Position numbers and translations under genes: made by a program | The notes under the pieces: model-generated | Databases searched by the model: none | The model's input: the letters and a program-made list of their open reading frames with translations, nothing else | What the model was told of the DNA's origin: nothing | Part shown: one piece after another, positions 1 to 64,000 of the stretch | Position numbering within the stretch: the stretch's first letter is position 1 | Layout: every line of letters begins with the position of its first letter | Assembly (NCBI GenBank): GCA_025449115.1 | Contig: JAHLKC010000155.1 | Span: 26,191 to 90,190 of the forward strand | Direction of reading: 5' to 3' | Origin: Chytridium lagenaria | Taxonomy: Eukaryota; Chytridiomycota; Chytridiomycetes; Chytridiales; Chytridiaceae | DNA: 64,000 nt

Positions 1-1
1 A

Positions 2-136
2 CAAGACCTAATCCCAGTCATAGCCTTCACAAGTGAGGTCTCATCTCCGTGCACATACCCTTATCTCAAATGGACATGCTCTGCAGAAGAATTGAACTTC
101 ATCAGAGCAATTAAAAATGGTGGATATGAACAATGA
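2..136 (+). CDS. possible 3' end of an unrecognised gene
   Basis: A frame open from the window edge reads 44 residues to a TGA at 134-136, with two cysteines and an ordinary amino-acid mix (includes TYPYLKWTCSAEELNF). No domain is recognisable. It could be the last exon of a gene lying left of the window or a chance open frame; the short length gives little weight. Confidence 0.2.
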   Translation, partial: QDLIPVIAFTSEVSSPCTYPYLKWTCSAEELNFIRAIKNGGYEQ

Positions 137-715
137 CAGTGCATAGTGGCAGAAAAAAATCCGACAATGAATGTAATAAAGGAATTCAAGAAGCCTGCAG
201 GATGACTACAGTATGAAGTTGTGATGAGATTAGGGGCAATGGTGTTGGAGATGGTAATAGATGAAGGTTAGGTTGAGTGGATAGGGTGGGATGGATGGGA
301 TGGGATGAGATGGGATGGGATGGGATGGGATGGATGGGATGGATGGGATGGATGGATGGTGGAGTGAAGGAGGTATTAGTGACGAGTTGTTGAAGGGAAT
401 GAAAAAAAAATATTGAATAAATGAAAAAATCACTTACAGAAAATCCCTTGCGCCACACAAAAAAATGTGTTGTGAAACGTCTGTACGACCTGTGACACGT
501 CTGTACGACCCAAGTGTTTGGTCTGTTAGATATCTAATAAAAACCTATTGGAACAATAATAATCCATTAGACCGAATTGTCTAGCACAACCCGCTCGACA
601 CGAACTCACTAGACATAGAGTGACAATGTATATTAAAGCCATAGTAGCAATATAATAGACATGTATTAGAAAGGGAATTTAATCTAATACATGTCCAATA
701 GTTGGGTCCCACTAG
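137..715. other. stretch without a gene
   Basis: Apart from the GGATG microsatellite described separately, I see no coding signal. The sequence is AT-rich, holds a short direct repeat of GTCTGTACGACC near 480-510, and ends at a TAG (713-715) where the gypsy reading frame opens, so a truncation breakpoint of that retroelement probably lies near 700. Confidence 0.4.
284..359. repeat. GGATG/GGGATG microsatellite
   Basis: About 76 bases consist of alternating GGATG and GGGAT units. Its reverse complement gives a His-Pro-Ile/Ser low-complexity frame that should not be read as a gene. Confidence 0.85.
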
Positions 716-2218
716 ACAGACAAACTCCTGAGAAGGCATCATGCTCAAAGAATCGCAATATGTATACCCGAATTATTACGACGAGATGTTCTCGAATACT
801 TACATGACGACCTGTTTGGTGGACATCTATCAGACAGCAAAATACGACCAACATTTTTAGAGCGATTTTGGTGGCCCACAGTAAATGCCGATTTAAAAGA
901 TCATGTAAAGTCATGTGAAACCTGCGTTAAAGCAAAAGACGTCACCTATAAACGATTAGGAATAATCAGACCAGTGCCAGCAGGTGAAACACCCTGGGAG
1001 CGCGTAAGCATAGACGCCGTTGGCCCTTTTAAGAACTCTGCGCGAGGAAACAAGTATATCATTGTATTGACTGACCACTTCACAAAATGGGCTGAAGCCT
1101 ACGCTGTTCCATCCCTTGAAGCGGACGTTGTTGCCAGAGTCCTAGTTGAAGAAGCTTTCTGTCGATATGGTATCCCCTTGTACGTTCAAACTGACAGAGG
1201 ACAGCCATTTGCCAGTCAATTGATGATGAGAATTTCGCGAATACTTGGTGCACGTAAAACCTTTTCAATGCCTTACAACCCCAGATCAAATGGACTGGTA
1301 GAACGATTCAACAAAACTCTCTGTCAAATGCTTAGAAGTTATGTCGACATATATTTAAACGATGACTGGGATCAGTTTATCCCTTATGTTCTTTTTGCAT
1401 ATCAGACAACTGTCCAACCATCCGTCGGAGATTCACCCTTCTTCTTGCAATTTGGAAGTGATGCACGCGTTCCTGCAGACTTATTCTTTGGCGATATTGC
1501 CGAGCAATTAGACCCCCCTCCAAACAATTTTACAAAAAGTCCTGATGACGACAAAAATGATGACATCCCCTTAGCCATTGAGCATCTAGTGGAAGAGAAC
1601 TTTGCCACCACCACAGGTATTTCCCCGCACATAGTTGTTTGGCGTGTAAAAAACATGAAGACAGCACTTACGTCAGCTGCAAAGAAGTTATATGACCACC
1701 CCGTGGACTTACCACCTGACGAAATGCTAAGGCAAATGATCAGCCGACATAACATTGATATTTTATACATTATACATGACAGAAACGCTGATAAAGTTAT
1801 ACAAAAAGGAAGACGACGACCACAATGGCCGCCGTATATACATCCCGGCACACGAACTTTTCAGTTTGAGCGAAAAGACAGTCGAGAAGTTGACCTAGCA
1901 CTTAAGATTTATACGTCGCCAGGTATAACCCTCAGGATGATGCAATATGAAAACCTATTCTCCCTGACACCACATGGATGTCTTTGCTACGGAAGAAATA
2001 TAATTCTGGACCCAATGGATCAACATATAGCATCAGGCACACCGTTATGGTCCACTCCAACATCTCCAATAACTTTGGATTTCACTGCGGAAAGTTTAGA
2101 ACATGCACCTCTAACATTAGCACTAACCGACGAAAGTTCAGTACGTTTGATGCCATCAGATAACGTACAACAAGTTTTGGAAGACAACCCACCGCCGGTT
2201 TATCCGATTTTAGCATAG
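716..2218 (+). pseudogene. Ty3/gypsy pol fragment: integrase plus an extra C-terminal domain
   Basis: This is the integrase part of an LTR-retrotransposon polyprotein, which in a live element inserts cDNA into the genome. The frame is open from 716, well before the first ATG at 974. The zinc-binding H-x6-H (around 803-828) and CETC (C-x2-C) come first, then the RNase H-fold core with D in SIDAVGP, D in QTDRGQPF and E in GLVERFNK, so the DDE triad is intact. After the core, where a GPY/F module normally follows directly, there are about 220 residues of a different domain (roughly 1,560-2,200) that matches in outline the same position of the gypsy copy at 58.6-59.3 kb. Protease, RT and RNase H are absent on the left, so the copy is 5'-truncated. 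The frame ends at TAG 2216-2218 and the coding signal continues in other frames. Confidence 0.85.
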
Positions 2219-2972
2219 AATTAATCCACAGACTACGCGTAGCCCGAGGCATTGCCGCAGAGAATAACAGGAAAGCACAGGAACGTATGAAAACACGCTC
2301 AGAAACCACAGACCGAGAGTTTGACTTTAAAGAAGGTGATAGAGTATGGCTAGCCGTACCACTGCGTGCTGCTAAAGGATCGTCTCCCTTAACTCAAAAT
2401 TCATGTTCCGATGGTCCGGACCCATGAGGGTTATTGGCAAAGAAGGTGAGAAGTTTCAGTTAGTTGAAACGCTCCCTGGACAATGTATTATGGGTAGAGT
2501 ATCTCATCGTGGTCGAATGAGACCATATTCATCACGAAAACCTCTTACGGCAGCTGAAGAAGCTGCAATGAAAGCAGAAGATGACTATGAAGCAGAAATC
2601 AAAAAATGGGAAGATTGCACCATCGTTCGAAAACGACCTCCAGGCAGACAAATTAGCAGCGGAGTGAATCCACTCTTAAGACGCCGTTTTGATGATGACT
2701 TTGACGAAACGTTGGAGGAAGAGGATCCAGAATATGAAATTGAAAAAGTTGTAAAACACGTTAAATATGACGGAATGCCTTATCAATATGAGATTAAATA
2801 CAAATCCTGGCCGTCATCCTATAACGATTGGCATGATGAAGATGACCTGCCAAAAGAATCCGTTGCCCAGTACTGGGAAAGCAATAAACAGACTAAGGAG
2901 TCTGAATACAGGAAATATTTCCAGCACACTCAAAGTAAAGCTGCATTAAAAAAGAGATCTACAAAGAAATGA
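2219..2972 (+). pseudogene. Ty3/gypsy pol tail: GPY/F-like module and chromodomain
   Basis: Coding continues after the integrase frame: the stretch with FKEGDRVWL lies in frame 1 near 2,314-2,390 and the frame starting at 2403 carries FRWSGPMRVIG, an arrangement typical of the module after gypsy integrases. At least two single-base shifts therefore separate 974 from 2972. The chromodomain near 2,735-2,890 reads YEIEKVVKH, then IKYKSWPSSYNDW and DLPKESVAQYW, with the usual aromatic positions partly kept. Chromodomains direct chromovirus integration to marked chromatin (family knowledge). The product ends in a Lys-rich tail at 2972. Confidence 0.8.
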
Positions 2973-4569
2973 ATATATGACAGTCTTTAAAGAAGCTGGA
3001 CCCTGTGAACTTCATGATGGTTCACGGTCAATAAAGACCAATAATCACACCAAACCAAACAGGTTGAGAATAAGGCTTTATTCACTTGACACGTCCGCAT
3101 ATAGGCGCGGATAAACCAGAGGGCAAAAGACTTAGACTAAAATTAACATAAAAGAGTAAACAAACAACTCAGAGGAAAACTGTTTGACAGCGAATGAAGA
3201 GGAGAAGAAACTGAATCTCCTTGACGTGTCAGAACGCGTCTATCAGTTACACCAGAGTATAGGGACCACAGCAAAGTGCCAACATCAAGGCTTTAAAATA
3301 TGAACTCCGTGCAAAATCACTGATAGTCAATTATGAAATTTATTTATTTTTGAGAAATAAATCTGACAGTTAAACACAGAAATCATGAAAAAGAGCTCAC
3401 GGAGGTTGAGAGTACCTGGGTTTGGGGCTTTGAACCAAGCCGTTAACTTGGCGAATTCAGCCGCCACATGTCCCAGTACATGCTACACAGAATACAGTTT
3501 CCTGATACCAATTTTGGTCTTCTTTGATGACAGGATGACCTCATAAACTATGAAGAAGGGAAAGCACATATTTTCCTCATTTTATGCAAAAACTCACTGT
3601 TTTATGTTGGCATGACGTGACGCAATAAGTCCTGACATTGAAAAAAGCACCTGCCATGTGGACTTTTCGTGAAGGGCATCTATCCTGGAGTAAACCATGC
3701 TAAATTTACTCTTCTCTCCAGGGAAGAAGCACACAAGTTACTGGAAAAGGTAATGATAAGCGCCTATCATCCCATGGGTGGATTTTATGCATACAAGGTT
3801 ATTCAAGGGATCTAAGTTATTGACCAATTGAATAGCGCCCACCTGGAAGGACAACAGGTGTGCTAAGAAGACAGGATATTTTAGGTTGGATTGTGTAGTC
3901 ATGGAATAGTCCATCCATGCGGCCTTTCCTCTTCTGGGACCCAAGACTGCCACCAGACCTCCCCTACCTGGTAAAGAATATATCACCAGCCCATCCCTTC
4001 CCCTCGGCGTCACCTTGGCCACCCTTATCCCTCGCGAGGAACCAATGATGAAGCTACAACTTAGAAAAGAACAAGAACTTTGCTAAAGGGCTGAGGAGGG
4101 AGGATGAAAGACATATTGTATATAGTAACTTAATTTTGTGAAGGGAAATTGACTATAAAAAGGGGCAGTTTTGTGTGGAAGGTCCTCAGAAGTTTTGGAC
4201 TGAAGAATAAAAAAGACCTCTCGTTTTAACTCTGCTGTCCCAAATTACCTCCCAATCCCTCTGTCTCTTGGTCATCTCGTGAGGCACCTCAAGATCTCTC
4301 TCTTTCTACCACCCTGAAGGAAGTCGCCAGCAACATCGGTTTGAACAGGAAACACTGCAGAACCTCGCTACCCTGCTATATCCCAAGTACCTTGCTGCTA
4401 CAGACTTTGGCATCCTCTCCCAACCTCATTCAGAACGGCCTCTTGGCCCCTCTTGGCTTGCTCCCAGGTTCAGTAACAAGACTCCCGCAGGTGAAGACCC
4501 CCAGGTGTTAGAAAGATCGGTTTTTGTTGTATTTTTGGTGAGTGTAGCTTGAGACCCTGTTATTTTTTT
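2973..4569. other. non-coding stretch with LTR-like parts
   Basis: Just after the chromodomain stop, 3004 begins TGTGAACTTCATGATGGTTCAC, close in style to the LTR start TGTGAAGAATTACATTATTCACA at 60,521, so a 3' LTR probably starts at 3004; its right end is not clear. Further on a TATA box (4154-4162) is followed by AATAAA near 4,207, which resembles the promoter and poly(A) part of another LTR. No gene is visible in 3.0-4.57 kb. Confidence 0.4.
4154..4162 (+). promoter_or_regulatory. TATA box in an LTR-like stretch
   Basis: TATAAAAAG stands about 50 bases before an AATAAA hexamer in a non-coding stretch. This spacing is common in LTRs, where promoter and poly(A) signal lie close together. 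The element it served is not identified. Confidence 0.35.
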
Positions 4570-5040
4570 GGGTCATATCACCTATGTTAAAACCGTTGAC
4601 ATATGTTACCAAAGTACTGGTTTGAAACCGGGTTAGGGCGTATACGGCCGGAACGGCCGTATACGCCCTGAATTGAACCAGCATCAATATGTAAACAAAA
4701 TCAGGGCCATGTACGGCCTTATACGGCCTTACCCAACTGGTGGTTGTACATGGCCGGGCCATGTATGGCCTTACCCAGCTGGTGGTTGGCGCAATACTTG
4801 GCGCCACATTTAGCCAACCACATATGTTTACCCTTCAACCACTTTGGATTAAATCATGTGGTATGTACCAGATCTTGCCAGTATGGCTGTCTGTCCCCAC
4901 CGCCCCACTCAAAGCACAGAATATCCTGACGTGTACGGCCCAATTTGGCGCTTTTAAAACATCAATTAAATGGCCGTGTACGGCCCATTGGTCAGGAAAT
5001 CTGATTATTTGGTACCCCCTCTTTGCGCCGCAACGTACAG

Positions 5041-5178
5041 GTACGTCCAATCAAGGCCGTAACCGCACGGGTACCTCCAGATGAGGCCGTAACCGCACGG
5101 GTACGTCCACATAAGGCCGTAACCGCACGGGTACGTCCAAATAAGGCCGTAACCGCACGAGTACGTCCAAAGATGGCC
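5041..5178. repeat. 30-bp tandem repeat, about 4.6 units, in element B
   Basis: Units of exactly 30 bases, each ending GGCCGTAACCGCACGG and starting GTACGTCCA, repeat at 5041, 5071, 5101, 5131 and partly 5161. The second copy of element B has one unit fewer (from 54,911). The spaced repeats contain no unique spacers, so this is not a CRISPR array. Confidence 0.9.
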
Positions 5179-6379
5179 AATTATACAAACTGTTTGAACC
5201 ATTTGCTATCGCAATTGCTAACTTCTGAAGAATATTTCGTAAAATATTAATTGATTAAAGGAGAAGTACTAACATTAACCTTTCACAATCCGTCAGTCCC
5301 AAACAGTTGTCTCTGCAAAGTTTCAGTAAAAGATTTAGTGCTAACGTAGCGGAAAAAGCGCATGGAACGCGATGCAAGAGCGTTAAAAGCTGCAACAGTA
5401 CCTAGAGGCATCCACTCATTGAGCGCTTTCAAATGATATAACACACATATGCCGAATATGTCTGCCCGCATTTGGCTTCTTCATCTGAAAGCTTTGACAC
5501 CCATGCCTTAAAACTACACCAGTCCGTTAAGCCTAAACTTTGATTTTAAGGTCAAGCGTGGACAACTACTTGGTTTAAAAAAACAGCTTTGGGGACTTCA
5601 TCGGTGATGGTTTCACACCTCTATCACGTCTTTAGAGTATTTTATTGAGTTTTGAAGTCAAATTTTGTGTTTACCAAGCTGGGAATAATAATTGCAAGAC
5701 AGCACAGAGCGTTAGAAGCTGCCACAGGTACGTGGGAGATTCCACAAATTAAGAGCTTTCAAATGATATTATACACATATGCCGAACATGTCTGTCCGTA
5801 TTTGATATTTTTAAATGACAGCTTTTGACACGCATGCCTTAAAACTACACCAGTCTGTTAAGGCTAAACTCTAATTGCAAGTCAACCGTGGACAAATACT
5901 TGGTTTAAAAACAAACAGCTTTGGGGAGTTCATCGGTGATGGTTTCACACCTCTATCACGTCGCTAGAGTGTTTTATTGAGTTTTGAAGTCAAATTTTGT
6001 GTTTACCAAGTTGGGAACAACAATTGCAAGACGGCACCGAGAGTTAGGAGCTACCACAGGTACGTGGGAGACTCCACAAATTAAGAGCTTTCAAATTATA
6101 TAACACACATTATTAAACACGTCCGTCTTGATTTTTTTCATTGATTTAAAGTCACCGCTTGACTTAGTCTGGGGCCTTCTAGGCCATGTTCGACCAGTTA
6201 CGTGTGTATACAGGACTGTACTGTGGTTGACGGTACTGTGGTTGTTGGGCTCCAAACTGTCCGTTTATAGGCGTACAAATATCTACGTTACATATATATG
6301 TTAGTGCTATTGTCAAAGCAGATTTAAGAGTCTCCTCATATTTGCATTCAGTATGACCCGGCCGTCTATTGGTACCAGT

Positions 6380-6830
6380 TTTTACGAACCGGTTACGTCT
6401 GGCCCGCCGACCCATCCGTATTTTGGTTCCAGTACTTACAGACCCTTTACGGCCGGGTCTGGCTACGGCGGGCCCGCCCGAGACCCTAACCCTGACCTGG
6501 CCGTATTATAGTACCGGTTCTTACAGACCGGATACGGACGGCCCGCCCGACCCGGCCGTATTTTGGTACCCGTTTTTACAGACCGGATACGGACGGCCCG
6601 CCCGACCCGGCCGTATTTAGGTACCCGTTTTTACAGACCGGATACGGACGGCCCGCCCGACCCGGCCGTATTTGGTACCCGTTTTTACAGACCGGATACG
6701 GACAGCCCGCCCGACCCGGCCGTATTTTGGTACCCGTTTTTACAGACCGGATACGGACGGCCCGCCCGACCCGGCCGTACTTTGGTAACGGTTCTTCCAG
6801 ACCGTATACGGCCGGGTCCACTGGACCCGG
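6380..6830. repeat. ~55-bp GC-rich tandem repeat near the right end of element B
   Basis: The unit runs CCCGGCCGTATTTTGGTACC, then a T-run with ACAGACCGGATACGG and ACGGCCCGCCCGA. The block CCCGGCCGTA starts at 6551, 6606, 6661, 6715 and 6770, a period of 54-55 bases, with more diverged units on either side. The array is absent from copy 2 of element B, which ends before this point. Confidence 0.9.
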
Positions 6831-6983
6831 CCGTGTTGGGTCTCAAACCGATACTTTGGTAACATACGTCAACTGTTTTGACCCCAGTAGCTATCCCATT
6901 TTTTTGGTGGGCTCAGGTCACTTTTGGTGGTTTTGGTTATGTTTTCTCTGAACTTTTCGGATATGGGGCCAGAAGAGTTCACA

Positions 6984-8514
6984 GAACTACTTAGCGTCAA
7001 AACAGGTGAGAAATTCTTTTGCAGTGAATATTCTAATATGGCATAGTTTTTGCCTAGCAGAAATGTTAGACAGGCAGGACGAGAGTTCTGCGATATATTC
7101 AAGCATGTGCATAACGGTGTTACGCATCAAATGAAAGCAGCTGGAAAAGAGTTGGATTGCTTTTAAACGTATACTGGGACAATGCACCGCGTTTCATGGC
7201 ATTCATACTTAGAGATGAGACATGGACCCCAGCTGAAAATAGCGGCGCTTAGAACTTTGCTTAAAGTAGTGAGTATATTTCATTGTGCCGTATTACTCTT
7301 TGACCTATCGTAACATCTATAAAGATATTCTGTGAACAGTCAGTTGTTACAATCATATTGCCTGTCGGTGATAAATGTCTTCAGGAATTAGAATGCTGGG
7401 AGCAGCTAGATGTGCAGGAGAAGTTGACTTTGATTGATGATTCTTCGTCAAAACGTACCTTCAGTCGGCAATTTGCTATTTGAGGTCATTGTTGTTGGAA
7501 ACAACACATATTTCCGGAAGAATTCATCAAACTTGCTCCAATGGTTAAGAAAGAGAAGGAATGTTGTTGAGAGCCAACATAGCCGCCATCCTGTAGCGGA
7601 TCCAAAGACAACCGAACATGGAGATTATGTGAACAAAAACTGGCAAAAAGTAAGTACAGAAGCCGTACAAAACCCCATGTAACCGTATATAACCGTATAC
7701 TGCTATGTACCTTTGTATACTGCCGTTTACGTTTGTGTGCGCCCGTCTCTGGACTCTGTTGATTAACGCTTTCAAAAGACAGGTTCCTTTTTACTTTTTA
7801 CCTGAAATACGGCAACGTCCACGATATCTCAACCTTGGACCTGCAGACAATCTACCTACAGCAGCTAAAAAGGGGACAACGGAAGCTGACGTTTGTCCTA
7901 AATATTACGACAGGAAGAGGAAGGCTAAATCAATGACGGCCGGAGCAATGGTTTTTTATGTCGTCATCGATTTTATATTGGATTTCACCTTTTTCCTAAA
8001 GCTGAAAGCATCAATGATGTTTTTGCAACTCTATACACAAGGTACCATACAATTTAACAATTTAACTCTAAATCTTGCAGGTTTGAACAGTGCCCATCCA
8101 TTTGTGTTGGTGATAATAATAACTGCCATGCTGCAGACTACTGCACTTTGCGGGAGTACGAATTCTTCAAAGATTGTCGATTTGTTATAGGACGATTTTC
8201 ACTCAAATGCTCACAGGGGCTGTTCCGCTGCTTCTCACGCAAAACACTACAGAAAGCATATTAAATAATTTCATGCTGAAAACAGAACAAACAGTATACA
8301 GCCGCAAATGGCGGTGTACGATTAAATTTTTGTGCAACAAAAAAATTTACTAATGCTTCCGGCTAATTACTGCCGTTTTTGTCAAAAGCATTGATGAAAC
8401 TAGATTGGTAATGTATTTTGGTAAACCGTACATAACCGTATGTTTACGATACTGTCATGAAAATCGACGAAGTTTTTTTTAGTTGTCGTCGGTTTTGACC
8501 TTGGTATTTATCCC
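6984..8514 (+). mobile_element. truncated copy of the KDZ-like DNA transposon (right part)
   Basis: From 6984 the sequence matches 51,554 onward of the 46.78-54.17 kb element nearly base for base to about 8,265, then jumps to what is 53,926 onward there and runs to the right terminal repeat. About 1.1 kb, including the tandem array and the conserved transposase block, is therefore deleted. Coding remnants correspond to the middle and late exons of that transposase but carry several shifts and stops. The right end reads GTCGTCGGTTTTGACC then GGTATTTATCCC at 8514. It lies inside a gag reading frame; the expected 8-bp duplication would be GTTATGGG (8515-8522), but the left end is lost, so this cannot be checked. 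Confidence 0.85.
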
Positions 8515-8829
8515 GTTATGGGTGAACTTGGCGACAAGAAGATCGAGCATTTGCCGTTTGTCGGTGTCGGTCGCGTAGATCCGCTCGTGAGCTTCAACTA
8601 AGTCAATGACTGACTCCAGGTAAGTGATGATCTCCTGAAGGGAAGCCAATTCACGAAGTTGGAGTTGGGACCATCGCACGCTCCACTGCTGTCCAGCCTG
8701 ACCGTCCAGATTTCCAACATTATAGAGCTGACGAAGGGCAGTTACAAACTCAACAACAGTGGTGCCCTTAAACTTTGACGGACGAAGAATGGAAGAGCCA
8801 GTTGAAGAAAGGGAAGTGGTAGTAGACAT
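8515..8829 (-). pseudogene. LTR-retroelement gag, N-terminal fragment (inner copy)
   Basis: The frame starts at ATG 8827-8829 (MSTTTSLSSTGSSILRPSKF) and runs to 8515, where the KDZ-like fragment interrupts it; the last residues before the stop at 8479 come from transposon DNA. The text, with SKFKGTTVVEFVTALRQLY and a helical Leu/Gln-rich part, resembles the N-terminal coat domain of LTR-element gag proteins, though I cannot name the clade. The start is chosen because it lies just after the LTR and primer-site interval; an upstream ATG at 8937 falls inside the LTR. The same first codons recur at 9476. Confidence 0.65.
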
Positions 8830-8856
8830 GGTGATGTACCGAACTGCAGGTAGTTT

Positions 8857-9451
8857 TGTGTCAGAGTGGGAACGTCGGTGTAAGTGAGGAGAGGAATAAA
8901 ATAGTAGTGAAAATCTTGGATTGAACAAGAAGATCACCTGGCCGTTTTTATAGGCAACAGTGTGCTGTTTGTGCTTAAACAGGAAGTCTCATTGAAAGGG
9001 GGAACTGTTGCAAGTTCTTTCCTTCTATGGTTATTTTATCTCCTTCGTGTTGAAGGGGTGATATCACCCTTTAAGTGACAAATTAATTTACGGTCAAAAT
9101 AATGTTTGTGTAACCAGAAATTTCTGATTTTTGCTAAGTTCTTTTAACTATGAAATTCATACAGATAATATGATTTCCTCACTTACATCAACATACCCTT
9201 GCAAAACTACAACCCTTAGTTCGGTGGATATCACCGAGGTTGATGATTATTTTGCAACGGTAGTTGGTGTGTGTAAGTTGGGCCAAATCATAATATGTGA
9301 TGTAGTTAAGTAGCAGAGATGATTAGCGTGTCTTTAGAAAACTTACGCCAAATGGCGTGAAAATTTTCATCTAACCAAATCAATAAACATTTAAACATGA
9401 CGACTTAAGTAAAGCAGTTTATTAAATTGGTTGCGTGTGAACAGGATTTAA
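8857..9451 (-). repeat. LTR of the 9-kb LTR-retroelement family, inner copy
   Basis: Read on the minus strand the repeat starts TGTTAAATCCTG at 9451 and probably ends CTGACACA at 8857, about 595 bp. It contains a TATA box (8942-8952). Its start cuts the outer copy's gag: the gag bases CCACTTCCCTTTC are followed at once by TGTTAAATCC. The family has two more copies in this window: one interrupted (9,504-9,779 plus 17,474-17,785) and one partial (61,604-62,048). The 3' boundary is inferred from TG...CA ends only. Confidence 0.7.
8942..8952 (-). promoter_or_regulatory. TATA box of the inner LTR
   Basis: TATAAAAACGG on the minus strand lies inside the LTR about 115 bases before the gag ATG at 8829. 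The same box recurs at 9589-9599 in the outer copy, again about 115 bases before its gag ATG at 9476. Confidence 0.6.
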
Positions 9452-9452
9452 C

Positions 9453-9779
9453 AGAAAGGGAAGTGGTAGTAGACATGGTGATGTACCGAACTTCAGGTAG
9501 TTTTGTGTCAGAGTGGGAACGTCGGTGTAAGTGAGGAGAGGAATAAAATAGTAGTGAAAATCTTGGATTGAACAAGAAGATCACCTGGCCGTTTTTATAG
9601 GCAACAGTGTGCTGTTTGTGCTTAAACAGGAAGTCTCGTTGAAAGGGGAACTGTGCAAGTTCTTTCCTTCTAAGGTCATTTTATCTCCTTCGCGTTGAAG
9701 GGAATATCACCCTTTAAGTGACAAATTAATTTACGGTCAAAATAATGTTTGTGTAACCAGAAATTTCTGATTTTTGCTA
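9453..9779 (-). repeat. outer LTR copy, 3' part, with the first gag codons
   Basis: This segment repeats 8,808-9,134 almost exactly: gag codons 1-8 (ATG at 9474-9476), the primer-site interval, and the 3' part of the LTR (9504-9779) with its TATA box. At 9779 it stops and the CACTA/Plavaka-like element begins; the rest of the LTR is at 17,474-17,785. Confidence 0.8.
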
Positions 9780-9980
9780 CACAGCGAATTCAAAAAAGGC
9801 CGGATTGGATCTAGACCGCTGCTGGATGGAAGAAAGATGCCATCTTATAGTCGTTACACCGCTGTGTCACTATAACGTATTTAAGTCATTGGTGGAAAGG
9901 TCGACACTGCCTTTTTGAATAAATCTCAGTATCACTATGTGTGTTACTCTTTGTACAATGCTTATGTTTAAATATAAAAA

Positions 9981-12900
9981 ATGAAAGCTGCAGGTGTGAA
10001 GTCCAAGACGTTGAGGTGTCCGTTCTGTACTATACAACCGCACTCAACCGGATCCTCTACAACCGCGCTTGTGCGGCATCTACAATCAGCTCACAGATTG
10101 TACTATGTTGCAAAGACGTACCACTGTGAGCGACCATTCTGCGGGAGTACTATTCAGAATGCTACCCCGGATCAGGTAGCGCTACATGTTCTAAGTCACA
10201 AACGACCATACAAAGGTTAGTTTCTCTTTCCGTTTATATTAGTGTACAACCTTTTGATATACTTGTTATATAGCCCGCACAGTTATCGCTTTGCCTACTG
10301 GAGTTGATGTACTGGAAGGTCGTGATGCTTTCAGGGCTGATCCTAGCCCACGGAATGGAGGGTTACCATTTCAGAACGTAATTGATTTGCGTCACGACGT
10401 TAACGAGCAACATGATGATAATGAAAGGATAGGTATTGATGTGGGAGAATATTTGGAGAGGGAGGTGGACGAGGAGGATGACGGTGATGATGGTGAAGAA
10501 GGAAGGGCAACTGAAAATGATTCGGTTGCCGATGACGACGGCAACGACGACGACAACAATGTGGGAGAATATTCGGAGAGTGAGTTAGACGAGGAGGATG
10601 ACGGTGATGATGGTGAAGAAGGAAGGGCAACTGAAAATGATTCGGTTGCCGATGACGACGGCAACGACGACGACAACGATGTGGAGGGTGATGAAGGATC
10701 AAATGAAACTGAAAATGATTCGGTTACCAATGATGACGGCAACAACGATGACAATGGCAGCGACAACGAAGAATTTGATCAGGCGGATGACGACATGGAT
10801 ATTGCTGTAGATGGTAGGATAGCAATTAAGCAAATACACAGTTAATAACATTTTTTATAGAAAGTATGGATGTCAAAACCGTATGGGATAGCATCAAATC
10901 CAACCAAGAAATTCAGAATCTCGTCACGCTGTATATTATGGTTACTGAAAGCAAGCTCACGCACAAGGCATACCATGCCATGATCAACCTTCCATACTTT
11001 AAGGAAACCGCTTTGAAACTGCCACCGAAGAGGTTGCAAAATCTGATAGCCAAAATTAACCGCCTGGTCGCAAAAACGTCTCTTACCCACACACCGTATT
11101 CTTTGAGCCGGATGCCGTAAATTCCAATGTCACCGCACAGCAGCACTGCGTCCCATACCTTCCAATCTCCACCGTTGTACGGTTTTGGCTCTCCTCTCCC
11201 GTGTTGCGGCAGGAAATTGTTAATGTTAACAACACGTCCACCCTACCTTATTTGACCACGGATCAAACCTTACGAGACCGTATTTATGAGATGGAACAGA
11301 ACGAGGGAAGCGTTATTCACCATGTTTGGGATGGATGTGACTGGTTGGGCTTACTCGAACGAACTAGTAGTCTTTGGCGCGTCAGTTTTGATCGTGGAAT
11401 TCGAAAGGGCTTTCGGCCTTTATTTCTTCATCTATATTTTTACAATGATGAGTTTGGGTGGAAGGGTCTTGGAAAACAAGATTTAAAGCATCTAGTCTTC
11501 ATGGTTACCGCTGGTGAAATGGGTCGGGAGTTTCGCGGTCGGCCAAAATCGTTGGCTGTTCTGCCAATAATGCTTTGCAAAAGCAAATCTCGCGACTTTG
11601 CAGGCAGTGACGCCTTGCTCGAGTTGTTTACTCCAGATCTCCAAGAGCTATCAACGGGGAAGTTATTCGAAATTGAGGGGATCAAGTATCTTGTATTTGC
11701 ATACGTATGGATAATAGTCGGTGACATACCAGCAAGAAAAGAAATATGCGGCCTCTCACCCTCAGTTCATGCACAACAGCCATGCCATCTGTGTACAATG
11801 AACTTGGGGGATCCAATCGACATGCCGCAGCAACTCAGGAATAATCGGGATATGACTGATAATCTTACCATCAATCGCGGGAATACTGGATTACCATTCC
11901 GCGATCGTGAGTCAGAATTGGCTGCACGCGGTATCAACCGTATTTCCGAGATCTTGAAATGGCCAGGCTGCAGCATACCTGTCAACATCGTTACAGATTT
12001 GATGCATGAAGCTTACCTTGGCGACTGTGGTCGCTTTTTCTTTTCCGTCATGGATTCACTTCCGGGAGGTGCCGACGGGAAATGGAAGTTACTTGGGAAA
12101 GAAAGTCAATCTTACCGTGTGTTAAACGGTACATCCGGGTCGTATTCGTTCAAAAATGCATCTCAATGGAGGGGTTTGAAAGCTCACGGCATCAAACTGT
12201 TTGTGAAGCTTCTCCGTTCATGATGCTGAAGTTAAAACTAATCTCTTCAGCATCATCCCTGCAGTATGTGAACGCTTTAAGGGATGGTGCGTTTATGTAC
12301 GAATAATTTCTCTTCTCGCTGGTCACAGTTTACGGTCAGAAGATATGAATGAAATCGAAAGACTCATCAGTATTCTTATGGCTAATGCAAACACCATGCT
12401 AAGGTTTTCTCTCAATACCCACTTACTGAAGCATTGGAGCTATTTTGTGAGAAGGTTCGGGCCTCCAAGAGACTATTGGTGTTTTGTTTTTGAGGCCATT
12501 ATTGGTGGCCTTAAGCACTATTTTGGCAATATTAATTATCGCCATGTTTCACGTTCAATTTTCGAGAGATACTGTGCTAATATGACGATGGAGCTCTTTC
12601 AACAATTAGAAAGCAAATCATCTAACCTGCCAATAAGGTATAACCTGTAAAAGTGCTTGTTTGAACTAATTTCTTTATATATTTTAAGATTCAACTTTCC
12701 CACCGTTGGCAAAAAATGGACTCGGCGTGATACACTCTTCTGCAATGTATCCCTTTCGCGCGATATTCGGGGTCGTGACCTTTATTTTTCTGAAAAAGGG
12801 CAAGCGAATGTAAACTTTGAGGTTTACAAGCCAGGAAGTAAAGTTCTTATCAAGTCAGATAATGCCGACATCAGTCACGTTGGGGAGATCATTTATTTTG

Positions 12901-13133
12901 CATGGACTGAAAACTTCGAACATCGCCTTTTTTTTTACTTTAAACCGCGGTCAGAGGAACGTACGATTCATTCAACGTATTTAATTCATTTTTGCCGCAT
13001 CTCCAAAGAGAATTCACGAGATATCCACATAGGAAAGGTTGATACCATTATAAAACCTTTAAGAATTATGGAGATGGATATTGGAGGAGCTAGCACGCAT
13101 TATATCTGTACTAATTTGTCTATTGATGAATAA
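9981..13133 (+). CDS. CACTA/Plavaka-like transposase (frameshifted)
   Basis: The predicted product starts with C2H2-type fingers: LRCPFC...H...H and YHCERPFCG...H...H. It continues through an acidic Asp/Glu repeat (about 10,390-10,800), then the transposase body. That body holds EFGWKGLGKQDLKHL, later DIPARKEICGLSP and QPCHLC, VTDLMHEAYLGDCG, and HLLKHWSYFVRRFGPP with IIGGLKHYF; these fit the Tnp2/DUF4218-type blocks of CACTA and Plavaka transposases. A C-terminal part with HVGEIIYF may be BAH-like. Introns: 10,216-10,273 and 10,814-10,860, and a third near 12,638-12,689. Single-base shifts near 11,100 and 12,213 break the frame, so this copy is inactive unless they are sequencing errors. Stop at 13,131-13,133. 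The element would be cut and pasted by this protein. Confidence 0.75.
10441..10770 (+). repeat. 120-bp in-frame tandem repeat coding an acidic domain
   Basis: Units at 10441-10560 and 10561-10680 differ at only a few bases and are followed by a partial, more diverged third. Each encodes 40 residues rich in Asp, Glu and Asn, such as DEEDDGDDGEEGRATENDSV. The multiple of three keeps the transposase frame open, so the copies expand without harm to the protein. Confidence 0.9.
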
Positions 13134-13147
13134 AACCTCTACTGCGA

Positions 13148-16100
13148 ATGGACGTGCATGATGGTGTGTCCGAAAATTGTAAAAGAAAAAAATTGCAACG
13201 GTGCTTTGCTCATTCACTCCCCAACACAGTCACGATCACCACGATCACCGCATCCGTTATGGACGACATCAGTGACAGTGACGACTTTGATCAAGATTCG
13301 ACATATTCCGATCCACCCGACCAGTGACATCCAATTTTGCAAGCACTAGAACGTCAAGTCAGCCCAATGACGTTCCAGCTTTATTCTCCAACGGACAATC
13401 GGAAAACAGGGTGTTTCAATTCGAAAAGAAGAACCACCAAGGAGGCTTTGGCTTTAAAAGTGCAGGCTTACCGGTACCATCGGTATCTTCATCGTATGGT
13501 GGTGTCAGTGGTAGTCGAGGCACAGAATGCCACCTTTGTCGTCAAAAGGATGCCGTCATACGTCAGCAGCGTCAAGAAATGGAGGACATTAAGATAAACT
13601 ACTCTGATGCTGGAATTATGCTAAATGAGTTGGCTGAACGGGTATTATTTTTGCACCAGAGCACGGAGGAATTAGCTGCTGGAATAAAGGAAAAGAATGG
13701 TCGTGGTATAATTAATCTGCGTAATTATTTGTACGTTTCTTTATTATATCGTTAATTAATCATTTCTGAAAGTGAAAATACGGGTGTTTCATCCGTTACT
13801 TCTTTACACCGAAGCGAAACGTTGGGGAGAGAAAAAGCTCACGAGGCGGAAAGAGATATCAAAATATCGGAAAGAGTGATATTAATGTGTTTGAGCCTGT
13901 GGAAGGAGATAACCCTTGGAGCGCACTCCATGCAGTAAGGATATTTTAATTGTTATCATAATTAACATAATGTAGGCTTATCAGAATCGGAATAAGGCAA
14001 TTACTCTGAAGGCATCAAACCTTGCAATCCCACAGGAATGGGAAGCTTTTAAAAGATCTTTCGTTAAACCGGCATTCATGGAATTAATTCGAAACAAAGA
14101 AAAAGACGAGCTATTCGACGAAATTATGTTAAACTTATTTAAGCAAAATTGGATGGAAGAATTGTGGATTCGGTTTACACGCGAATCACGAAGAAGCAAA
14201 GAACTACATTGGATGGCTAGTGTTGTCTACGAGGAGTTGGATTACGAAGGAGAGGAGGAAATTAAAAAAGCTTGAGGGGCAGTAAGTTGGCTTGTGTAAT
14301 GACGTTGTAATTACAGGTTATGTTAATTGTATTTATTATAGGAACAGGACGTTGACTTAACACCATATGTTGTTGACGACGTCGATGATGTTGTCTTTCA
14401 GTCAAGTCATCCCAAAATAATTGCGAAAACGCCGATTCGGATGTCGACCGAGGTTGATAACCGGTTACAAGCCCGCCGCAAAGGTAAACACTCGAGTTCT
14501 TTCCCCATTACTCTCCCATTTTTTAATGCTCTATTTGTCTTTTTTATATAATATTTAGCTGTTGATAATGGCAAGGCACCTCCCAAAGTTATATTAGTCT
14601 CGCAGCAGGACAAAAGTGAAAGTAACGACTCGAAAAAGAGGTGGTTCAACCAGATAATTCAAAGGCTTGATAACGGAGATACTTCGGACTACAGCGCGTT
14701 GCCACCTGAAAACCGTTCTGCCTTGCTACACGAAACAATACAGACCTTTAACGGAAACATTTTGGCGAAGAAACCCGTTCCCGACCCAGCCTTGATAATT
14801 TCTCGAATTGTTATTCTTTCCGAGTACGAAGTTCTACTTGATAGCCGGGTAAGCCGACAAGTAACCCAAACTACTGTTGACACAACTGTTTTATTTAGGA
14901 ATGTCTTCAAACATACCGCAAATTTATGAAGTACGTCTGGATGGAAGCGAGCGTGACTTTCCACCTTAAAGAAAGTTTTTCGGACTCAAGAATCGACTCA
15001 TTAGTCGTATGGGGCAATTAATGGCTGCTTTATTGTTGTCGACATTAAATTCAGACACTTCTGATGTTGAACAAATGATTTGCCGAATCGGTGATCACGA
15101 TCAAGCTGTAAGGAAAGGCTTACCTACAGAGAATTCATCCGGGAGTGTTTCACAGGTATATAAATATTTATATATATGTTTTATCATTGAATATAGGCGC
15201 TTCAAACAATGATTAGTCAAACAAAAGAAAAGGACGACAACGAACTAGTGCAGGCGTCATATGTAAACATCATCCTACTTCTCTCACGGCAATTCGACGA
15301 TGAAGACGGCTGTGCTCCATACGACGAGGACGATTATGACGAACAAAGCGTGAGTCCATATTTTTAGACATCTAAATTAAAGTGTAAAGCTTCTTAGCAC
15401 TATGGACAACATATTTACATTGCACGAAGACGCAGATAGATCAGGGAAACGTGGAAGGTATCCTTCCTCTGCGTCATTTGGAAAGTGTACTTTCCGAAGA
15501 AACCGAATAGATTTTTCAAGGCAGCAAGGCTTGTTGCAGACGCAATATTTGAACTTTCTGCGTTTGGTGCGAAGGAAAATACCGTTCTCTGGAAAGTACT
15601 TCAACAGTTTCCCCCGGTGGAAAAATTTATTAACTCTTTCGTCTATTTTAACGGACTTCCATTTGCCTGGCTGGGACAATAGCGGTGAAGACTTTTTTAA
15701 TGTGAAATGTTCTAAACTAATATAATTTAATTACAGTTAATAGAACAAATCCAGACGCCGCGTCTGCCGCGTCTGCCATGAAATCGCCGGAACACGTACA
15801 ACCGGCCTCGCAGGCTACCCCGACAAGCCAGCACAACGTTGGTTTTGGTGGGTTTCGTGGAACATTCAATCCGCCAGTACATCGGCCTTCATCGTCGTCG
15901 CAGCAGCAGCAGACAAACCAAACGCATCAAAATCTTCTCCAACCCCCACCGCAGACTCAGCAAAATCCACCACAACCAGTATCACACGGGGTACAGATGC
16001 ATCAAACGCCCCAATTTTCAACACACCCAGTCCCGCAAGCACAACATTTTCCGACGCACTCTGTCCCGCAAGCGCAACGATTTCCGACGCAACCAGTCCC

Positions 16101-17131
16101 ACAAGAAAAGCAATTTCCGCCGCAACAATCCTTGCCAGCAACGTTTCCTTCTTACTCTCCTTCTCAACTGAGACCTCCGCAACCGTATCATAATCAATCA
16201 CGACCTTTGCAGAATTTTACGCCACGACTGACCCAACAACCATACAACGTTCCGAACCCTCCGCATATAATGCCACAGCTAACCCAACCAATTTTCACAT
16301 CTCACCCGCAAACTTTACAGCCCCACCCGTATACTCGACGCCCTGACCAACAGCCAACTCAGACTCACCTTATAGGGCAGCCTTCATATACGTCCTCCGA
16401 CCAGTACATATCCGTTACAGGTATTCAGGCTCCATCATATCACGCTGCTTTGTTCGGACCGGCTTCACCGACACCATACAACCCACAAAGTAAGTTGACG
16501 CCAACTGCATCTTATACTTCAAACATATTTACGGCACCTTTCTTGATGTTTAACTCGTTATGAAGTTTCCCAACGGAGCAATAATACGCCAAGAGAAGGG
16601 AGTAATGGTCAGCAGCAACATTTTTTATCTTCAACTAAATTAAGTATAGAGCAAGCGGCAAAAAGAACCATGCTTACCAGTGAAATGAACGGTTTAGATC
16701 ATTCTTCTTCGTTAATGCAAGATCTGGATCCCATGTCACTGTTTCAGAATGGAGGAAAATCCCTACTTTAGACGGTTCAGATGCACTCGAAAATGTAAGA
16801 TTTGCTGCAATTCTTAGCGGTCGAAGATAACATTATACAGAACCAAAAAGAGAATGTTATCCCATCACAGCAAATGACACTGACGTTTTAGAATCACCAA
16901 CGGCGTCACAATCTGTACCGGCGTCCAAAGGTAATACTTAGTTTTTATTTAACTCACCACAGTTTAGAAATCTCAACAAATAAAACGACAACAGTTGAAA
17001 ATACGGGGGAAGGTTGTGACGAGGACGAGGTGGTTGATGAGTTGGGAGGGAGCGTAGCGGAGGCCTTAGGTTTGGGGGCTAAACGAAGTTTAAGAGGGCG
17101 GAAAGGATCAAAGAAACGAAAGACAAAGTGA
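13148..17131 (+). CDS. second gene of the Plavaka-like element; function unknown
   Basis: A long multi-exon reading path follows the transposase in the same direction. From ATG 13,148 (a second in-frame ATG is at 13,259) it encodes an acidic start, then after a probable one-base shift at 13,324 a part with CHLCRQKD and a coiled-coil-like stretch. Exons around 13,980-14,275, 14,340-14,484, 14,560-14,860, 14,900-15,155 and 15,200-15,350 are joined by short GT-AG introns. A Gln/Pro-rich region occupies about 15,780-16,560. The end, after several further exons, is acidic and then strongly basic (RKGSKKRKTK) with the stop at 17,129-17,131; the tail looks like a nuclear signal. CACTA elements often carry a second DNA-binding protein (TnpA role), so that is the best guess, but no domain is recognised. 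Confidence 0.55.
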
Positions 17132-17473
17132 AATTCAATAAAGTCCTGTGCACCTTCATTAACCTTGTGTAACGTGTAGTAGCTTGTAACTGGTTGCCAT
17201 CAGGTTGCCAACCTGCGGCCATCTGGTTGACATATAGTCGAGATAAACAGAATGGGCACCCATCAGGCGGGTGTTCTGCTGGAGTCCGACGGCAATGTGT
17301 TACAAAAATCTAGCCAACCATGAATTTGTCATGTTTTTAAAAATGTTTTATTGGCTACAAGTTATCGGCCTGATCAAGTGCTATTCAACGGTAAGATCCT
17401 GCCCTGCGCCCGCCTTTCTGCCAGCCAGAACAGGGCCAGAACCCATCCCAACCCTTTTTCAGTTCGCTGTGTA

Positions 17474-17785
17474 AGTTTTTTAACTATGAAATTCATACAG
17501 ATAATATGATTTCCTCGCTTACATCAACATACCCTTGCAAAACTACAACCCTTAGTTCGGTGGATATCACCGAGGTTGATGATTCTTTTGCAACGATAGT
17601 TAGTGTAAGTTGGGCCCAAATCATAATAGGTGATGTAGTTAAGTAGCAGAGATGATTAGTGTGTATTTAGAAAACTTACGCCAAATGGCGTGTAAATTTT
17701 CATCTAACCAAATCAATAAACATTTAAACATGACGACTTAAGTAAAGCAGTTTATTAAATTGGTTGCGTATGAACAGGATTTAAC
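17474..17785 (-). repeat. outer LTR copy, 5' part
   Basis: This is the remainder of the LTR cut by the Plavaka-like element. Read on the minus strand it begins TGTTAAATCCTG at 17785. It matches 9,138-9,451 with few differences. Together with 9,504-9,779 it gives about 590 bp, the same length as the inner copy. Confidence 0.85.
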
Positions 17786-18311
17786 ACAGGCATGCCATCA
17801 TGGCAACGCATACCAACGTATGCGGTGACATACCTTTGGTGACCGATTTATATTTTGGTGCGACGCTCATTTTTGGTAAATTCATGTGTTGGCCTCTACG
17901 GTGTGATTCCATCAAGTGCTGCAGGGACTTGGGGAAGCCCGATATTGCAGCGATATTAATAGGAGCTGTAGGGTATACGTTTATGTATCATATGTACAAA
18001 TGTGGTGTGAATGGCATTGCTCTTGGTATCGGAAATGTCGAGAAGGCATGCCATCACGGCAATGCATACCAACGTATGCGGTGACATACCTTTGGTGACC
18101 GATTTATATTTTGGTGCGACGCTCGTTTTGAAATAATAGAAAAAGCACAACGTACCAACGTATACGGTAGTAAACGTTGTCGGAAAAAGAATTGTCAATT
18201 TTCTCTGTGCAACGGTATTGAAATTGATCAACGTACGTATACGACGGTATATATTTGAAATTCGACGAAATTTTATTACTAGTCGTCGGTTTTCACCCCG
18301 GTATTTATCCC
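17786..18311. mobile_element. KDZ-type right end with an 80-bp direct repeat
   Basis: The last 60 bases (TTCGACGAAAT... GTCGTCGGTTTT ...GGTATTTATCCC, ending 18311) match the right terminal repeat of the 7.4-kb KDZ-like element. Upstream, an 80-bp direct repeat occupies 17,789-17,868 and 18,045-18,124 with three or four differences. No GGG left end or matching 8-bp duplication is found at the junction with the LTR, so this is a fragment or a damaged non-autonomous copy. No gene is supported here. Confidence 0.65.
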
Positions 18312-19078
18312 ATGAAGTTCCATTAGCCCTAGAAGATTTTGTTTTCGTTGTTTATAAATAGTAATCTTGTATAGCCAAACGCCTTATTTTAAAGTGTGGG
18401 TGAATGTGAAGTTATGAAGCAACTCCACTGAACAGGCACAAGCACCCTAACCCTAACCCTTGAGTATTCTGTGAGGCGTTCAAGGATCGGACGTCGTCGG
18501 GGGGTGCCGCAACGCTAGGTCAAGACAACTGAGTCTAAAGTAAGGGTAAACCAGAGTTATTACGCCTTCATGGCACAACCCCTTACGAAGACCTGCTCGA
18601 TAACCACTTAAGTACTACTTCCTTTACGATGATTTGGGCTGTCTACTTGTCCTCGACGGGGAGTGCGACCAGAGAGGAGCCGTAGACAGACGAGGGAGGG
18701 AGTAGGAACGAGTTAAAACGGCTTACGAGGGAGGGAGTAGGAACGAGTTAAAACGGCTTACAGATGATTGTGAAGGTCCAGGATACTCCCTGGAGCGGGA
18801 TAGACTCCCTCCTCGTAGCCCCTTCTACCTAGGTACGTGTGATCCCACCTAGGTTCTTTCTTTTCTTCATTATTCGTTATTTCCACCCCTTTCCCATGAT
18901 AAAACCTAGCGAGAACAGCAGAGCTATACAGCGCAACAAATCCTTGCCTAGCGAAAGAGGAGCTGTAGCCGCAATTCCAACCTATAGCACGTATAAGGGG
19001 GATGGCGGCACGGCACAGTGAACTCTTCCTCTACTATGGTCAAGGCTTGAATAGTAGAGGGCCAAAGGGAGAACTTCA
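18312..19078. other. stretch without a gene; telomere-like bases and a 35-bp duplication
   Basis: ACCCTAACCCTAACCCT lies at 18,444-18,460. A 35-bp unit starting CGAGGGAGGGAGTAGGAACG occurs twice in tandem at 18,691-18,725 and 18,726-18,760. The rest shows no coding pattern that I can support. Confidence 0.5.
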
Positions 19079-20012
19079 CATTAAGCTTAGGTCCGCAGGG
19101 ACGGCATTTGCGCAATGGGTTGCGAGGATGGTGAGGAAGCCATGGTTATGTTTTAGACTGAAGTTTGTTTAAGGGAAAAGCGACAATCGTAAACCTGTCG
19201 CTGAAAATATATTGAGCAGTCTCCTTATATTCATTGACGAGACTTCGGCGAAAAAAGAGAGAGCATCCACGGATTCTCATACAAGCTTTTGAACTGATGT
19301 CTGAAAAGGTATTTAGGTATATTAACTTTAGGTTTATATTCTATTAGCTCCCGACGCTCTGTCGCAGGATCTTTTGATCCTGAATGGGCTATTAACGCCA
19401 ATCTCAGAGGAATCGAAGAACGCCCTAGTTTTTGTGCAGGAAGCTTTTTGTCCAGCGTTGAAGCGTTCCGTGATGCCATCACAAGGTATGATCTTAAGAC
19501 CAAGATTGAGGAAGAGGTTATTTCCAACATTCATAAGGCATTCACTCCTTTTAATGCTTTCTCACACTTGTCAGCCTGAAGCTCAATCCGTATCGTGGCT
19601 GTCAATTACGCACTTGCATTGTTCCCATCTTCCCGCGCTCTAATCGATATCGTCGCGTTGGCTAATGCCAAAAGTCAACAATGCGTGAAGAAGGACGACG
19701 GGTATTGGATTTCTTTGTTGCGTTTGTTTTTGCAAGTGTTGCTTTTTATTTGCGAAGTTTATGGGGTTGATGAGGGAGGAGATAGCGTTTGAAAAGTATC
19801 GGACGAAATTACCAAATCTTGCGTAGACGATGAAGGTGTGGAGTGATATGGGGAAGAAATTGAGACTGAGTTGAGGTTGCCTGGAGTAAGGTATACGAAA
19901 ACCCTCCTCTTGTCCTTATGCTCTTTGAAGGTAAGCTGGGTCGTATACGGCGGAAGGATACCCGTCTGCTGTGGAATTCTCGAGACGCCCTTTTGTTGTG
20001 ATGGCCACCATC
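19079..20012 (+). repeat. left arm of a long inverted repeat
   Basis: These 934 bp are the reverse complement, with scattered differences, of 41,918-42,830. Both arms contain broken frames such as GIEERPSFCAGSFL (left arm plus strand, about 19,410-19,450) and EEVISNIHKAF, so the repeat probably descends from a coding mobile element or a gene family member now decayed. I do not recognise the protein. Confidence 0.85.
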
Positions 20013-21293
20013 GGTACATACTCCGGATACATCGCCATCCATCACGCCTGATCTTCATGATGGGATTAAGCTTTTTCGGATATCATACCTAAGGCGGGAA
20101 AGCTTTCAAAGCGTATTTGGCCGAAGTATGGGGACGCGAGAAGGGGAATGAAAACGGAGTAAATTGGACTTTATGTGAGTCTTGAGATGGGCGTTGAAGG
20201 AACAGGAGTCAGGTAAGCATCCGCTCGACACCTAGCTTCTAATTTATCCGATATATGCGCTCGTTCTCTCTATCGCGTCGTCGTGCACGTCTTTAAGAGC
20301 GTATATTGTTGGGTGAATGCATATTAGACGTTTTTGTCGTCTCTTCGGACTAAGACTATAGTTTGTATGGGGACGTACCAGTTATGCGGATGGAGTGAGG
20401 CTTGACGCAATTATAAAATTGATTGACTAGTTGAATACGACCATTGCGAATCAATTTAAGCAGTTGAATAGCTTGATTTTTTACGTTTAGACGAACGAAT
20501 TCTGAGCAACATGTTAATATAGCATGTATATTTTATGTATCGTTGTATAGTTCACCCTCGAGCTCCGCCACGGTTCCATCCTTGTGCTAGGCTACCTTCT
20601 CGGAATCTGTACTATTGATCCCAGCCCAAGACCACGTAGTAAATTCGGCGTTACATGCGAAAAGCATCAAGACGCTGTTGGAGGCATTATAATCGACGTT
20701 GAATATGGTTGTGCTCGGTGAATGTGCGGCTTTAGCAGAAACTGGGAGATATGGGTTTTAGTGCCTGAAGCGAATGTGAATGCGATGGAGCTGGTGGACG
20801 ATGTGGTGAGAGGGAGGGAGGGGCGGAGGGATCCTGAAATAGTTCGAAGAACTTAGTGGACAGACTAAGATGGGATGGTAAAGTGATGATGTTTATGTTT
20901 GTTAGCTCTGCCTTTTTTTTTTCATTAAGGAAAGCTGCAAGAATTTGCTATTAATGCTCTTTGGCATATTAGGGTCGGTCACCTGCGTTGAGAAGAGGGA
21001 TTGCAATTTCATGTTTACTTTACCCTCGCTTCGTGGGAACCATATTAAGGTGAACTTCACTGTCGGGGACTGGGCTGTTTGCGCTACGGCATTTGGATAC
21101 GCGTCGTCGAGTTAGATGAGTATCTGGATGTAGCCTCGATGTCGACGATTTTTGCAGCTTCTGAGGACCTTAATTAATGAGGAATGTTTTTTTGGTCATA
21201 AGGTTCTAGCCAATTAAATGTTGCTATTGGAATGTGTCCAGATGTATCAAAAAAAACCCCTTTTTTTTTTTTTTTTTTTTTTTCGTTTAAAAC
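20013..21293. other. stretch without a supported gene
   Basis: No frame longer than about 60 residues with coding character is present on either strand. A run of about 23 T residues lies at 21,261-21,283, just before the F-box gene start, and may be part of its promoter or a slippage tract. Confidence 0.4.
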
Positions 21294-22665
21294 ATGCCAG
21301 AGTTCCCAGACCACGTCTTCTCAGTACCGGGGCCATCGTCGATCGGATGGGCTTCCTTCTCAAGTATCAAGACTGTAGTGGTGAGTGATTCTGTCAATGG
21401 CTTAAATGTTGCTCTCTTTGATAACTGATCAGCTTCTTGACCAGCGTCTTGGGAAAGCGAGCTTTACTGATTTGCCTCTGGAAGTGATCTTACGAATCCT
21501 CTGCGTCCCTCAGGGCAAGCCTCGTTTTGGCCAAGTTCGACCGATCAATCGACTTCGTATGCTCAACTACCTGTCTGCTACATGCCGCCGTCTTCGATCG
21601 TCGTTGTGGGAGTCCCCTCATGCCGTCGCAAGAGTCATCCTAACTCAAAATGGAATGGATGTCATGAAGGCTATCAACTTTTTTCTGAAGTTGATTAAAG
21701 GCAACAGCATAACATGGCCTTGTAAAGGGCATCCGCTGGGGAGCACTTTGAGGTGGACACTTTTCATGGCATTATCGGAAAGCGAATTTTAAGCAGCGAT
21801 GAGATCCATTCAATATTGACGACAGCTCTCTTCAGAAAGGACTTGAAGTTAACACAGGCTCTCTTGGACATGGGAGCCGACGTAAATCATGAAGTAGCTG
21901 GCCATTTAGTCATTTGGTCTGCTCTTGCTGGGGTCAGAAGTGTTGATGATCCCGGCTTGCCATCACTCGGATGTTTCTGTCACGTGGTCTCAACCTCAAT
22001 CATCCAAGCAGCATTGAAGGCTTTTGGAGAGCTGCCGAATATAACGCCTGTGTTGAGGTCATGTTTCTACTGGAGCATAGTGGAATTGATGTTGATGTTG
22101 CCGATACTCCTGCTGGAGGGGATCGTACAGCCTGATTAAAGCATGCAGGTATAACCACGTGGAAATGGCAAGGCTTTTGATCGATCACGGCGCTGACGTC
22201 AACTATGGGCCGGGTCTTCCTCTTTCCTATGCAGCTGGCAACGGCAATCGTGAATTGATCGACCTTCTTGTTTCACGAGGTGCTGATGTTAAAGCAATAC
22301 CACCGTCTCACCGGCGCGGACCTATTGCCGAGCTATGTTGCTCTAGTAAGGCCGGAGCCACTCCTGAGCTTTTGGAACATTTGCTTCAAATCGGATGCCC
22401 AATTTACGCGAACGAAGGTCGTACTGCACTTAATCATTGTGCATGTCATGGGAAAGCAAGTTTAATGAAGGTGCTTTTGAGAAGTGGGGCAGAACCGATG
22501 CCTTATAACTTGATGGCGGCGTGCGAGTTGGGAAAAATTGAGATCGTAGAAATTCTTCTTGATGAAGGCGTAAGAATAGCTGCAGATTCTGTTAAGACTG
22601 CATCTGATATGCTAACCAAGTTGGGACGAGTGGATCTGGCAACAAAATTGGCGCGGGGTCATTAA
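21294..22665 (+). pseudogene. F-box and ankyrin-repeat protein, frameshifted
   Basis: The start ATG 21,294 opens a 29-codon exon, followed by a 52-bp intron (21,381-21,432). The next exon begins with an F-box, FTDLPLEVILRILC, which in intact proteins binds Skp1 in SCF ubiquitin ligases. Ankyrin-type units follow, for example LLDMGADVNH, LLIDHGADVNYG, LLVSRGADVK, and LLRSGAEP near the end, which would hold the substrate. The frame changes near 21,750, 21,960 and 22,130, each consistent with a one-base indel; the last looks like a missing C before TGATTAAAGC. Between breaks the protein text is well kept, so decay is recent or the breaks are sequence errors. Stop at 22,663-22,665. Confidence 0.75.
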
Positions 22666-22982
22666 ATGATGTGGCGGATTCTTGATATGAGCCAACTGCA
22701 GTTTTTTCGTTTTGTTGATTATTCATATAAAATGCATTTGACGATTCCATCTTAATATCATGCCCAACATCGCGCATTTGCCATCCCCAACTCACGTACA
22801 CTTGCTTCAACCCGGTCAACCGCCAGCGAGCTACCACCGAATCAGCACGGGAAAAACGAAATCTTAAGATTCTTAGAGTGTGAAGAACAAATAATTTCAA
22901 AGAATTTTTTTTTTACTGGAGGCGAGAAATAAGGAAACGTTAAGAATAGTTCGCGAACTGTCTTGACTTCAATGATTTATTA
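22666..22982. other. intergenic, convergent gene ends
   Basis: The F-box gene and the next gene end towards each other here. Only AT-rich spacer with an A/T tract near 22,905 is visible. Confidence 0.4.
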
Positions 22983-24469
22983 TCAGTTTAACTTTTCAGG
23001 AGGAAGAGTCAAGAGGTAAAGGAATGGGGCCTGGAACATTTGTGGATCTCTCAGTAACCTTGCAGTGGTTTTCGAGCATCTGCTCCAACTAACGTATGGC
23101 ACGCTCGGGTTCAAAACTCGTATCGAGTATGGCATAAGTGGGGGAATCGTGTTGCTGAAAAGTTCTTTTAGTACCGATTGAAACCTATCGGCTTTTATCG
23201 ACTCCTCCATGTTGGTGATGACCATAGATGAATCATGCGCATTTGGTTGGCTGCGCAGCTTGCCAGCAAAAGATCTAGCAACGTAACGATTGTCGGCTGA
23301 ACAGTAGTGCCCCTTGTTCTTCCAGATACGAGGTGGAGCCTAAATGTTGTTTCTTGGATGTATCCTCTTGGATTCAAAGTTCTATCACTACCGTGATGCG
23401 GAGCTTTAAAAAATTCATATTTCTTTTCCGCTGGCAAAGTAGATGAGTCGTATACCCTACTCATTCCTTCTTCCTCCACATCACCTTTGCAAATATAAAT
23501 ACGAGGTTATAATCAAAAAACATACCTGTGAAAAGTGCACTGTAATATGTGACTAAATCGTCGTTACCGTCGAGAGATACAACACTAGCCTCGAAGACAA
23601 TTGATATATCGTTTCTTGCCTTAGCTGCGTCATCTTTTGCGCATATGTCTTCTAAGTACTCCTTGGCTATATCGCTATGCGGTCCGAGAAATCTCAACCG
23701 GAGTTGACCAACATTCGCCATATCATTTTTAAACGTCGCAGGGAATGACGCTACCGTGCCATAAACGGCCGACACGCGGGTGTATCCATGGTTACGTATG
23801 AGAGTTGACAGTTCCCTGGCCCTTCCAACGACTTTAGGGCAATCCCCATTCCAATCAGATATAGGATCAATGCTATAAAGTTTTAAATCGAGTGTCAAAG
23901 CGTACGAATCTCACAAGTAAAAAGTTGTCTGTCCTGGCCGGAATGGTGGATCTGACCTATTTGGTACATTTGAATCCCGTGCTAGTGCAAAGACACCACC
24001 AATGTGATCTTGGCGATATAAAGGAGAAGTCGTTTGTTAGACTAAGGAAGAAAAAGAAAAAAGACGAAAATAATAAAGAGAACGAACCCAAATCTATATG
24101 AGTTATGATAACAGCGCTGAAAAAGGCATTAATCTGATTGCTGTCGGCCGGTGGATAAATTGGGAACTGTCGGTGATCATTAATATAGGCCAAGAGATTG
24201 TGGTATGATAGTGTTTGAGGGCGAACGGCCTTCCCGCCATCAATTAGTACTCGGTCCAGTGTTTCAATATCGCAATTATAAAATCCATTGACGAGCTCAT
24301 CAAGTGAAGGAGGGGAGCCAATGTAGTAAGGGAGGTATTCACATCGCATCGTAGCGAAGGTGAGGATGAAGCAGTCTCCTGTCCTACTTGAACCATTGTT
24401 TGCTCGATCGTCGAGAATGGGCATCGAAAAGTCTGTGCTTCTTTTACATAGATACCTTCGCAAGTGCAT
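22983..24469 (-). pseudogene. metallo-beta-lactamase-fold hydrolase, frameshifted
   Basis: Starting at 24,469 the product has GDCFILTF and VLIDGGK, then VIITHID joined across a short intron (about 24,010-24,088) to L-DHIGG, giving the metal-binding HxDxDH signature of the metallo-beta-lactamase fold. Later come LFTGD, joined across an intron (about 23,484-23,526) to VEEEGMS, and APHHGSDRT, the late His motif seen in ComEC-like and related members. The metal ligands are thus present. Single-base shifts near 23,930 and 23,318 interrupt the frame; the C-terminus is read to 22,983. Substrate is not predictable from this. No signal peptide is evident, so a cytosolic enzyme is likely. Neighbours are unrelated in function. 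Confidence 0.7.
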
Positions 24470-24527
24470 CTGAACGTGAAATGTTAGTTAAAAAGTCAAA
24501 AAAATTTTGATGAGCTATCAACTTCAA

Positions 24528-27500
24528 TTACTTTACAGCATTCGCAGTAGAATTTGAAGTGGATCCACCACCACTAACTGGCCCTGGTACGGAAGGGAGA
24601 GACGGTGCTGGAGGATCATCCGGGCGAACAACGCAAACAGGGGACTTTGGAACCTCGTCCACAAAGGATGGAAAAGTTTTTGGTGGTGCTGTGCATTTGC
24701 TATCCAGAGCCTTCCTGGCCGCATCTTGCAATTTACCGTCGACCGAGTCTTGGCTCATCATCCAACTCATCACACCACCCTACAATAAAAGTGCAAGAGT
24801 GCATTTGATATTGATAAGATTGTGAGAACGTAAAAGGTTAACAAAACAAAGGACTGACCAGCCCAAAATTATGAACATAGCAGGCTTTGTTCGCAGCTGC
24901 GCGAGGACTATCTACGGTGGCAAAATGTCCACCTTCAGCCTTCCAGTAATAGGAAGCCTGCGCGAATGGGTCCCAAATCTCTTGCCAAAGGTCTAAAAGG
25001 AGTAAACGGCCGTTCGTATCGAGTTTTCTTACCTTTTTCCTTATCAATTCCCCTAAATGTAATCATTTCAGTTGCCTCCGGAATGATCCCGCGAGGCTGA
25101 TACAGTCCTGGGAAGTCGTGGAAACCGAGAGCAGGAGAATCTTCAGTATCCTCGTAGAAATCCGAGCCGGTCGCTACGTTCCTTTGCTCACGTGAATACC
25201 ACGGTAACCCTAAAATAATCTTGTTCGACGGACAACTTTTGAGCCATGCTTGCACAGCACTGTCAATATCGTAGACGATACCTCCCTTGATTAGATGAGG
25301 CGGCGTCATATCGTATAATGCTGCTTGATGGTTGGTGTCAGGGTCCCATGCTCCATGTAGGTCGTAGGCCATAAGGTTTACCGCATCAATATTATCGCAT
25401 AGAGACTTCATTGAATCCGCAATAGCATTAATCTTGTCGATGCCTGCAGGTGCAGCAATACTCAGCTCCTTGTTTAACATTCCGTTAAGTTTGCTCTTGA
25501 GGATACCCGCGAACTTCGCATATCGAGGTCCATCGTTTCTGCGCTCGGGGTATTGACAAAAAACTCCATTTTCACCATTGAGATGCTGATCGCATTGTAT
25601 GGTTGAATCAGAAGACCCCGTATTAGCGCCAGGTATACCACCAAATTGCTCGGGTATAGGCTCGCTGCCATGCTCAAAAGCAGGAAATTCCCAATCCTAA
25701 TATAAATAAATAACATTAGATATGAGTAAAAAAAAAATGCCGGCCCACCAAATCAACTCCATCCCATCCAAAAAACTTCACCCAAGATACAATGGAATCA
25801 GCAAACGCTTCACCGTATTGGTCGTTGGTTGCGACGGAAAACAACCCACTATCGTACCATCCGCCAATTGATAGATCTTTCTTCAGCGCTTCCGGCGCTT
25901 CCATCTCGTTCAAGATATAATTGAACTGACCACAGAGATAGTATTTTCCATTGTCAGGATCCTGCCTTATTGTGTCCTTGTCAATGATATACGGCAGGGC
26001 TGCTTTCTTGGTGAATCGGGGGCACCTTTGTGATAGAAAAGAAATAAAGTTAGATCTTAGGATCATCAAAGAGGACAACCAAAAATAGATTGCCCAGGAT
26101 TTCTCTATACCTCCAACACTGTAGCAGTTATCCATAACAGGACAAGGTCCAGGAGCTCCGAAATATGGTGCTAGAGCGATGACACCAGGTGCACACATTA
26201 TCCGAGGAGGAACCTCCATGCATGAGTCCTTTGGACTAAACGCGCACGCGTTTCCTCCACCCACACACATTGCCAAATCTCCCCAAGGATCATTGATATC
26301 CATGTACCAGCTATCGTGCTGCTTCGAATATGATATGATTGTAAAAGCATAATTGAGGTGAGAAATCTGAGTGAAGTCCATGCCGTCGCTCGGAGGCTTT
26401 TGGTCCAAGCGGTAATTAGCCAGTTTGGGTAGTAAGACTTAAAAGTGGCACCGTTAAAGGCCGGCTTGGGCGGGCAGACGGTCGTTTGGCTGGCATCGCA
26501 TTGAGGCTTAGAAATGGTATCACTCCAAATATGTTTTGTGAAGACCTTAAGGTCCGCAGATATACTAATATCAGCGTATGCCTTGCCTTTGCTAACATCT
26601 AAACGCGAAAATCTGAGTAAAACCTCGACTGCAAACCAATTAACTATAAGCACTTACAACAATAGGGCTTATCACATCGGTCGTTCTGACAAAAATTGCA
26701 CTTGGTCTCATGGACTTGGATGAAAACAGTGACGTCGAATTTAACTTTGTAAAGAAAGTTAAATATTTATGATAGGTGTGAAATATAGACCGTCTAGGAC
26801 TATAAATACCTACCAATAAAGATTGTAGCCTCAATATCAATTTCAAGAACCCCACGGCCGGGCCAGTATTTAAATCCCACTTCAAAGCACGGGTCGCCAA
26901 TGCCAAACGCTCGCAACGCATCACTGACACCGTCGATAACAAGACAAAAATCCACTTCAATCTCAATATTGTCATTTTCTTGTAGGTCGCGGGGAGTGAG
27001 GCATGCGGAAATTTCGACTTCAACTTGGAGCTTGACTGGGCCAACGCGAACTGCATCAAACTTGCATTCTCCCCTAAAGTGAAATGATTGCCATCAGCCT
27101 TGAATTTAAACTATGACTCACTCTGTACAGGCCGTAGATCCGTCTAGGGCACCCTTAATTAACTGTCCAAAATAAGAAGGCAAGTCCTTTACACATCCAT
27201 ATTTCTTTGAAACTTTCGTTCTGTTTGTTTTTGCTCGTCTCTCTAAGTCATGGTAAAACGGACCCCGTTCTCTAAACCGTTTCGCTTTCCGGGCCTGCCG
27301 ATATGACTCTAACCATTCCTCGTCAAAGATTTGCGGCATCTTATCTTGAACTGCGTCCTTTACTGTCTCGCGATAAGATTCGGATTGACACGCACTTGTT
27401 GAAGTGCCTTATCAACGGCTGAGTTTAAAATGCCCAAGCAGTAGACAGTTGCGTCGGTGTTGCCACAAAAGCATTCTTTTGCCTCAGAAAAAACCGTTGG

Positions 27501-27575
27501 TGTTGAGGATGCAGAAAATTTGGTACAATGATCGAGCCGATTCCCATGATGACCAAAACGGGTCAGACTTTGCAA
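24528..27575 (-). CDS. GH18 chitinase part of a LysM-chitinase locus
   Basis: The catalytic domain starts near 26,440 with FKSYYPNW, followed by ISHLNYAF, SIGGWYDSGLFS and GWDGVDL, then a ~50-bp intron and DWEFP; joined this is the GH18 signature DxxDxDxE with the acid Glu. NLMAYDLHG and GLPWYSREQ follow, then GGVMSWMM at the end of the barrel and a Ser/Gly-rich tail to the stop at 24,528. Upstream of the barrel are a Cys-rich segment (CFCGNTDATVYC), a Lys/Arg-rich linker and a beta-rich region (KLQVEVEISACLTP). The protein would hydrolyse chitin outside the cell. Short introns are regular, for example 25,690-25,748, but shifts near 26,410 and 27,370-27,560 break the frame. The upstream LysM array is in the same direction without an intervening start or terminator that I can see, so both parts are probably one gene. 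Confidence 0.75.
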
Positions 27576-30500
27576 GAGTGTTGAAGAAGAATTCGGGAAG
27601 ATGGAGTGATCACAGACGCGAAAAGAGAATTGGCAAGCAGAGCGAGGTTCTGGTCGGTTGGGTTAGATTGGTAGCTTTCAAGAACATCGCGAAGATTCGG
27701 AAACGCGCTGCTGAGCTGAGATTGACACGTTAGTACCAATTCTTCTACAAACAAGAATCTTACCGCTTGAACGGACCGACCTATTGCTTGATGATCAACC
27801 AAAAGTGTTGTTGCTTCTCCTTTTGGCACTTTGGTGCAGATTGATGTCCCGTTCAAGGTGTTTTCGCAGGCCAGCTTCTTCTTATTGTCGACACATACCC
27901 TTTGATTCAAATTCAAAGGCTTTGTACAATCGAGAGTTGGATTGTTCAGCCATATCTCGTCTTTACTTAATCCAAATTTATCTTGAACTGTCAAGCATGT
28001 GTCGTTGGTTCGGGCAACATAGCTAGTATAGCATTGCGTACTCGAAGTGATGCCTATACAGTAGCTTGAAGATGAAGACAAACGATCACAGAGCAAACCA
28101 GGGTTGAGAGCCAGGAGTTGAGACTCTGCTAGACCGTTTCTCGATGCAAAAGATGCACATGAGTCGTTGGATTCGGCTTTTGCAAAACTACTGCAGCCAG
28201 AGGTGTTGGCGGTGGAGGCCACACAAATACGTTCCTTATCCTTAAAACAAAAGTAGGATATTAGCAAAGTGCTTTGCGTGAAAACGAATGTAAACTACCT
28301 TTAATAGCGCATTTGGATCTTTACAGCTTAGTCTCTTCGAGTTCATTCGCTCTAGCTCTCCGGGGAAGAGGGAGAATACTTTCCTCAGAGAGGCGCAAGT
28401 ATCGAGAGACTGCGTCACATAGAACTTTCCACATCCAGTCCACTCGCTCTCAATGCAGACATTTTTCAGGTAGCCCTTTGGAGCAATCAACCCCGGGATT
28501 TATCCTGCCAAAGTCAGCCGGATCTAACCCAAGTTCGTTGACGAGAGAGTAGCATGTGTCACTTGGCTTTGTCTTTTTATATAGACGTGCAAGTTCTAGA
28601 GAATATTGGGTCGATACAGACACGTGAATTTTCTGGGAGGGGTTGTGTGCAATTCAAAGATGGATTTACTATGGAGAATTCAGCGAACGAAAGGTTGTAC
28701 TTTTCTTCAAGGGAGGTGCAGGTGACATTGGCATCCGAAATCCGGATAGTCGTTGTGCAGCCAGGTGCATTTTCCATAACGCAGATGGGATTACTTGCCG
28801 AAAGGGGTGCAGAACAATTGAGTTGCGGATTAATATCACGCAGCTCAATATTCAACAAGCCATACTTGGTAGCAATAGATGTGCAGGTGTCGTCGGTGGT
28901 AGCGTTGAAAGACTCGATGCAAGAGAGCGGAGTGGGAGGACGCTCCCAACCAGGTGGCTTGATAACGACGTTTGAGGAAATGCAAAGCCAGTCATTGAGG
29001 TAGATATTTGAGCACTTCGCGTTAACGTGGGGATTGTAGCTGAGCACTGCGTAGTCGGTGAGGTTATTAGCCGTTCCCAGAGCATTGCAAGTGCTAATGG
29101 TATCCGTAATTTCGGCCTTTTGTTGCAGATAGGTGCGGTCTCGTCCTCAAGACAGATTAATTGGCCAACCTTTTCACTGCCACAAACCCCTGGGTTGAGG
29201 GCGATAAGTTCAGCCATATAACGCTTCTGAGACGACGCAAGAACACCGCAATTTTCTCCGCTTTTGATGAGATGCGATACTCGACAACCTGGTCGAGCCG
29301 TTGGTGTGCTTGTGGCAGATGTAGTTGAAGTTGGCGTGCCAGCCGGTCTTGCTACGCAAAGAGTATCTTTTGGGCGAAGGTTGGAGCAGTCTTTGAGGAG
29401 GAAGGGGTTCAGTTCATAAAGAAAATCGATACTATCGGGAAAGAAGGAATTAGATTTACAGCACAAGGTAGTAATAAATGATTCATTATGCACTAACGTG
29501 ATTCCATTTGAGTTGGCTGCAGCCCAACAATATTCGCCATCCTTGAGTTGATACACCATCCCACATTCCTTAACTCCAGTTCCAGATACGCACATGTCTT
29601 GCCCGGCTGCTAATGAACACCCTTCGGTCATTCCTGGATTCAGCGACTTGAGGTAGGCAAAGTAGATACCATTCTTTTGGAGGATGGTCTCGCATGTATC
29701 AATTGGTAGGACCTTGTAGGTTTTGGTACACGTCACTGAAGGCAACGTCGGGGAAGGCGAAGGAGGGACTGGGGACGTTGTGGGGTTTGGGATGGCTTGA
29801 GTGGTTGAGATGCTTGGGATTGATGTGGATACGGATGGTAACCCGCTGGATGCTACGCAAAGAGTATCCCCAATGCTTAAATTACTGCAATCGGACTTCA
29901 AAAAGCGATTGAGTTTGTAAAGCGTGTCCGTGCTAATGCAGTATTACATTAGATGTTCTTTCAAGCGGAGAAGAGTGCAACGAACTTACCTGATCGAGTT
30001 GGCGGAGGCAATGTCGCTGCAAAACATTCCGTCCTTATGTCTAAAATACCTATCGCACTTCAGATCGTCGCTTAATGCCGTACATATCTGCTGTCCTGGT
30101 ATAACGAGGCAGGTGCTCACGCTTTCGTATAGTCCCGGATTAAGTGCTCGAAAGGATGCGCTGTACATACTGTTCTTCTCTTGAATAAGACTGCAGTAGT
30201 CTCCGGACACAGCTGTGTAGAATGACGTGCATGAGGGACCGGCAGCAACACAGAAGGTGTCTGAATTTCGGATGTTGGAACAATCTTTTGCAAGAAATGG
30301 ATTGAGAGCATACAGAGTATCTAAGCTGAATATAATATGGCAATTAGATATACAACGACTTTTAAAAAGCCAACTGACCTTATTCCGTTGGCATTGGCAG
30401 CCGCCCAGCAATACTCGTCCGGCTTCAAGGAATATGATTTTGCGCACAATAGTGATTTGGTCGACGCAATGCAGAGCAGCTGCCCTGGAGAAATCGTGCA

Positions 30501-31536
30501 AGCCTCAGTTAAAGTAGGGTTCAATGCCGAGAGAAGACCAAAGTATATGCCGCGTTTTGTAGCGATGGCTTCACATGTATCACCAGGTGCAACGGTGTGG
30601 TAGCGCATGCATAGGCCATTAACTGTGGTCGGAGATGGAGACGCAGATTGAGACGAGGTTGTTGATGCAGGAAGCGTAGGTTTTGCCGTAGAAGGATGTG
30701 AAGTGAGCTTCCCAGCGACACACAGAATATCCGCTCCATTCAGATTCGAGCAATCCCGTTTCAGGAATGTGTTCAACTGAAAAAAGGCATCCAAGCTTTA
30801 CAATGTATCATGAGAAGAATAGAGGTCAGGAAACAGATTTGTCAACGATAGTGATAATGGTAAACAAACCTGATGCCATTTGCAGTTGCTATATCCGTAC
30901 AGAACATCCCAGCGGATTGAGTGACATATTTGTCGCATGGTGCAGGCATAGCCTCGTTAGCGATGCAGATCTTTTGACCTGCTTGCAATAAACACGATCC
31001 TCCCTGCACCAATCCTGGATTCAATGCAGAGAGGGCTGCCATATACAGCTTGTTCTTTTCCCGAATCCCATCACACCAGTCTCCAAACGGGGCAACAGTG
31101 TAGAAGGATGTGCAGCGAGGCCCCTCTTCAACACACAGCGTATCTCCTTGAGCGATATTTGAGCAGTCTTTGGCCAGGAAGGGATTGAGGGCATAGAGAG
31201 CGTCCGTTCTTATATAATCATAAAATTTAATATGTCGATCATTATGAAAAATTGAATCGCTTACGTTAAACCATTAGAATTAGCAGCAGCCCAGCAGTAG
31301 TCACCAGAGGGCAACTTGTAAGACTTGACGCAAAATTTGGATTGTGAGGATGACATGCAAAGGATATCTCCGGGTCTTATCGCGCATGCCGATGTAAGTG
31401 AGGGGTTAACGGCCAGCAACTGGGCCATGTATATACCCTGTGAGCTGACGATGGATTGGCAGGTATCGCCAGTTGTAACTTTGTAGTATCGTGTGCATTC
31501 TACGGACTGCGCTTGTGCAGTAGCCAGAGATGCCAT
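27563..31536 (-). CDS. secreted array of about 18 LysM-like modules (N-terminal part of the chitinase locus)
   Basis: ATG 31,536 starts a short hydrophobic signal peptide (MASLATAQAQS). LysM modules bind chitin N-acetylglucosamine chains. Each unit here has a GDTC- or GDYC-like turn, a middle ALNP/LNPGL and an end such as GDTLCV, with paired cysteines. The first ten modules alternate: odd ones are intronless, even ones (with CWAAANSNG or CTDIATANG) hold one intron after the NGI/NGL position. Introns: 31,209-31,264; 30,796-30,869; 30,326-30,378; 29,933-29,989; 29,432-29,497; and a later one at 28,241-28,298 in a different module type. Ser/Thr/Pro linkers separate some modules (about 30,640 and 29,770). 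Frame breaks occur near 29,125, 28,575 and 28,490. LysM plus GH18 matches the fungal class C chitinase plan, but arrays this long are uncommon to my knowledge. Confidence 0.75.
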
Positions 31537-32156
31537 GAGTGTAAAGAGCCGAAGGCGAGCTTTGTAGCCGTCATCTCTCTCAGTATATTATTTACCATTA
31601 CTTGTTAGAACGTAAATGAACGTAAATATTATAATTTAAGTATATTTTATCTCATGCATGTTTATTAATAAAACTCTCCGTGTTTGTTTTTTCTCTCTTC
31701 GTTCTTCCTCCTTTTTTGTGTTTTGGCGCATCAACAGAAATACTTGTGCTCCAAGTAGTGCCAATGATGCACATGGCGATACAAAAAGGAATACAAGTAA
31801 ACCTTAATTCTACTTGGCGTGATTATTTCTTATTAAAAAAAAAAAGAAAGGGAAAAAGAAAAGAACATACAAATATAAAAAAATACAGAGTCATAAAAAT
31901 AAACTTATTTACTTATTTTACATCAAAAAGAAGAAAAAAAAACAAAAAAAAAGGATAAAATAAAGAAGAAAAAGAAAGAAAAGAAAGTAACAAAGCTAAA
32001 AGAAGAAAAAGCAGAGAATAAAGCTAGAATTTATCGTAAACACAAAGATAAAAAAAAAGACAAAAAGAAAGGCAGAAAGCTGGAAAGGGTGGAAAGTAAC
32101 GAGCAGTTCTTGTAACTCTGAGTAAAAGCAATCTGTGAGCAAGAACCATCCCAGAA
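31537..32156. promoter_or_regulatory. shared upstream region of chitinase and lipase genes
   Basis: The LysM-chitinase and the lipase start away from each other with 620 bp between the ATGs. The interval holds a strongly A/G-rich plus-strand tract at about 31,829-32,100. Such purine tracts can exclude nucleosomes; co-regulation of the two genes is inference only. A lysine-rich open frame across the tract is low complexity and not taken as a gene. Confidence 0.4.
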
Positions 32157-34637
32157 TGCTCGTCACGAAGCCTCTATCTGCAGTCATCTTTCTGCTCCCC
32201 TCCCTGGCGATATCTACACCATGCAACATCTTTGAGATCGACGTTCCTAAAGTTATCGCTCCTGGTCAGCTCTTCGACTTTCGCTGGCGCATCTCAAATG
32301 ATGACGTGAGCGCAAGTGTTCGACGTAAAGGCGGACCTATGGCTGCGTAGAAGGGACTTAGATGGCTCTAGTCCACTCGCCTTTGAGAGAGTCCACAGCT
32401 TTGGATCAACGCTGGCCATTCCCCAGGGAACTCATGGAGGTACGTCTTGATTCCTTTTTTTAACACGATAAAATTCACTTTTGGCTCACATCCCACATTT
32501 ACGGAATAATTGCAAACACAAAAATTAGAGCATACATTTGGCCATACATTGATCAACGCAAAACATGTACCTCAAGCAAACGGCAAGTTACTTTGTGGCT
32601 TATCCATGGACACCATCTTCCATTCGGCCCAGTGCGAGCTGATCGGATTCTTCCGTGGACACCCAAATTCTATGGCGTCCAATCTATTTCTATGTCCTCT
32701 GAAAGCCTCCAACAAGACATAGGTGCAAACGGACTTCTCATTGGATCTAGCGCATTGTGCACCGAGACCGCCAACAACATCATCCCGATTACGATCCAGC
32801 ATTGCCGTTCGTGGCCGTTAATGCCACAATTAGCTTCAAGCTGCCCAAAGATGTGGTTATAAGAAAAGGGCAAACCAAAACATTTGTGGTTTCTCTCTTT
32901 CTCTTAAAACACCCTTTCATGGCACCCCAACCTACTCCAAGCGCGGCGTCATTGCAAAAGTTAACGTAACATCAACCTCACTTACAGAGTTTGAAGTGCC
33001 CTGGCTCGTCCCGAAAAACCTTCAAGTACACCATCCTTCATCGTTGATCGTCACCGTTTACGAATCGGGGAGCACGGCTACCGTCTCGGGCGAGCAACAC
33101 CCTATACATCCTTGGAATACAGTCGCCTATGGTCGAGTCACAGTCAAACTTCTTCAGCACCCTGAGGAGGTTTTACGCTCAAATACAAACCACTTCAATG
33201 TCCCTCCGTATCCAGGCCTAAAGCTGGAGAAAACCTCCACTATTCCATCTGCTTTTGACCAACTTGACGAGACCCACATTGCCACTCTTTCACTTTCTGA
33301 GCTGGTGCCCTCCGAAGACGGTAAAGCTCTCGTTCACCCTTTGCACTCTTACCTCACCCTCCCTGTTCACGCAATCAACAACACCATCCTCTCAAAGACA
33401 ACGTTGTTAGACGAGGTTTTTGCCCACCCTATCAATCAAAGTCTTTGGCCAAACGGGATCTCTGCGGAATGGGTTCAACTGCAAAAGGTTGAGCAGAAGA
33501 TAAAGGCAGACCCTAGTGCGTACGGCTTCGATCCTGTGACGATGGAAAACTTGAGGCCTAAATCTGTTAACAACACATTGGATCGCCGTGCAGCTGCTTC
33601 CATTTCGTTGGCGTCAGACGCTACTAGAAACACTATGATGGTTTATGCGAATTTCGCCTGTAAGATTCTTTCCCAGTCACGATTACTAATGCTCTACTCA
33701 TAGCCGCGGCTTATTGCTCTTTGGATCCAATCCGCCGATGGGGCCTTGAAGGTGGATGCTCTTCATGTCTTATGACATCTTATCAGGACTTTGAGGTTCT
33801 TGATACATTCCAGACTGGATTTTCTAACGAGGACGATTATCAAGGGTAAAACTATTATTAACTTTTATTTTCCCTTATGCGTTGTTGATCCTCCATTTAT
33901 GCTGATGTTTAAACCTTTTAGATATGTTGGTTTCTCACATAAAAGCCGAGTTATCGTTGTCGCTTTCCGTGGCACGGCCAACATCCAAAATCACCTCGAA
34001 AATCTCATATTTCAACCGGTCGAATGCTACTTTTGCGCCGACACGAAGGTTCACTACGGCTTTCTGTCCGGCGCCTTACTCCTTTGGAAGACCTACGGCC
34101 CTGATGTAATTCAAATGGCTCGTCGAACCGGTTACAATGTGATTTTTACGGGGCATTCTCTCGGCGGCGCACTGGCCACCCTTTCCGCCGCTCTGGCTTT
34201 GGATGCGTTGTCAAATGAAGGGATTGGATACGGTGCAGGAAATATTGGGATAGTTACCTTTGGATCGCCGAGAGTCGGAACTGAATCGTTTGCTGAGTGG
34301 TTTTCAAACCAGCAGTGGCTACAATCGCTGAGGGGAGTAAATTACGTGGATCTGGTGCCGTCCTTGCCACCATTACTTTCATCATTTCGGCATGTCAGGG
34401 GTTTACATTGGCAGGACGGGAGCGGAAACCTTGTGACTTGTAATGACGATGCGAAGGTATGAAGTTCCTTTATAAACATGTATCTCTAAATTAATACTTT
34501 CTTTTCATATATAACAGAAAGAAGACGATAATTGCTACTGGTCTAGACTTAATCGAGGCCTGTCAAATCATTTTAGTTTTTTAAACATCAACATGGGCAG
34601 TGCTGGATGTTTTTCAAAAATTCCAACTTGCACTTAG
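32157..34637 (+). CDS. secreted class 3 (alpha/beta-hydrolase) lipase with a long N-terminal domain
   Basis: ATG 32,157 begins a signal peptide (MLVTKPLSAVIFLLPSLA). About 450-500 residues of unrecognised, beta-rich sequence follow. The lipase domain uses exons 33,704-33,845, 33,922-34,456 and 34,518-34,637, joined by clean introns 33,660-33,703, 33,846-33,921 and 34,457-34,517. It shows VVAFRGT (oxyanion loop), GHSLGG with the nucleophile Ser, VTFGSPRVG, an Asp in YVDLVPS and a His in SFRHVRG, the catalytic set of the class 3 lipase family. The enzyme would cleave ester bonds of lipids outside the cell. The first part has a one-base shift near 32,310 and an unclear splice pattern 32,438-32,990, so the N-terminal region is less certain than the catalytic half. 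Confidence 0.8.
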
Positions 34638-35391
34638 AGTCACATACTTGTTTTCTTTCTTACTGTGTTGATAGAAAATGATAATACACGACGATTTATA
34701 GACAGTTTCTGAATTATATTTAAAATTGTTTTGTCACTTATACCGGCATGCAAAGCTACGATGCGATGGTTACTTAGATGAGACGAAGTCGACTTTCAAA
34801 ATAGCAGTGGCTAAAATTGCTTAAGGGAGTCAATTACGTGGGTGAATTATAATGTTGCTGCGAAATTGTTTGAACTTTTTAATATTATTAGTAGCTCTGT
34901 CCACCGTAAAGCTCACGTTGGACTTCATACAAGCCATCTTTTCCTTATCATTTTACAATATTTCGTCGCAGCTGTCGCTTCCACTTTACATTTGCCGTCG
35001 TAAGCTGCTCTGTACCGTCGGTCGCGCTTTATCCGTGTTAGTTTTGGTCAAAGCCAGCATAGTCTCGCTAATTCGAGGCTCCAGCGTCAATTAAAAGACA
35101 CGACTTGCGATTAAAGCACGAGATTCTCTCTTAGTACTTTCCTCGAACTTCTTTGCGGGGCCTTGTGAAGATATATAGCCATTTAAATATTTTTATTCCC
35201 AAAGGAAACAAAGCGGCGTTGTTTTCAATGCCTTATTGCGAGTTGTAAATACATCTCTTTAATTAAAACAAACAAAATTGAGCATTTAAAACATCGGTTT
35301 GAGGCCACACTCAACAGCAATCTGGTAGACTATCCGCACGTCCCCATGTTAAAATAAGCATGAATCCATTGACACAGCTCTTTAGTGCCGG
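34638..35391. other. intergenic with a lipase gene relic
   Basis: Besides the relic described next, no coding signal is seen. An open frame at 34,852-35,094 of 80 residues is hydrophobic but has no homology I recognise and no supporting context. Confidence 0.4.
34793..34841 (+). pseudogene. short duplicated piece of the lipase exon
   Basis: The bases TTTCAAAATAGCAGTGGCT, then an AAATTGC block and GTCAATTACGTGG repeat, with about nine changes, the lipase exon at 34,300-34,351 (TTTTCAAACCAGCAGTGGCT through GTAAATTACGTGG). It lies 0.45 kb downstream of its source, so it is likely the remnant of an old tandem duplicate. Confidence 0.7.
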
Positions 35392-36481
35392 ATGGCTGGC
35401 ATTAAAAGCAAGCTTAGAAAAAAACCGTGGCACCGCCCATCGTTGCAATTGAATGCATCAAAACACTGATAAGTATATTAGTGGGATGAAAGTCGAAGTG
35501 AGTAAAAATTGGATGATAAGGCATCACAGACAATACTTACATCTGTTTCCACAGCACAGGCTGATCTGCAGTACTTGCCATTTGCAGGCATATTATCGTA
35601 CAGGTCGGTTGTGCAGAGATAGCCGACGGGGCACTCACTGTCCTGATCACAAGTAAACAAGCTCGGATTGACGCAAGCCCATCTGTTGCCTTGAAGCGGG
35701 ATCCAAGTAAATCCTTTCTGCTTCATAGTCCGAGCCTTCATCTACGATTACAAGGAAAGAGGTTAAATTAAGTTATTGTCTATAAAACTTTGAACCCAGA
35801 TCAAATACCAAGATAATGTCATTGCTGGTGTCAGCATTCGGATCAGCACCGTTCACAGAATCGAAAATAAGCCGGCAAAACTTGACTTCAACACCAGCAG
35901 AGGAATATTCGGCTTTAATGCATTTCCCAGATTCACCTAAACACTGGAACAACACGTAGTTAAATAATAATTTCCTCCAACTTTCTCATACATCATCATC
36001 ATTTTGACAAATGACAAAGGAATCCGCACTTAGGAATGCTGGAGCGTTGACGGGTTTGGGTTGACAGAGCAAAGAATTCCAACTTGGACGGCATGATAAA
36101 TTCAAATCACCACGGCACTAAGATCAATTTCAAAGCATAGTCAAAAATCCGAAAAATGATGATGTACATCCAAAGGTAAAGAGATGTATGCAGAAGGAAA
36201 AACAAAACAAGAAAATGGCCCTACATCAGAATCCGAAATGCATCTGTCTCCGATTAGACCATCCGTGCAATATCCTTCGACACAGCTCACGCTACAGATC
36301 CCATAGTATGTTAGAATCCATTTGGATCAAAGCGAAGGACATTGATTGGTGATGGGAATTCTTACGAGCAAACATCGCAGCCATCATCGACGCCACATGG
36401 TTCTTTTCCGTGAAGTCCATGGACGCTTTGAAAGAGCCATGACGTGACGAGGATGGCCAGCGCAACTGAATGAACGATCAT
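35392..36481 (-). CDS. secreted cysteine-rich protein of unknown function
   Basis: ATG 36,481 opens a clear signal peptide (MIVHSVALAILVTSWLFQ) followed at once by CGVDDGCDVCS. At least five exons are joined by short GT-AG introns, and almost every exon brings spaced cysteines: SCVEGYCTDG, CRGDLNLSC, FQCLGESGKC, FTCDQDSECPVGYLC, and last CFDAFNCNDGRC. The final exon ends in a hydrophobic run near the stop at 35,392, which may be a GPI-type or membrane tail. The pattern resembles small disulfide modules of extracellular proteins, but no named family is recognised. Exon borders in 35,950-36,200 are approximate. Confidence 0.6.
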
Positions 36482-36856
36482 GATAATGAAAACTTGTTAA
36501 TTTTATGTAAATATGTCGTTTGCCGTGCTCTGCCTTTTTCACTTTCGTTTTTATTATTTTCTCTCCAGCATTTTCTCTCTGCGTTCTTTCTCCTCTCCAT
36601 TTGTTCTTCTCGTCCTCTCCCAATTCTCCTTGTTACCCATAAATTTTTTAATAATAATTAAAAAAGGTAAAAAAAAAACCACGTACATTCCTACCTAATT
36701 AGGTAATACTCAGAGAGGAGCAAAAATGCTTTCTCTAGTAGTTAAGCCGTCTAAAGAATGAAGTCATTACAAAATAAAGTTGGTAATCAAATAATAAGCT
36801 AGTTAGTAAATCAAAAATAATAAAAAAGTTAGTTAGTAATTAAATAAATAATAAAA

Positions 36857-36866
36857 TATAAAAATG
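36857..36866 (+). promoter_or_regulatory. TATA box of the first small secreted protein
   Basis: TATAAAAATG stands 92 bases before the ATG at 36,958, followed by a pyrimidine-rich tract (CCTTTTTTTTTTTTTCAC) and CAACCTCCTC, a common fungal start-site context. The paralogue has its TATA box at a similar distance. The surrounding 36,482-36,957 spacer is otherwise AT-rich and without a gene. Confidence 0.55.
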
Positions 36867-36957
36867 AAGGACTTCTGTAGTTTCCTTTTTTTTTTTTCAC
36901 ACTATCAACCTCCTCTTACTACAAGTCTCCATCACACAACTCTCTTGATCATCAAAA

Positions 36958-37386
36958 ATGGTTAAATTTGCACTCTCACTCTCCTTCACTCTGGTCGTCG
37001 CCATGATCGTAACCTCCATAGCCGCTCAAGAAATTATCTACCTCGCCGATTGTTTTGAAGGTGGTCCGGGACCTGATGGAATGAACTACCATTATTCCGA
37101 AATGCTTTACTACAATGAAGTCTCACGATCGTGGAACGGGGAGCTCCCCTCCGCCGTTGCTCAAGCAGATGGGCCTACCTCTAGACGACCTTACGCCCCT
37201 GCTGAGTGGGAGAAAGAAGCAATCAAGGCGGTATTTCCCGATGGGAATGCCGTTACTGCCACCGTCTCAAGTGGTACGGCCGTAAGCAAGTACCGTACTT
37301 TCAATTGTCGCAAGGAAGTCCCTAGCAGGCAGCTCTACGTCATGAACGCCTTTAAAAGATGCACTTCAAAGTATTATTGTATGTGA
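36958..37386 (+). CDS. small secreted protein, paralogue 1
   Basis: A single-exon frame of 142 residues starts with a signal peptide ending near SIAA and mature QEIIYLADCFE. It has four cysteines in the mature part, conserved in the paralogue at 38,202-38,645, and both end in YYCM. Shared marks include QEIIYL, a YY-S/N motif, SWN, AEWE/VEWE, ATFPD/AVFPDGN, FNC and RQLYV. No known domain is recognised. Size, secretion and cysteines fit a fungal effector-like protein or a cell-surface protein, which is inference. The frame is intact, in contrast to many larger genes here. Confidence 0.8.
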   Translation: MVKFALSLSFTLVVAMIVTSIAAQEIIYLADCFEGGPGPDGMNYHYSEMLYYNEVSRSWNGELPSAVAQADGPTSRRPYAPAEWEKEAIKAVFPDGNAVTATVSSGTAVSKYRTFNCRKEVPSRQLYVMNAFKRCTSKYYCM

Positions 37387-38201
37387 ATTTGATATTAAAT
37401 CTTAATGATTAAGATTTATTCTTCTCTCTATGTTTTTCTGATTAGACCTAATAAAAAAAACTTGATTCAATACGAAAAAAAAAGAGGACTTATTATAATT
37501 GTGCAAAGATTCTCCAATTACAATGAATGATTGCTGCTTGTTTAAGACCAAATGGTTTGTTACGACGCAATGATTGTAGAAAGAAACAAAGAGTTTTTAC
37601 GAAAGAAGCACAGAGTTTTTTAAGCGAAAACTCGGATTGTCATAATAAAATTATTGGGACGAAATTTTGGTGTGTCCGGATAACCTGTGTTAACGAATGT
37701 GGTGAAGGATGATCTGAAGGGCGCTTTCTGCAATGTATTTTGATGGATTTATCGTAATAACGAGAGTCACATGAAGGTGAAAGCCAATCTATCGGTTCTG
37801 CATACAAGTTTTGACGGCAAGAGACAGGGCAATTACTTAGATTATAGAAAGACCCGTAAATGTAAAAGGGAGGAAAGAAGAAAACTGAAATAGTTCATGG
37901 GATTTTTGTTTAAGAAAATATAAAATGGAGGGACGAAGAAAGTCGTTAAAACCTCGAAAACTTTTACGGTAAAGCCATTCTTCTCGCGAGCAATCAGCAA
38001 CCTTAAACCATTAACCCTATCAACTAACCGCACGGTTTGCTCTGCCTCATTCCCTCATGAGTTTTATCACTTATGGGCTCAAAGTTACGTTTTAAGAATT
38101 ATATTCGACAAATCTTTTAATGTATGTGGTTCATTTATTTGTTGGGGAACAAGAAAACAAAGGCCAGAGAACTAACATTTAACATACGAATTTAGAAAAG
38201 G
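37387..38201. other. spacer between convergent paralogues
   Basis: The two small secreted protein genes end towards each other with 815 bp between stops. The spacer contains AT-rich sequence and short open frames without coding character. Confidence 0.4.
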
Positions 38202-38645
38202 TTACATGCAATAGTAGATTGAGCTGCAGGTTACAGTAAAACCCGCAGGCCCTCCCGGCATGGGAACACGCAAAACGTAAAGCTGCCTCCCGCTGTCTCT
38301 CTGGCAGTTAAAAGAGCGGTAGTTGTTCCTGGCCTGTCCATTCCAGAGCGTGGTGACGACGACATTTTTGTCAGGGAAAGTTGCCGTGACTTGTTGGGTC
38401 TCCCATTCAACATACTGGAGACTACCTCCAGCCACCGTTTGAACAGCATTTGGGTATTCTTGGTTCCAAGACTTGGTGACATCAGAATAGTAGGCGATCC
38501 TGGAGCTGGGTTCTAGTCTGCCCCCTGGGCGAATGCTTGTTTCAATGCAATTGACGAGGTAGATAATTTCTTGTGCCGCAACAGACTCCAAGAGAAAGCC
38601 CATTGCCACGGAAAGGATGGAGAACGACGACAAGAACTTGACCAT
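38202..38645 (-). CDS. small secreted protein, paralogue 2
   Basis: This 147-residue single-exon product starts MVKFLSSFSILSVAMGF and carries a signal peptide ending at VAA, then QEIIYLVNCIE. It aligns along its length with the product of 36,958-37,386, with the same four main cysteines and YYCM end, plus one extra Cys before the last pair. It is transcribed in the opposite direction, so the pair arose by an inverted duplication or by duplication and inversion. Its function is unknown; secretion is the only firm prediction. Confidence 0.8.
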   Translation of the reverse strand: MVKFLSSFSILSVAMGFLLESVAAQEIIYLVNCIETSIRPGGRLEPSSRIAYYSDVTKSWNQEYPNAVQTVAGGSLQYVEWETQQVTATFPDKNVVVTTLWNGQARNNYRSFNCQRDSGRQLYVLRVPMPGGPAGFTVTCSSIYYCM

Positions 38646-38724
38646 GCTTTTGGTTGAGGTGAGGAAGGACTTGGTGCTCTAAGTACTAATGAGGTTGGTA
38701 GATAAAAGTGAAAGTATTTCGTGT

Positions 38725-38735
38725 CCCTATTTATA
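38725..38735 (-). promoter_or_regulatory. TATA box of small secreted protein 2
   Basis: On the minus strand TATAAATAGGG lies about 80 bases before the ATG at 38,645. This is a strong match to the eukaryotic TATA consensus and supports the chosen start. Confidence 0.6.
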
Positions 38736-38739
38736 CTAA

Positions 38740-39670
38740 GAATTTATGACGCAATTTATAACAGTATTTACTCTTTTTTGTCTTTTTCGTGTAAAGAAAA
38801 ATATATTGTCAAAATATATATTTATCAAAATATCATTGTGATAGATTATACAACTGAAAATGGGGCTTTTACTGGAAGGAATAAGCACAAAAAAGGGTTA
38901 TTTTTTCGTGGCCCAAAAGCACAAAATTATACTCGTTTTAACCAAAAAATGGGAGGAGGTCGAGGAGGAGAAGAAGAGGAGAAGAGAAGGAAGAGACTTT
39001 TTAGAGAATTGTCAAACTGTATATCGTTAACCCTATCTTTGATGGAAATAAATGGAAATTTTAAAGTTTGACATTTTCCATAAGGTGAAAAAGAAGGGAA
39101 ACGGGCCATGTGTTATCTTTTTGTGTTTAAAAGTCCTTGTGTTCCTTTTTGGAGAACTATTTTTCAGACGGGCTTTTGGGCATTCAATGGTGTAACAGTC
39201 CGCAAGTGTGCTGGTTGGCAGATCACAGCGGATCACTAAAAATGGTAACAGATATAATTTAAAGTTTGACATTTTCCCTTAAAGAAAAGGAAGAGGGAAA
39301 CGGAGCACAAGCCTGTGCCATGCAGCTACGCCGCAGATGCTTGTGTTTTCTCTTTGTGTTTTAAAGTTTTTGTGTTCCCTTTCCTCTTCAATTCTACAAA
39401 ACTTATTTTTAGGGGTTGCGCGACAAGCCTAAAAAGGAAAAGGAAGAGGGAAACAGGCGCCATACAGCCATGCGGTAGGGTGATGCTTGTGTTTTCTTCT
39501 CCTTTGAAATGTGCAAAACTATATAAATTATGTATAATATGACATCAAGTGTTGCTTTTCTCCATTTTTTTTCTTTCATACATATATACGTCGTACATAT
39601 AGCGACGGAATCCTGCGAGTCCGTCAATCATTTGCACCAATACTAGATTTAATATAGAAAGAGGAGAATC
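38740..39670. other. intergenic with imperfect direct repeats
   Basis: Blocks of TTTAAAGTTTGACATTTTCC, followed by GGGAAACGG and later GATGCTTGTGTTTTC, recur near 39,057, 39,258 and, in part, 39,437. The unit is about 190-200 bp with much divergence. A TATA-like TATATAAAT at 39,520-39,528 lies about 145 bases before the chitin deacetylase ATG. No gene is supported. Confidence 0.5.
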
Positions 39671-41390
39671 ATGTTTACTTCAACCGCAAGCAAGATTGCA
39701 CTCATTGCTGCCATCTCTGTGTCAACTGTTATCGCTGCCCCACAAGCAGCTACAACCGCAATACCCGTAACAACATACAAGGCCTGTCCTGATCCCCTCT
39801 ACCCCTCTTGCGAATCTCTCCCACTGCCGGCCACAAACTACTGGAAGGACAATTTCAAGGTTTATCTCATGCAGCACAATCCATGTCACCTAATTCGTAA
39901 CTGACCTTTATTCTTCTAAAAAGGTTCCTGAACCCCCTGTCATCGCTGACTGGGTCAAGTGGGTGCGAGAGAGAGAAAACCCTGTCTACCCCATTGACGT
40001 CAAGCCCGTCTCGCCTAATGGTACTCTCTGGGGAGCTTCTTCTCCTGCATCGAACAAGCGTGGTCTTAGCTGGATCGACCCCGATAACCTTGCTACCGAG
40101 ATCTGTGGATGCACAGATGGAAAGTGGGCCTTTACGTAAGTTCACTCAATTGTTGTTAATTGTTAATTGTTGGTTTTACATATGGCTGACGTGATGTTTT
40201 ATTAGTTTCGATGATGGGCCTAAGGATCTTACAAGAGACTTTCTGGGCACTTCTCGCCCTTTACAAATCAAAGCAACCTTTTTTGTAATTGGATCCAACG
40301 TCATCGCCAGCTCTGTGTACAGGCAAAACTTGAAGGCTGCCTACGATGCCGGCCACCAGATTGCGTAAGTGCTTGTATTTAAAATTGCGTGACATCACCT
40401 CATGCATTGTAATTGGCAAACACACTCCTGCTAGACTTTATGCTGACTACTTTGCTCAGTCTCCATTCCTGGACCCACACCCACAGCACAGCTCAATCCA
40501 CAGATGTGCTGATTAGTGAAGTCATCTACTCTGCCAAGGCCGTTTCGAGACTATTGGAAAGGTCCCGCGTTACTACCGCAACCCCTGTAAGTCTTAAGAC
40601 AAAATATCGCAGCGTTTTCCGAAAACTCTAAGCCCATACTTCTTCCTCCTTCAGATGCCGACATTGACGACCGCACTCGTAACCTCATGGTCGCCTTTGG
40701 CCTCCGTGTCGCCCTCTGGAACGCCGACTCTGGCGATATTGGCGCCGTCTTCTCAGTCAACGACGCCATCAAAACCCGTCCTAACGGTACCCCATTTTAC
40801 GATCACACCCTCTGGACAGCCGTTAACGTCACTCACGTTTCCGCGATATCGCCACCGTCGGTTTCCAATCCGGCGTCACCTGGGTACCTCAAGCCCCTGC
40901 CGCCGTTCGCGCCGGCGCACCCGCTGAAGGCCCTTACGTTGGTTTCATCTCCCTCCAACACGAGACCATCAAAACTCAACTCGAGATTGCCGAAGCCATC
41001 ATTCCGTTGATTCTTAACGGTACCGAGCCCAACTTCAAGTTACCCAAACCTGACAACCCTTTACCTGCTACCACCACCCGTGTGCCAACCGAGACAGCGT
41101 CTGCAACGACCTCGGCAACTCCTGTTCTGACTGCAAGGACGTTTATTCCGGCGACAGTTGCTGAGTGTGATGGAGATGATAGGAGGAGGTATTTTGATGA
41201 GAATGAGCCTTTTGCAAAGTTTATTGCGGGAATCAAATTGCCGTTACATCCTATTCCTGTTCAGGCTCCGTCTAGTGGAGCTGCACAGGGTTCTGTTATG
41301 GTAGGAGCTTCGATTGCTGGTGCTGTAGCTGCTGCTGTCGCTGCTTTTGTTGCCGGAGCATGGTATAGAAGTGATATCGACTGGTGCTGA
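39671..41390 (+). CDS. chitin deacetylase (polysaccharide deacetylase, CE4), probably GPI-anchored
   Basis: The enzyme removes acetyl groups from wall chitin to give chitosan. A signal peptide (MFTSTASKIALIAAISVS) is followed by the catalytic NodB domain: TFDDGP (first metal Asp), HSWTHTHS (the two His), RYYRNP-YADID, DSGDI, and LQHE near the end. Introns are 39,860-39,923, 40,136-40,205, 40,365-40,459 and about 40,588-40,655. The third acceptor is placed at 40,459 because it restores the His-x3-His motif. Frame breaks of one base occur near 40,545 and 40,842; the protein text on both sides is well conserved. After a Thr/Ser/Pro-rich linker the C-terminus is a hydrophobic Ala-rich stretch (GASIAGAVAAAVAAFVAG) near a short end at 41,390, typical of GPI signal or membrane tails in fungal deacetylases. 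Confidence 0.85.
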
Positions 41391-41917
41391 TATATGTGCG
41401 AGGGGGGCTCCCTTATTTCTATTTGTTCTTTCTCCATTCCATCTCATTTTTGTTCGTCGATGCTTCTTTTTACGAGTTACTTCGATTTAGACCCGACTGT
41501 TTGTTTTTTGTTTGTATTTTTTTCATCGCTTAAACAGTTAAACCCTTTGTTAAACTTGTCGTCGTGACCTGATTACTCAATACATTCAATATATAAATGC
41601 TAAAACTATTATGGGGCGACGTTCTTCTTTATTATTTCTTTTCCTTAAAAAATAACGATCAGAAGATGCTAGCACAAGAGAAGCGACTTATTTACTCCGT
41701 ACTTGAAACTACTCTGATCATAAATTCTAGCGAGGCCGAGTAGCTTACTTTTTGCATCTTCCGAAACACTTGTACTCAAAGCCATCACCAACAAATATTA
41801 CAACTTTACACCCTCGAAACTAGGCCCAAGCCCCTTCCAGTCCCCTTTTTCTGCAGCAGGCATCATCAACCGTTCAGCCATATCTTCAGGTACAACTTCA
41901 ATCGTTACATTTCAGAG
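41391..41917. other. intergenic, 3' region of the deacetylase
   Basis: T-rich sequence follows the stop, with no open frame of interest up to the inverted repeat arm. Confidence 0.4.
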
Positions 41918-42830
41918 TATGATGGGTGGCCATCACAACAAAAAGGCGTCTCGAGAATTCCACAGCAGACGTGTATCCTTCCGCCGTATACGACCCAGCA
42001 TACCTTCAAAGAGTCATAAGGACAAGAGGAGGTTTTTCGTATACCTCACTCCAGGCAACCTCAACCCAGGCTTGATTCCTTCCCCATATCACTCAACACC
42101 GTCATCGTCTACCCAAAATTTGATAACTTCGTCCGATACTTTTCAAACGCCATCTCCTCCCTCGTCAACCCCATAAACTTGGCAAAAACAAACGTAACAG
42201 AGAAATCCAATACCCGTCGTCCTTCTTCACGCTTAATTGACTTTGGCATCAGCCAACGCGACGATTAGAGCGCGGGAGAACGGGAATAATGCAAGTGCGT
42301 AATTGACAGCCACGATACGGATTGAGCTTCAGGCTGACAAGGGTGAGAAAACATTAAAAGGAGTAAATGCCTTATGAATGTTGGAAATAACCTCTTCCTC
42401 AATCTTGGTCTTAAGATCATACCTTGTGATGGCATCACGGAACGCTTCAACGATGGACGAAAACGCTTCCTGCACAAAAACTATGGGCGTTCTTCGATTC
42501 CTCTGAGATTGGCGTTAACAGCCCATTCAGGATCAAAAAATCCTGCGACACAGCGTCGAGTGCTCATAGAATTTAAACCTAAAGATAAGATACCTAAATA
42601 CCTTGTCAGACATCAGTCCAAAAGCTTGTATGAGAATACGCGGATGCTCTCTCTTTCTTGCCGAAGTCTCGTCAATGAATATAAGGAGACCGCTCAATAT
42701 ATTTTCAGCGACAGGCTTACGTTTTTCGCTTTTCCCCTAAACGAACTTCAGCCTAAAACATAACCATGGCTTCCTCACCATCCTCGCAACCCATTGCGCA
42801 AATGCCGTCCCTGCGGACCTAAGCTTAAGT
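41918..42830 (-). repeat. right arm of the long inverted repeat
   Basis: These 913 bp are the reverse complement of 19,079-20,012 with scattered substitutions and small indels. Similarity begins at GGTGGCCATCACAACAAAA and ends at CTAAGCTTAAG. The two arms enclose about 21.9 kb that contains nearly all host genes of the window. Confidence 0.85.
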
Positions 42831-43889
42831 GTACTATTTTGTCCTAAAGCACAAAAGTCAACAAAGTGCAACATATCAAAAAGGCACACCCTTTAGCGCA
42901 TGAAATGCCGTCTGCAGTAATTCCTGCATTCTATTCGTCGCTTCCATACTTCGACTCAACCAAGTCAATGTCTTTACTTTAATAACCACAGTGCCCCCAA
43001 GCGAACCTCACTCCCCTCAATAACCTGACCGCTCAAAATCGTCACCATTTAAAGCGTTTACAATCCAGCACAACCTCGTCGTTCTTTAGATCCGGTTTCA
43101 GCGATCTTTTCATGGCGTCTTCACCGGTGGACACGAGCTCATGGTTTGCGTCAGATTCGGCAATGAGGAAAATGCGGAAACGGGGGATCGGAAAATGGGT
43201 GATGGGGAGGATGATGTTGAGTTGGAGGAAACGAATTGAGCCGAGCTTTCGAACGTTAGTTGATGGTTGGAGGTTGAAAAGTCGTACCTTGATCGCTCTC
43301 AATCGTTGTAGGATGAACTTCAATTACTTCTCCTACTGTTGGTGACAAGCGCAACCATAGATTGACTCATTCCAGGTGGAAGCTCGCATAGCGGTTACCT
43401 CCTCACCAAGTGGAGTAGATGGAACAGGGTTGTAAAGCATGACGGCGTGGATGCAATTGAGGAGGGGTTTTTTTTGTAGGCGTTTGGGATCTTTGTCAGG
43501 GATGTCACCCTCGGCGAGTTTTTGTAGCAGCAAGGATCTACTATATCAGTCCAACGTCATTAGGAGGGGAAGACTCACCGGTACGATGATACTGAACAAC
43601 ATTTGCTGCTGCGAAACCGTCCTCCTTGAGATCCCTGGCACAAGACTCAGCCAGCACAAGACTCGGCACAACCTGAACACTTTCCTTAAAACACCATCAA
43701 CACACTTCTCCACTAAACACTTTACCTCACTCCCAACCTCGCAACCCCATTTCCACATAGATTATCACAGTTATGCACAACGGCCTTTTGTCCAGCGTCA
43801 GTATATTATAAACCTAGTTTGCTGTTCAACAAGATGCTTTTCGAGTTAAGGATGTTCTTGTACACCCTGCCAAGAAAAAAAAAAAGATC
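42831..43889 (-). other. unrecognised, possibly coding fragments
   Basis: On the minus strand two adjoining open frames (43,333-43,533 with LLQKLAEGDIPDKDPKRLQ and VMLYNPVPSTPLGEE, and 43,042-43,323) have a plausible amino-acid mix and may be exons of one gene starting upstream of 43,600, but splice sites are not clear and I recognise no domain. The remainder is without signal. Confidence 0.3.
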
Positions 43890-44174
43890 TCAAACTTTAT
43901 TTAGCAAAAGTTCAGAGACTTGGACTAAACAAGGGTCCGTGGGGCGAATTACGGTGCCTGGGGCTCTGTGATTCTTGTGGTGATTAAAGAGATATTCGTC
44001 AACAGCAGTGTGAAGTCGAGTAACGACGTGACGGGGGAAGTTTTCGCTAAGCTGACCGATGTCGATATTGTCGAGGTTGCTAGTGATTGAGATGGAGCCG
44101 TCGTGTTGCAGAGTGACCGTGACAGAGACGCTTTCGGCAGTTGGCAAGCCGATGAACGAAGCTTTGCGGTTCAT
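43890..44174 (-). CDS. small protein of unknown function
   Basis: The frame from ATG 44,174 encodes 94 residues (MNRKASFIGLPTAESVSVTV) with a beta-rich first half and a His-rich second half (YLFNHHKNHRAPG). The frame is open further to an ATG at 44,270, but a TATA box at 44,243-44,251 would then fall in the coding part, so the later start is preferred. No family is recognised and no signal peptide is present for the chosen start. Confidence 0.45.
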   Translation of the reverse strand: MNRKASFIGLPTAESVSVTVTLQHDGSISITSNLDNIDIGQLSENFPRHVVTRLHTAVDEYLFNHHKNHRAPGTVIRPTDPCLVQVSELLLNKV

Positions 44175-44242
44175 GTTTGCAATTAAGGGAGGAGTATCTG
44201 AGGAAGCTCTGGGGATGGCCAAAAAATGGAGATAAACGCATG

Positions 44243-44251
44243 CTTTATATA
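44243..44251 (-). promoter_or_regulatory. TATA box of the 94-residue gene
   Basis: TATATAAAG on the minus strand lies about 70 bases before the ATG at 44,174, a usual distance for fungal promoters. Confidence 0.5.
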
Positions 44252-44270
44252 CCCGGAAATGCGACCTCAC

Positions 44271-45437
44271 TATAGTTCTCGATGTGGGGTTTAGATTGAG
44301 GCATTAAGAACGTGGGTGCGAATATACTACATTTGCAGCGAATGCAGAAACGATGTCGCTTTGCAAAGATGGACAGGTGGGTTGACGTCCAGAAGTTTAA
44401 ACAAGAAGGGACTTCATTAATGCATGTTTTTGTGTTTTATGGGATCGAATTCTACTTACAATGGAGCTTTGACGCGCACGATGAAAGAATTTATGACAAT
44501 AATGTTGACGACTCAGCTATGGGAATTTAGCGGGACTTCCAGCGAGCATAAGTCTAAAGCCAATGCTTAGAAAAAGGAATAGAATAATGCTAGGGAGTAA
44601 ACGTCCCGATGCTTGTAATTGTGCTGTTAATATTAGAGTGTACTAAAACGAAAAGCAGAGAGGCCGGTATGTCATTTAATAACACATTGCAAATTAAGGA
44701 CAGCTATGCGCGATTGTGGTGTGGCTGCCCGAGCTACTAAGAGTATCGGGCGGAAGATTGGCAATGGCCGCTGATATGCCATCAAGTAACATCCTCTGAA
44801 ATGGTGGCATTAACGCGAAGACCACGGAGACTTTTGATGATGTAACAACGCTATTTTTGCGATTTAACAACGTTTTTTTGCGCAGGGCCCCAGAAAAACG
44901 TTCTTGCATTACAAAGTAGGAGGTTGAAGAGTTAGGATCATCTCTAGACCTACTCCTATAACCATTAACTGGTGTCGCGATGATTCAGCCGCTCACTTTT
45001 TGCAAAACAAATGCGATCAGTTCCGTTCAATCCTGCAAAGTATTTCCTATGTTGGGCAAAAGACAAGACCTGATCTTGCATTTACAATCAGTATACTAGG
45101 GTAATATCAAGCAAACCCTAATGCTGGGGACTTTGTTGCACTAGTTCGAGTTTTTTGTTATTAAATTGACATGCATGATTACGGTATCCTACAAGCGATT
45201 CAAAGCTGGAACCAAGGGCCTATTGACTGGATGAGCAAAATCCAAGTCATTCACACCCTTGAAGGAACTTTAGTTTGCCAATAATTATATATCAAGAATT
45301 TATTAGACTACTGTGGGCTATGAAATACCGGTATTACCTCTGAACCCACTCCTATGATGTGATATTCTCTTGACCCATCCCTCCGTACATAGCTTTGACT
45401 AGGGGGTAGGCGAGAAGAGTAAAGGAGTTGCTCCTTG
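44271..45437. other. stretch without a supported gene
   Basis: Only short open frames are present. At 45,357-45,435 about 75 bases are the reverse complement of 61,385-61,462 (GCAACTCCTTTACTCTTCTC ... GGATGGGTCAAGAGAA), so the copia remnant that follows has a relative near 61.4 kb. Confidence 0.45.
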
Positions 45438-46550
45438 TCATTTTCCCATCAACACATCCCCACAAAGATAAGTGTCTTCTTCATTCGTCATGTTGACCTC
45501 CTTCGCTACCTTCATTAACTTCTTCACTCCCTTCTTTCCTAGGTGACCCATCCACAAGTGCCATTGGTGCGGTGTCAGAGACTTCTCGGCTTTTGCTGAG
45601 GCGGTACTTGGCTTGAATTCTAACACTTGATCAAGGTAGATGAGGTTCTCTTTGCTGCTGTAGGTGAACGTTGCAAGTGCTTGCGCTGACGGTTCTTTCT
45701 TTGGTTTAAGGTCGTATCTGTCATCCTTCCGAAAGATGTCAAGATCCTTCTTTCTCGCCATCCCAAGCGACATCAGGTTTCGTCCGATGTTTGGTACATA
45801 CAAAACATTCTTGAGTATTAACGTTCCGGTTGTTTCCCCATTTCTGATCTTAACTTCCAACTCCACAAGATTCAAGGTTGCTGTTGTTGTCAGCAGTGCT
45901 GATGTCGCACTGGATGGAGCGGTAGTTTGACAGGATGGTGCGCTGGAACGTCATGTGGTGAGTGGCTCCAGAGTCTAACATCCATCTAGTGTCTGTAGTC
46001 TACGGACCACCTTCCGAGCTCATGTTGACGGTAGGTACTGCTGCAACGAATACCACAGGATTTCCTCCGCTGTTGTTGTTCTGATTGTTGTTTTGGTTTG
46101 CCAGGTTTGCGTTAGGTCCTTGATTCCAACCACCTCGGCCTCAACCTCCTCTTCTGCGTCCTCCTTGACCACGGAAACCTCGGCGGCCTCTTCCACGGAA
46201 AAAGCCTCTCCTGCAGCCGCAAGTTGAGCTGAGGTTCGTTTCTCTTTCGTTTCTGTTGTCGTTAGTTCTTCTCGCGCTCCAACAGTCTCTTGCTAAGTTA
46301 CTTTCTTTCCGCAATTGTAGCATTCTTGGTCCTCACCGCCGCGGTGTCTTTGTTGCTGGTTGTTGTAGCGTCCCGCAGCATGAGCCTGGGCGCCTTCGTT
46401 ATCTTCATTTTCCTTCTTTCTCTCTTTCAGTTTCGTTTCATGGTCTAACAGCTTTCCGACGACATAGGCATAGTTATCCTCGGCTTTGGGTTCGTTCTCA
46501 AGAAGGTTGACTCTGATGCGTATCTTCAGGGAGGGTCGTTAGGAGGATGG
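45438..46550 (-). pseudogene. Ty1/copia gag-protease-preintegrase remnant
   Basis: Read leftward, the segment begins with a gag end: KLLDHETKLKERKKENED, then a damaged zinc knuckle CYNCGKK...LARDCW in which the His position is Asn-like and a frame shift occurs, then an Arg/Gly-rich stretch. Next comes the copia aspartic protease motif DSGATHHM (about 45,955-45,976) and the frame 45,438-45,875 with VLYVPNIGRNLMSLG and HLWMGHLGKKGVKKL, the GAG-pre-integrase domain. Several shifts and the lack of integrase and RT downstream show a dead fragment. Its right edge abuts the gypsy RNase H at about 46,552. Confidence 0.8.
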
Positions 46551-46554
46551 AGAT

Positions 46555-46782
46555 GTGTTGCGGGGTTGCCGTGTCCTCCCCGCAGCCTTATTAGTAACTC
46601 CATTACCAGACGATAAATTCGTTATATCTTGCGATGCTTCTAAGTACGCAATTGGTGCTGCACTTTTTGTGAATCGCAACGGCATATACCATCCTGTGGC
46701 TTTTGCCTCACGCACGTTGAACAATGCCAAGCAGAACTACTCTAACACTGACCGCAAAGGTCTCGCTGTTGTGTGGTCTTCA
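46555..46782 (+). pseudogene. Ty3/gypsy RNase H, first part
   Basis: PLPDDKFVISCDASKYAIG, then HPVAFASRTLNNAKQNYS and KGLAVVWSS match the RNase H domain of gypsy pol. The RT that should precede it is missing; the segment starts at the copia junction. It is cut after codon S (TCA) by the KDZ-like element and resumes in the same frame at 54,176. Confidence 0.85.
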
Positions 46783-47584
46783 GGGTTATATCCCATAGTA
46801 CAAAACCGACGACAACTAAAAAAATTTCGTCGAATTTGGATTTAGTTTGCCGTAAATCGGCGTATGCTGCCGCTTTTGCACCAAATCAATTCGTTGGTCA
46901 CACAATATTCGCCACTTATTAAATGCGGCAGAATACCGCCAAATACGTAAATTTTTTCATCATACGGGGAGCTGAATTTTCGGTCACGCAATGGAAATTT
47001 CTTTATTTTACAGAATTCAGACAGTACCACAGGATTTGCATCGAACTATACTACAGCGCCGTAAACGGCCATCTACGGGAGTCTTCTGTTTCTCCACCAT
47101 AAGGACTTTACCGTAACCTAAAGCTTTTAATCTGAATATATATTTATACAGTCGTACTTAAAAATTATTAGGACTCCTAAGCCACGTGTGCATAAAGAAA
47201 ACGTTCTTCCTATTTATCCCACATACACAGTGTTCAGTATACAAACATTGACGTCAGACCGCAATACTCTTTTCCACAAAGGTATTTTTACCTTTTTTGC
47301 TTTTGTCAAACTATACTGAATTTGTGGTCATATTCTTTGTGTATACGCTGACAATCGCAGAATGTTGACGCTGCCAATGCAGGTATAGTACGTTTTGTCG
47401 CGTGTACGTACGCTTACGTGCGTACACGTGCGTTTGTGTACGCATGCGTACGTGTGCGTACATTTGCGCACGTAAATGTAAGACACGTGCACAAGTGTAC
47501 GTAAACGTACGCAAACGTGCATGTACGTACGTATAGTGGAATTAATGCTTACTTCGTGAACGTTCCTATACATACTCTTGTATT

Positions 47585-49408
47585 TTATTTTTGAAGATGT
47601 TCACGATTTTTTCTCAGTAACTTCAAAAATAAATACATTCTGCACATAACTGGGATTTTGATAAAATATATTAACGTAATTTTGACATCAACGTACAGCA
47701 CCTTTAGTTCAACGTCTATAATTCCTGACGTTGTACCTGCGAGCTTTGTTAGGAGATATGTCGCTATCCGAAGAGGTGTACTCAAGTTTGTACGCGAACG
47801 GTCGCGTAAACGAGATGTTGATCCCCTCAAACTACCACGTGACAGGCTTCTAGCTCTTCCCTTGTCAGGAGAAAAGCTAGCTGAATTTCGAATACGCTGA
47901 GACCGGCGAGGTGGTGACGGGGGCAGTTCCTCAGATAAGATTCGTCGAGACCTGCGAGGTGGGGACTCTGAAAATCGTGGCAATGGTCTTACTCCTGGTC
48001 GGCGCACGCGGTTATTGGCTACAGCAACGTCATGCTCAAAAGAAGCTGAGGAGACTCTTCGTTGTGCTTTGTCATGAAAACTAATTACTAAAGTGCTTGA
48101 AGAAGCAAAAAATTACAGTTGCTGCTGTTTGTTAAGGCATCCACAGATCCCCTAATAGTTTCAAGTTTTTCGTCGAAGTTGTCAAGTCTTTCCTTCAACG
48201 CCAAAAGAGAGGATTCAAAACTTTTCTGCATATTGTCTTGCGCTTGACGTAGATAAGAGAAGTTAGATGCAAGCGTTCTCTGAGTCAAGTTGTTTTCGTG
48301 TATAAGAAGGACGAGACTGTCTTGTTGTGCAGCAGCAGTCTGCAAATTCTTGCCGCCAACGCTAACAATGAAACAGTCGTTCAGCCTTTTGAGCTCGTTA
48401 ACACCGAACCCTAAATCAAAAATAAGTTAATTTTAATATTTTAATTGTCAGCCAAAACATCAAATAAATGCACAGTATACAACAGTATACTACCGCACAC
48501 ACTACAGTACTGCCGCATACTACAGTATACAAACGCACACTACAGTATACAACCGTATGTAGCCGTACATCATTGTATGCGGCAGTTTACCACCGTTACC
48601 AGCCGTACAATGACTATACACCACAATATACCTTGAATCCTTACCTGGAACATGCTTTTGAAAGCCTGGTGACATGTATGCTTTTGCAGCCAAAGCCTCA
48701 GGGTACGTAGCTAATAAGACAATGCCAGCGTCAATCTTTCTACTCATGTTATCAGCCTGTTTTTTATATTAGTTTCTAAAAATGTTCAAACCGATGCAAT
48801 GGGACTGACCGTCTGAACAAGATGCTCCCAATGTCGACGGAAAAAGGAGTTGATGTTAGAGCTTGTCGAGTTAGCATTTGAAAATGCATTCCTTCTGTTG
48901 TTTGACTGCTTCACACTCTCTATAAAAGTAGGGTGTTAGCAAACTTGTTAGATCTTTCCCACCAGTATACCATCATGCATCACTTGACCACTCCGAATCT
49001 TATATGCTCCTTCAATGGGGACAGGAAGAGAAGGAGCCGGTGGAGCACGTATTCTTGATTCCTCGTTAGCGGCATCAACCGCCATCATGCCTGCAGTAAC
49101 AGTTTCGTTGTCGTCTTCGCTGTAAGTTGGCTCCGAGTGGCTTCTGGACCCTGCAGCTTTATTGGATAAATAGTTAATTTACCGTGTCAGTGAAGATGAT
49201 CTGGATTTGAGTATGTTACAGAGTTCTCACCAAGGTTGTATTGGAACCCCCTTCCCCCATGTTCATCATCATGTCCACCAAGGCTCATCGGTATGTTGAT
49301 ATGTCTGCACAAGTCAAAAAGCTCTGTTGTCAAACCATCGTATGCCTTTAAAATTTTCTTCCAACACCGTATGATGCTGTCATATAAAAAAAGTTGACAA
49401 CCGTACAT
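47585..49408 (-). CDS. KDZ-like element gene 2: coiled-coil and Ser/Arg-rich accessory protein
   Basis: Reading leftward from about 49,400, exon-like segments include LYDSIIRCWKKILKAYDGL, later an acidic N-terminal part, KIDAGIVLLATYPEALAAKA, then NELKRLNDCFIVSV and a helical stretch NDNMQKSFESSLLALKERLD-like with heptads (48,088-48,345). The end is basic and Arg/Ser/Pro-rich (SPPRRSRRILSEELPPSPP) near 47,900-48,000. Introns contain CGTA-rich tracts, notably 48,465-48,640 and 49,395-49,500. Exon borders and start are uncertain and no catalytic domain is recognised. Divergent position and nuclear-type composition suggest a partner of the transposase. Confidence 0.45.
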
Positions 49409-49891
49409 AAGCGCACGTTACCGCAAACAACCATAGAATAACGCATCAAACCATATATTCCCATAAATAAACGCAAACGGCCGTATACCACAGCCGTTAA
49501 GGTGATTAATGAAATATTTCAATATCTTGAGTCCATCGAATCGTAAACTTTTAAAACAGGTTTGTGGTCTGTTACGTAGGTATACGTATACAGCTAGCTG
49601 CTGCGGTAAGCTAAGATAGGTTCATTTTATCACATCAACTTCAAACATTTGCCTTATGGCCATAGACTCTAAAATATTATAACTTCATGTGGCGCTTCTA
49701 TATTTGATTGTCTTGTACAAAAGACGATGGAATACTTGCGTACCCCACCGCCTTCGTATGAATCACTCATTTGGTTGTATACACGGCCACAGACGGTTTA
49801 GTCAGTAGAAGAATAACCATTGTGAAAGTCAAAGTTACGTCTGATAGTGCGACATTAGTATTACGTACGTAAAAAAAATTCGACGAAGAAA

Positions 49892-52800
49892 ATGTACTGT
49901 CCATGCTGTGCTGAAGACGTCCCCTCCGTCACGTCTAGAAAGATGCTTGAGAACCACATTAGAGATGACCATGCTTCCAGTGGTGCTCTCATAACCTTGC
50001 TTCTGAAGCTTGATAGTGAAGCGACCATTGAAAGAGTCTTGACTATGGTTATTGGCGGCGGTTCCCACGCCCAAGCGCAGCCCCCTCTAGCCCAGCAGAC
50101 GCAACGACAGCCATCAAGTATAGGCGAGTCTCGCTCAGCAAAAGGCACCTACCATATTGAAACCAGGATGGCGGAAAAATAGTAAGATGGAGTTGCTTAA
50201 ATCTCTCATTTCTTTAGTGTTTTTGGGGTTGAGAAGCAACTTTTTAAGTTGAGCGCGGAGGAGAAGAAGGCCATAGATAGGATGACGGCGGAGCAGAAGA
50301 CGTTATCCGGAGCAATTCGAATGATTCCGCATTTGATTGAAGATGCAGCCGTAGCTGAAGCATTACGTACAAAGATTACCGAGGTAGGCAAAGCTCTGTT
50401 GTTTTAGTGATATTGAAGTTGTTAGGCCAAAGAGAAGTATCTTGCCGCTTACCGTGCTGGGTACACTCAACAAAATCCGAACGTTGCAAGCTATCAAGTC
50501 ACCAATAACAATCAAGTTCGCATTGTTTGGAAGACAGGAAAAGAATTCGAGGAGGTACTGCTTTTTTCTTCCATACATTAATCTTACTTCGAGGGCGAGG
50601 AGCAACGCAGACCTAGCTCTCCAAAGCTTAGAGTCGGTAGCAGTAAAGCCATCTACGTAGAAGATGACAGTGACAACGACGAGGTCCACGCGCAATACAA
50701 GCCTGCCTTGGGACAGTACATTGAAGGTTTGACGACAATTTTATTTAAACTAATGGGTATAGAACCTAAGATTGCCTCAAAAGGTCATCCACTTGCATTG
50801 CGGGTCGACGTGAGCAAAATTCGGAAGAAACAAGAAGAGGAGGAGGCTGAAAGCCGACCACGAACGCCATCGGAAGAATACGAGGATCGACCCGTTAGAA
50901 AAGGTGCGTAATCTTCCGCCCTCCCCTGCTTTTATTTACTGACTGAGATCGGGGAATATTCAATAAGAACAATTTCTGTCTTATAACGCACTTTTTCCTG
51001 GACAAGATAACGGAACTGATTACCTCAACAACATTCTCCTTTCACGCTTACTCAAAGCACTTACAGTCAAACTATAATGAGTTTGGTCGGGGAAGGTGCC
51101 TGTACAAGCCTCCTTCTAGTAAAGTCATATCTGCGGTAAGTCATCACTTGTCATAAATTTTTTTCCATTCCATTCCTGCAAGCTGGCCAGGTACTGCTTG
51201 ACCATCTGGATCAATGATCCAAATGCCCGCATACTAACGTTAACGGCGGTAATACACCGCAAATAAACGTATTTAACGTTTGCGGCCGTCTGTTTAAGTG
51301 TATAGCCGTAACGGCCGTATGCGTTAATTTTGTACCTACTTCCGGGAATCCCTAACTTTTTTTTAGGCTTGGTTTTCCTTTCGTAAGATACAAGATTTAA
51401 CCATGGGCATGGATATACAATGCCCATTCTGTAAGGAAACTGGCTACGATATGGTTGCTTGTGACGGTATCAGCATTGGTTATCAAGAAGACAAAAAGAC
51501 AAGCAACCTCATCCCACCAACATTCATCGATTCATACAGCAGTGAGAACAACACTGTGAACTACTTAGCGTCAAAACAGGTGAGAAATTCTTTTGCAGTG
51601 AATATTCTAATATGGCATAGTTTGTGCCTAGCAGAAATGTTAGAAAGGCAGGACGAGAGTTCTGCGATATATTCAAGCATGTGCATAACGGTGTTACGCG
51701 TCAAATGAAAGCAGCTGGAAAAGAGTTGGGATTGCTTTTAAACGTATACTGGGACAATGCACCGCGTTTCATGGCATTCATACTTAGAGATGAGACATGG
51801 ACCCCAGCTGAAATAGCGGCGCTTAGAACTTTGCTTAAAGTAGTGAGTATATTTCATTGTGCCGTATTACTCTTTGACCTATCGTAACATCTATAAAGAT
51901 ATTCTGTGAACAGTCAGTTGTTACAATCATATTGCCTGTCGGTGATAAATGTCTTCAGGAATTAGAACGCTGGGAGCAGCTAGATGTGCAGGAGAAGTTG
52001 ACTTTGATTGATGATCTTCGTCAAAACGTACCTTCAGTCGGCAATTTGTTATTTGAGGTCATTGTTGTTGGAAACAACACATATTTACCGGAAGAATTCA
52101 TCAAACTTGCTCAATGGTTAAGAAAGAGAAGGAATGTTGTTGAGAGCCAACATAGCCGCCATCCTGTAGCGGATCCAAAGACAACCGAACATGGAGATTA
52201 TGTGAACAAAAACTGGCAAAAAGTAAGTGCAGAAGCCGTACAAAACCCCATGTAACCGTATACAACCGTATACTGTTATGTACCTTTGCATACTGCCGTT
52301 TACGTTTGTGTGCGCCCGTCTTTGGACTCTGTTGATTAACGCTTTCAAAAGACAGGTTCCTTTTACTTTTTACCTGAAATACGGCAACGTCCACGATATC
52401 TCAACCTTGGACCTGCAGACAATCTACCTACAGCAGCTAAAAAGGGGACAACGGAAGCTGACGTTTGTCCTAAATATTACGACAGGCAGAGGAAGGCTAA
52501 ATCAATGACGGCCGGAGCAATGGTTTTTTTAAGTCGTCATCGATTTTATATTGGATTTCACATTTTTCCTAAAGCTGAAAGCATCAATGATGTTTTTCGC
52601 AACTCTATACACAAGGTACCATACAATTCAACAATTTAACTCTAAATCTTGCAGGTTTGAACAGTGCCCATCCATTTGTGTTGGTGATAATAATTGCCAT
52701 GCTGCAGACTACTGCACTTTGCGGGAGTACGAATCTTCAAAGATTGTCAATTTGTTATAGACAAATTTCATTCAAATGCTCACAGGGGCTGTTCCGCTGC

Positions 52801-53077
52801 TTCTCACGCAAAACACTACAGAAAGCATATTAAAATTGAAGATCTTAATACGAGCTACACCGAATCGGCCAACCACAACATGGGAGTCTTGCGTCAAATG
52901 GTTTCATATATGACTGAAGGACATGCTATTATGACTATATTCACCTACATTTGTATGGCAAATAGGACGGTTTGGAAGGAACTGTCAGTGAAGGGTAGCG
53001 AATTGTTTTTTAAAAAAGTTTGCATGTCGACGATGAAGAATATATATTGTCTTATTACAAAAGTTAGTTTACAATGA
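49892..53077 (+). CDS. KDZ-like transposase, multi-exon
   Basis: ATG 49,892 starts with a finger-like YCPCC...H...H. Exons 49,892-50,181, 50,218-50,383, 50,426-50,554 and 50,594-50,903 are joined in frame by introns of 36-42 bp. A later exon at about 51,403 has CPFC and ACDGISIGYQ, resembling the Cys-cluster and first catalytic Asp region of KDZ proteins. Exons near 51,620-51,840, 51,930-52,220 and 52,360-52,500 follow, and the last at 52,655-53,077 contains FVIDKFHSNAHRGCSAASH and NTSYTESANHNMGVLR, which fit the second Asp and the Glu helix of a DDE transposase (family knowledge, not searched). Stop at 53,075-53,077. Several introns carry CGTA-rich tracts. Some mid-gene joins remain unclear. 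Confidence 0.6.
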
Positions 53078-53289
53078 CTACGTTGAAATGGAACCGTCAA
53101 ATTCAAATGAGTGCAAAAGTAACTTTCAAACAACCATCTGATGCCGTAAACGGCCGATACCAATTTCTTTTACATTAGACAAACCGCCGATCACGCCTGT
53201 TTACGGCTACGCGTCATTTTTATGGCCGTTAGTTTTATGAATGAATATGATATAATCTATATTAAAATCGCTGACTTTAGAAACAAATG

Positions 53290-53960
53290 GCATAACCCTC
53301 CAAACATAAGGCTTCTATATGGTTGGAGTGATTAGGTAGCATCCTGAACCATTTAATGCATTCGAGCGCAAAAGTAGACTCATGCCAATAGCAGAAAAAA
53401 ACAGTATACAACCGTAGACGGCCGAATGCGGTTATCATAGAATATCCGTCTATAGCCGTCTACGGCCGTTTGCGGCTTTACTTGCTGTACCGTGTTGACA
53501 GGTGGCTGTCAGTTGAAAGATACAAGGTTCATATTTTGCTATGCCGCTGAAGGTTAGAAGAGCTATGCCATGGCAAAGATTGGCGTGATTTGGTGGCAGC
53601 CTGAACCATTTAATGCATTCGAGCGCAGAAATAGTTTCATGCTGAAAACAGAAGAAACAGTATACAACCGTAGACGGCCGAAAGCGGTAATGATAGAATA
53701 TCCGTCTATAGCCGTCTACGGCCGTTTGCGGCCTTTAGTTTCTGTCTAACGTTTTAAAACAGGATTTGCTTGCTGGACCGTGTTGACAGGTGGCTGTCAG
53801 TTGAAAGATACAAGGTTCATATTTTGCTATGCTGCTGAAGGTTAGAAGAGCTATGCCATGGCAAAGATTGGCGTGATTCGGTGGCAGCCTGAACCATTTA
53901 ATGCATTCGAGCGCATAAATAGTTTCATGCTGAAAACAGAACAAACAGTATACAGCCGCA
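53290..53960. repeat. long tandem repeat, 257- and 288-bp spacing, in the KDZ-like element
   Basis: The block CCTGAACCATTTAATGCATT starts at 53,343, 53,600 and 53,888. Each unit carries CAGTATACAACCGTAGACGG and CCGTCTATAGCCGTCTACGG motifs. The second spacing is longer by an inserted ~31 bp with TTTCTGTCTAACG. Copy 1 of the element (6.98-8.51 kb) has lost this array. Confidence 0.9.
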
Positions 53961-54175
53961 AATGGCGGGTGTACGATTAAATTTTTGTGCAACAAAAAAA
54001 TTTACTAATGCTTCCGGCTAGTTACTGCCGTTTTTGTCAAAGCATTGATGAAACTAGATTGGTAATGTATTTTGGTAACCGTACATAACCGTATGTTCAC
54101 GATACGGTCATGAAAATCGACGAAGTTTTTTTAGTTGTTGTCGGTTTTGACCTTGGTATTTTATCCCGGTCTTCA

Positions 54176-54469
54176 AACCTCTTTGAGACTTACACATGGC
54201 GCAAACCATACCGCATTGAGACTGATCACTCAGCCTTAATCCCCCTGTTTGCTAGAGGTGTCCTGAAGGGCCGCTTTGCTTGATGGTCATACTCTCTACA
54301 GGATCACGAGATTGAGTTGGTTCATGTTCCCGGCAAGAGCCAGGCTGTTGCCGACGCTCTCTCACGCAGCTTCAGACCCCCAAAGCTATACCTGACGATG
54401 ACTTAGAGGTTGGTGACTTCCCTGAGACCGCCCCTCGAGTCTTTATCGGAAAAGATGCTAAAGTTAGGG
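54176..54469 (+). pseudogene. Ty3/gypsy RNase H, second part
   Basis: The frame continues from 46,782: FETYTWRKPYRIETDHSALI, then LQDHEIELVHVPGKSQAVAD and ALSR, the C-terminal RNase H blocks of gypsy elements. A TGA replaces an expected Arg codon before Trp-Ser-Tyr, and a one-base shift follows ALSR. It is interrupted at 54,469 by element B copy 2. Confidence 0.85.
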
Positions 54470-56080
54470 TCATATCACCTATGTTAAAACCGTTGACATA
54501 TGTTACAAAGTACTGGTTTGAAACCGGGTTAGGGCGTATACGGCCGGAACGGCGTATACGCCCTGAATTGAACCAGCATCAATATGTAAACAAAATCACG
54601 GCCATGTACGGCCTTATACGGCCTTACCCAGCTGGTGGTTGTACATGGCCTGGTGGTTGGCGCAATATTTGGCGCCACATTTAGCCAACGACATACGTTT
54701 ACCCTTCAACCACTTTGGGATTAAATCATTGGGTATGCACCAGATCTTGCCAGGTATGGCTGTCTGTCCCCACCGCCCACACAAAGCACAGAATATCCTG
54801 ACGTGTACAGCCCAATTTGGCGCTTGTAAACCATCAATTAAATGGCCGTGTACGGCCCATTGGTCAGGAAATATGATTATTTGGTACCCCCTTTGCGCCG
54901 CACCGCACGGGTACGTCCAATCAAGGCCGTAACCGCACGGGTACGTCCAAATAAGGCCGTGACCGCACGGGTACGTCCAATTAAGGCCGTAACCGCACGA
55001 GTACGTCCAAAGATGGCCAATTATACAAGCTGTTTGAACCATTTGCTATCGCAATTGCTAACTTCTGAAGAATATTTCATAAAATTAATTGATTAAGGTA
55101 GAAGTACTAACATTAACCTTTCACAATGCGTCAGTCGTCTCTGCAAAGTTTCAGTAAAAGATTTAGTGCTAACGTAGCGGAAAAAGCGCATGGCACGCGA
55201 TGCAAGAGCGTTAAAAGCTGCAACAGTACCTAAAGGCATCCACTCATTGAGCGCTTTCAAATGATATAAACACACATATGCCGAATATGTCTGCCCGCAT
55301 TTGGCTTCTTCATCTGAAAGCTTTGACACCCATGCCTTTAAAACTACACCAGTTCGTTAAGCCTAAAACTTTGATTTTAAGGTCAAGCGTGGACAACTAC
55401 TTGGTTTAAAAAAAAACAGCTTTGGGGACTTCATCGGTGATGGTTTCACACCTCTATCACGTCTCTAGAGTATTTTATTGAGTTTTGAAGTCAAATTTTG
55501 TGTTTACCAAGCTGGGAATAATAATTGCAAGACGGCACAGAGCGTTAGAAGCTGCCACAGGTACGTGGGAGATTCCACAAATTAAGAGCTTTCAAATGAT
55601 ATTATACACATATGCTGAACATGTCTGTCCGCATTTGATATTTTTAAATGACAGCTTTTGACACGCATGCCTTAAAGCTACACCAGTCTGTTAAGGCTAA
55701 ACTCTAATTGCAAGTTAACCGTGGACTAATACTTGGTTTAAAACAAACAGCTTTGGGGAGTTCTTCCGTGATGGTTTCACACCTCCATCACGTCGCTAGA
55801 GTGTTTTATTGAGTTTTGAAGTCAAATTTTGTGTTTACCAAGTTGGGAACAACAATTGCAAGACGGCACCGAGAGTTAGAAGCTACCACAGGTACGTGGG
55901 AGATTCCGCAAATTAAAAGCTTTCAAATTTAACACACATTATCAAACACGTCAAATTTAACACACATTATCAAACACGTCCGTCTTGATTTTTTTCATTG
56001 ATTTAAAGTCACCGCTTGACTCAGTCTGGGGCCTTCTAGGCCATGTTCGACCAGTTACGTGTGTATACAGACTGTACTGT
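54470..56080. mobile_element. element B, copy 2, right end missing
   Basis: The segment matches 4,570-6,228 with small indels, starting at the same GGGTCATATCACC end and stopping at CTGTACTGT. The ~55-bp array and the right inverted end present in copy 1 are absent, and the expected duplication of TAAAGTTA is not found on the right, so the right part was deleted. The 30-bp array has about 3.6 units here (from 54,911), and a 28-bp tandem duplication lies at about 55,925-55,980. It interrupts the gypsy pol between RNase H and the nuclease domain. Confidence 0.85.
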
Positions 56081-58359
56081 CCACGTCTTTTCTCCTTCCC
56101 AAAAACGGGAGTTTGGCTCTGATCGACCATTGCTTTCCAGTGAGGTTATCTTCCCTGAACAGCTCATTGACAACGTCTTTGTTAGGATAAAGTCATCTCG
56201 ATTGAAGGACATTCTCGAGAGACGCAGACTATTTTGAATATCAAAAACGGGAGTTCACAGGAACTACCCAATTCTGGATTTGTCAGGTGCCTGATCCTGA
56301 GGTCAACACCTCTCGTGCACCTAGGCACATACCTGGACAGATTACCCATGTCATAACGGTTAATGCTGGTATACCACCAGATGCTGTAAACTACCCAGTG
56401 CCTGATACTGGCCCAAAATCTCTAAGTGGTTTTTATGCCTATGAGATACTTGAGATACGTGAGCTATTCTCACCCCTCAATGAAAAGAGAACTACTACAG
56501 ACTCACCCCCATCTCTACGCGAGATATATGGCGTTGAGAGAAAAACGGCCCTGCCTGATGTTTCTTCTCGTATGATCCATGACTTCCCATCAAAGTTAAT
56601 GAAAAGGTTATATTCCATTGATGATATACAAACACCATTCCGCTCTTCCAAGTTGAAGATTATAAGTTGGAATGTGAACAGCCTTCAAGCTCTTGTTAAG
56701 AAGCACTTTGCAAAGAGAATTGAAGGTGATGAGTCCAATAGAGCAGAGTTCTTTGCTATGTATTTGGAGGAAATGGAATGTGACATGGCCTGCTTTCAAG
56801 AGACTATGGTTGGCGATGGTCATGAAAAGTTTTGGCAACAACTGAAGTCCGTCCGTGGATGGAAGATGTATGCTGACGACAAAAGAAATGGACAAAATGG
56901 TGTTATGACCATGGTCCGCAAAGATATCCCCGTACTTTCAGTGATATGCGGGACTCATATGATGCGCACTGACTTTGACGACTTTGTTGAAGAAGGACGG
57001 TGCCTTACACTCTGCCTTTTAGGTATGAATATTGTGAATGTCTATGCGCCGAACGGCACGAGGTATGATCACAGACAGGAATACAAAATGAAGTTCCTGG
57101 AACGACTACATACTTTTGTAAAGAGTCTCAAAGCTCAGTCAAATACAATTGTTGTAGGGGATTTCAATATTGCTCACAAAGCAATTGATGTTCGCGAACC
57201 ATCCAGATTTTATGGATACTCTGGATTCCGCAATGATGAACGCTACTGGGTTAGCTCATTCATTAACTTAGCTTTTAAGGATGGATTTCGTCATAGCCAT
57301 CCGCATACGCCAGCATATTCTTGGCATGATCCAACAGAGTTCTATAAAGCTGTTTGGAGAATAGACTACGCCTTTGTAGATAAACGAATTCCTTGTAAAT
57401 GGAATGTTAACCACCATTTCGTGGCGTCACTGACTGACCATGAAATGGTTAAATTGGTCTTAGAGCACAGTGATGCTCACCACAATGATTTTGATAGCAT
57501 GATCTCATTGCCGGCACTTGACCTACCTGATCAAGAGCCACCGCATGAAGCCCCAAACAACCCCGGGCCTTCTGTAAATGATAGGAATTCAAATACTGTC
57601 CCCAATACCTTCATGGCTAATGGGCAGATATCTGGTGACTTTATTAAGGCCCAAAGAAAAGACTTGAGATTTGCCGACGTCATCAAGTTTCTTGAAAAAG
57701 GAATCCTTCCTGAGGATCCTGATCTTAGGAAAGGTGTTCTAATGAACGCCCAAAATATGGTGATGCGTGGTAGAGCTCTCTACTGCGTACTCTATCTGAA
57801 GGACTACCTTATGCGACGATCGCCAGTGCGAGTCGCTTTATGTGTCCCCAAAAGACTGCAGGACGTTGCGTTTGACGCCGTCCATGATGATATGATGGCT
57901 GGAGGACACCTCGGTGTTTGCAGACTTATTGCCACCACCCTAGATAGGTTTTGGTGGCCGACTATCCAAAAAGACTTAGAGGCATATATACGACGATGCC
58001 CTACATGTAAACAATCTAAAGATAACTTGACTAGAAAAGGTGCCGTGAGGCCCATCCCCTTTGGTCATAGACCTTGGGATCGTGTTGCCATCGATATTGT
58101 TGGTCCTATCAACACCAACCAACGTGGCAAAAAGTACATTGTTGTCCTCACGGACTACTTTACCCGTTGGGCTGATGCTTTTGCCGTCCCCGACTTAGAA
58201 GCAAACACCATTGCTAGAATAGTCGTGGAGCAATGCTTCTGCCGCTTTGGAATTCCCTTGACCTTACACTCGGATCAAGGACAACCATTTCCTAGTGACC
58301 TATTTAAGAGAGCTGCTACTGTACTAGGAATGAAACAGTCTTTCTCCATGCCATATTGA
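56081..58359 (+). pseudogene. Ty3/gypsy pol: ExoIII/AP-endonuclease-like domain fused to integrase
   Basis: After a linker with one frame shift (near 56,206) a 690-codon frame (numbered from 56,287) holds two domains. Residues about 124-395 carry the exonuclease-endonuclease-phosphatase fold of the ExoIII/APE type: IISWNVNSL, ACFQET, VYAPNG, VVGDFNIAHK, WRIDYAFVD and SLTDHEM, so the metal Glu (172), the DxN pair (292, 294) and the final Asp-His (384, 385) are all kept. Residues about 525-690 are integrase: H533, H541, C571, C574 of the zinc site, then D603 (AIDIVGP) and D663 (HSDQGQPF). The frame meets a TGA at 58,357-58,359 where related elements have a coding residue. AP-endonuclease domains belong to non-LTR elements and DNA repair; their presence between RNase H and integrase of a gypsy element is unusual. 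The ORF has no sign of joining two elements between the domains. Confidence 0.85.
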
Positions 58360-60477
58360 CCTCAGGCCAACGGTTTAGTTGAACGAACAAACAAAACTTT
58401 ATGCCAGATGATACGTGCATATATAAACCAAAGAACACATGATGACTGGGATGAGATACTCCCCTATATGTTGTTTGCATACAGAACAACGGTCCACCAG
58501 ACCACAAATGAAACCCCATTCATGATGATGTTTGGCCGTGAAGCGTTTGCGCCGGCTGACCTTAACTTTGGATATCCCACAGACGACGTGTTTGCAGAAG
58601 AATACCCGGACCCCAGATTATGGGCTCAAACTGGAGATGAACCTCTGATTGCCGTATCCACTACTAGAGATACCGCAGAGGTTCTCCCCGAAATACTCGC
58701 CATGGTTTCTAACCAACCACATCTTCTTGATAACCGTCTGGCGCGAGCTGCTCACAATCTGTCAAGAACAGACGGTCGTGAACCGTACCTACTCATTGCT
58801 GATGTTCTGCAGAAATATGAGTATGATGTAATCTATCTTTTTCACTTTCATCCCATGAAAAGATTAAGTTATACATTTCAATGGAGATCCTTCCAAAGGA
58901 AACAAACACTCCCTATGCATGCCATTACCCGACGGGTCCGCATAATGCATGAAGGCAAAGGCAGAGATGTCTATACCACTGTTATCCATAGGGGATGTGC
59001 TACAGAGAAACCACACTTGCGTGATAGTTATCCGCTATTTGTTGATACTGGCATGAACCTATACTATCATGGCATACTGGTTTTATCACCATCCACTTCA
59101 ATACTAGACAACAGCAGGTCCCTTATAGCTGAAGGGCCTGTAATGCACGTAAAGATTATTGACTTTGAAGTCAACAACGACCAGGACGATTATGTTCCTC
59201 CTGACGATTATATTTCTCCTGAAAATGATATAGATACTGACACACATGTAAGTGTGCTCATGAATACTTGACAAGCCCTTCAGGACTTTGTCAAAGAATA
59301 CCTCAACGATGAAGATGATCGTTTAGAGGCTAAAGACTACGTTACTCAGCTAGCTGCTAGACTAGCATACTCAAAGCCGTACTCTTGCGTGCAGAACTCA
59401 AACGCAAGAGACGAGCACAACAAATAAACCCAGTCGCAACAAAGACTCGTTTGATGTTGGTGACCTGGTATGGCTCTCTGTTCCCTTGAAGACTGAACGT
59501 CGAGGGAAAGAGAACAAGAATGCCCCCACTAAGAAGTTCCAATTTAGATGGGCCGGCCCTATGCGTGTCCTTAGTAAATCTATGGACAGCAATAGATACA
59601 CAGTTGTAGAGCTCCTCCCTGGAGGCCAGCTCTTATCACGACTTGCTAACGCTGCTAGACTCAGACCATTTGAGTCTTTGCCGCCTACAGAAACTGCTAA
59701 TGCTGCATCTGCAGAAGTAGCTTCAGATGACTTTGCTGCTGAGATTGCAGCATGGAAAGAACTCCAAGTTATTAGACGCATGCCTAAGAATAAGGTAGCA
59801 GTTGGAGTTAATCGCGAATTGTTTCGACGATTTGATGAAGAAGTCGCTGATGCCGACTATAATGATCCTGAGTTCTATGTTGAGAAACTGGATTATCATA
59901 CTTATGATTCTCATAACAACAAGTATAAGTATTATGTTAAATGGCTCGGTCATGGAACCGCGCATAACCTTCTCATGGATGAAGAAGCCTTACCCCCATC
60001 CATAGTTAAAGATTACTGGGACCGTGTTGCTAAAACACAGCCCACAGCATATGCTCTCAGAGTAGTATATGAAAAGAATGCTGGCCGCAAGAGACTTGCG
60101 CCTAAGCCCACATCCTACACGCTGCCTGAAGATAATGATGGTTATCGTAGTGAGGATGAAGATGAAGGTATCCTTGATGATACCCCTCCTAGCCCCATAA
60201 AGAAACGTAAGCGCAAAGCAAAACGTTCTTTACAGCAGGCTGTGCATATAGATTCTGATGACCAGAATCTATTGATAATGACGTTCCTCCGTCGGAACCT
60301 GATATAGACAATAATCTGGATGATGACTATCCTGACAAAAACTTTGAAGTACCACTAGCCATAGAGATGCTAGATGGTAACAATTATATAACCCTTGCCA
60401 ATACTTGGCCTTATAGACTTGCTCATAATGCAAGCTCTGATATATTTACAGATAGTTCTTATACTTCTGACAACTAA
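58360..60477 (+). pseudogene. Ty3/gypsy pol tail: integrase end, extra domain, GPY/F-like module, chromodomain
   Basis: After the TGA the integrase goes on with QANGLVERTNKTLCQ (catalytic Glu). From about 58,640 to 59,220 lies an extra domain with KYEYDVIYLFH and LYYHGILVLSPS, matching in place and pattern the extra domain at 1.56-2.2 kb. A TGA at 59,269-59,271 and shifts near 59,370 and 59,450 follow, then DVGDLVWLSVPL, FQFRWAGPMRVL and the chromodomain (EFYVEKLDYHTY, YYVKWLGHGTAHN, about 59,870-60,025). A basic nuclear-type run KKRKRKAKR lies near 60,200. The last shift is near 60,290 and the stop at 60,475-60,477, 43 bases before the LTR. Confidence 0.85.
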
Positions 60478-60520
60478 GCTAGACTTTTCTTACGTAAGTC
60501 TTTTCTTAAAAACGGGAGAA

Positions 60521-60998
60521 TGTGAAGAATTACATTATTCACATGGCCTATGGCTCATAAGGACATTCCGTCTAAGTCCGTTGAGTTCCGTTATATCCCG
60601 CGTCGACGCGTATATTTACGCGTCATATTGAATCCTCCCTTCTTTTCCCTTTGGGTTTTTTATATATAGTTTTTCCCCATGTTTATAGGGTTTTTATTGA
60701 AGGAGGTGGCGCGCATATGTGCCGTTTATGTTGTGTGCATATGTTGTGTCTATTATTTATTTGTATTTTGTGTATTACTTTAATATGAGAGATTTCTTGA
60801 TTTAATTTGTACCTTGTTGAATTAAGTATTGATATTGAGTTGATCCCCTATCCTCTATCACACGCGCGTGGCCTCGCGCGTGATCTCCCTTCACTCTTAG
60901 TTGGATGACAGTCGACCCCTCTGCCCCCTTACCACCTGGTGAAGCTGCAATCCGGCCGTTTGAGACAGAAGGCTGTGATGGAATCCTCCTCATTCACA
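60521..60998 (+). repeat. candidate 3' LTR of the gypsy element
   Basis: A purine tract AAAAACGGGAGAA is followed by TGTGAAGAATTACATTATTC. The proposed end is CTCATTCACA at 60,998, so the ends are TGTGAA...TTCACA, giving 478 bp. A TATATATAG sequence lies near 60,660. No second LTR copy is present in the window, so the right boundary rests on the inverted ends only. Confidence 0.6.
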
Positions 60999-61603
60999 GT
61001 GTCCTTTAGTCAAGGCTTGGTCAGCTATATTCCACCTCTGTGCTCTCCGACCCGATGATCAGGCGCTAACGGCAGGCAATGAGTGAGGTTACCCTGTTCT
61101 AAGCTCTGAGAGGCAACGAGAGCCCATGTTCCAAAAGGTGCCATAGTAGGATGGCATGGAGACTTATAGCCATCCCCGATCGCCAGGAGACGATCTGGTG
61201 CTGATATTGGTTTATGAGCAAGGTAAGTCGATAATGAAGATACTAAACACGTTCCCTTCTCCCTTTAATAAGCAGAACCTCGCGATCACTCACCCACACC
61301 ATCGCCAAACAACAACAACATCACTTAGATTCAGGAGTACATCCTGTCCCTAGGTGCTCTGTGGACTTGCTCTGCTGGAGCAACTCCTTTACTCTTCTCC
61401 CCTACCCCTAGTCGAAGCTAGGTAGGGAGGGATGGGTCAAGAGAAGATCACAAAGTACGTAGAATCTAACTTCATTTTTTCACAAAAATTTTGGAAGGTT
61501 CCAAAATATCGGAACTCAAACGCTTAAACAATCGCTACCTTGTAAGCGCCAACGGTAACACTCAAATGCATTTGGCAGCTGGGAGGGAACCTTGGTAACA
61601 CTG
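60999..61603. other. stretch without a gene
   Basis: Contains a 75-bp stretch (61,385-61,462) that is an inverted match to 45,357-45,435, so it is part of another decayed repeat. No coding frame is supported. Confidence 0.4.
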
Positions 61604-62048
61604 TGTTAAATCCTGTTCATACGCAACCAATTTAATAAACTGCTTTACTAAGTCGTCATGTTTAAATGTTTATTGATTTGGTTAGATGAAAATTTTCACG
61701 CCATTTGGCGTAAGTTTCTAAAGACACGCTAATCATCTCTGCTACTTAAATACATCACATAATATGATTTGGGCCCAACATACACTAACTATCGTTGCAA
61801 AATAATTATCAACCTCGGTGATATCCACCGAACTAAGGGTTGTAGTTTGCAAGGGTACAATAGTGTAAGTGAGGAAATCGTATTATCTGCATAAGATCCA
61901 TAGTTAAAAGAACTTAGCAAAAATCAGAAATTTCTGGTTACACAAACATTATTTTGACCGTAAATTCATTTTTCACTTTAAGGGTGATATTCCCTTCAAC
62001 GCGAAGGAGATAAAATGACTTTAGAAGGAAAGAACTTGCACAGTTCCC
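61604..62048 (+). repeat. partial LTR of the 9-kb LTR-retroelement family
   Basis: Starts TGTTAAATCCTGTTCATACG and follows the minus strand of 9,451-9,000 until ACTTGCACAGTTCCC, where similarity ends before the TATA box. It is therefore cut at its 3' side. The acidic coding-like bases at 62,050-62,188 (GEENDDEDSSEDDLSNGDG) belong to something else. Confidence 0.8.
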
Positions 62049-62188
62049 ATGGAAGACCAACAACGAGCTGGGGGAAGAGAATGATGATGAAGATTCATCT
62101 GAGGATGACTTAAGCAACGGTGATGGGAACTTGACAGTGAGGTTGAGGACAGTGATACTGAAGATGAGGGTAATGAGAACGTTGGAGG

Positions 62189-62589
62189 TGTTGGGTTTAT
62201 TCATCTTTCTATTTTGTTTTTCTCACCCACATTCGTTATTTCGTCTAAGTTATTTTTCCCCCGAACCTGTTTGTTTTACGCGTTATTTTAAGTTTTTGAG
62301 TTGATCAGTTTCTTGAGCTCCTCATTCCATTTGAGGAAGCGTTAATCCCTTTAACCTTATTATTTATGTTTTATTTATGATACGTAATTGGAGGGATTTA
62401 CGGGTCATAAGTTCTGGTGTAAATCCCCACCCTCTACATGTATTGCGAAAAGTAGTTAACATTAATATATGGAAGTTTCGTAGTAATTACCTCCCTGTCA
62501 CCGCTGGAGACTCCATCACTATTCTTTATAGATTAATTCCCTTTATTAATAATTATAATTTAATTACAATTGAGCCCCGTAACCCTACA
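62189..62589 (+). repeat. copia 5' LTR (forward)
   Basis: 401 bp from TGTTGGGTTTATTC to CCCGTAACCCTACA. It is followed two bases later by TGGTAGCAC (62,592-62,600), a primer site of the initiator-Met tRNA type used by copia elements, so it is a 5' LTR. The same LTR in reverse lies at 62,748-63,148 with few differences. Confidence 0.85.
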
Positions 62590-62591
62590 AG

Positions 62592-62600
62592 TGGTAGCAC
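62592..62600 (+). other. primer binding site of the forward copia element
   Basis: TGGTAGCAC directly after the LTR resembles the common copia primer site TGGTATCAG that pairs with the 3' end of initiator tRNA-Met. The match is partial. Confidence 0.5.
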
Positions 62601-62707
62601 TTCACCTGGTTGGAAGGAGGAGTGAATCGATCCATTTGAGAGCCGAAGAGTAAAAAGAGAAAAGAGCATTCATCCCAAGAAAGAAAGCAAGCTGTCAACA
62701 CGAGAAG

Positions 62708-62750
62708 ATGACGAAAGAGAACGACGACAAACCGGTGATGTTTGATGTGT
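62708..62750 (+). pseudogene. first codons of a copia gag, cut by a second LTR
   Basis: ATG 62,708 opens MTKENDDKPVMFD, a plausible gag N-terminus at the right distance after the primer site. After 13 codons the reverse-oriented LTR begins (62,748) and a TAG follows. Confidence 0.5.
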
Positions 62751-63148
62751 AGGGGTTACGGGGCTCAATTGTAATTAAATTATAATGAATTAATAAATAG
62801 ATTTAAACTATAAAGAATCGTGATGGAGTCTCCAGTGGTGACAGGGAGGTAATTACTACGAAACTTCCATATATTAATGTTAACTACTTTTCGCAATACA
62901 TGTAGAGGGTAGGGATTTACACCAGAACTCATGACCCGTAAATCCCTCCAATTACGTATCATAAATAAAACATAAATAATAAGGTTAAAGGGATTAACGC
63001 TTCCTCAAATGGAATGAGGAGCTCAATAAACTGATCAACTCAAAAACTTAAAATAACGCGTAAAACAAACAGGTTCGGGGGAAAAATAACTTAGACAAAA
63101 TAACGAATGTGGGTGAAAAACAAAATAGAAAGATGAATAAACCCAACA
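62748..63148 (-). repeat. copia 3' LTR (reverse)
   Basis: 401 bp, read on the minus strand from TGTTGGG at 63,148 to CCTACA at 62,748. On its right the minus strand has the purine tract GAGGGGGAGAA, so it is the 3' LTR of the element whose pol end is at 63,158-64,000. It faces the forward LTR across 158 bp. Confidence 0.85.
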
Positions 63149-63160
63149 TTCTCCCCCTCA
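63149..63160 (-). other. polypurine tract of the reverse copia element
   Basis: TGAGGGGGAGAA on the minus strand touches the LTR start. It is the primer for plus-strand synthesis in LTR elements. Its TGA is also the stop codon of the pol frame, a tight overlap. Confidence 0.7.
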
Positions 63161-64000
63161 GCTTTCTAACCTTGCAGTTTTAATCAACCACTTTAACCAT
63201 CCCAAACTTTGCTCGTAATTCTTCAAACTTCGTCGAGGCAAAGCTTTCGTAAACAAGTCTGCAGGTTGCTCTTTTGTGTTAAGGTACTCCACACGTATTT
63301 TCTTCGCGTTAACCCTATCTCGTATGACGTGGAACCTTCTATCCACGTGTCGCGAACTTTGCGATATTATCGGCGTGCTGGCGAGGGAATTGCTGTCGTG
63401 TTGTCGCCGTAAATCACCGGAGGGTCATTAAACGTATAACCCAACTCCCCCAGAAGTTGGCTAACCCATATCATATGTGACGATGCTTCACTAAGTGAAA
63501 CATTCAAGCTTCTGCGGTAGACTGAGCCGTCGTTGCTTGTTTCTTCGTTCCCCACACCACAGCTCCCCCGTTCAACGTGATCACAAAACCACTTGTTGAC
63601 TTCATGTCGTCTGGATCCGTTCCCATGTCGGCGTCTGCATATCCCACCAATTCCAGCTTGTCCTTTCTAGTATACTGAATTCCCAATTGCTTCGTTTGCT
63701 GTAAGTATCCACAAGTTCGGTAAAGCGCATCCCAATGCGCTGGGTAAGGGTTCTCTTGAAACCTAGCGCTCATTCCAAGCGCGAATGCTATATCAGGTCG
63801 AGTTCCAATCATCGCATGCATTAAAGATCCAGTGTACTGTCGGTATCCTTGATTCTTCTCGTTCGTTTTCATTATCTCCCCTTCCATGTTCTTCAGGAGT
63901 TTCTTCACAGCGTCCATTGGAGTATAGTGTAAAAGAGTTTTCGGTATTCCAGCTTTTGACCCATCGTTTCGATGTATCTCTGCTGGAACACCACAATCTT
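63158..64000 (-). pseudogene. Ty1/copia pol C-terminus (RT end and RNase H)
   Basis: Leftward from the window edge the text includes YTGSLMHAMIGTRPDIAFAL, HWDALYRTCGYLQQT, VGYADADMGTDPDDMKSTSG, ITLNGGAVVWGTKKQ and AQSTAEA, then LSEASSHMIW, VIYGDNTTAI and EYLNTKEQPADLFTKALP. These are the end of copia reverse transcriptase and its RNase H. Frame changes near 63,940, 63,530 and 63,360 make this copy inactive or mis-sequenced. The RT catalytic part lies beyond the window. Confidence 0.88.

What the first reader, a model, noticed from the sequence alone, without database searches (positions are those of the whole stretch)
56656..57471. AP-endonuclease (ExoIII/APE-type) domain inside a Ty3/gypsy pol, upstream of integrase
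Seen: one uninterrupted frame has the motifs SWNVNSL, ACFQET, VYAPNG, GDFNIAH, WRIDY and LTDHE, then the integrase zinc site and DD core, with RNase H of the same element upstream and a chromodomain downstream. Known: such nucleases drive target-primed insertion in LINE-type elements or act in base-excision repair; LTR elements rely on integrase. I know of no gypsy family with this domain between RNase H and integrase. It could give the element a second way to nick targets, or process its cDNA. That the motifs look like repair ExoIII rather than LINE nucleases suggests capture from a host gene.
Basis: partly seen in the sequence, partly recalled or inferred. Interest (0 to 1): 0.88.

Follow-up and report, generated by a model that had tools for sequence, protein, structure and literature searches.

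The report
Repair nuclease inside chytrid gypsy retrotransposons
Several families of a common type of jumping gene in a chytrid fungus carry, inside their replication protein, an extra DNA-repair-type nuclease that looks intact and selected, which suggests that these elements bring their own DNA-processing enzyme for copying and inserting themselves.

Summary
In Chytridium lagenaria (contig match) an exonuclease III-type (EEP) nuclease sits between RNase H and integrase of Ty3/gypsy pol. The window copy is decayed and 5' truncated. Divergent copies (EEP 42-49% identical) have it in long unbroken frames, up to 2571 aa with RT, RNase H, EEP, integrase and a chromodomain-like match. A second gypsy group has it in the same slot. 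A partial Dinochytrium protein joins part of the same upstream domain to EEP. Both groups pass the NCBIfam Xth (ExoIII) cut-off; catalytic residues are kept; dN/dS is 0.04-0.09 in the 2 of 15 pairs that could be measured. In the first group a domain that profile comparison assigns to ASCH precedes it. Exact 4-bp target duplications flank 11 of 17 and 5 of 6 LTR insertions of two families, so insertion looks integrase-type. I favour a cDNA-processing or repair role over a second target nicker. Substrate, donor, and one versus two captures stay open.

The parts
54089..54280 (+). RNase H remnant of the element (5' truncated; no RT seen in the frames listed from 52000 on)
   Evidence: translation matches the RNase H end of the C76 copy
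54412..54465 (+). short linker after RNase H, same residues as in C76
   Evidence: by comparison of translations
54466..56081 (.). stretch absent at this place from the C76 copy; holds 30-bp tandem units (54902-55018) and a 192-nt repeat pair (55406-55928); inserted or expanded sequence
   Evidence: inference from comparison
56082..56640 (+). ASCH-like (PUA-like) domain plus linkers, broken by a frame change near 56206-56234
   Evidence: ASCH assignment of the family
56644..57471 (+). exonuclease III/AP-endonuclease-type (EEP) domain
57844..58023 (+). integrase H2C2 zinc-binding domain
58066..58356 (+). integrase catalytic core (rve)
58357..58359 (+). in-frame stop that interrupts integrase in this copy
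58360..59268 (+). end of the integrase core, then an extra conserved stretch of unknown fold ('domain X', about 58680-59170)
59366..60304 (+). frame with SH3-like (E 0.037) and chromodomain-like (E 0.025) matches, both below Pfam cut-offs
60521..61452 (+). 3' LTR, 932 bp, TGTGAAGA...GATCACA, repeated many times in the genome

Best explanation
These are integrase-dependent LTR retrotransposons (Ty3/gypsy; the window's group has a chromodomain-like C-terminus) whose pol carries an extra nuclease of the exonuclease III family between RNase H and integrase; in the window's group it is preceded by an ASCH-like (PUA-like) domain. Shown by sequence: the architecture in several divergent lineages, kept catalytic residues, low dN/dS in the two measurable pairs, 4-bp target duplications in two families. 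Inferred: the nuclease works on the element's own cDNA before or at integration, cutting at abasic or damaged sites and cleaning 3' ends (and possibly removing primer RNA), as cellular ExoIII/APE1 does in base-excision repair (recalled), so that integrase gets usable ends. The ASCH-like domain probably helps to bind nucleic acid. Integrase, not the EEP, makes the staggered target cut.
For: EEP passes TIGR00633 xth (151.4 bits window, 130.2 group B; cut-off 99.05). Best PDB relatives are ExoIII, E 2.8e-28. The catalytic N, E, Y, D, N, D, D, H are present in the rows that reach them (and for the last motif of C6). dN/dS 0.042 (C324/C234, 246 codons, dS 0.86) and 0.092 (C76/window, 266 codons, dS 0.20); integrase of the latter pair 0.102. 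Long unbroken frames: 2571, 1604, 1308 aa; 1039, 653 aa. Upstream domain plus EEP in Dinochytrium. Exact 4-bp TSDs 11 of 17 (control 2 of 272) and 5 of 6 (control 0 of 30). ASCH-like: hhalign probability 93.5%, 0 of 200 column shuffles as good.
Against: No activity was measured, and substrate preference cannot be read from sequence. Other gypsy families in the same genome do without EEP. The copies behind both dN/dS values have frame breaks elsewhere, and 13 of 15 pairs were saturated. The Asn of the PNG motif is Ala in group B. The ASCH assignment fails the Pfam and NCBIfam models, two other lineages alone gave no ASCH hit in PDB, and the two row sets taken apart score only 53% and 75%. The C95 copy has an atypical ~217-bp flanking duplication. 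Six of 17 and 1 of 6 LTR insertions show no exact 4-bp duplication. The single LTRs tested are tied to EEP elements by LTR identity, not by internal sequence. Group B insertions were not tested.
Confidence: 0.5

Rival explanations
1. The EEP mainly removes RNA: the tRNA primer, purine-tract primer or RNA:DNA remnants, using the RNase H-like activity that some ExoIII enzymes have (recalled).
For: Placed after RNase H in both groups, directly so in group B; the ExoIII family is known for such activity (recalled).
Against: The elements already encode RNase H; nothing in the sequence points to RNA preference.
Confidence: 0.2
2. The EEP nicks target DNA and gives the element a second, LINE-like (target-primed) insertion route.
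For: LINE elements use an EEP relative for this (recalled). The C95 copy has a ~217-bp flanking duplication and lacks about 9 bp of its 5' LTR end.
Against: Exact 4-bp TSDs next to both LTR ends in 11 of 17 and 5 of 6 insertions tested; the EEP is ExoIII-like by similarity.
Confidence: 0.1
3. ASCH-EEP is a counter-defence or competition module that acts on modified or foreign nucleic acid rather than on the element's own replication.
For: ASCH/PUA-like folds bind RNA or modified nucleotides (recalled); the two domains sit side by side in the window's group.
Against: Group B copies that were read have EEP without an ASCH-like domain; the ASCH-like part is less constrained (dN/dS 0.33 against 0.09 in C76/window).
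Confidence: 0.13
4. A chance joining of two elements, or an assembly artefact.
For: The window copy is decayed and has inserted sequence upstream.
Against: Many copies in divergent lineages and an EEP with the same upstream domain in a second genus; unbroken frames across the EEP-integrase junction.
Confidence: 0.02

Closest known systems
Chromodomain Ty3/gypsy elements of fungi (chromoviruses; PMC2864245, passages read; general anatomy recalled)
   Same: RT, RNase H, H2C2 and DD(E) integrase, chromodomain-like end, LTRs, short TSD
   Different: EEP, and in one group an ASCH-like domain, between RNase H and integrase; extra stretch between integrase core and chromodomain; canonical families in the same genome lack EEP
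Exonuclease III (Xth, TIGR00633)
   Same: whole catalytic domain, catalytic residues, score over the curated cut-off
   Different: part of a retrotransposon polyprotein, not a stand-alone repair enzyme
LINE (non-LTR) APE-type endonucleases
   Same: same EEP superfamily, also carried by retroelements
   Different: five rows that I labelled LINE by eye form a distant group in the tree; here the domain sits after RNase H in an LTR element with integrase
Bdelloid LTR retrotransposons with a DEDDy exonuclease ORF3 (PMC5408684, passages read)
   Same: LTR elements that captured an accessory nuclease, at least twice according to the paper
   Different: a DEDDy (DnaQ-like) nuclease, in a third ORF rather than inside pol; the paper saw no significant departure from neutrality for its extra ORFs
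Kuafuorterviruses (PMC11673190, one passage read)
   Same: LTR-bearing reverse-transcribing elements in which Exo_endo_phos was noted
   Different: called sporadic and perhaps host-derived there; here it holds one position in many copies and lineages
ASCH domain proteins (PDB 5guq, 5gus, 5y6b, 5y6c; ASCH label recalled, a Zymomonas relative matches PF04266)
   Same: profile match over 98 columns; C95 copy has G-x-R-x-x-E-x-R where these have G-x-K-x-x-E-x-R
   Different: below Pfam threshold; motif mostly lost in other lineages; two tandem copies in C198 and C324

Membership tests
Ty3/gypsy LTR retrotransposon | RT, RNase H, H2C2 and DD(E) integrase in this order in one frame | tested here: met
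   (C198, C95); in group B over adjacent frames of C11 and C115
Ty3/gypsy LTR retrotransposon | paired LTRs with TG...CA ends | tested here: met
   C95: two LTRs 98.2% identical, family ends TGTGAAAT...ATTTCACA, though C95's own 5' LTR lacks its first bases. Window copy: only a 3' LTR. Group B not tested
Ty3/gypsy LTR retrotransposon | short target duplication of integrase type | tested here: met
   4 bp, 11 of 17 and 5 of 6; not tested for group B
Chromovirus | chromodomain after integrase | tested here: inconclusive
   C198 E 4.1e-4 and C95 1.6e-3, window 0.025, all under the Pfam cut-off; window element 716-2972 passes it (1.8e-7)
Chromovirus | RT places it in the chromovirus clade | not tested
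   no reference RT set was at hand; only A, B, C222, C312 and one outside RNase H were compared
Exonuclease III (Xth) | score over curated TIGR00633 cut-off | tested here: met
   151.4 and 130.2 bits against 99.05; the narrower ExoIII models TIGR00195, NF010489 and NF008733 match below their cut-offs
Exonuclease III (Xth) | catalytic N, E, Y, D, N, D, D, H | tested here: met
   the C6 row was cut before its final SDH, which is visible; C234, C104 and C6 rows lack the N-terminal sites, C104 also E
Exonuclease III (Xth) | AP-endonuclease and 3'-5' exonuclease activity | not testable with these tools
   needs enzyme assay
LINE APE-type endonuclease | fused N-terminal to a non-LTR RT | tested here: not met
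   position after gypsy RNase H and before integrase
LINE APE-type endonuclease | groups with LINE nucleases in a tree | tested here: inconclusive
   five rows labelled LINE by eye on a separate long branch; AU tests do not reject joining them with A+B (p 0.109), A (0.436) or B (0.271)
ASCH | match to Pfam PF04266 | tested here: not met
ASCH | profile similarity over the whole domain | tested here: met
   hhalign 93.5%, score 46.6, best of 200 shuffles 18.7; unrelated profiles A3 0.14% and A6 1.8%; row sets apart 53% and 75%. PDB search with the profile: top 4 of 8 are these chains, E 0.08-0.11

The most novel reading that the evidence does not exclude
The ASCH-ExoIII pair is a self-contained module in which a modified-nucleotide reader steers a repair nuclease, so that the element tells its own new cDNA from modified host DNA and processes or protects it; and ExoIII was captured at the same slot of pol at least twice, in two separate gypsy groups.
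Probability: 0.12. Interest if true: 0.92.

Novelty: new variant of a known kind. Interest (0 to 1): 0.77.

Why it matters
LTR retroelements are thought to rely on host repair to mend cDNA and finish integration, while LINEs carry an EEP nuclease to start insertion (both recalled). Elements that keep an ExoIII-type nuclease next to integrase give a natural test of what an added repair nuclease does for an integrase-driven element, and of how abasic sites and blocked 3' ends limit retrotransposition. The ASCH-like domain beside it may be a first case in an LTR element (one search gave two papers with both terms, neither on this by its title and abstract start). The domains can be tested separately in vitro.

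Tried and rejected
Breakpoint between EEP and integrase: rejected. LINE origin of the nuclease: not favoured by similarity or by the first tree, but AU tests did not reject A+B with LINE (p 0.109), A with LINE (0.436), B with LINE (0.271), A+B with host APE1-like (0.261) or with APN2-like rows (0.619, likelihood even slightly higher), so the donor stays open. The tree used 45 of the 120 listed hits as ExoIII rows (chosen by number), besides P0022, P0003-P0006 and the rows of this genome; LINE, APE1-like and APN2-like labels are mine, from reading the translations and from which genome places P0012 and P0003 matched. One or two captures: A and B join weakly in the 68-row EEP tree (92/60) but not when ten long or partial rows are left out (58 rows); for RT/RNase H, A joins the EEP-less families rather than B, but A+B as a clade is not rejected (p 0.249). 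dN/dS: only 2 of 15 EEP pairs had an unsaturated dS. Structure: AlphaFold2 on P0001 with two more rows failed (mean pLDDT 34.3) and says nothing about ASCH; a job on domain X (A5) and one on the EEP (A7) never entered the queue. One scan of viral contigs found no relative of the EEP alignment. Protein searches listed no full-length pol with EEP from another organism, but they reach only relatives sharing short exact words. Domain X: no PDB match, no credible Pfam match. ASCH: no match by Pfam, NCBIfam or PDB search with two single lineages. The seven ASCH proteins were picked by eye: four of five loci (L110 dropped as unrelated) and three of the eight read (the others seemed of another ASCH subtype or the wrong frame). 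TSD count: the patterns for LTR ends were set after looking and admit three variant ends (L066, L079, C82); without those three it would be 8 of 17. Pairing count: 75 of 149 EEP stretches, 2 and 79 of 115 integrase stretches were typed in; the rest were left out by hand as further fragments of listed copies.

Full report
WHAT WAS CHECKED. The window lies in a 41.9-Mb assembly. Frame 56206-58356 holds the EEP domain, the integrase zinc site and the integrase core without a stop. The window copy is 5' truncated and decayed: an RNase H remnant at 54089-54280, about 1.6 kb of sequence that the C76 copy lacks, a frame change inside the upstream domain, a stop in integrase, a further frame break, a chromodomain-like stretch, and a 3' LTR at 60521-61452.

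IT IS NOT A SINGLE EVENT. A search of the genome with the window EEP gave 149 stretches, many of them fragments of one copy. Divergent copies carry the EEP in unbroken frames: C198, 2571 aa, open to the end of the fetched stretch, with RT, RNase H, EEP, H2C2, integrase core and a chromodomain match of E 4.1e-4; C95, 1604 aa, RT to integrase; C324, 1308 aa, RT to EEP; C76, EEP and integrase in a 1039-aa frame that starts inside RNase H. The EEPs of C198, C95 and C324 are 42-49% identical to the window's, that of C76 96%. In a hand-thinned list, 43 of 53 integrase stretches at 48% identity or more have an EEP upstream on the same strand within 1.5 kb, and 5 of 26 more distant ones; the five belong to group B below. 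Of the ten without, C152 begins 126 bases from its contig end and the window's own element at 716 has lost that part; the other eight were not looked at.

A SECOND GENUS. The EEP profile search returned 230 proteins at E 1e-10 or better, of which 120 were listed. Among the listed ones whose name states an organism, all but one are bacterial or archaeal ExoIII; the exception is P0022 of Dinochytrium kinnereticum, another genus of the family Chytridiaceae. It is 70% identical over 234 aa to the C324 copy, over part of the upstream domain and the first part of the EEP. It is 235 aa on a 1087-bp contig, so integrase next to it was not seen.

A SECOND GYPSY GROUP. Copies read at C115, C63, C158, C95 (second place) and C11 have a different RT (30-32% identical to the first group where compared) and the EEP directly after RNase H, without the upstream domain; C94 and C137 match by EEP only. 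In C11 one 653-aa frame holds RNase H, EEP, H2C2 and the start of the integrase core. Canonical families of the same genome (C222 by Pfam, C312 by reading) go from RNase H to integrase with no EEP, and 21 of 26 distant integrase stretches have none listed near. Whether groups A and B caught the domain once or twice is open: A and B EEPs join weakly (92/60), part when ten long or partial rows are left out, and the RT/RNase H data reject neither view.

WHAT THE NUCLEASE IS. The closest solved structures are ExoIII enzymes (5j8n E 2.8e-28, 5cfe 1.3e-26), then APE1. Both groups pass the curated TIGR00633 xth cut-off; narrower ExoIII models match below theirs. The catalytic and metal residues are kept in the rows that reach them; the Asn of the PNG motif is Ala in group B. 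Five nucleases of this genome that I labelled LINE from their translations lie far away in the tree. Host genes exist that look APE1-like (C71) and APN2-like (C26). The best genome matches to a bacterial-type ExoIII (P0012) are element copies, 38% identical, not a host gene. The donor cannot be named: AU tests reject none of the options tried.

SELECTION. dN/dS of the EEP is 0.042 (C324/C234) and 0.092 (C76/window); integrase of the second pair is 0.102, the ASCH-like part 0.334. Thirteen of 15 EEP pairs were saturated at synonymous sites. These copies have broken frames elsewhere, so part of the time covered may be decay, which would raise the values.

THE DOMAIN BEFORE IT. Between RNase H and EEP, group A has a conserved domain of about 100-150 aa, single in C95, in two tandem copies in C198 and C324 by my reading. 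A profile search of the PDB put four chains of one protein set (5y6b, 5gus, 5y6c, 5guq; ASCH by recall, supported) first, E 0.08-0.11, of 8 hits, and the C95 domain alone hit only those four, E 0.08-0.22. An alignment of seven bacterial ASCH proteins, picked by eye, matched the element profile with 93.5% probability over 98 columns; none of 200 column-shuffled profiles came near (best 18.7 against 46.6), and unrelated profiles gave 0.14% and 1.8%. The rows of the copy next to EEP alone gave 53% over 37 columns, those of the first tandem copy alone 75% over 99. Against this, Pfam's ASCH model does not find it, though it finds the Zymomonas relative only just over its cut-off (22.0 against 21.2 bits), and two other lineages alone gave no ASCH hit.

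HOW INSERTION WORKS. C95 has two LTRs 98.2% identical; its LTR family is TGTGAAAT...ATTTCACA with 43 matches in the genome. Of 17 insertions of this LTR (14 single LTRs, 3 outer pairs) 11 have an exact 4-bp duplication; left and right flanks of different insertions agree in 2 of 272. Two of the 11 share one duplicated flank, so 10 of 16 distinct; three of the 11 rest on variant LTR ends allowed after inspection. For the LTR family of the window copy, 10 were fetched, 4 read on their right side into one shared sequence and were taken as 5' LTRs of longer elements, and 5 of the remaining 6 have an exact 4-bp duplication, control 0 of 30. This is integrase-type insertion. One exception: the C95 copy itself has a flanking duplication of about 217 bp, 97.7% identical, and lacks about 9 bp at its 5' LTR end, an atypical event seen once.

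MECHANISM. ExoIII-type enzymes cut at abasic sites, trim and unblock 3' ends, and some degrade RNA in hybrids (recalled). With integrase making the target cut, the likeliest place of action is the element's own cDNA: repairing abasic or damaged sites and preparing 3' ends. The alternatives are listed as rivals.

LITERATURE. Ten searches in the held open-access library and the passages read gave no description of an ExoIII/APE domain fixed inside Ty3/gypsy pol or of an ASCH domain in an LTR element; only the listed top papers of each search were seen. Passages of PMC3248453, PMC6338049, PMC3441728, PMC5408684, PMC9926174, PMC5348765, PMC2864245, PMC5890265, PMC10799480 and PMC11673190 were read, not the whole papers. 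The nearest remark is in PMC11673190: Exo_endo_phos only sporadically in Kuafuorterviruses, perhaps host-derived. In PMC10799480 and PMC3441728 the passages tie EEP to LINEs; PMC5890265 names it as an endonuclease domain in a figure of retrotransposons that encode methyltransferases. Subscription papers are mostly not held.

VERDICT. A real architecture, repeated in many copies and lineages and apparently under selection: a new variant of a known kind of element. The nuclease family is sure, the ASCH-like domain probable, the cDNA-processing role likely but untested.

Noticed in passing
window 716-2972: A second gypsy element with integrase, a stretch aligned to the same extra region after integrase, and a chromodomain over the Pfam cut-off. 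Its close relative at C6 (L049) has an EEP next to integrase, so this is probably another EEP lineage; upstream of 716 no EEP frame was seen.
   Followed up: partly
L039, L040, L042, window about 58680-59170: An extra stretch of about 170 aa ('domain X') between the integrase core and the chromodomain region in group A, 19-54% identical to the C198 row in the other four rows, with no PDB or credible Pfam match.
   Followed up: partly
L062 12-227 and L040 9108-9324: A ~217-bp duplication flanks the C95 element, whose 5' LTR lacks about 9 bp: an atypical insertion.
   Followed up: partly
proteins P0004 and P0006: Database proteins with an N-terminal ExoIII domain fused to a reverse transcriptase carrying RVT_1 and PF13655, in P0006 also PF08388 (group II intron type by recalled Pfam meaning): another retroelement type with this nuclease.
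   Followed up: no
window 62214-63125: Long inverted repeat, arms of 337 nt 96% complementary with 238 nt between them; fold-back element or hairpin.
   Followed up: no
window 54902-55018 and 55406-55928: 30-bp tandem units and a 192-nt repeat pair inside the sequence that splits the window element.
   Followed up: no
window 45358-45434: A 77-bp fragment of the LTR of the window element's family, opposite strand.
   Followed up: no
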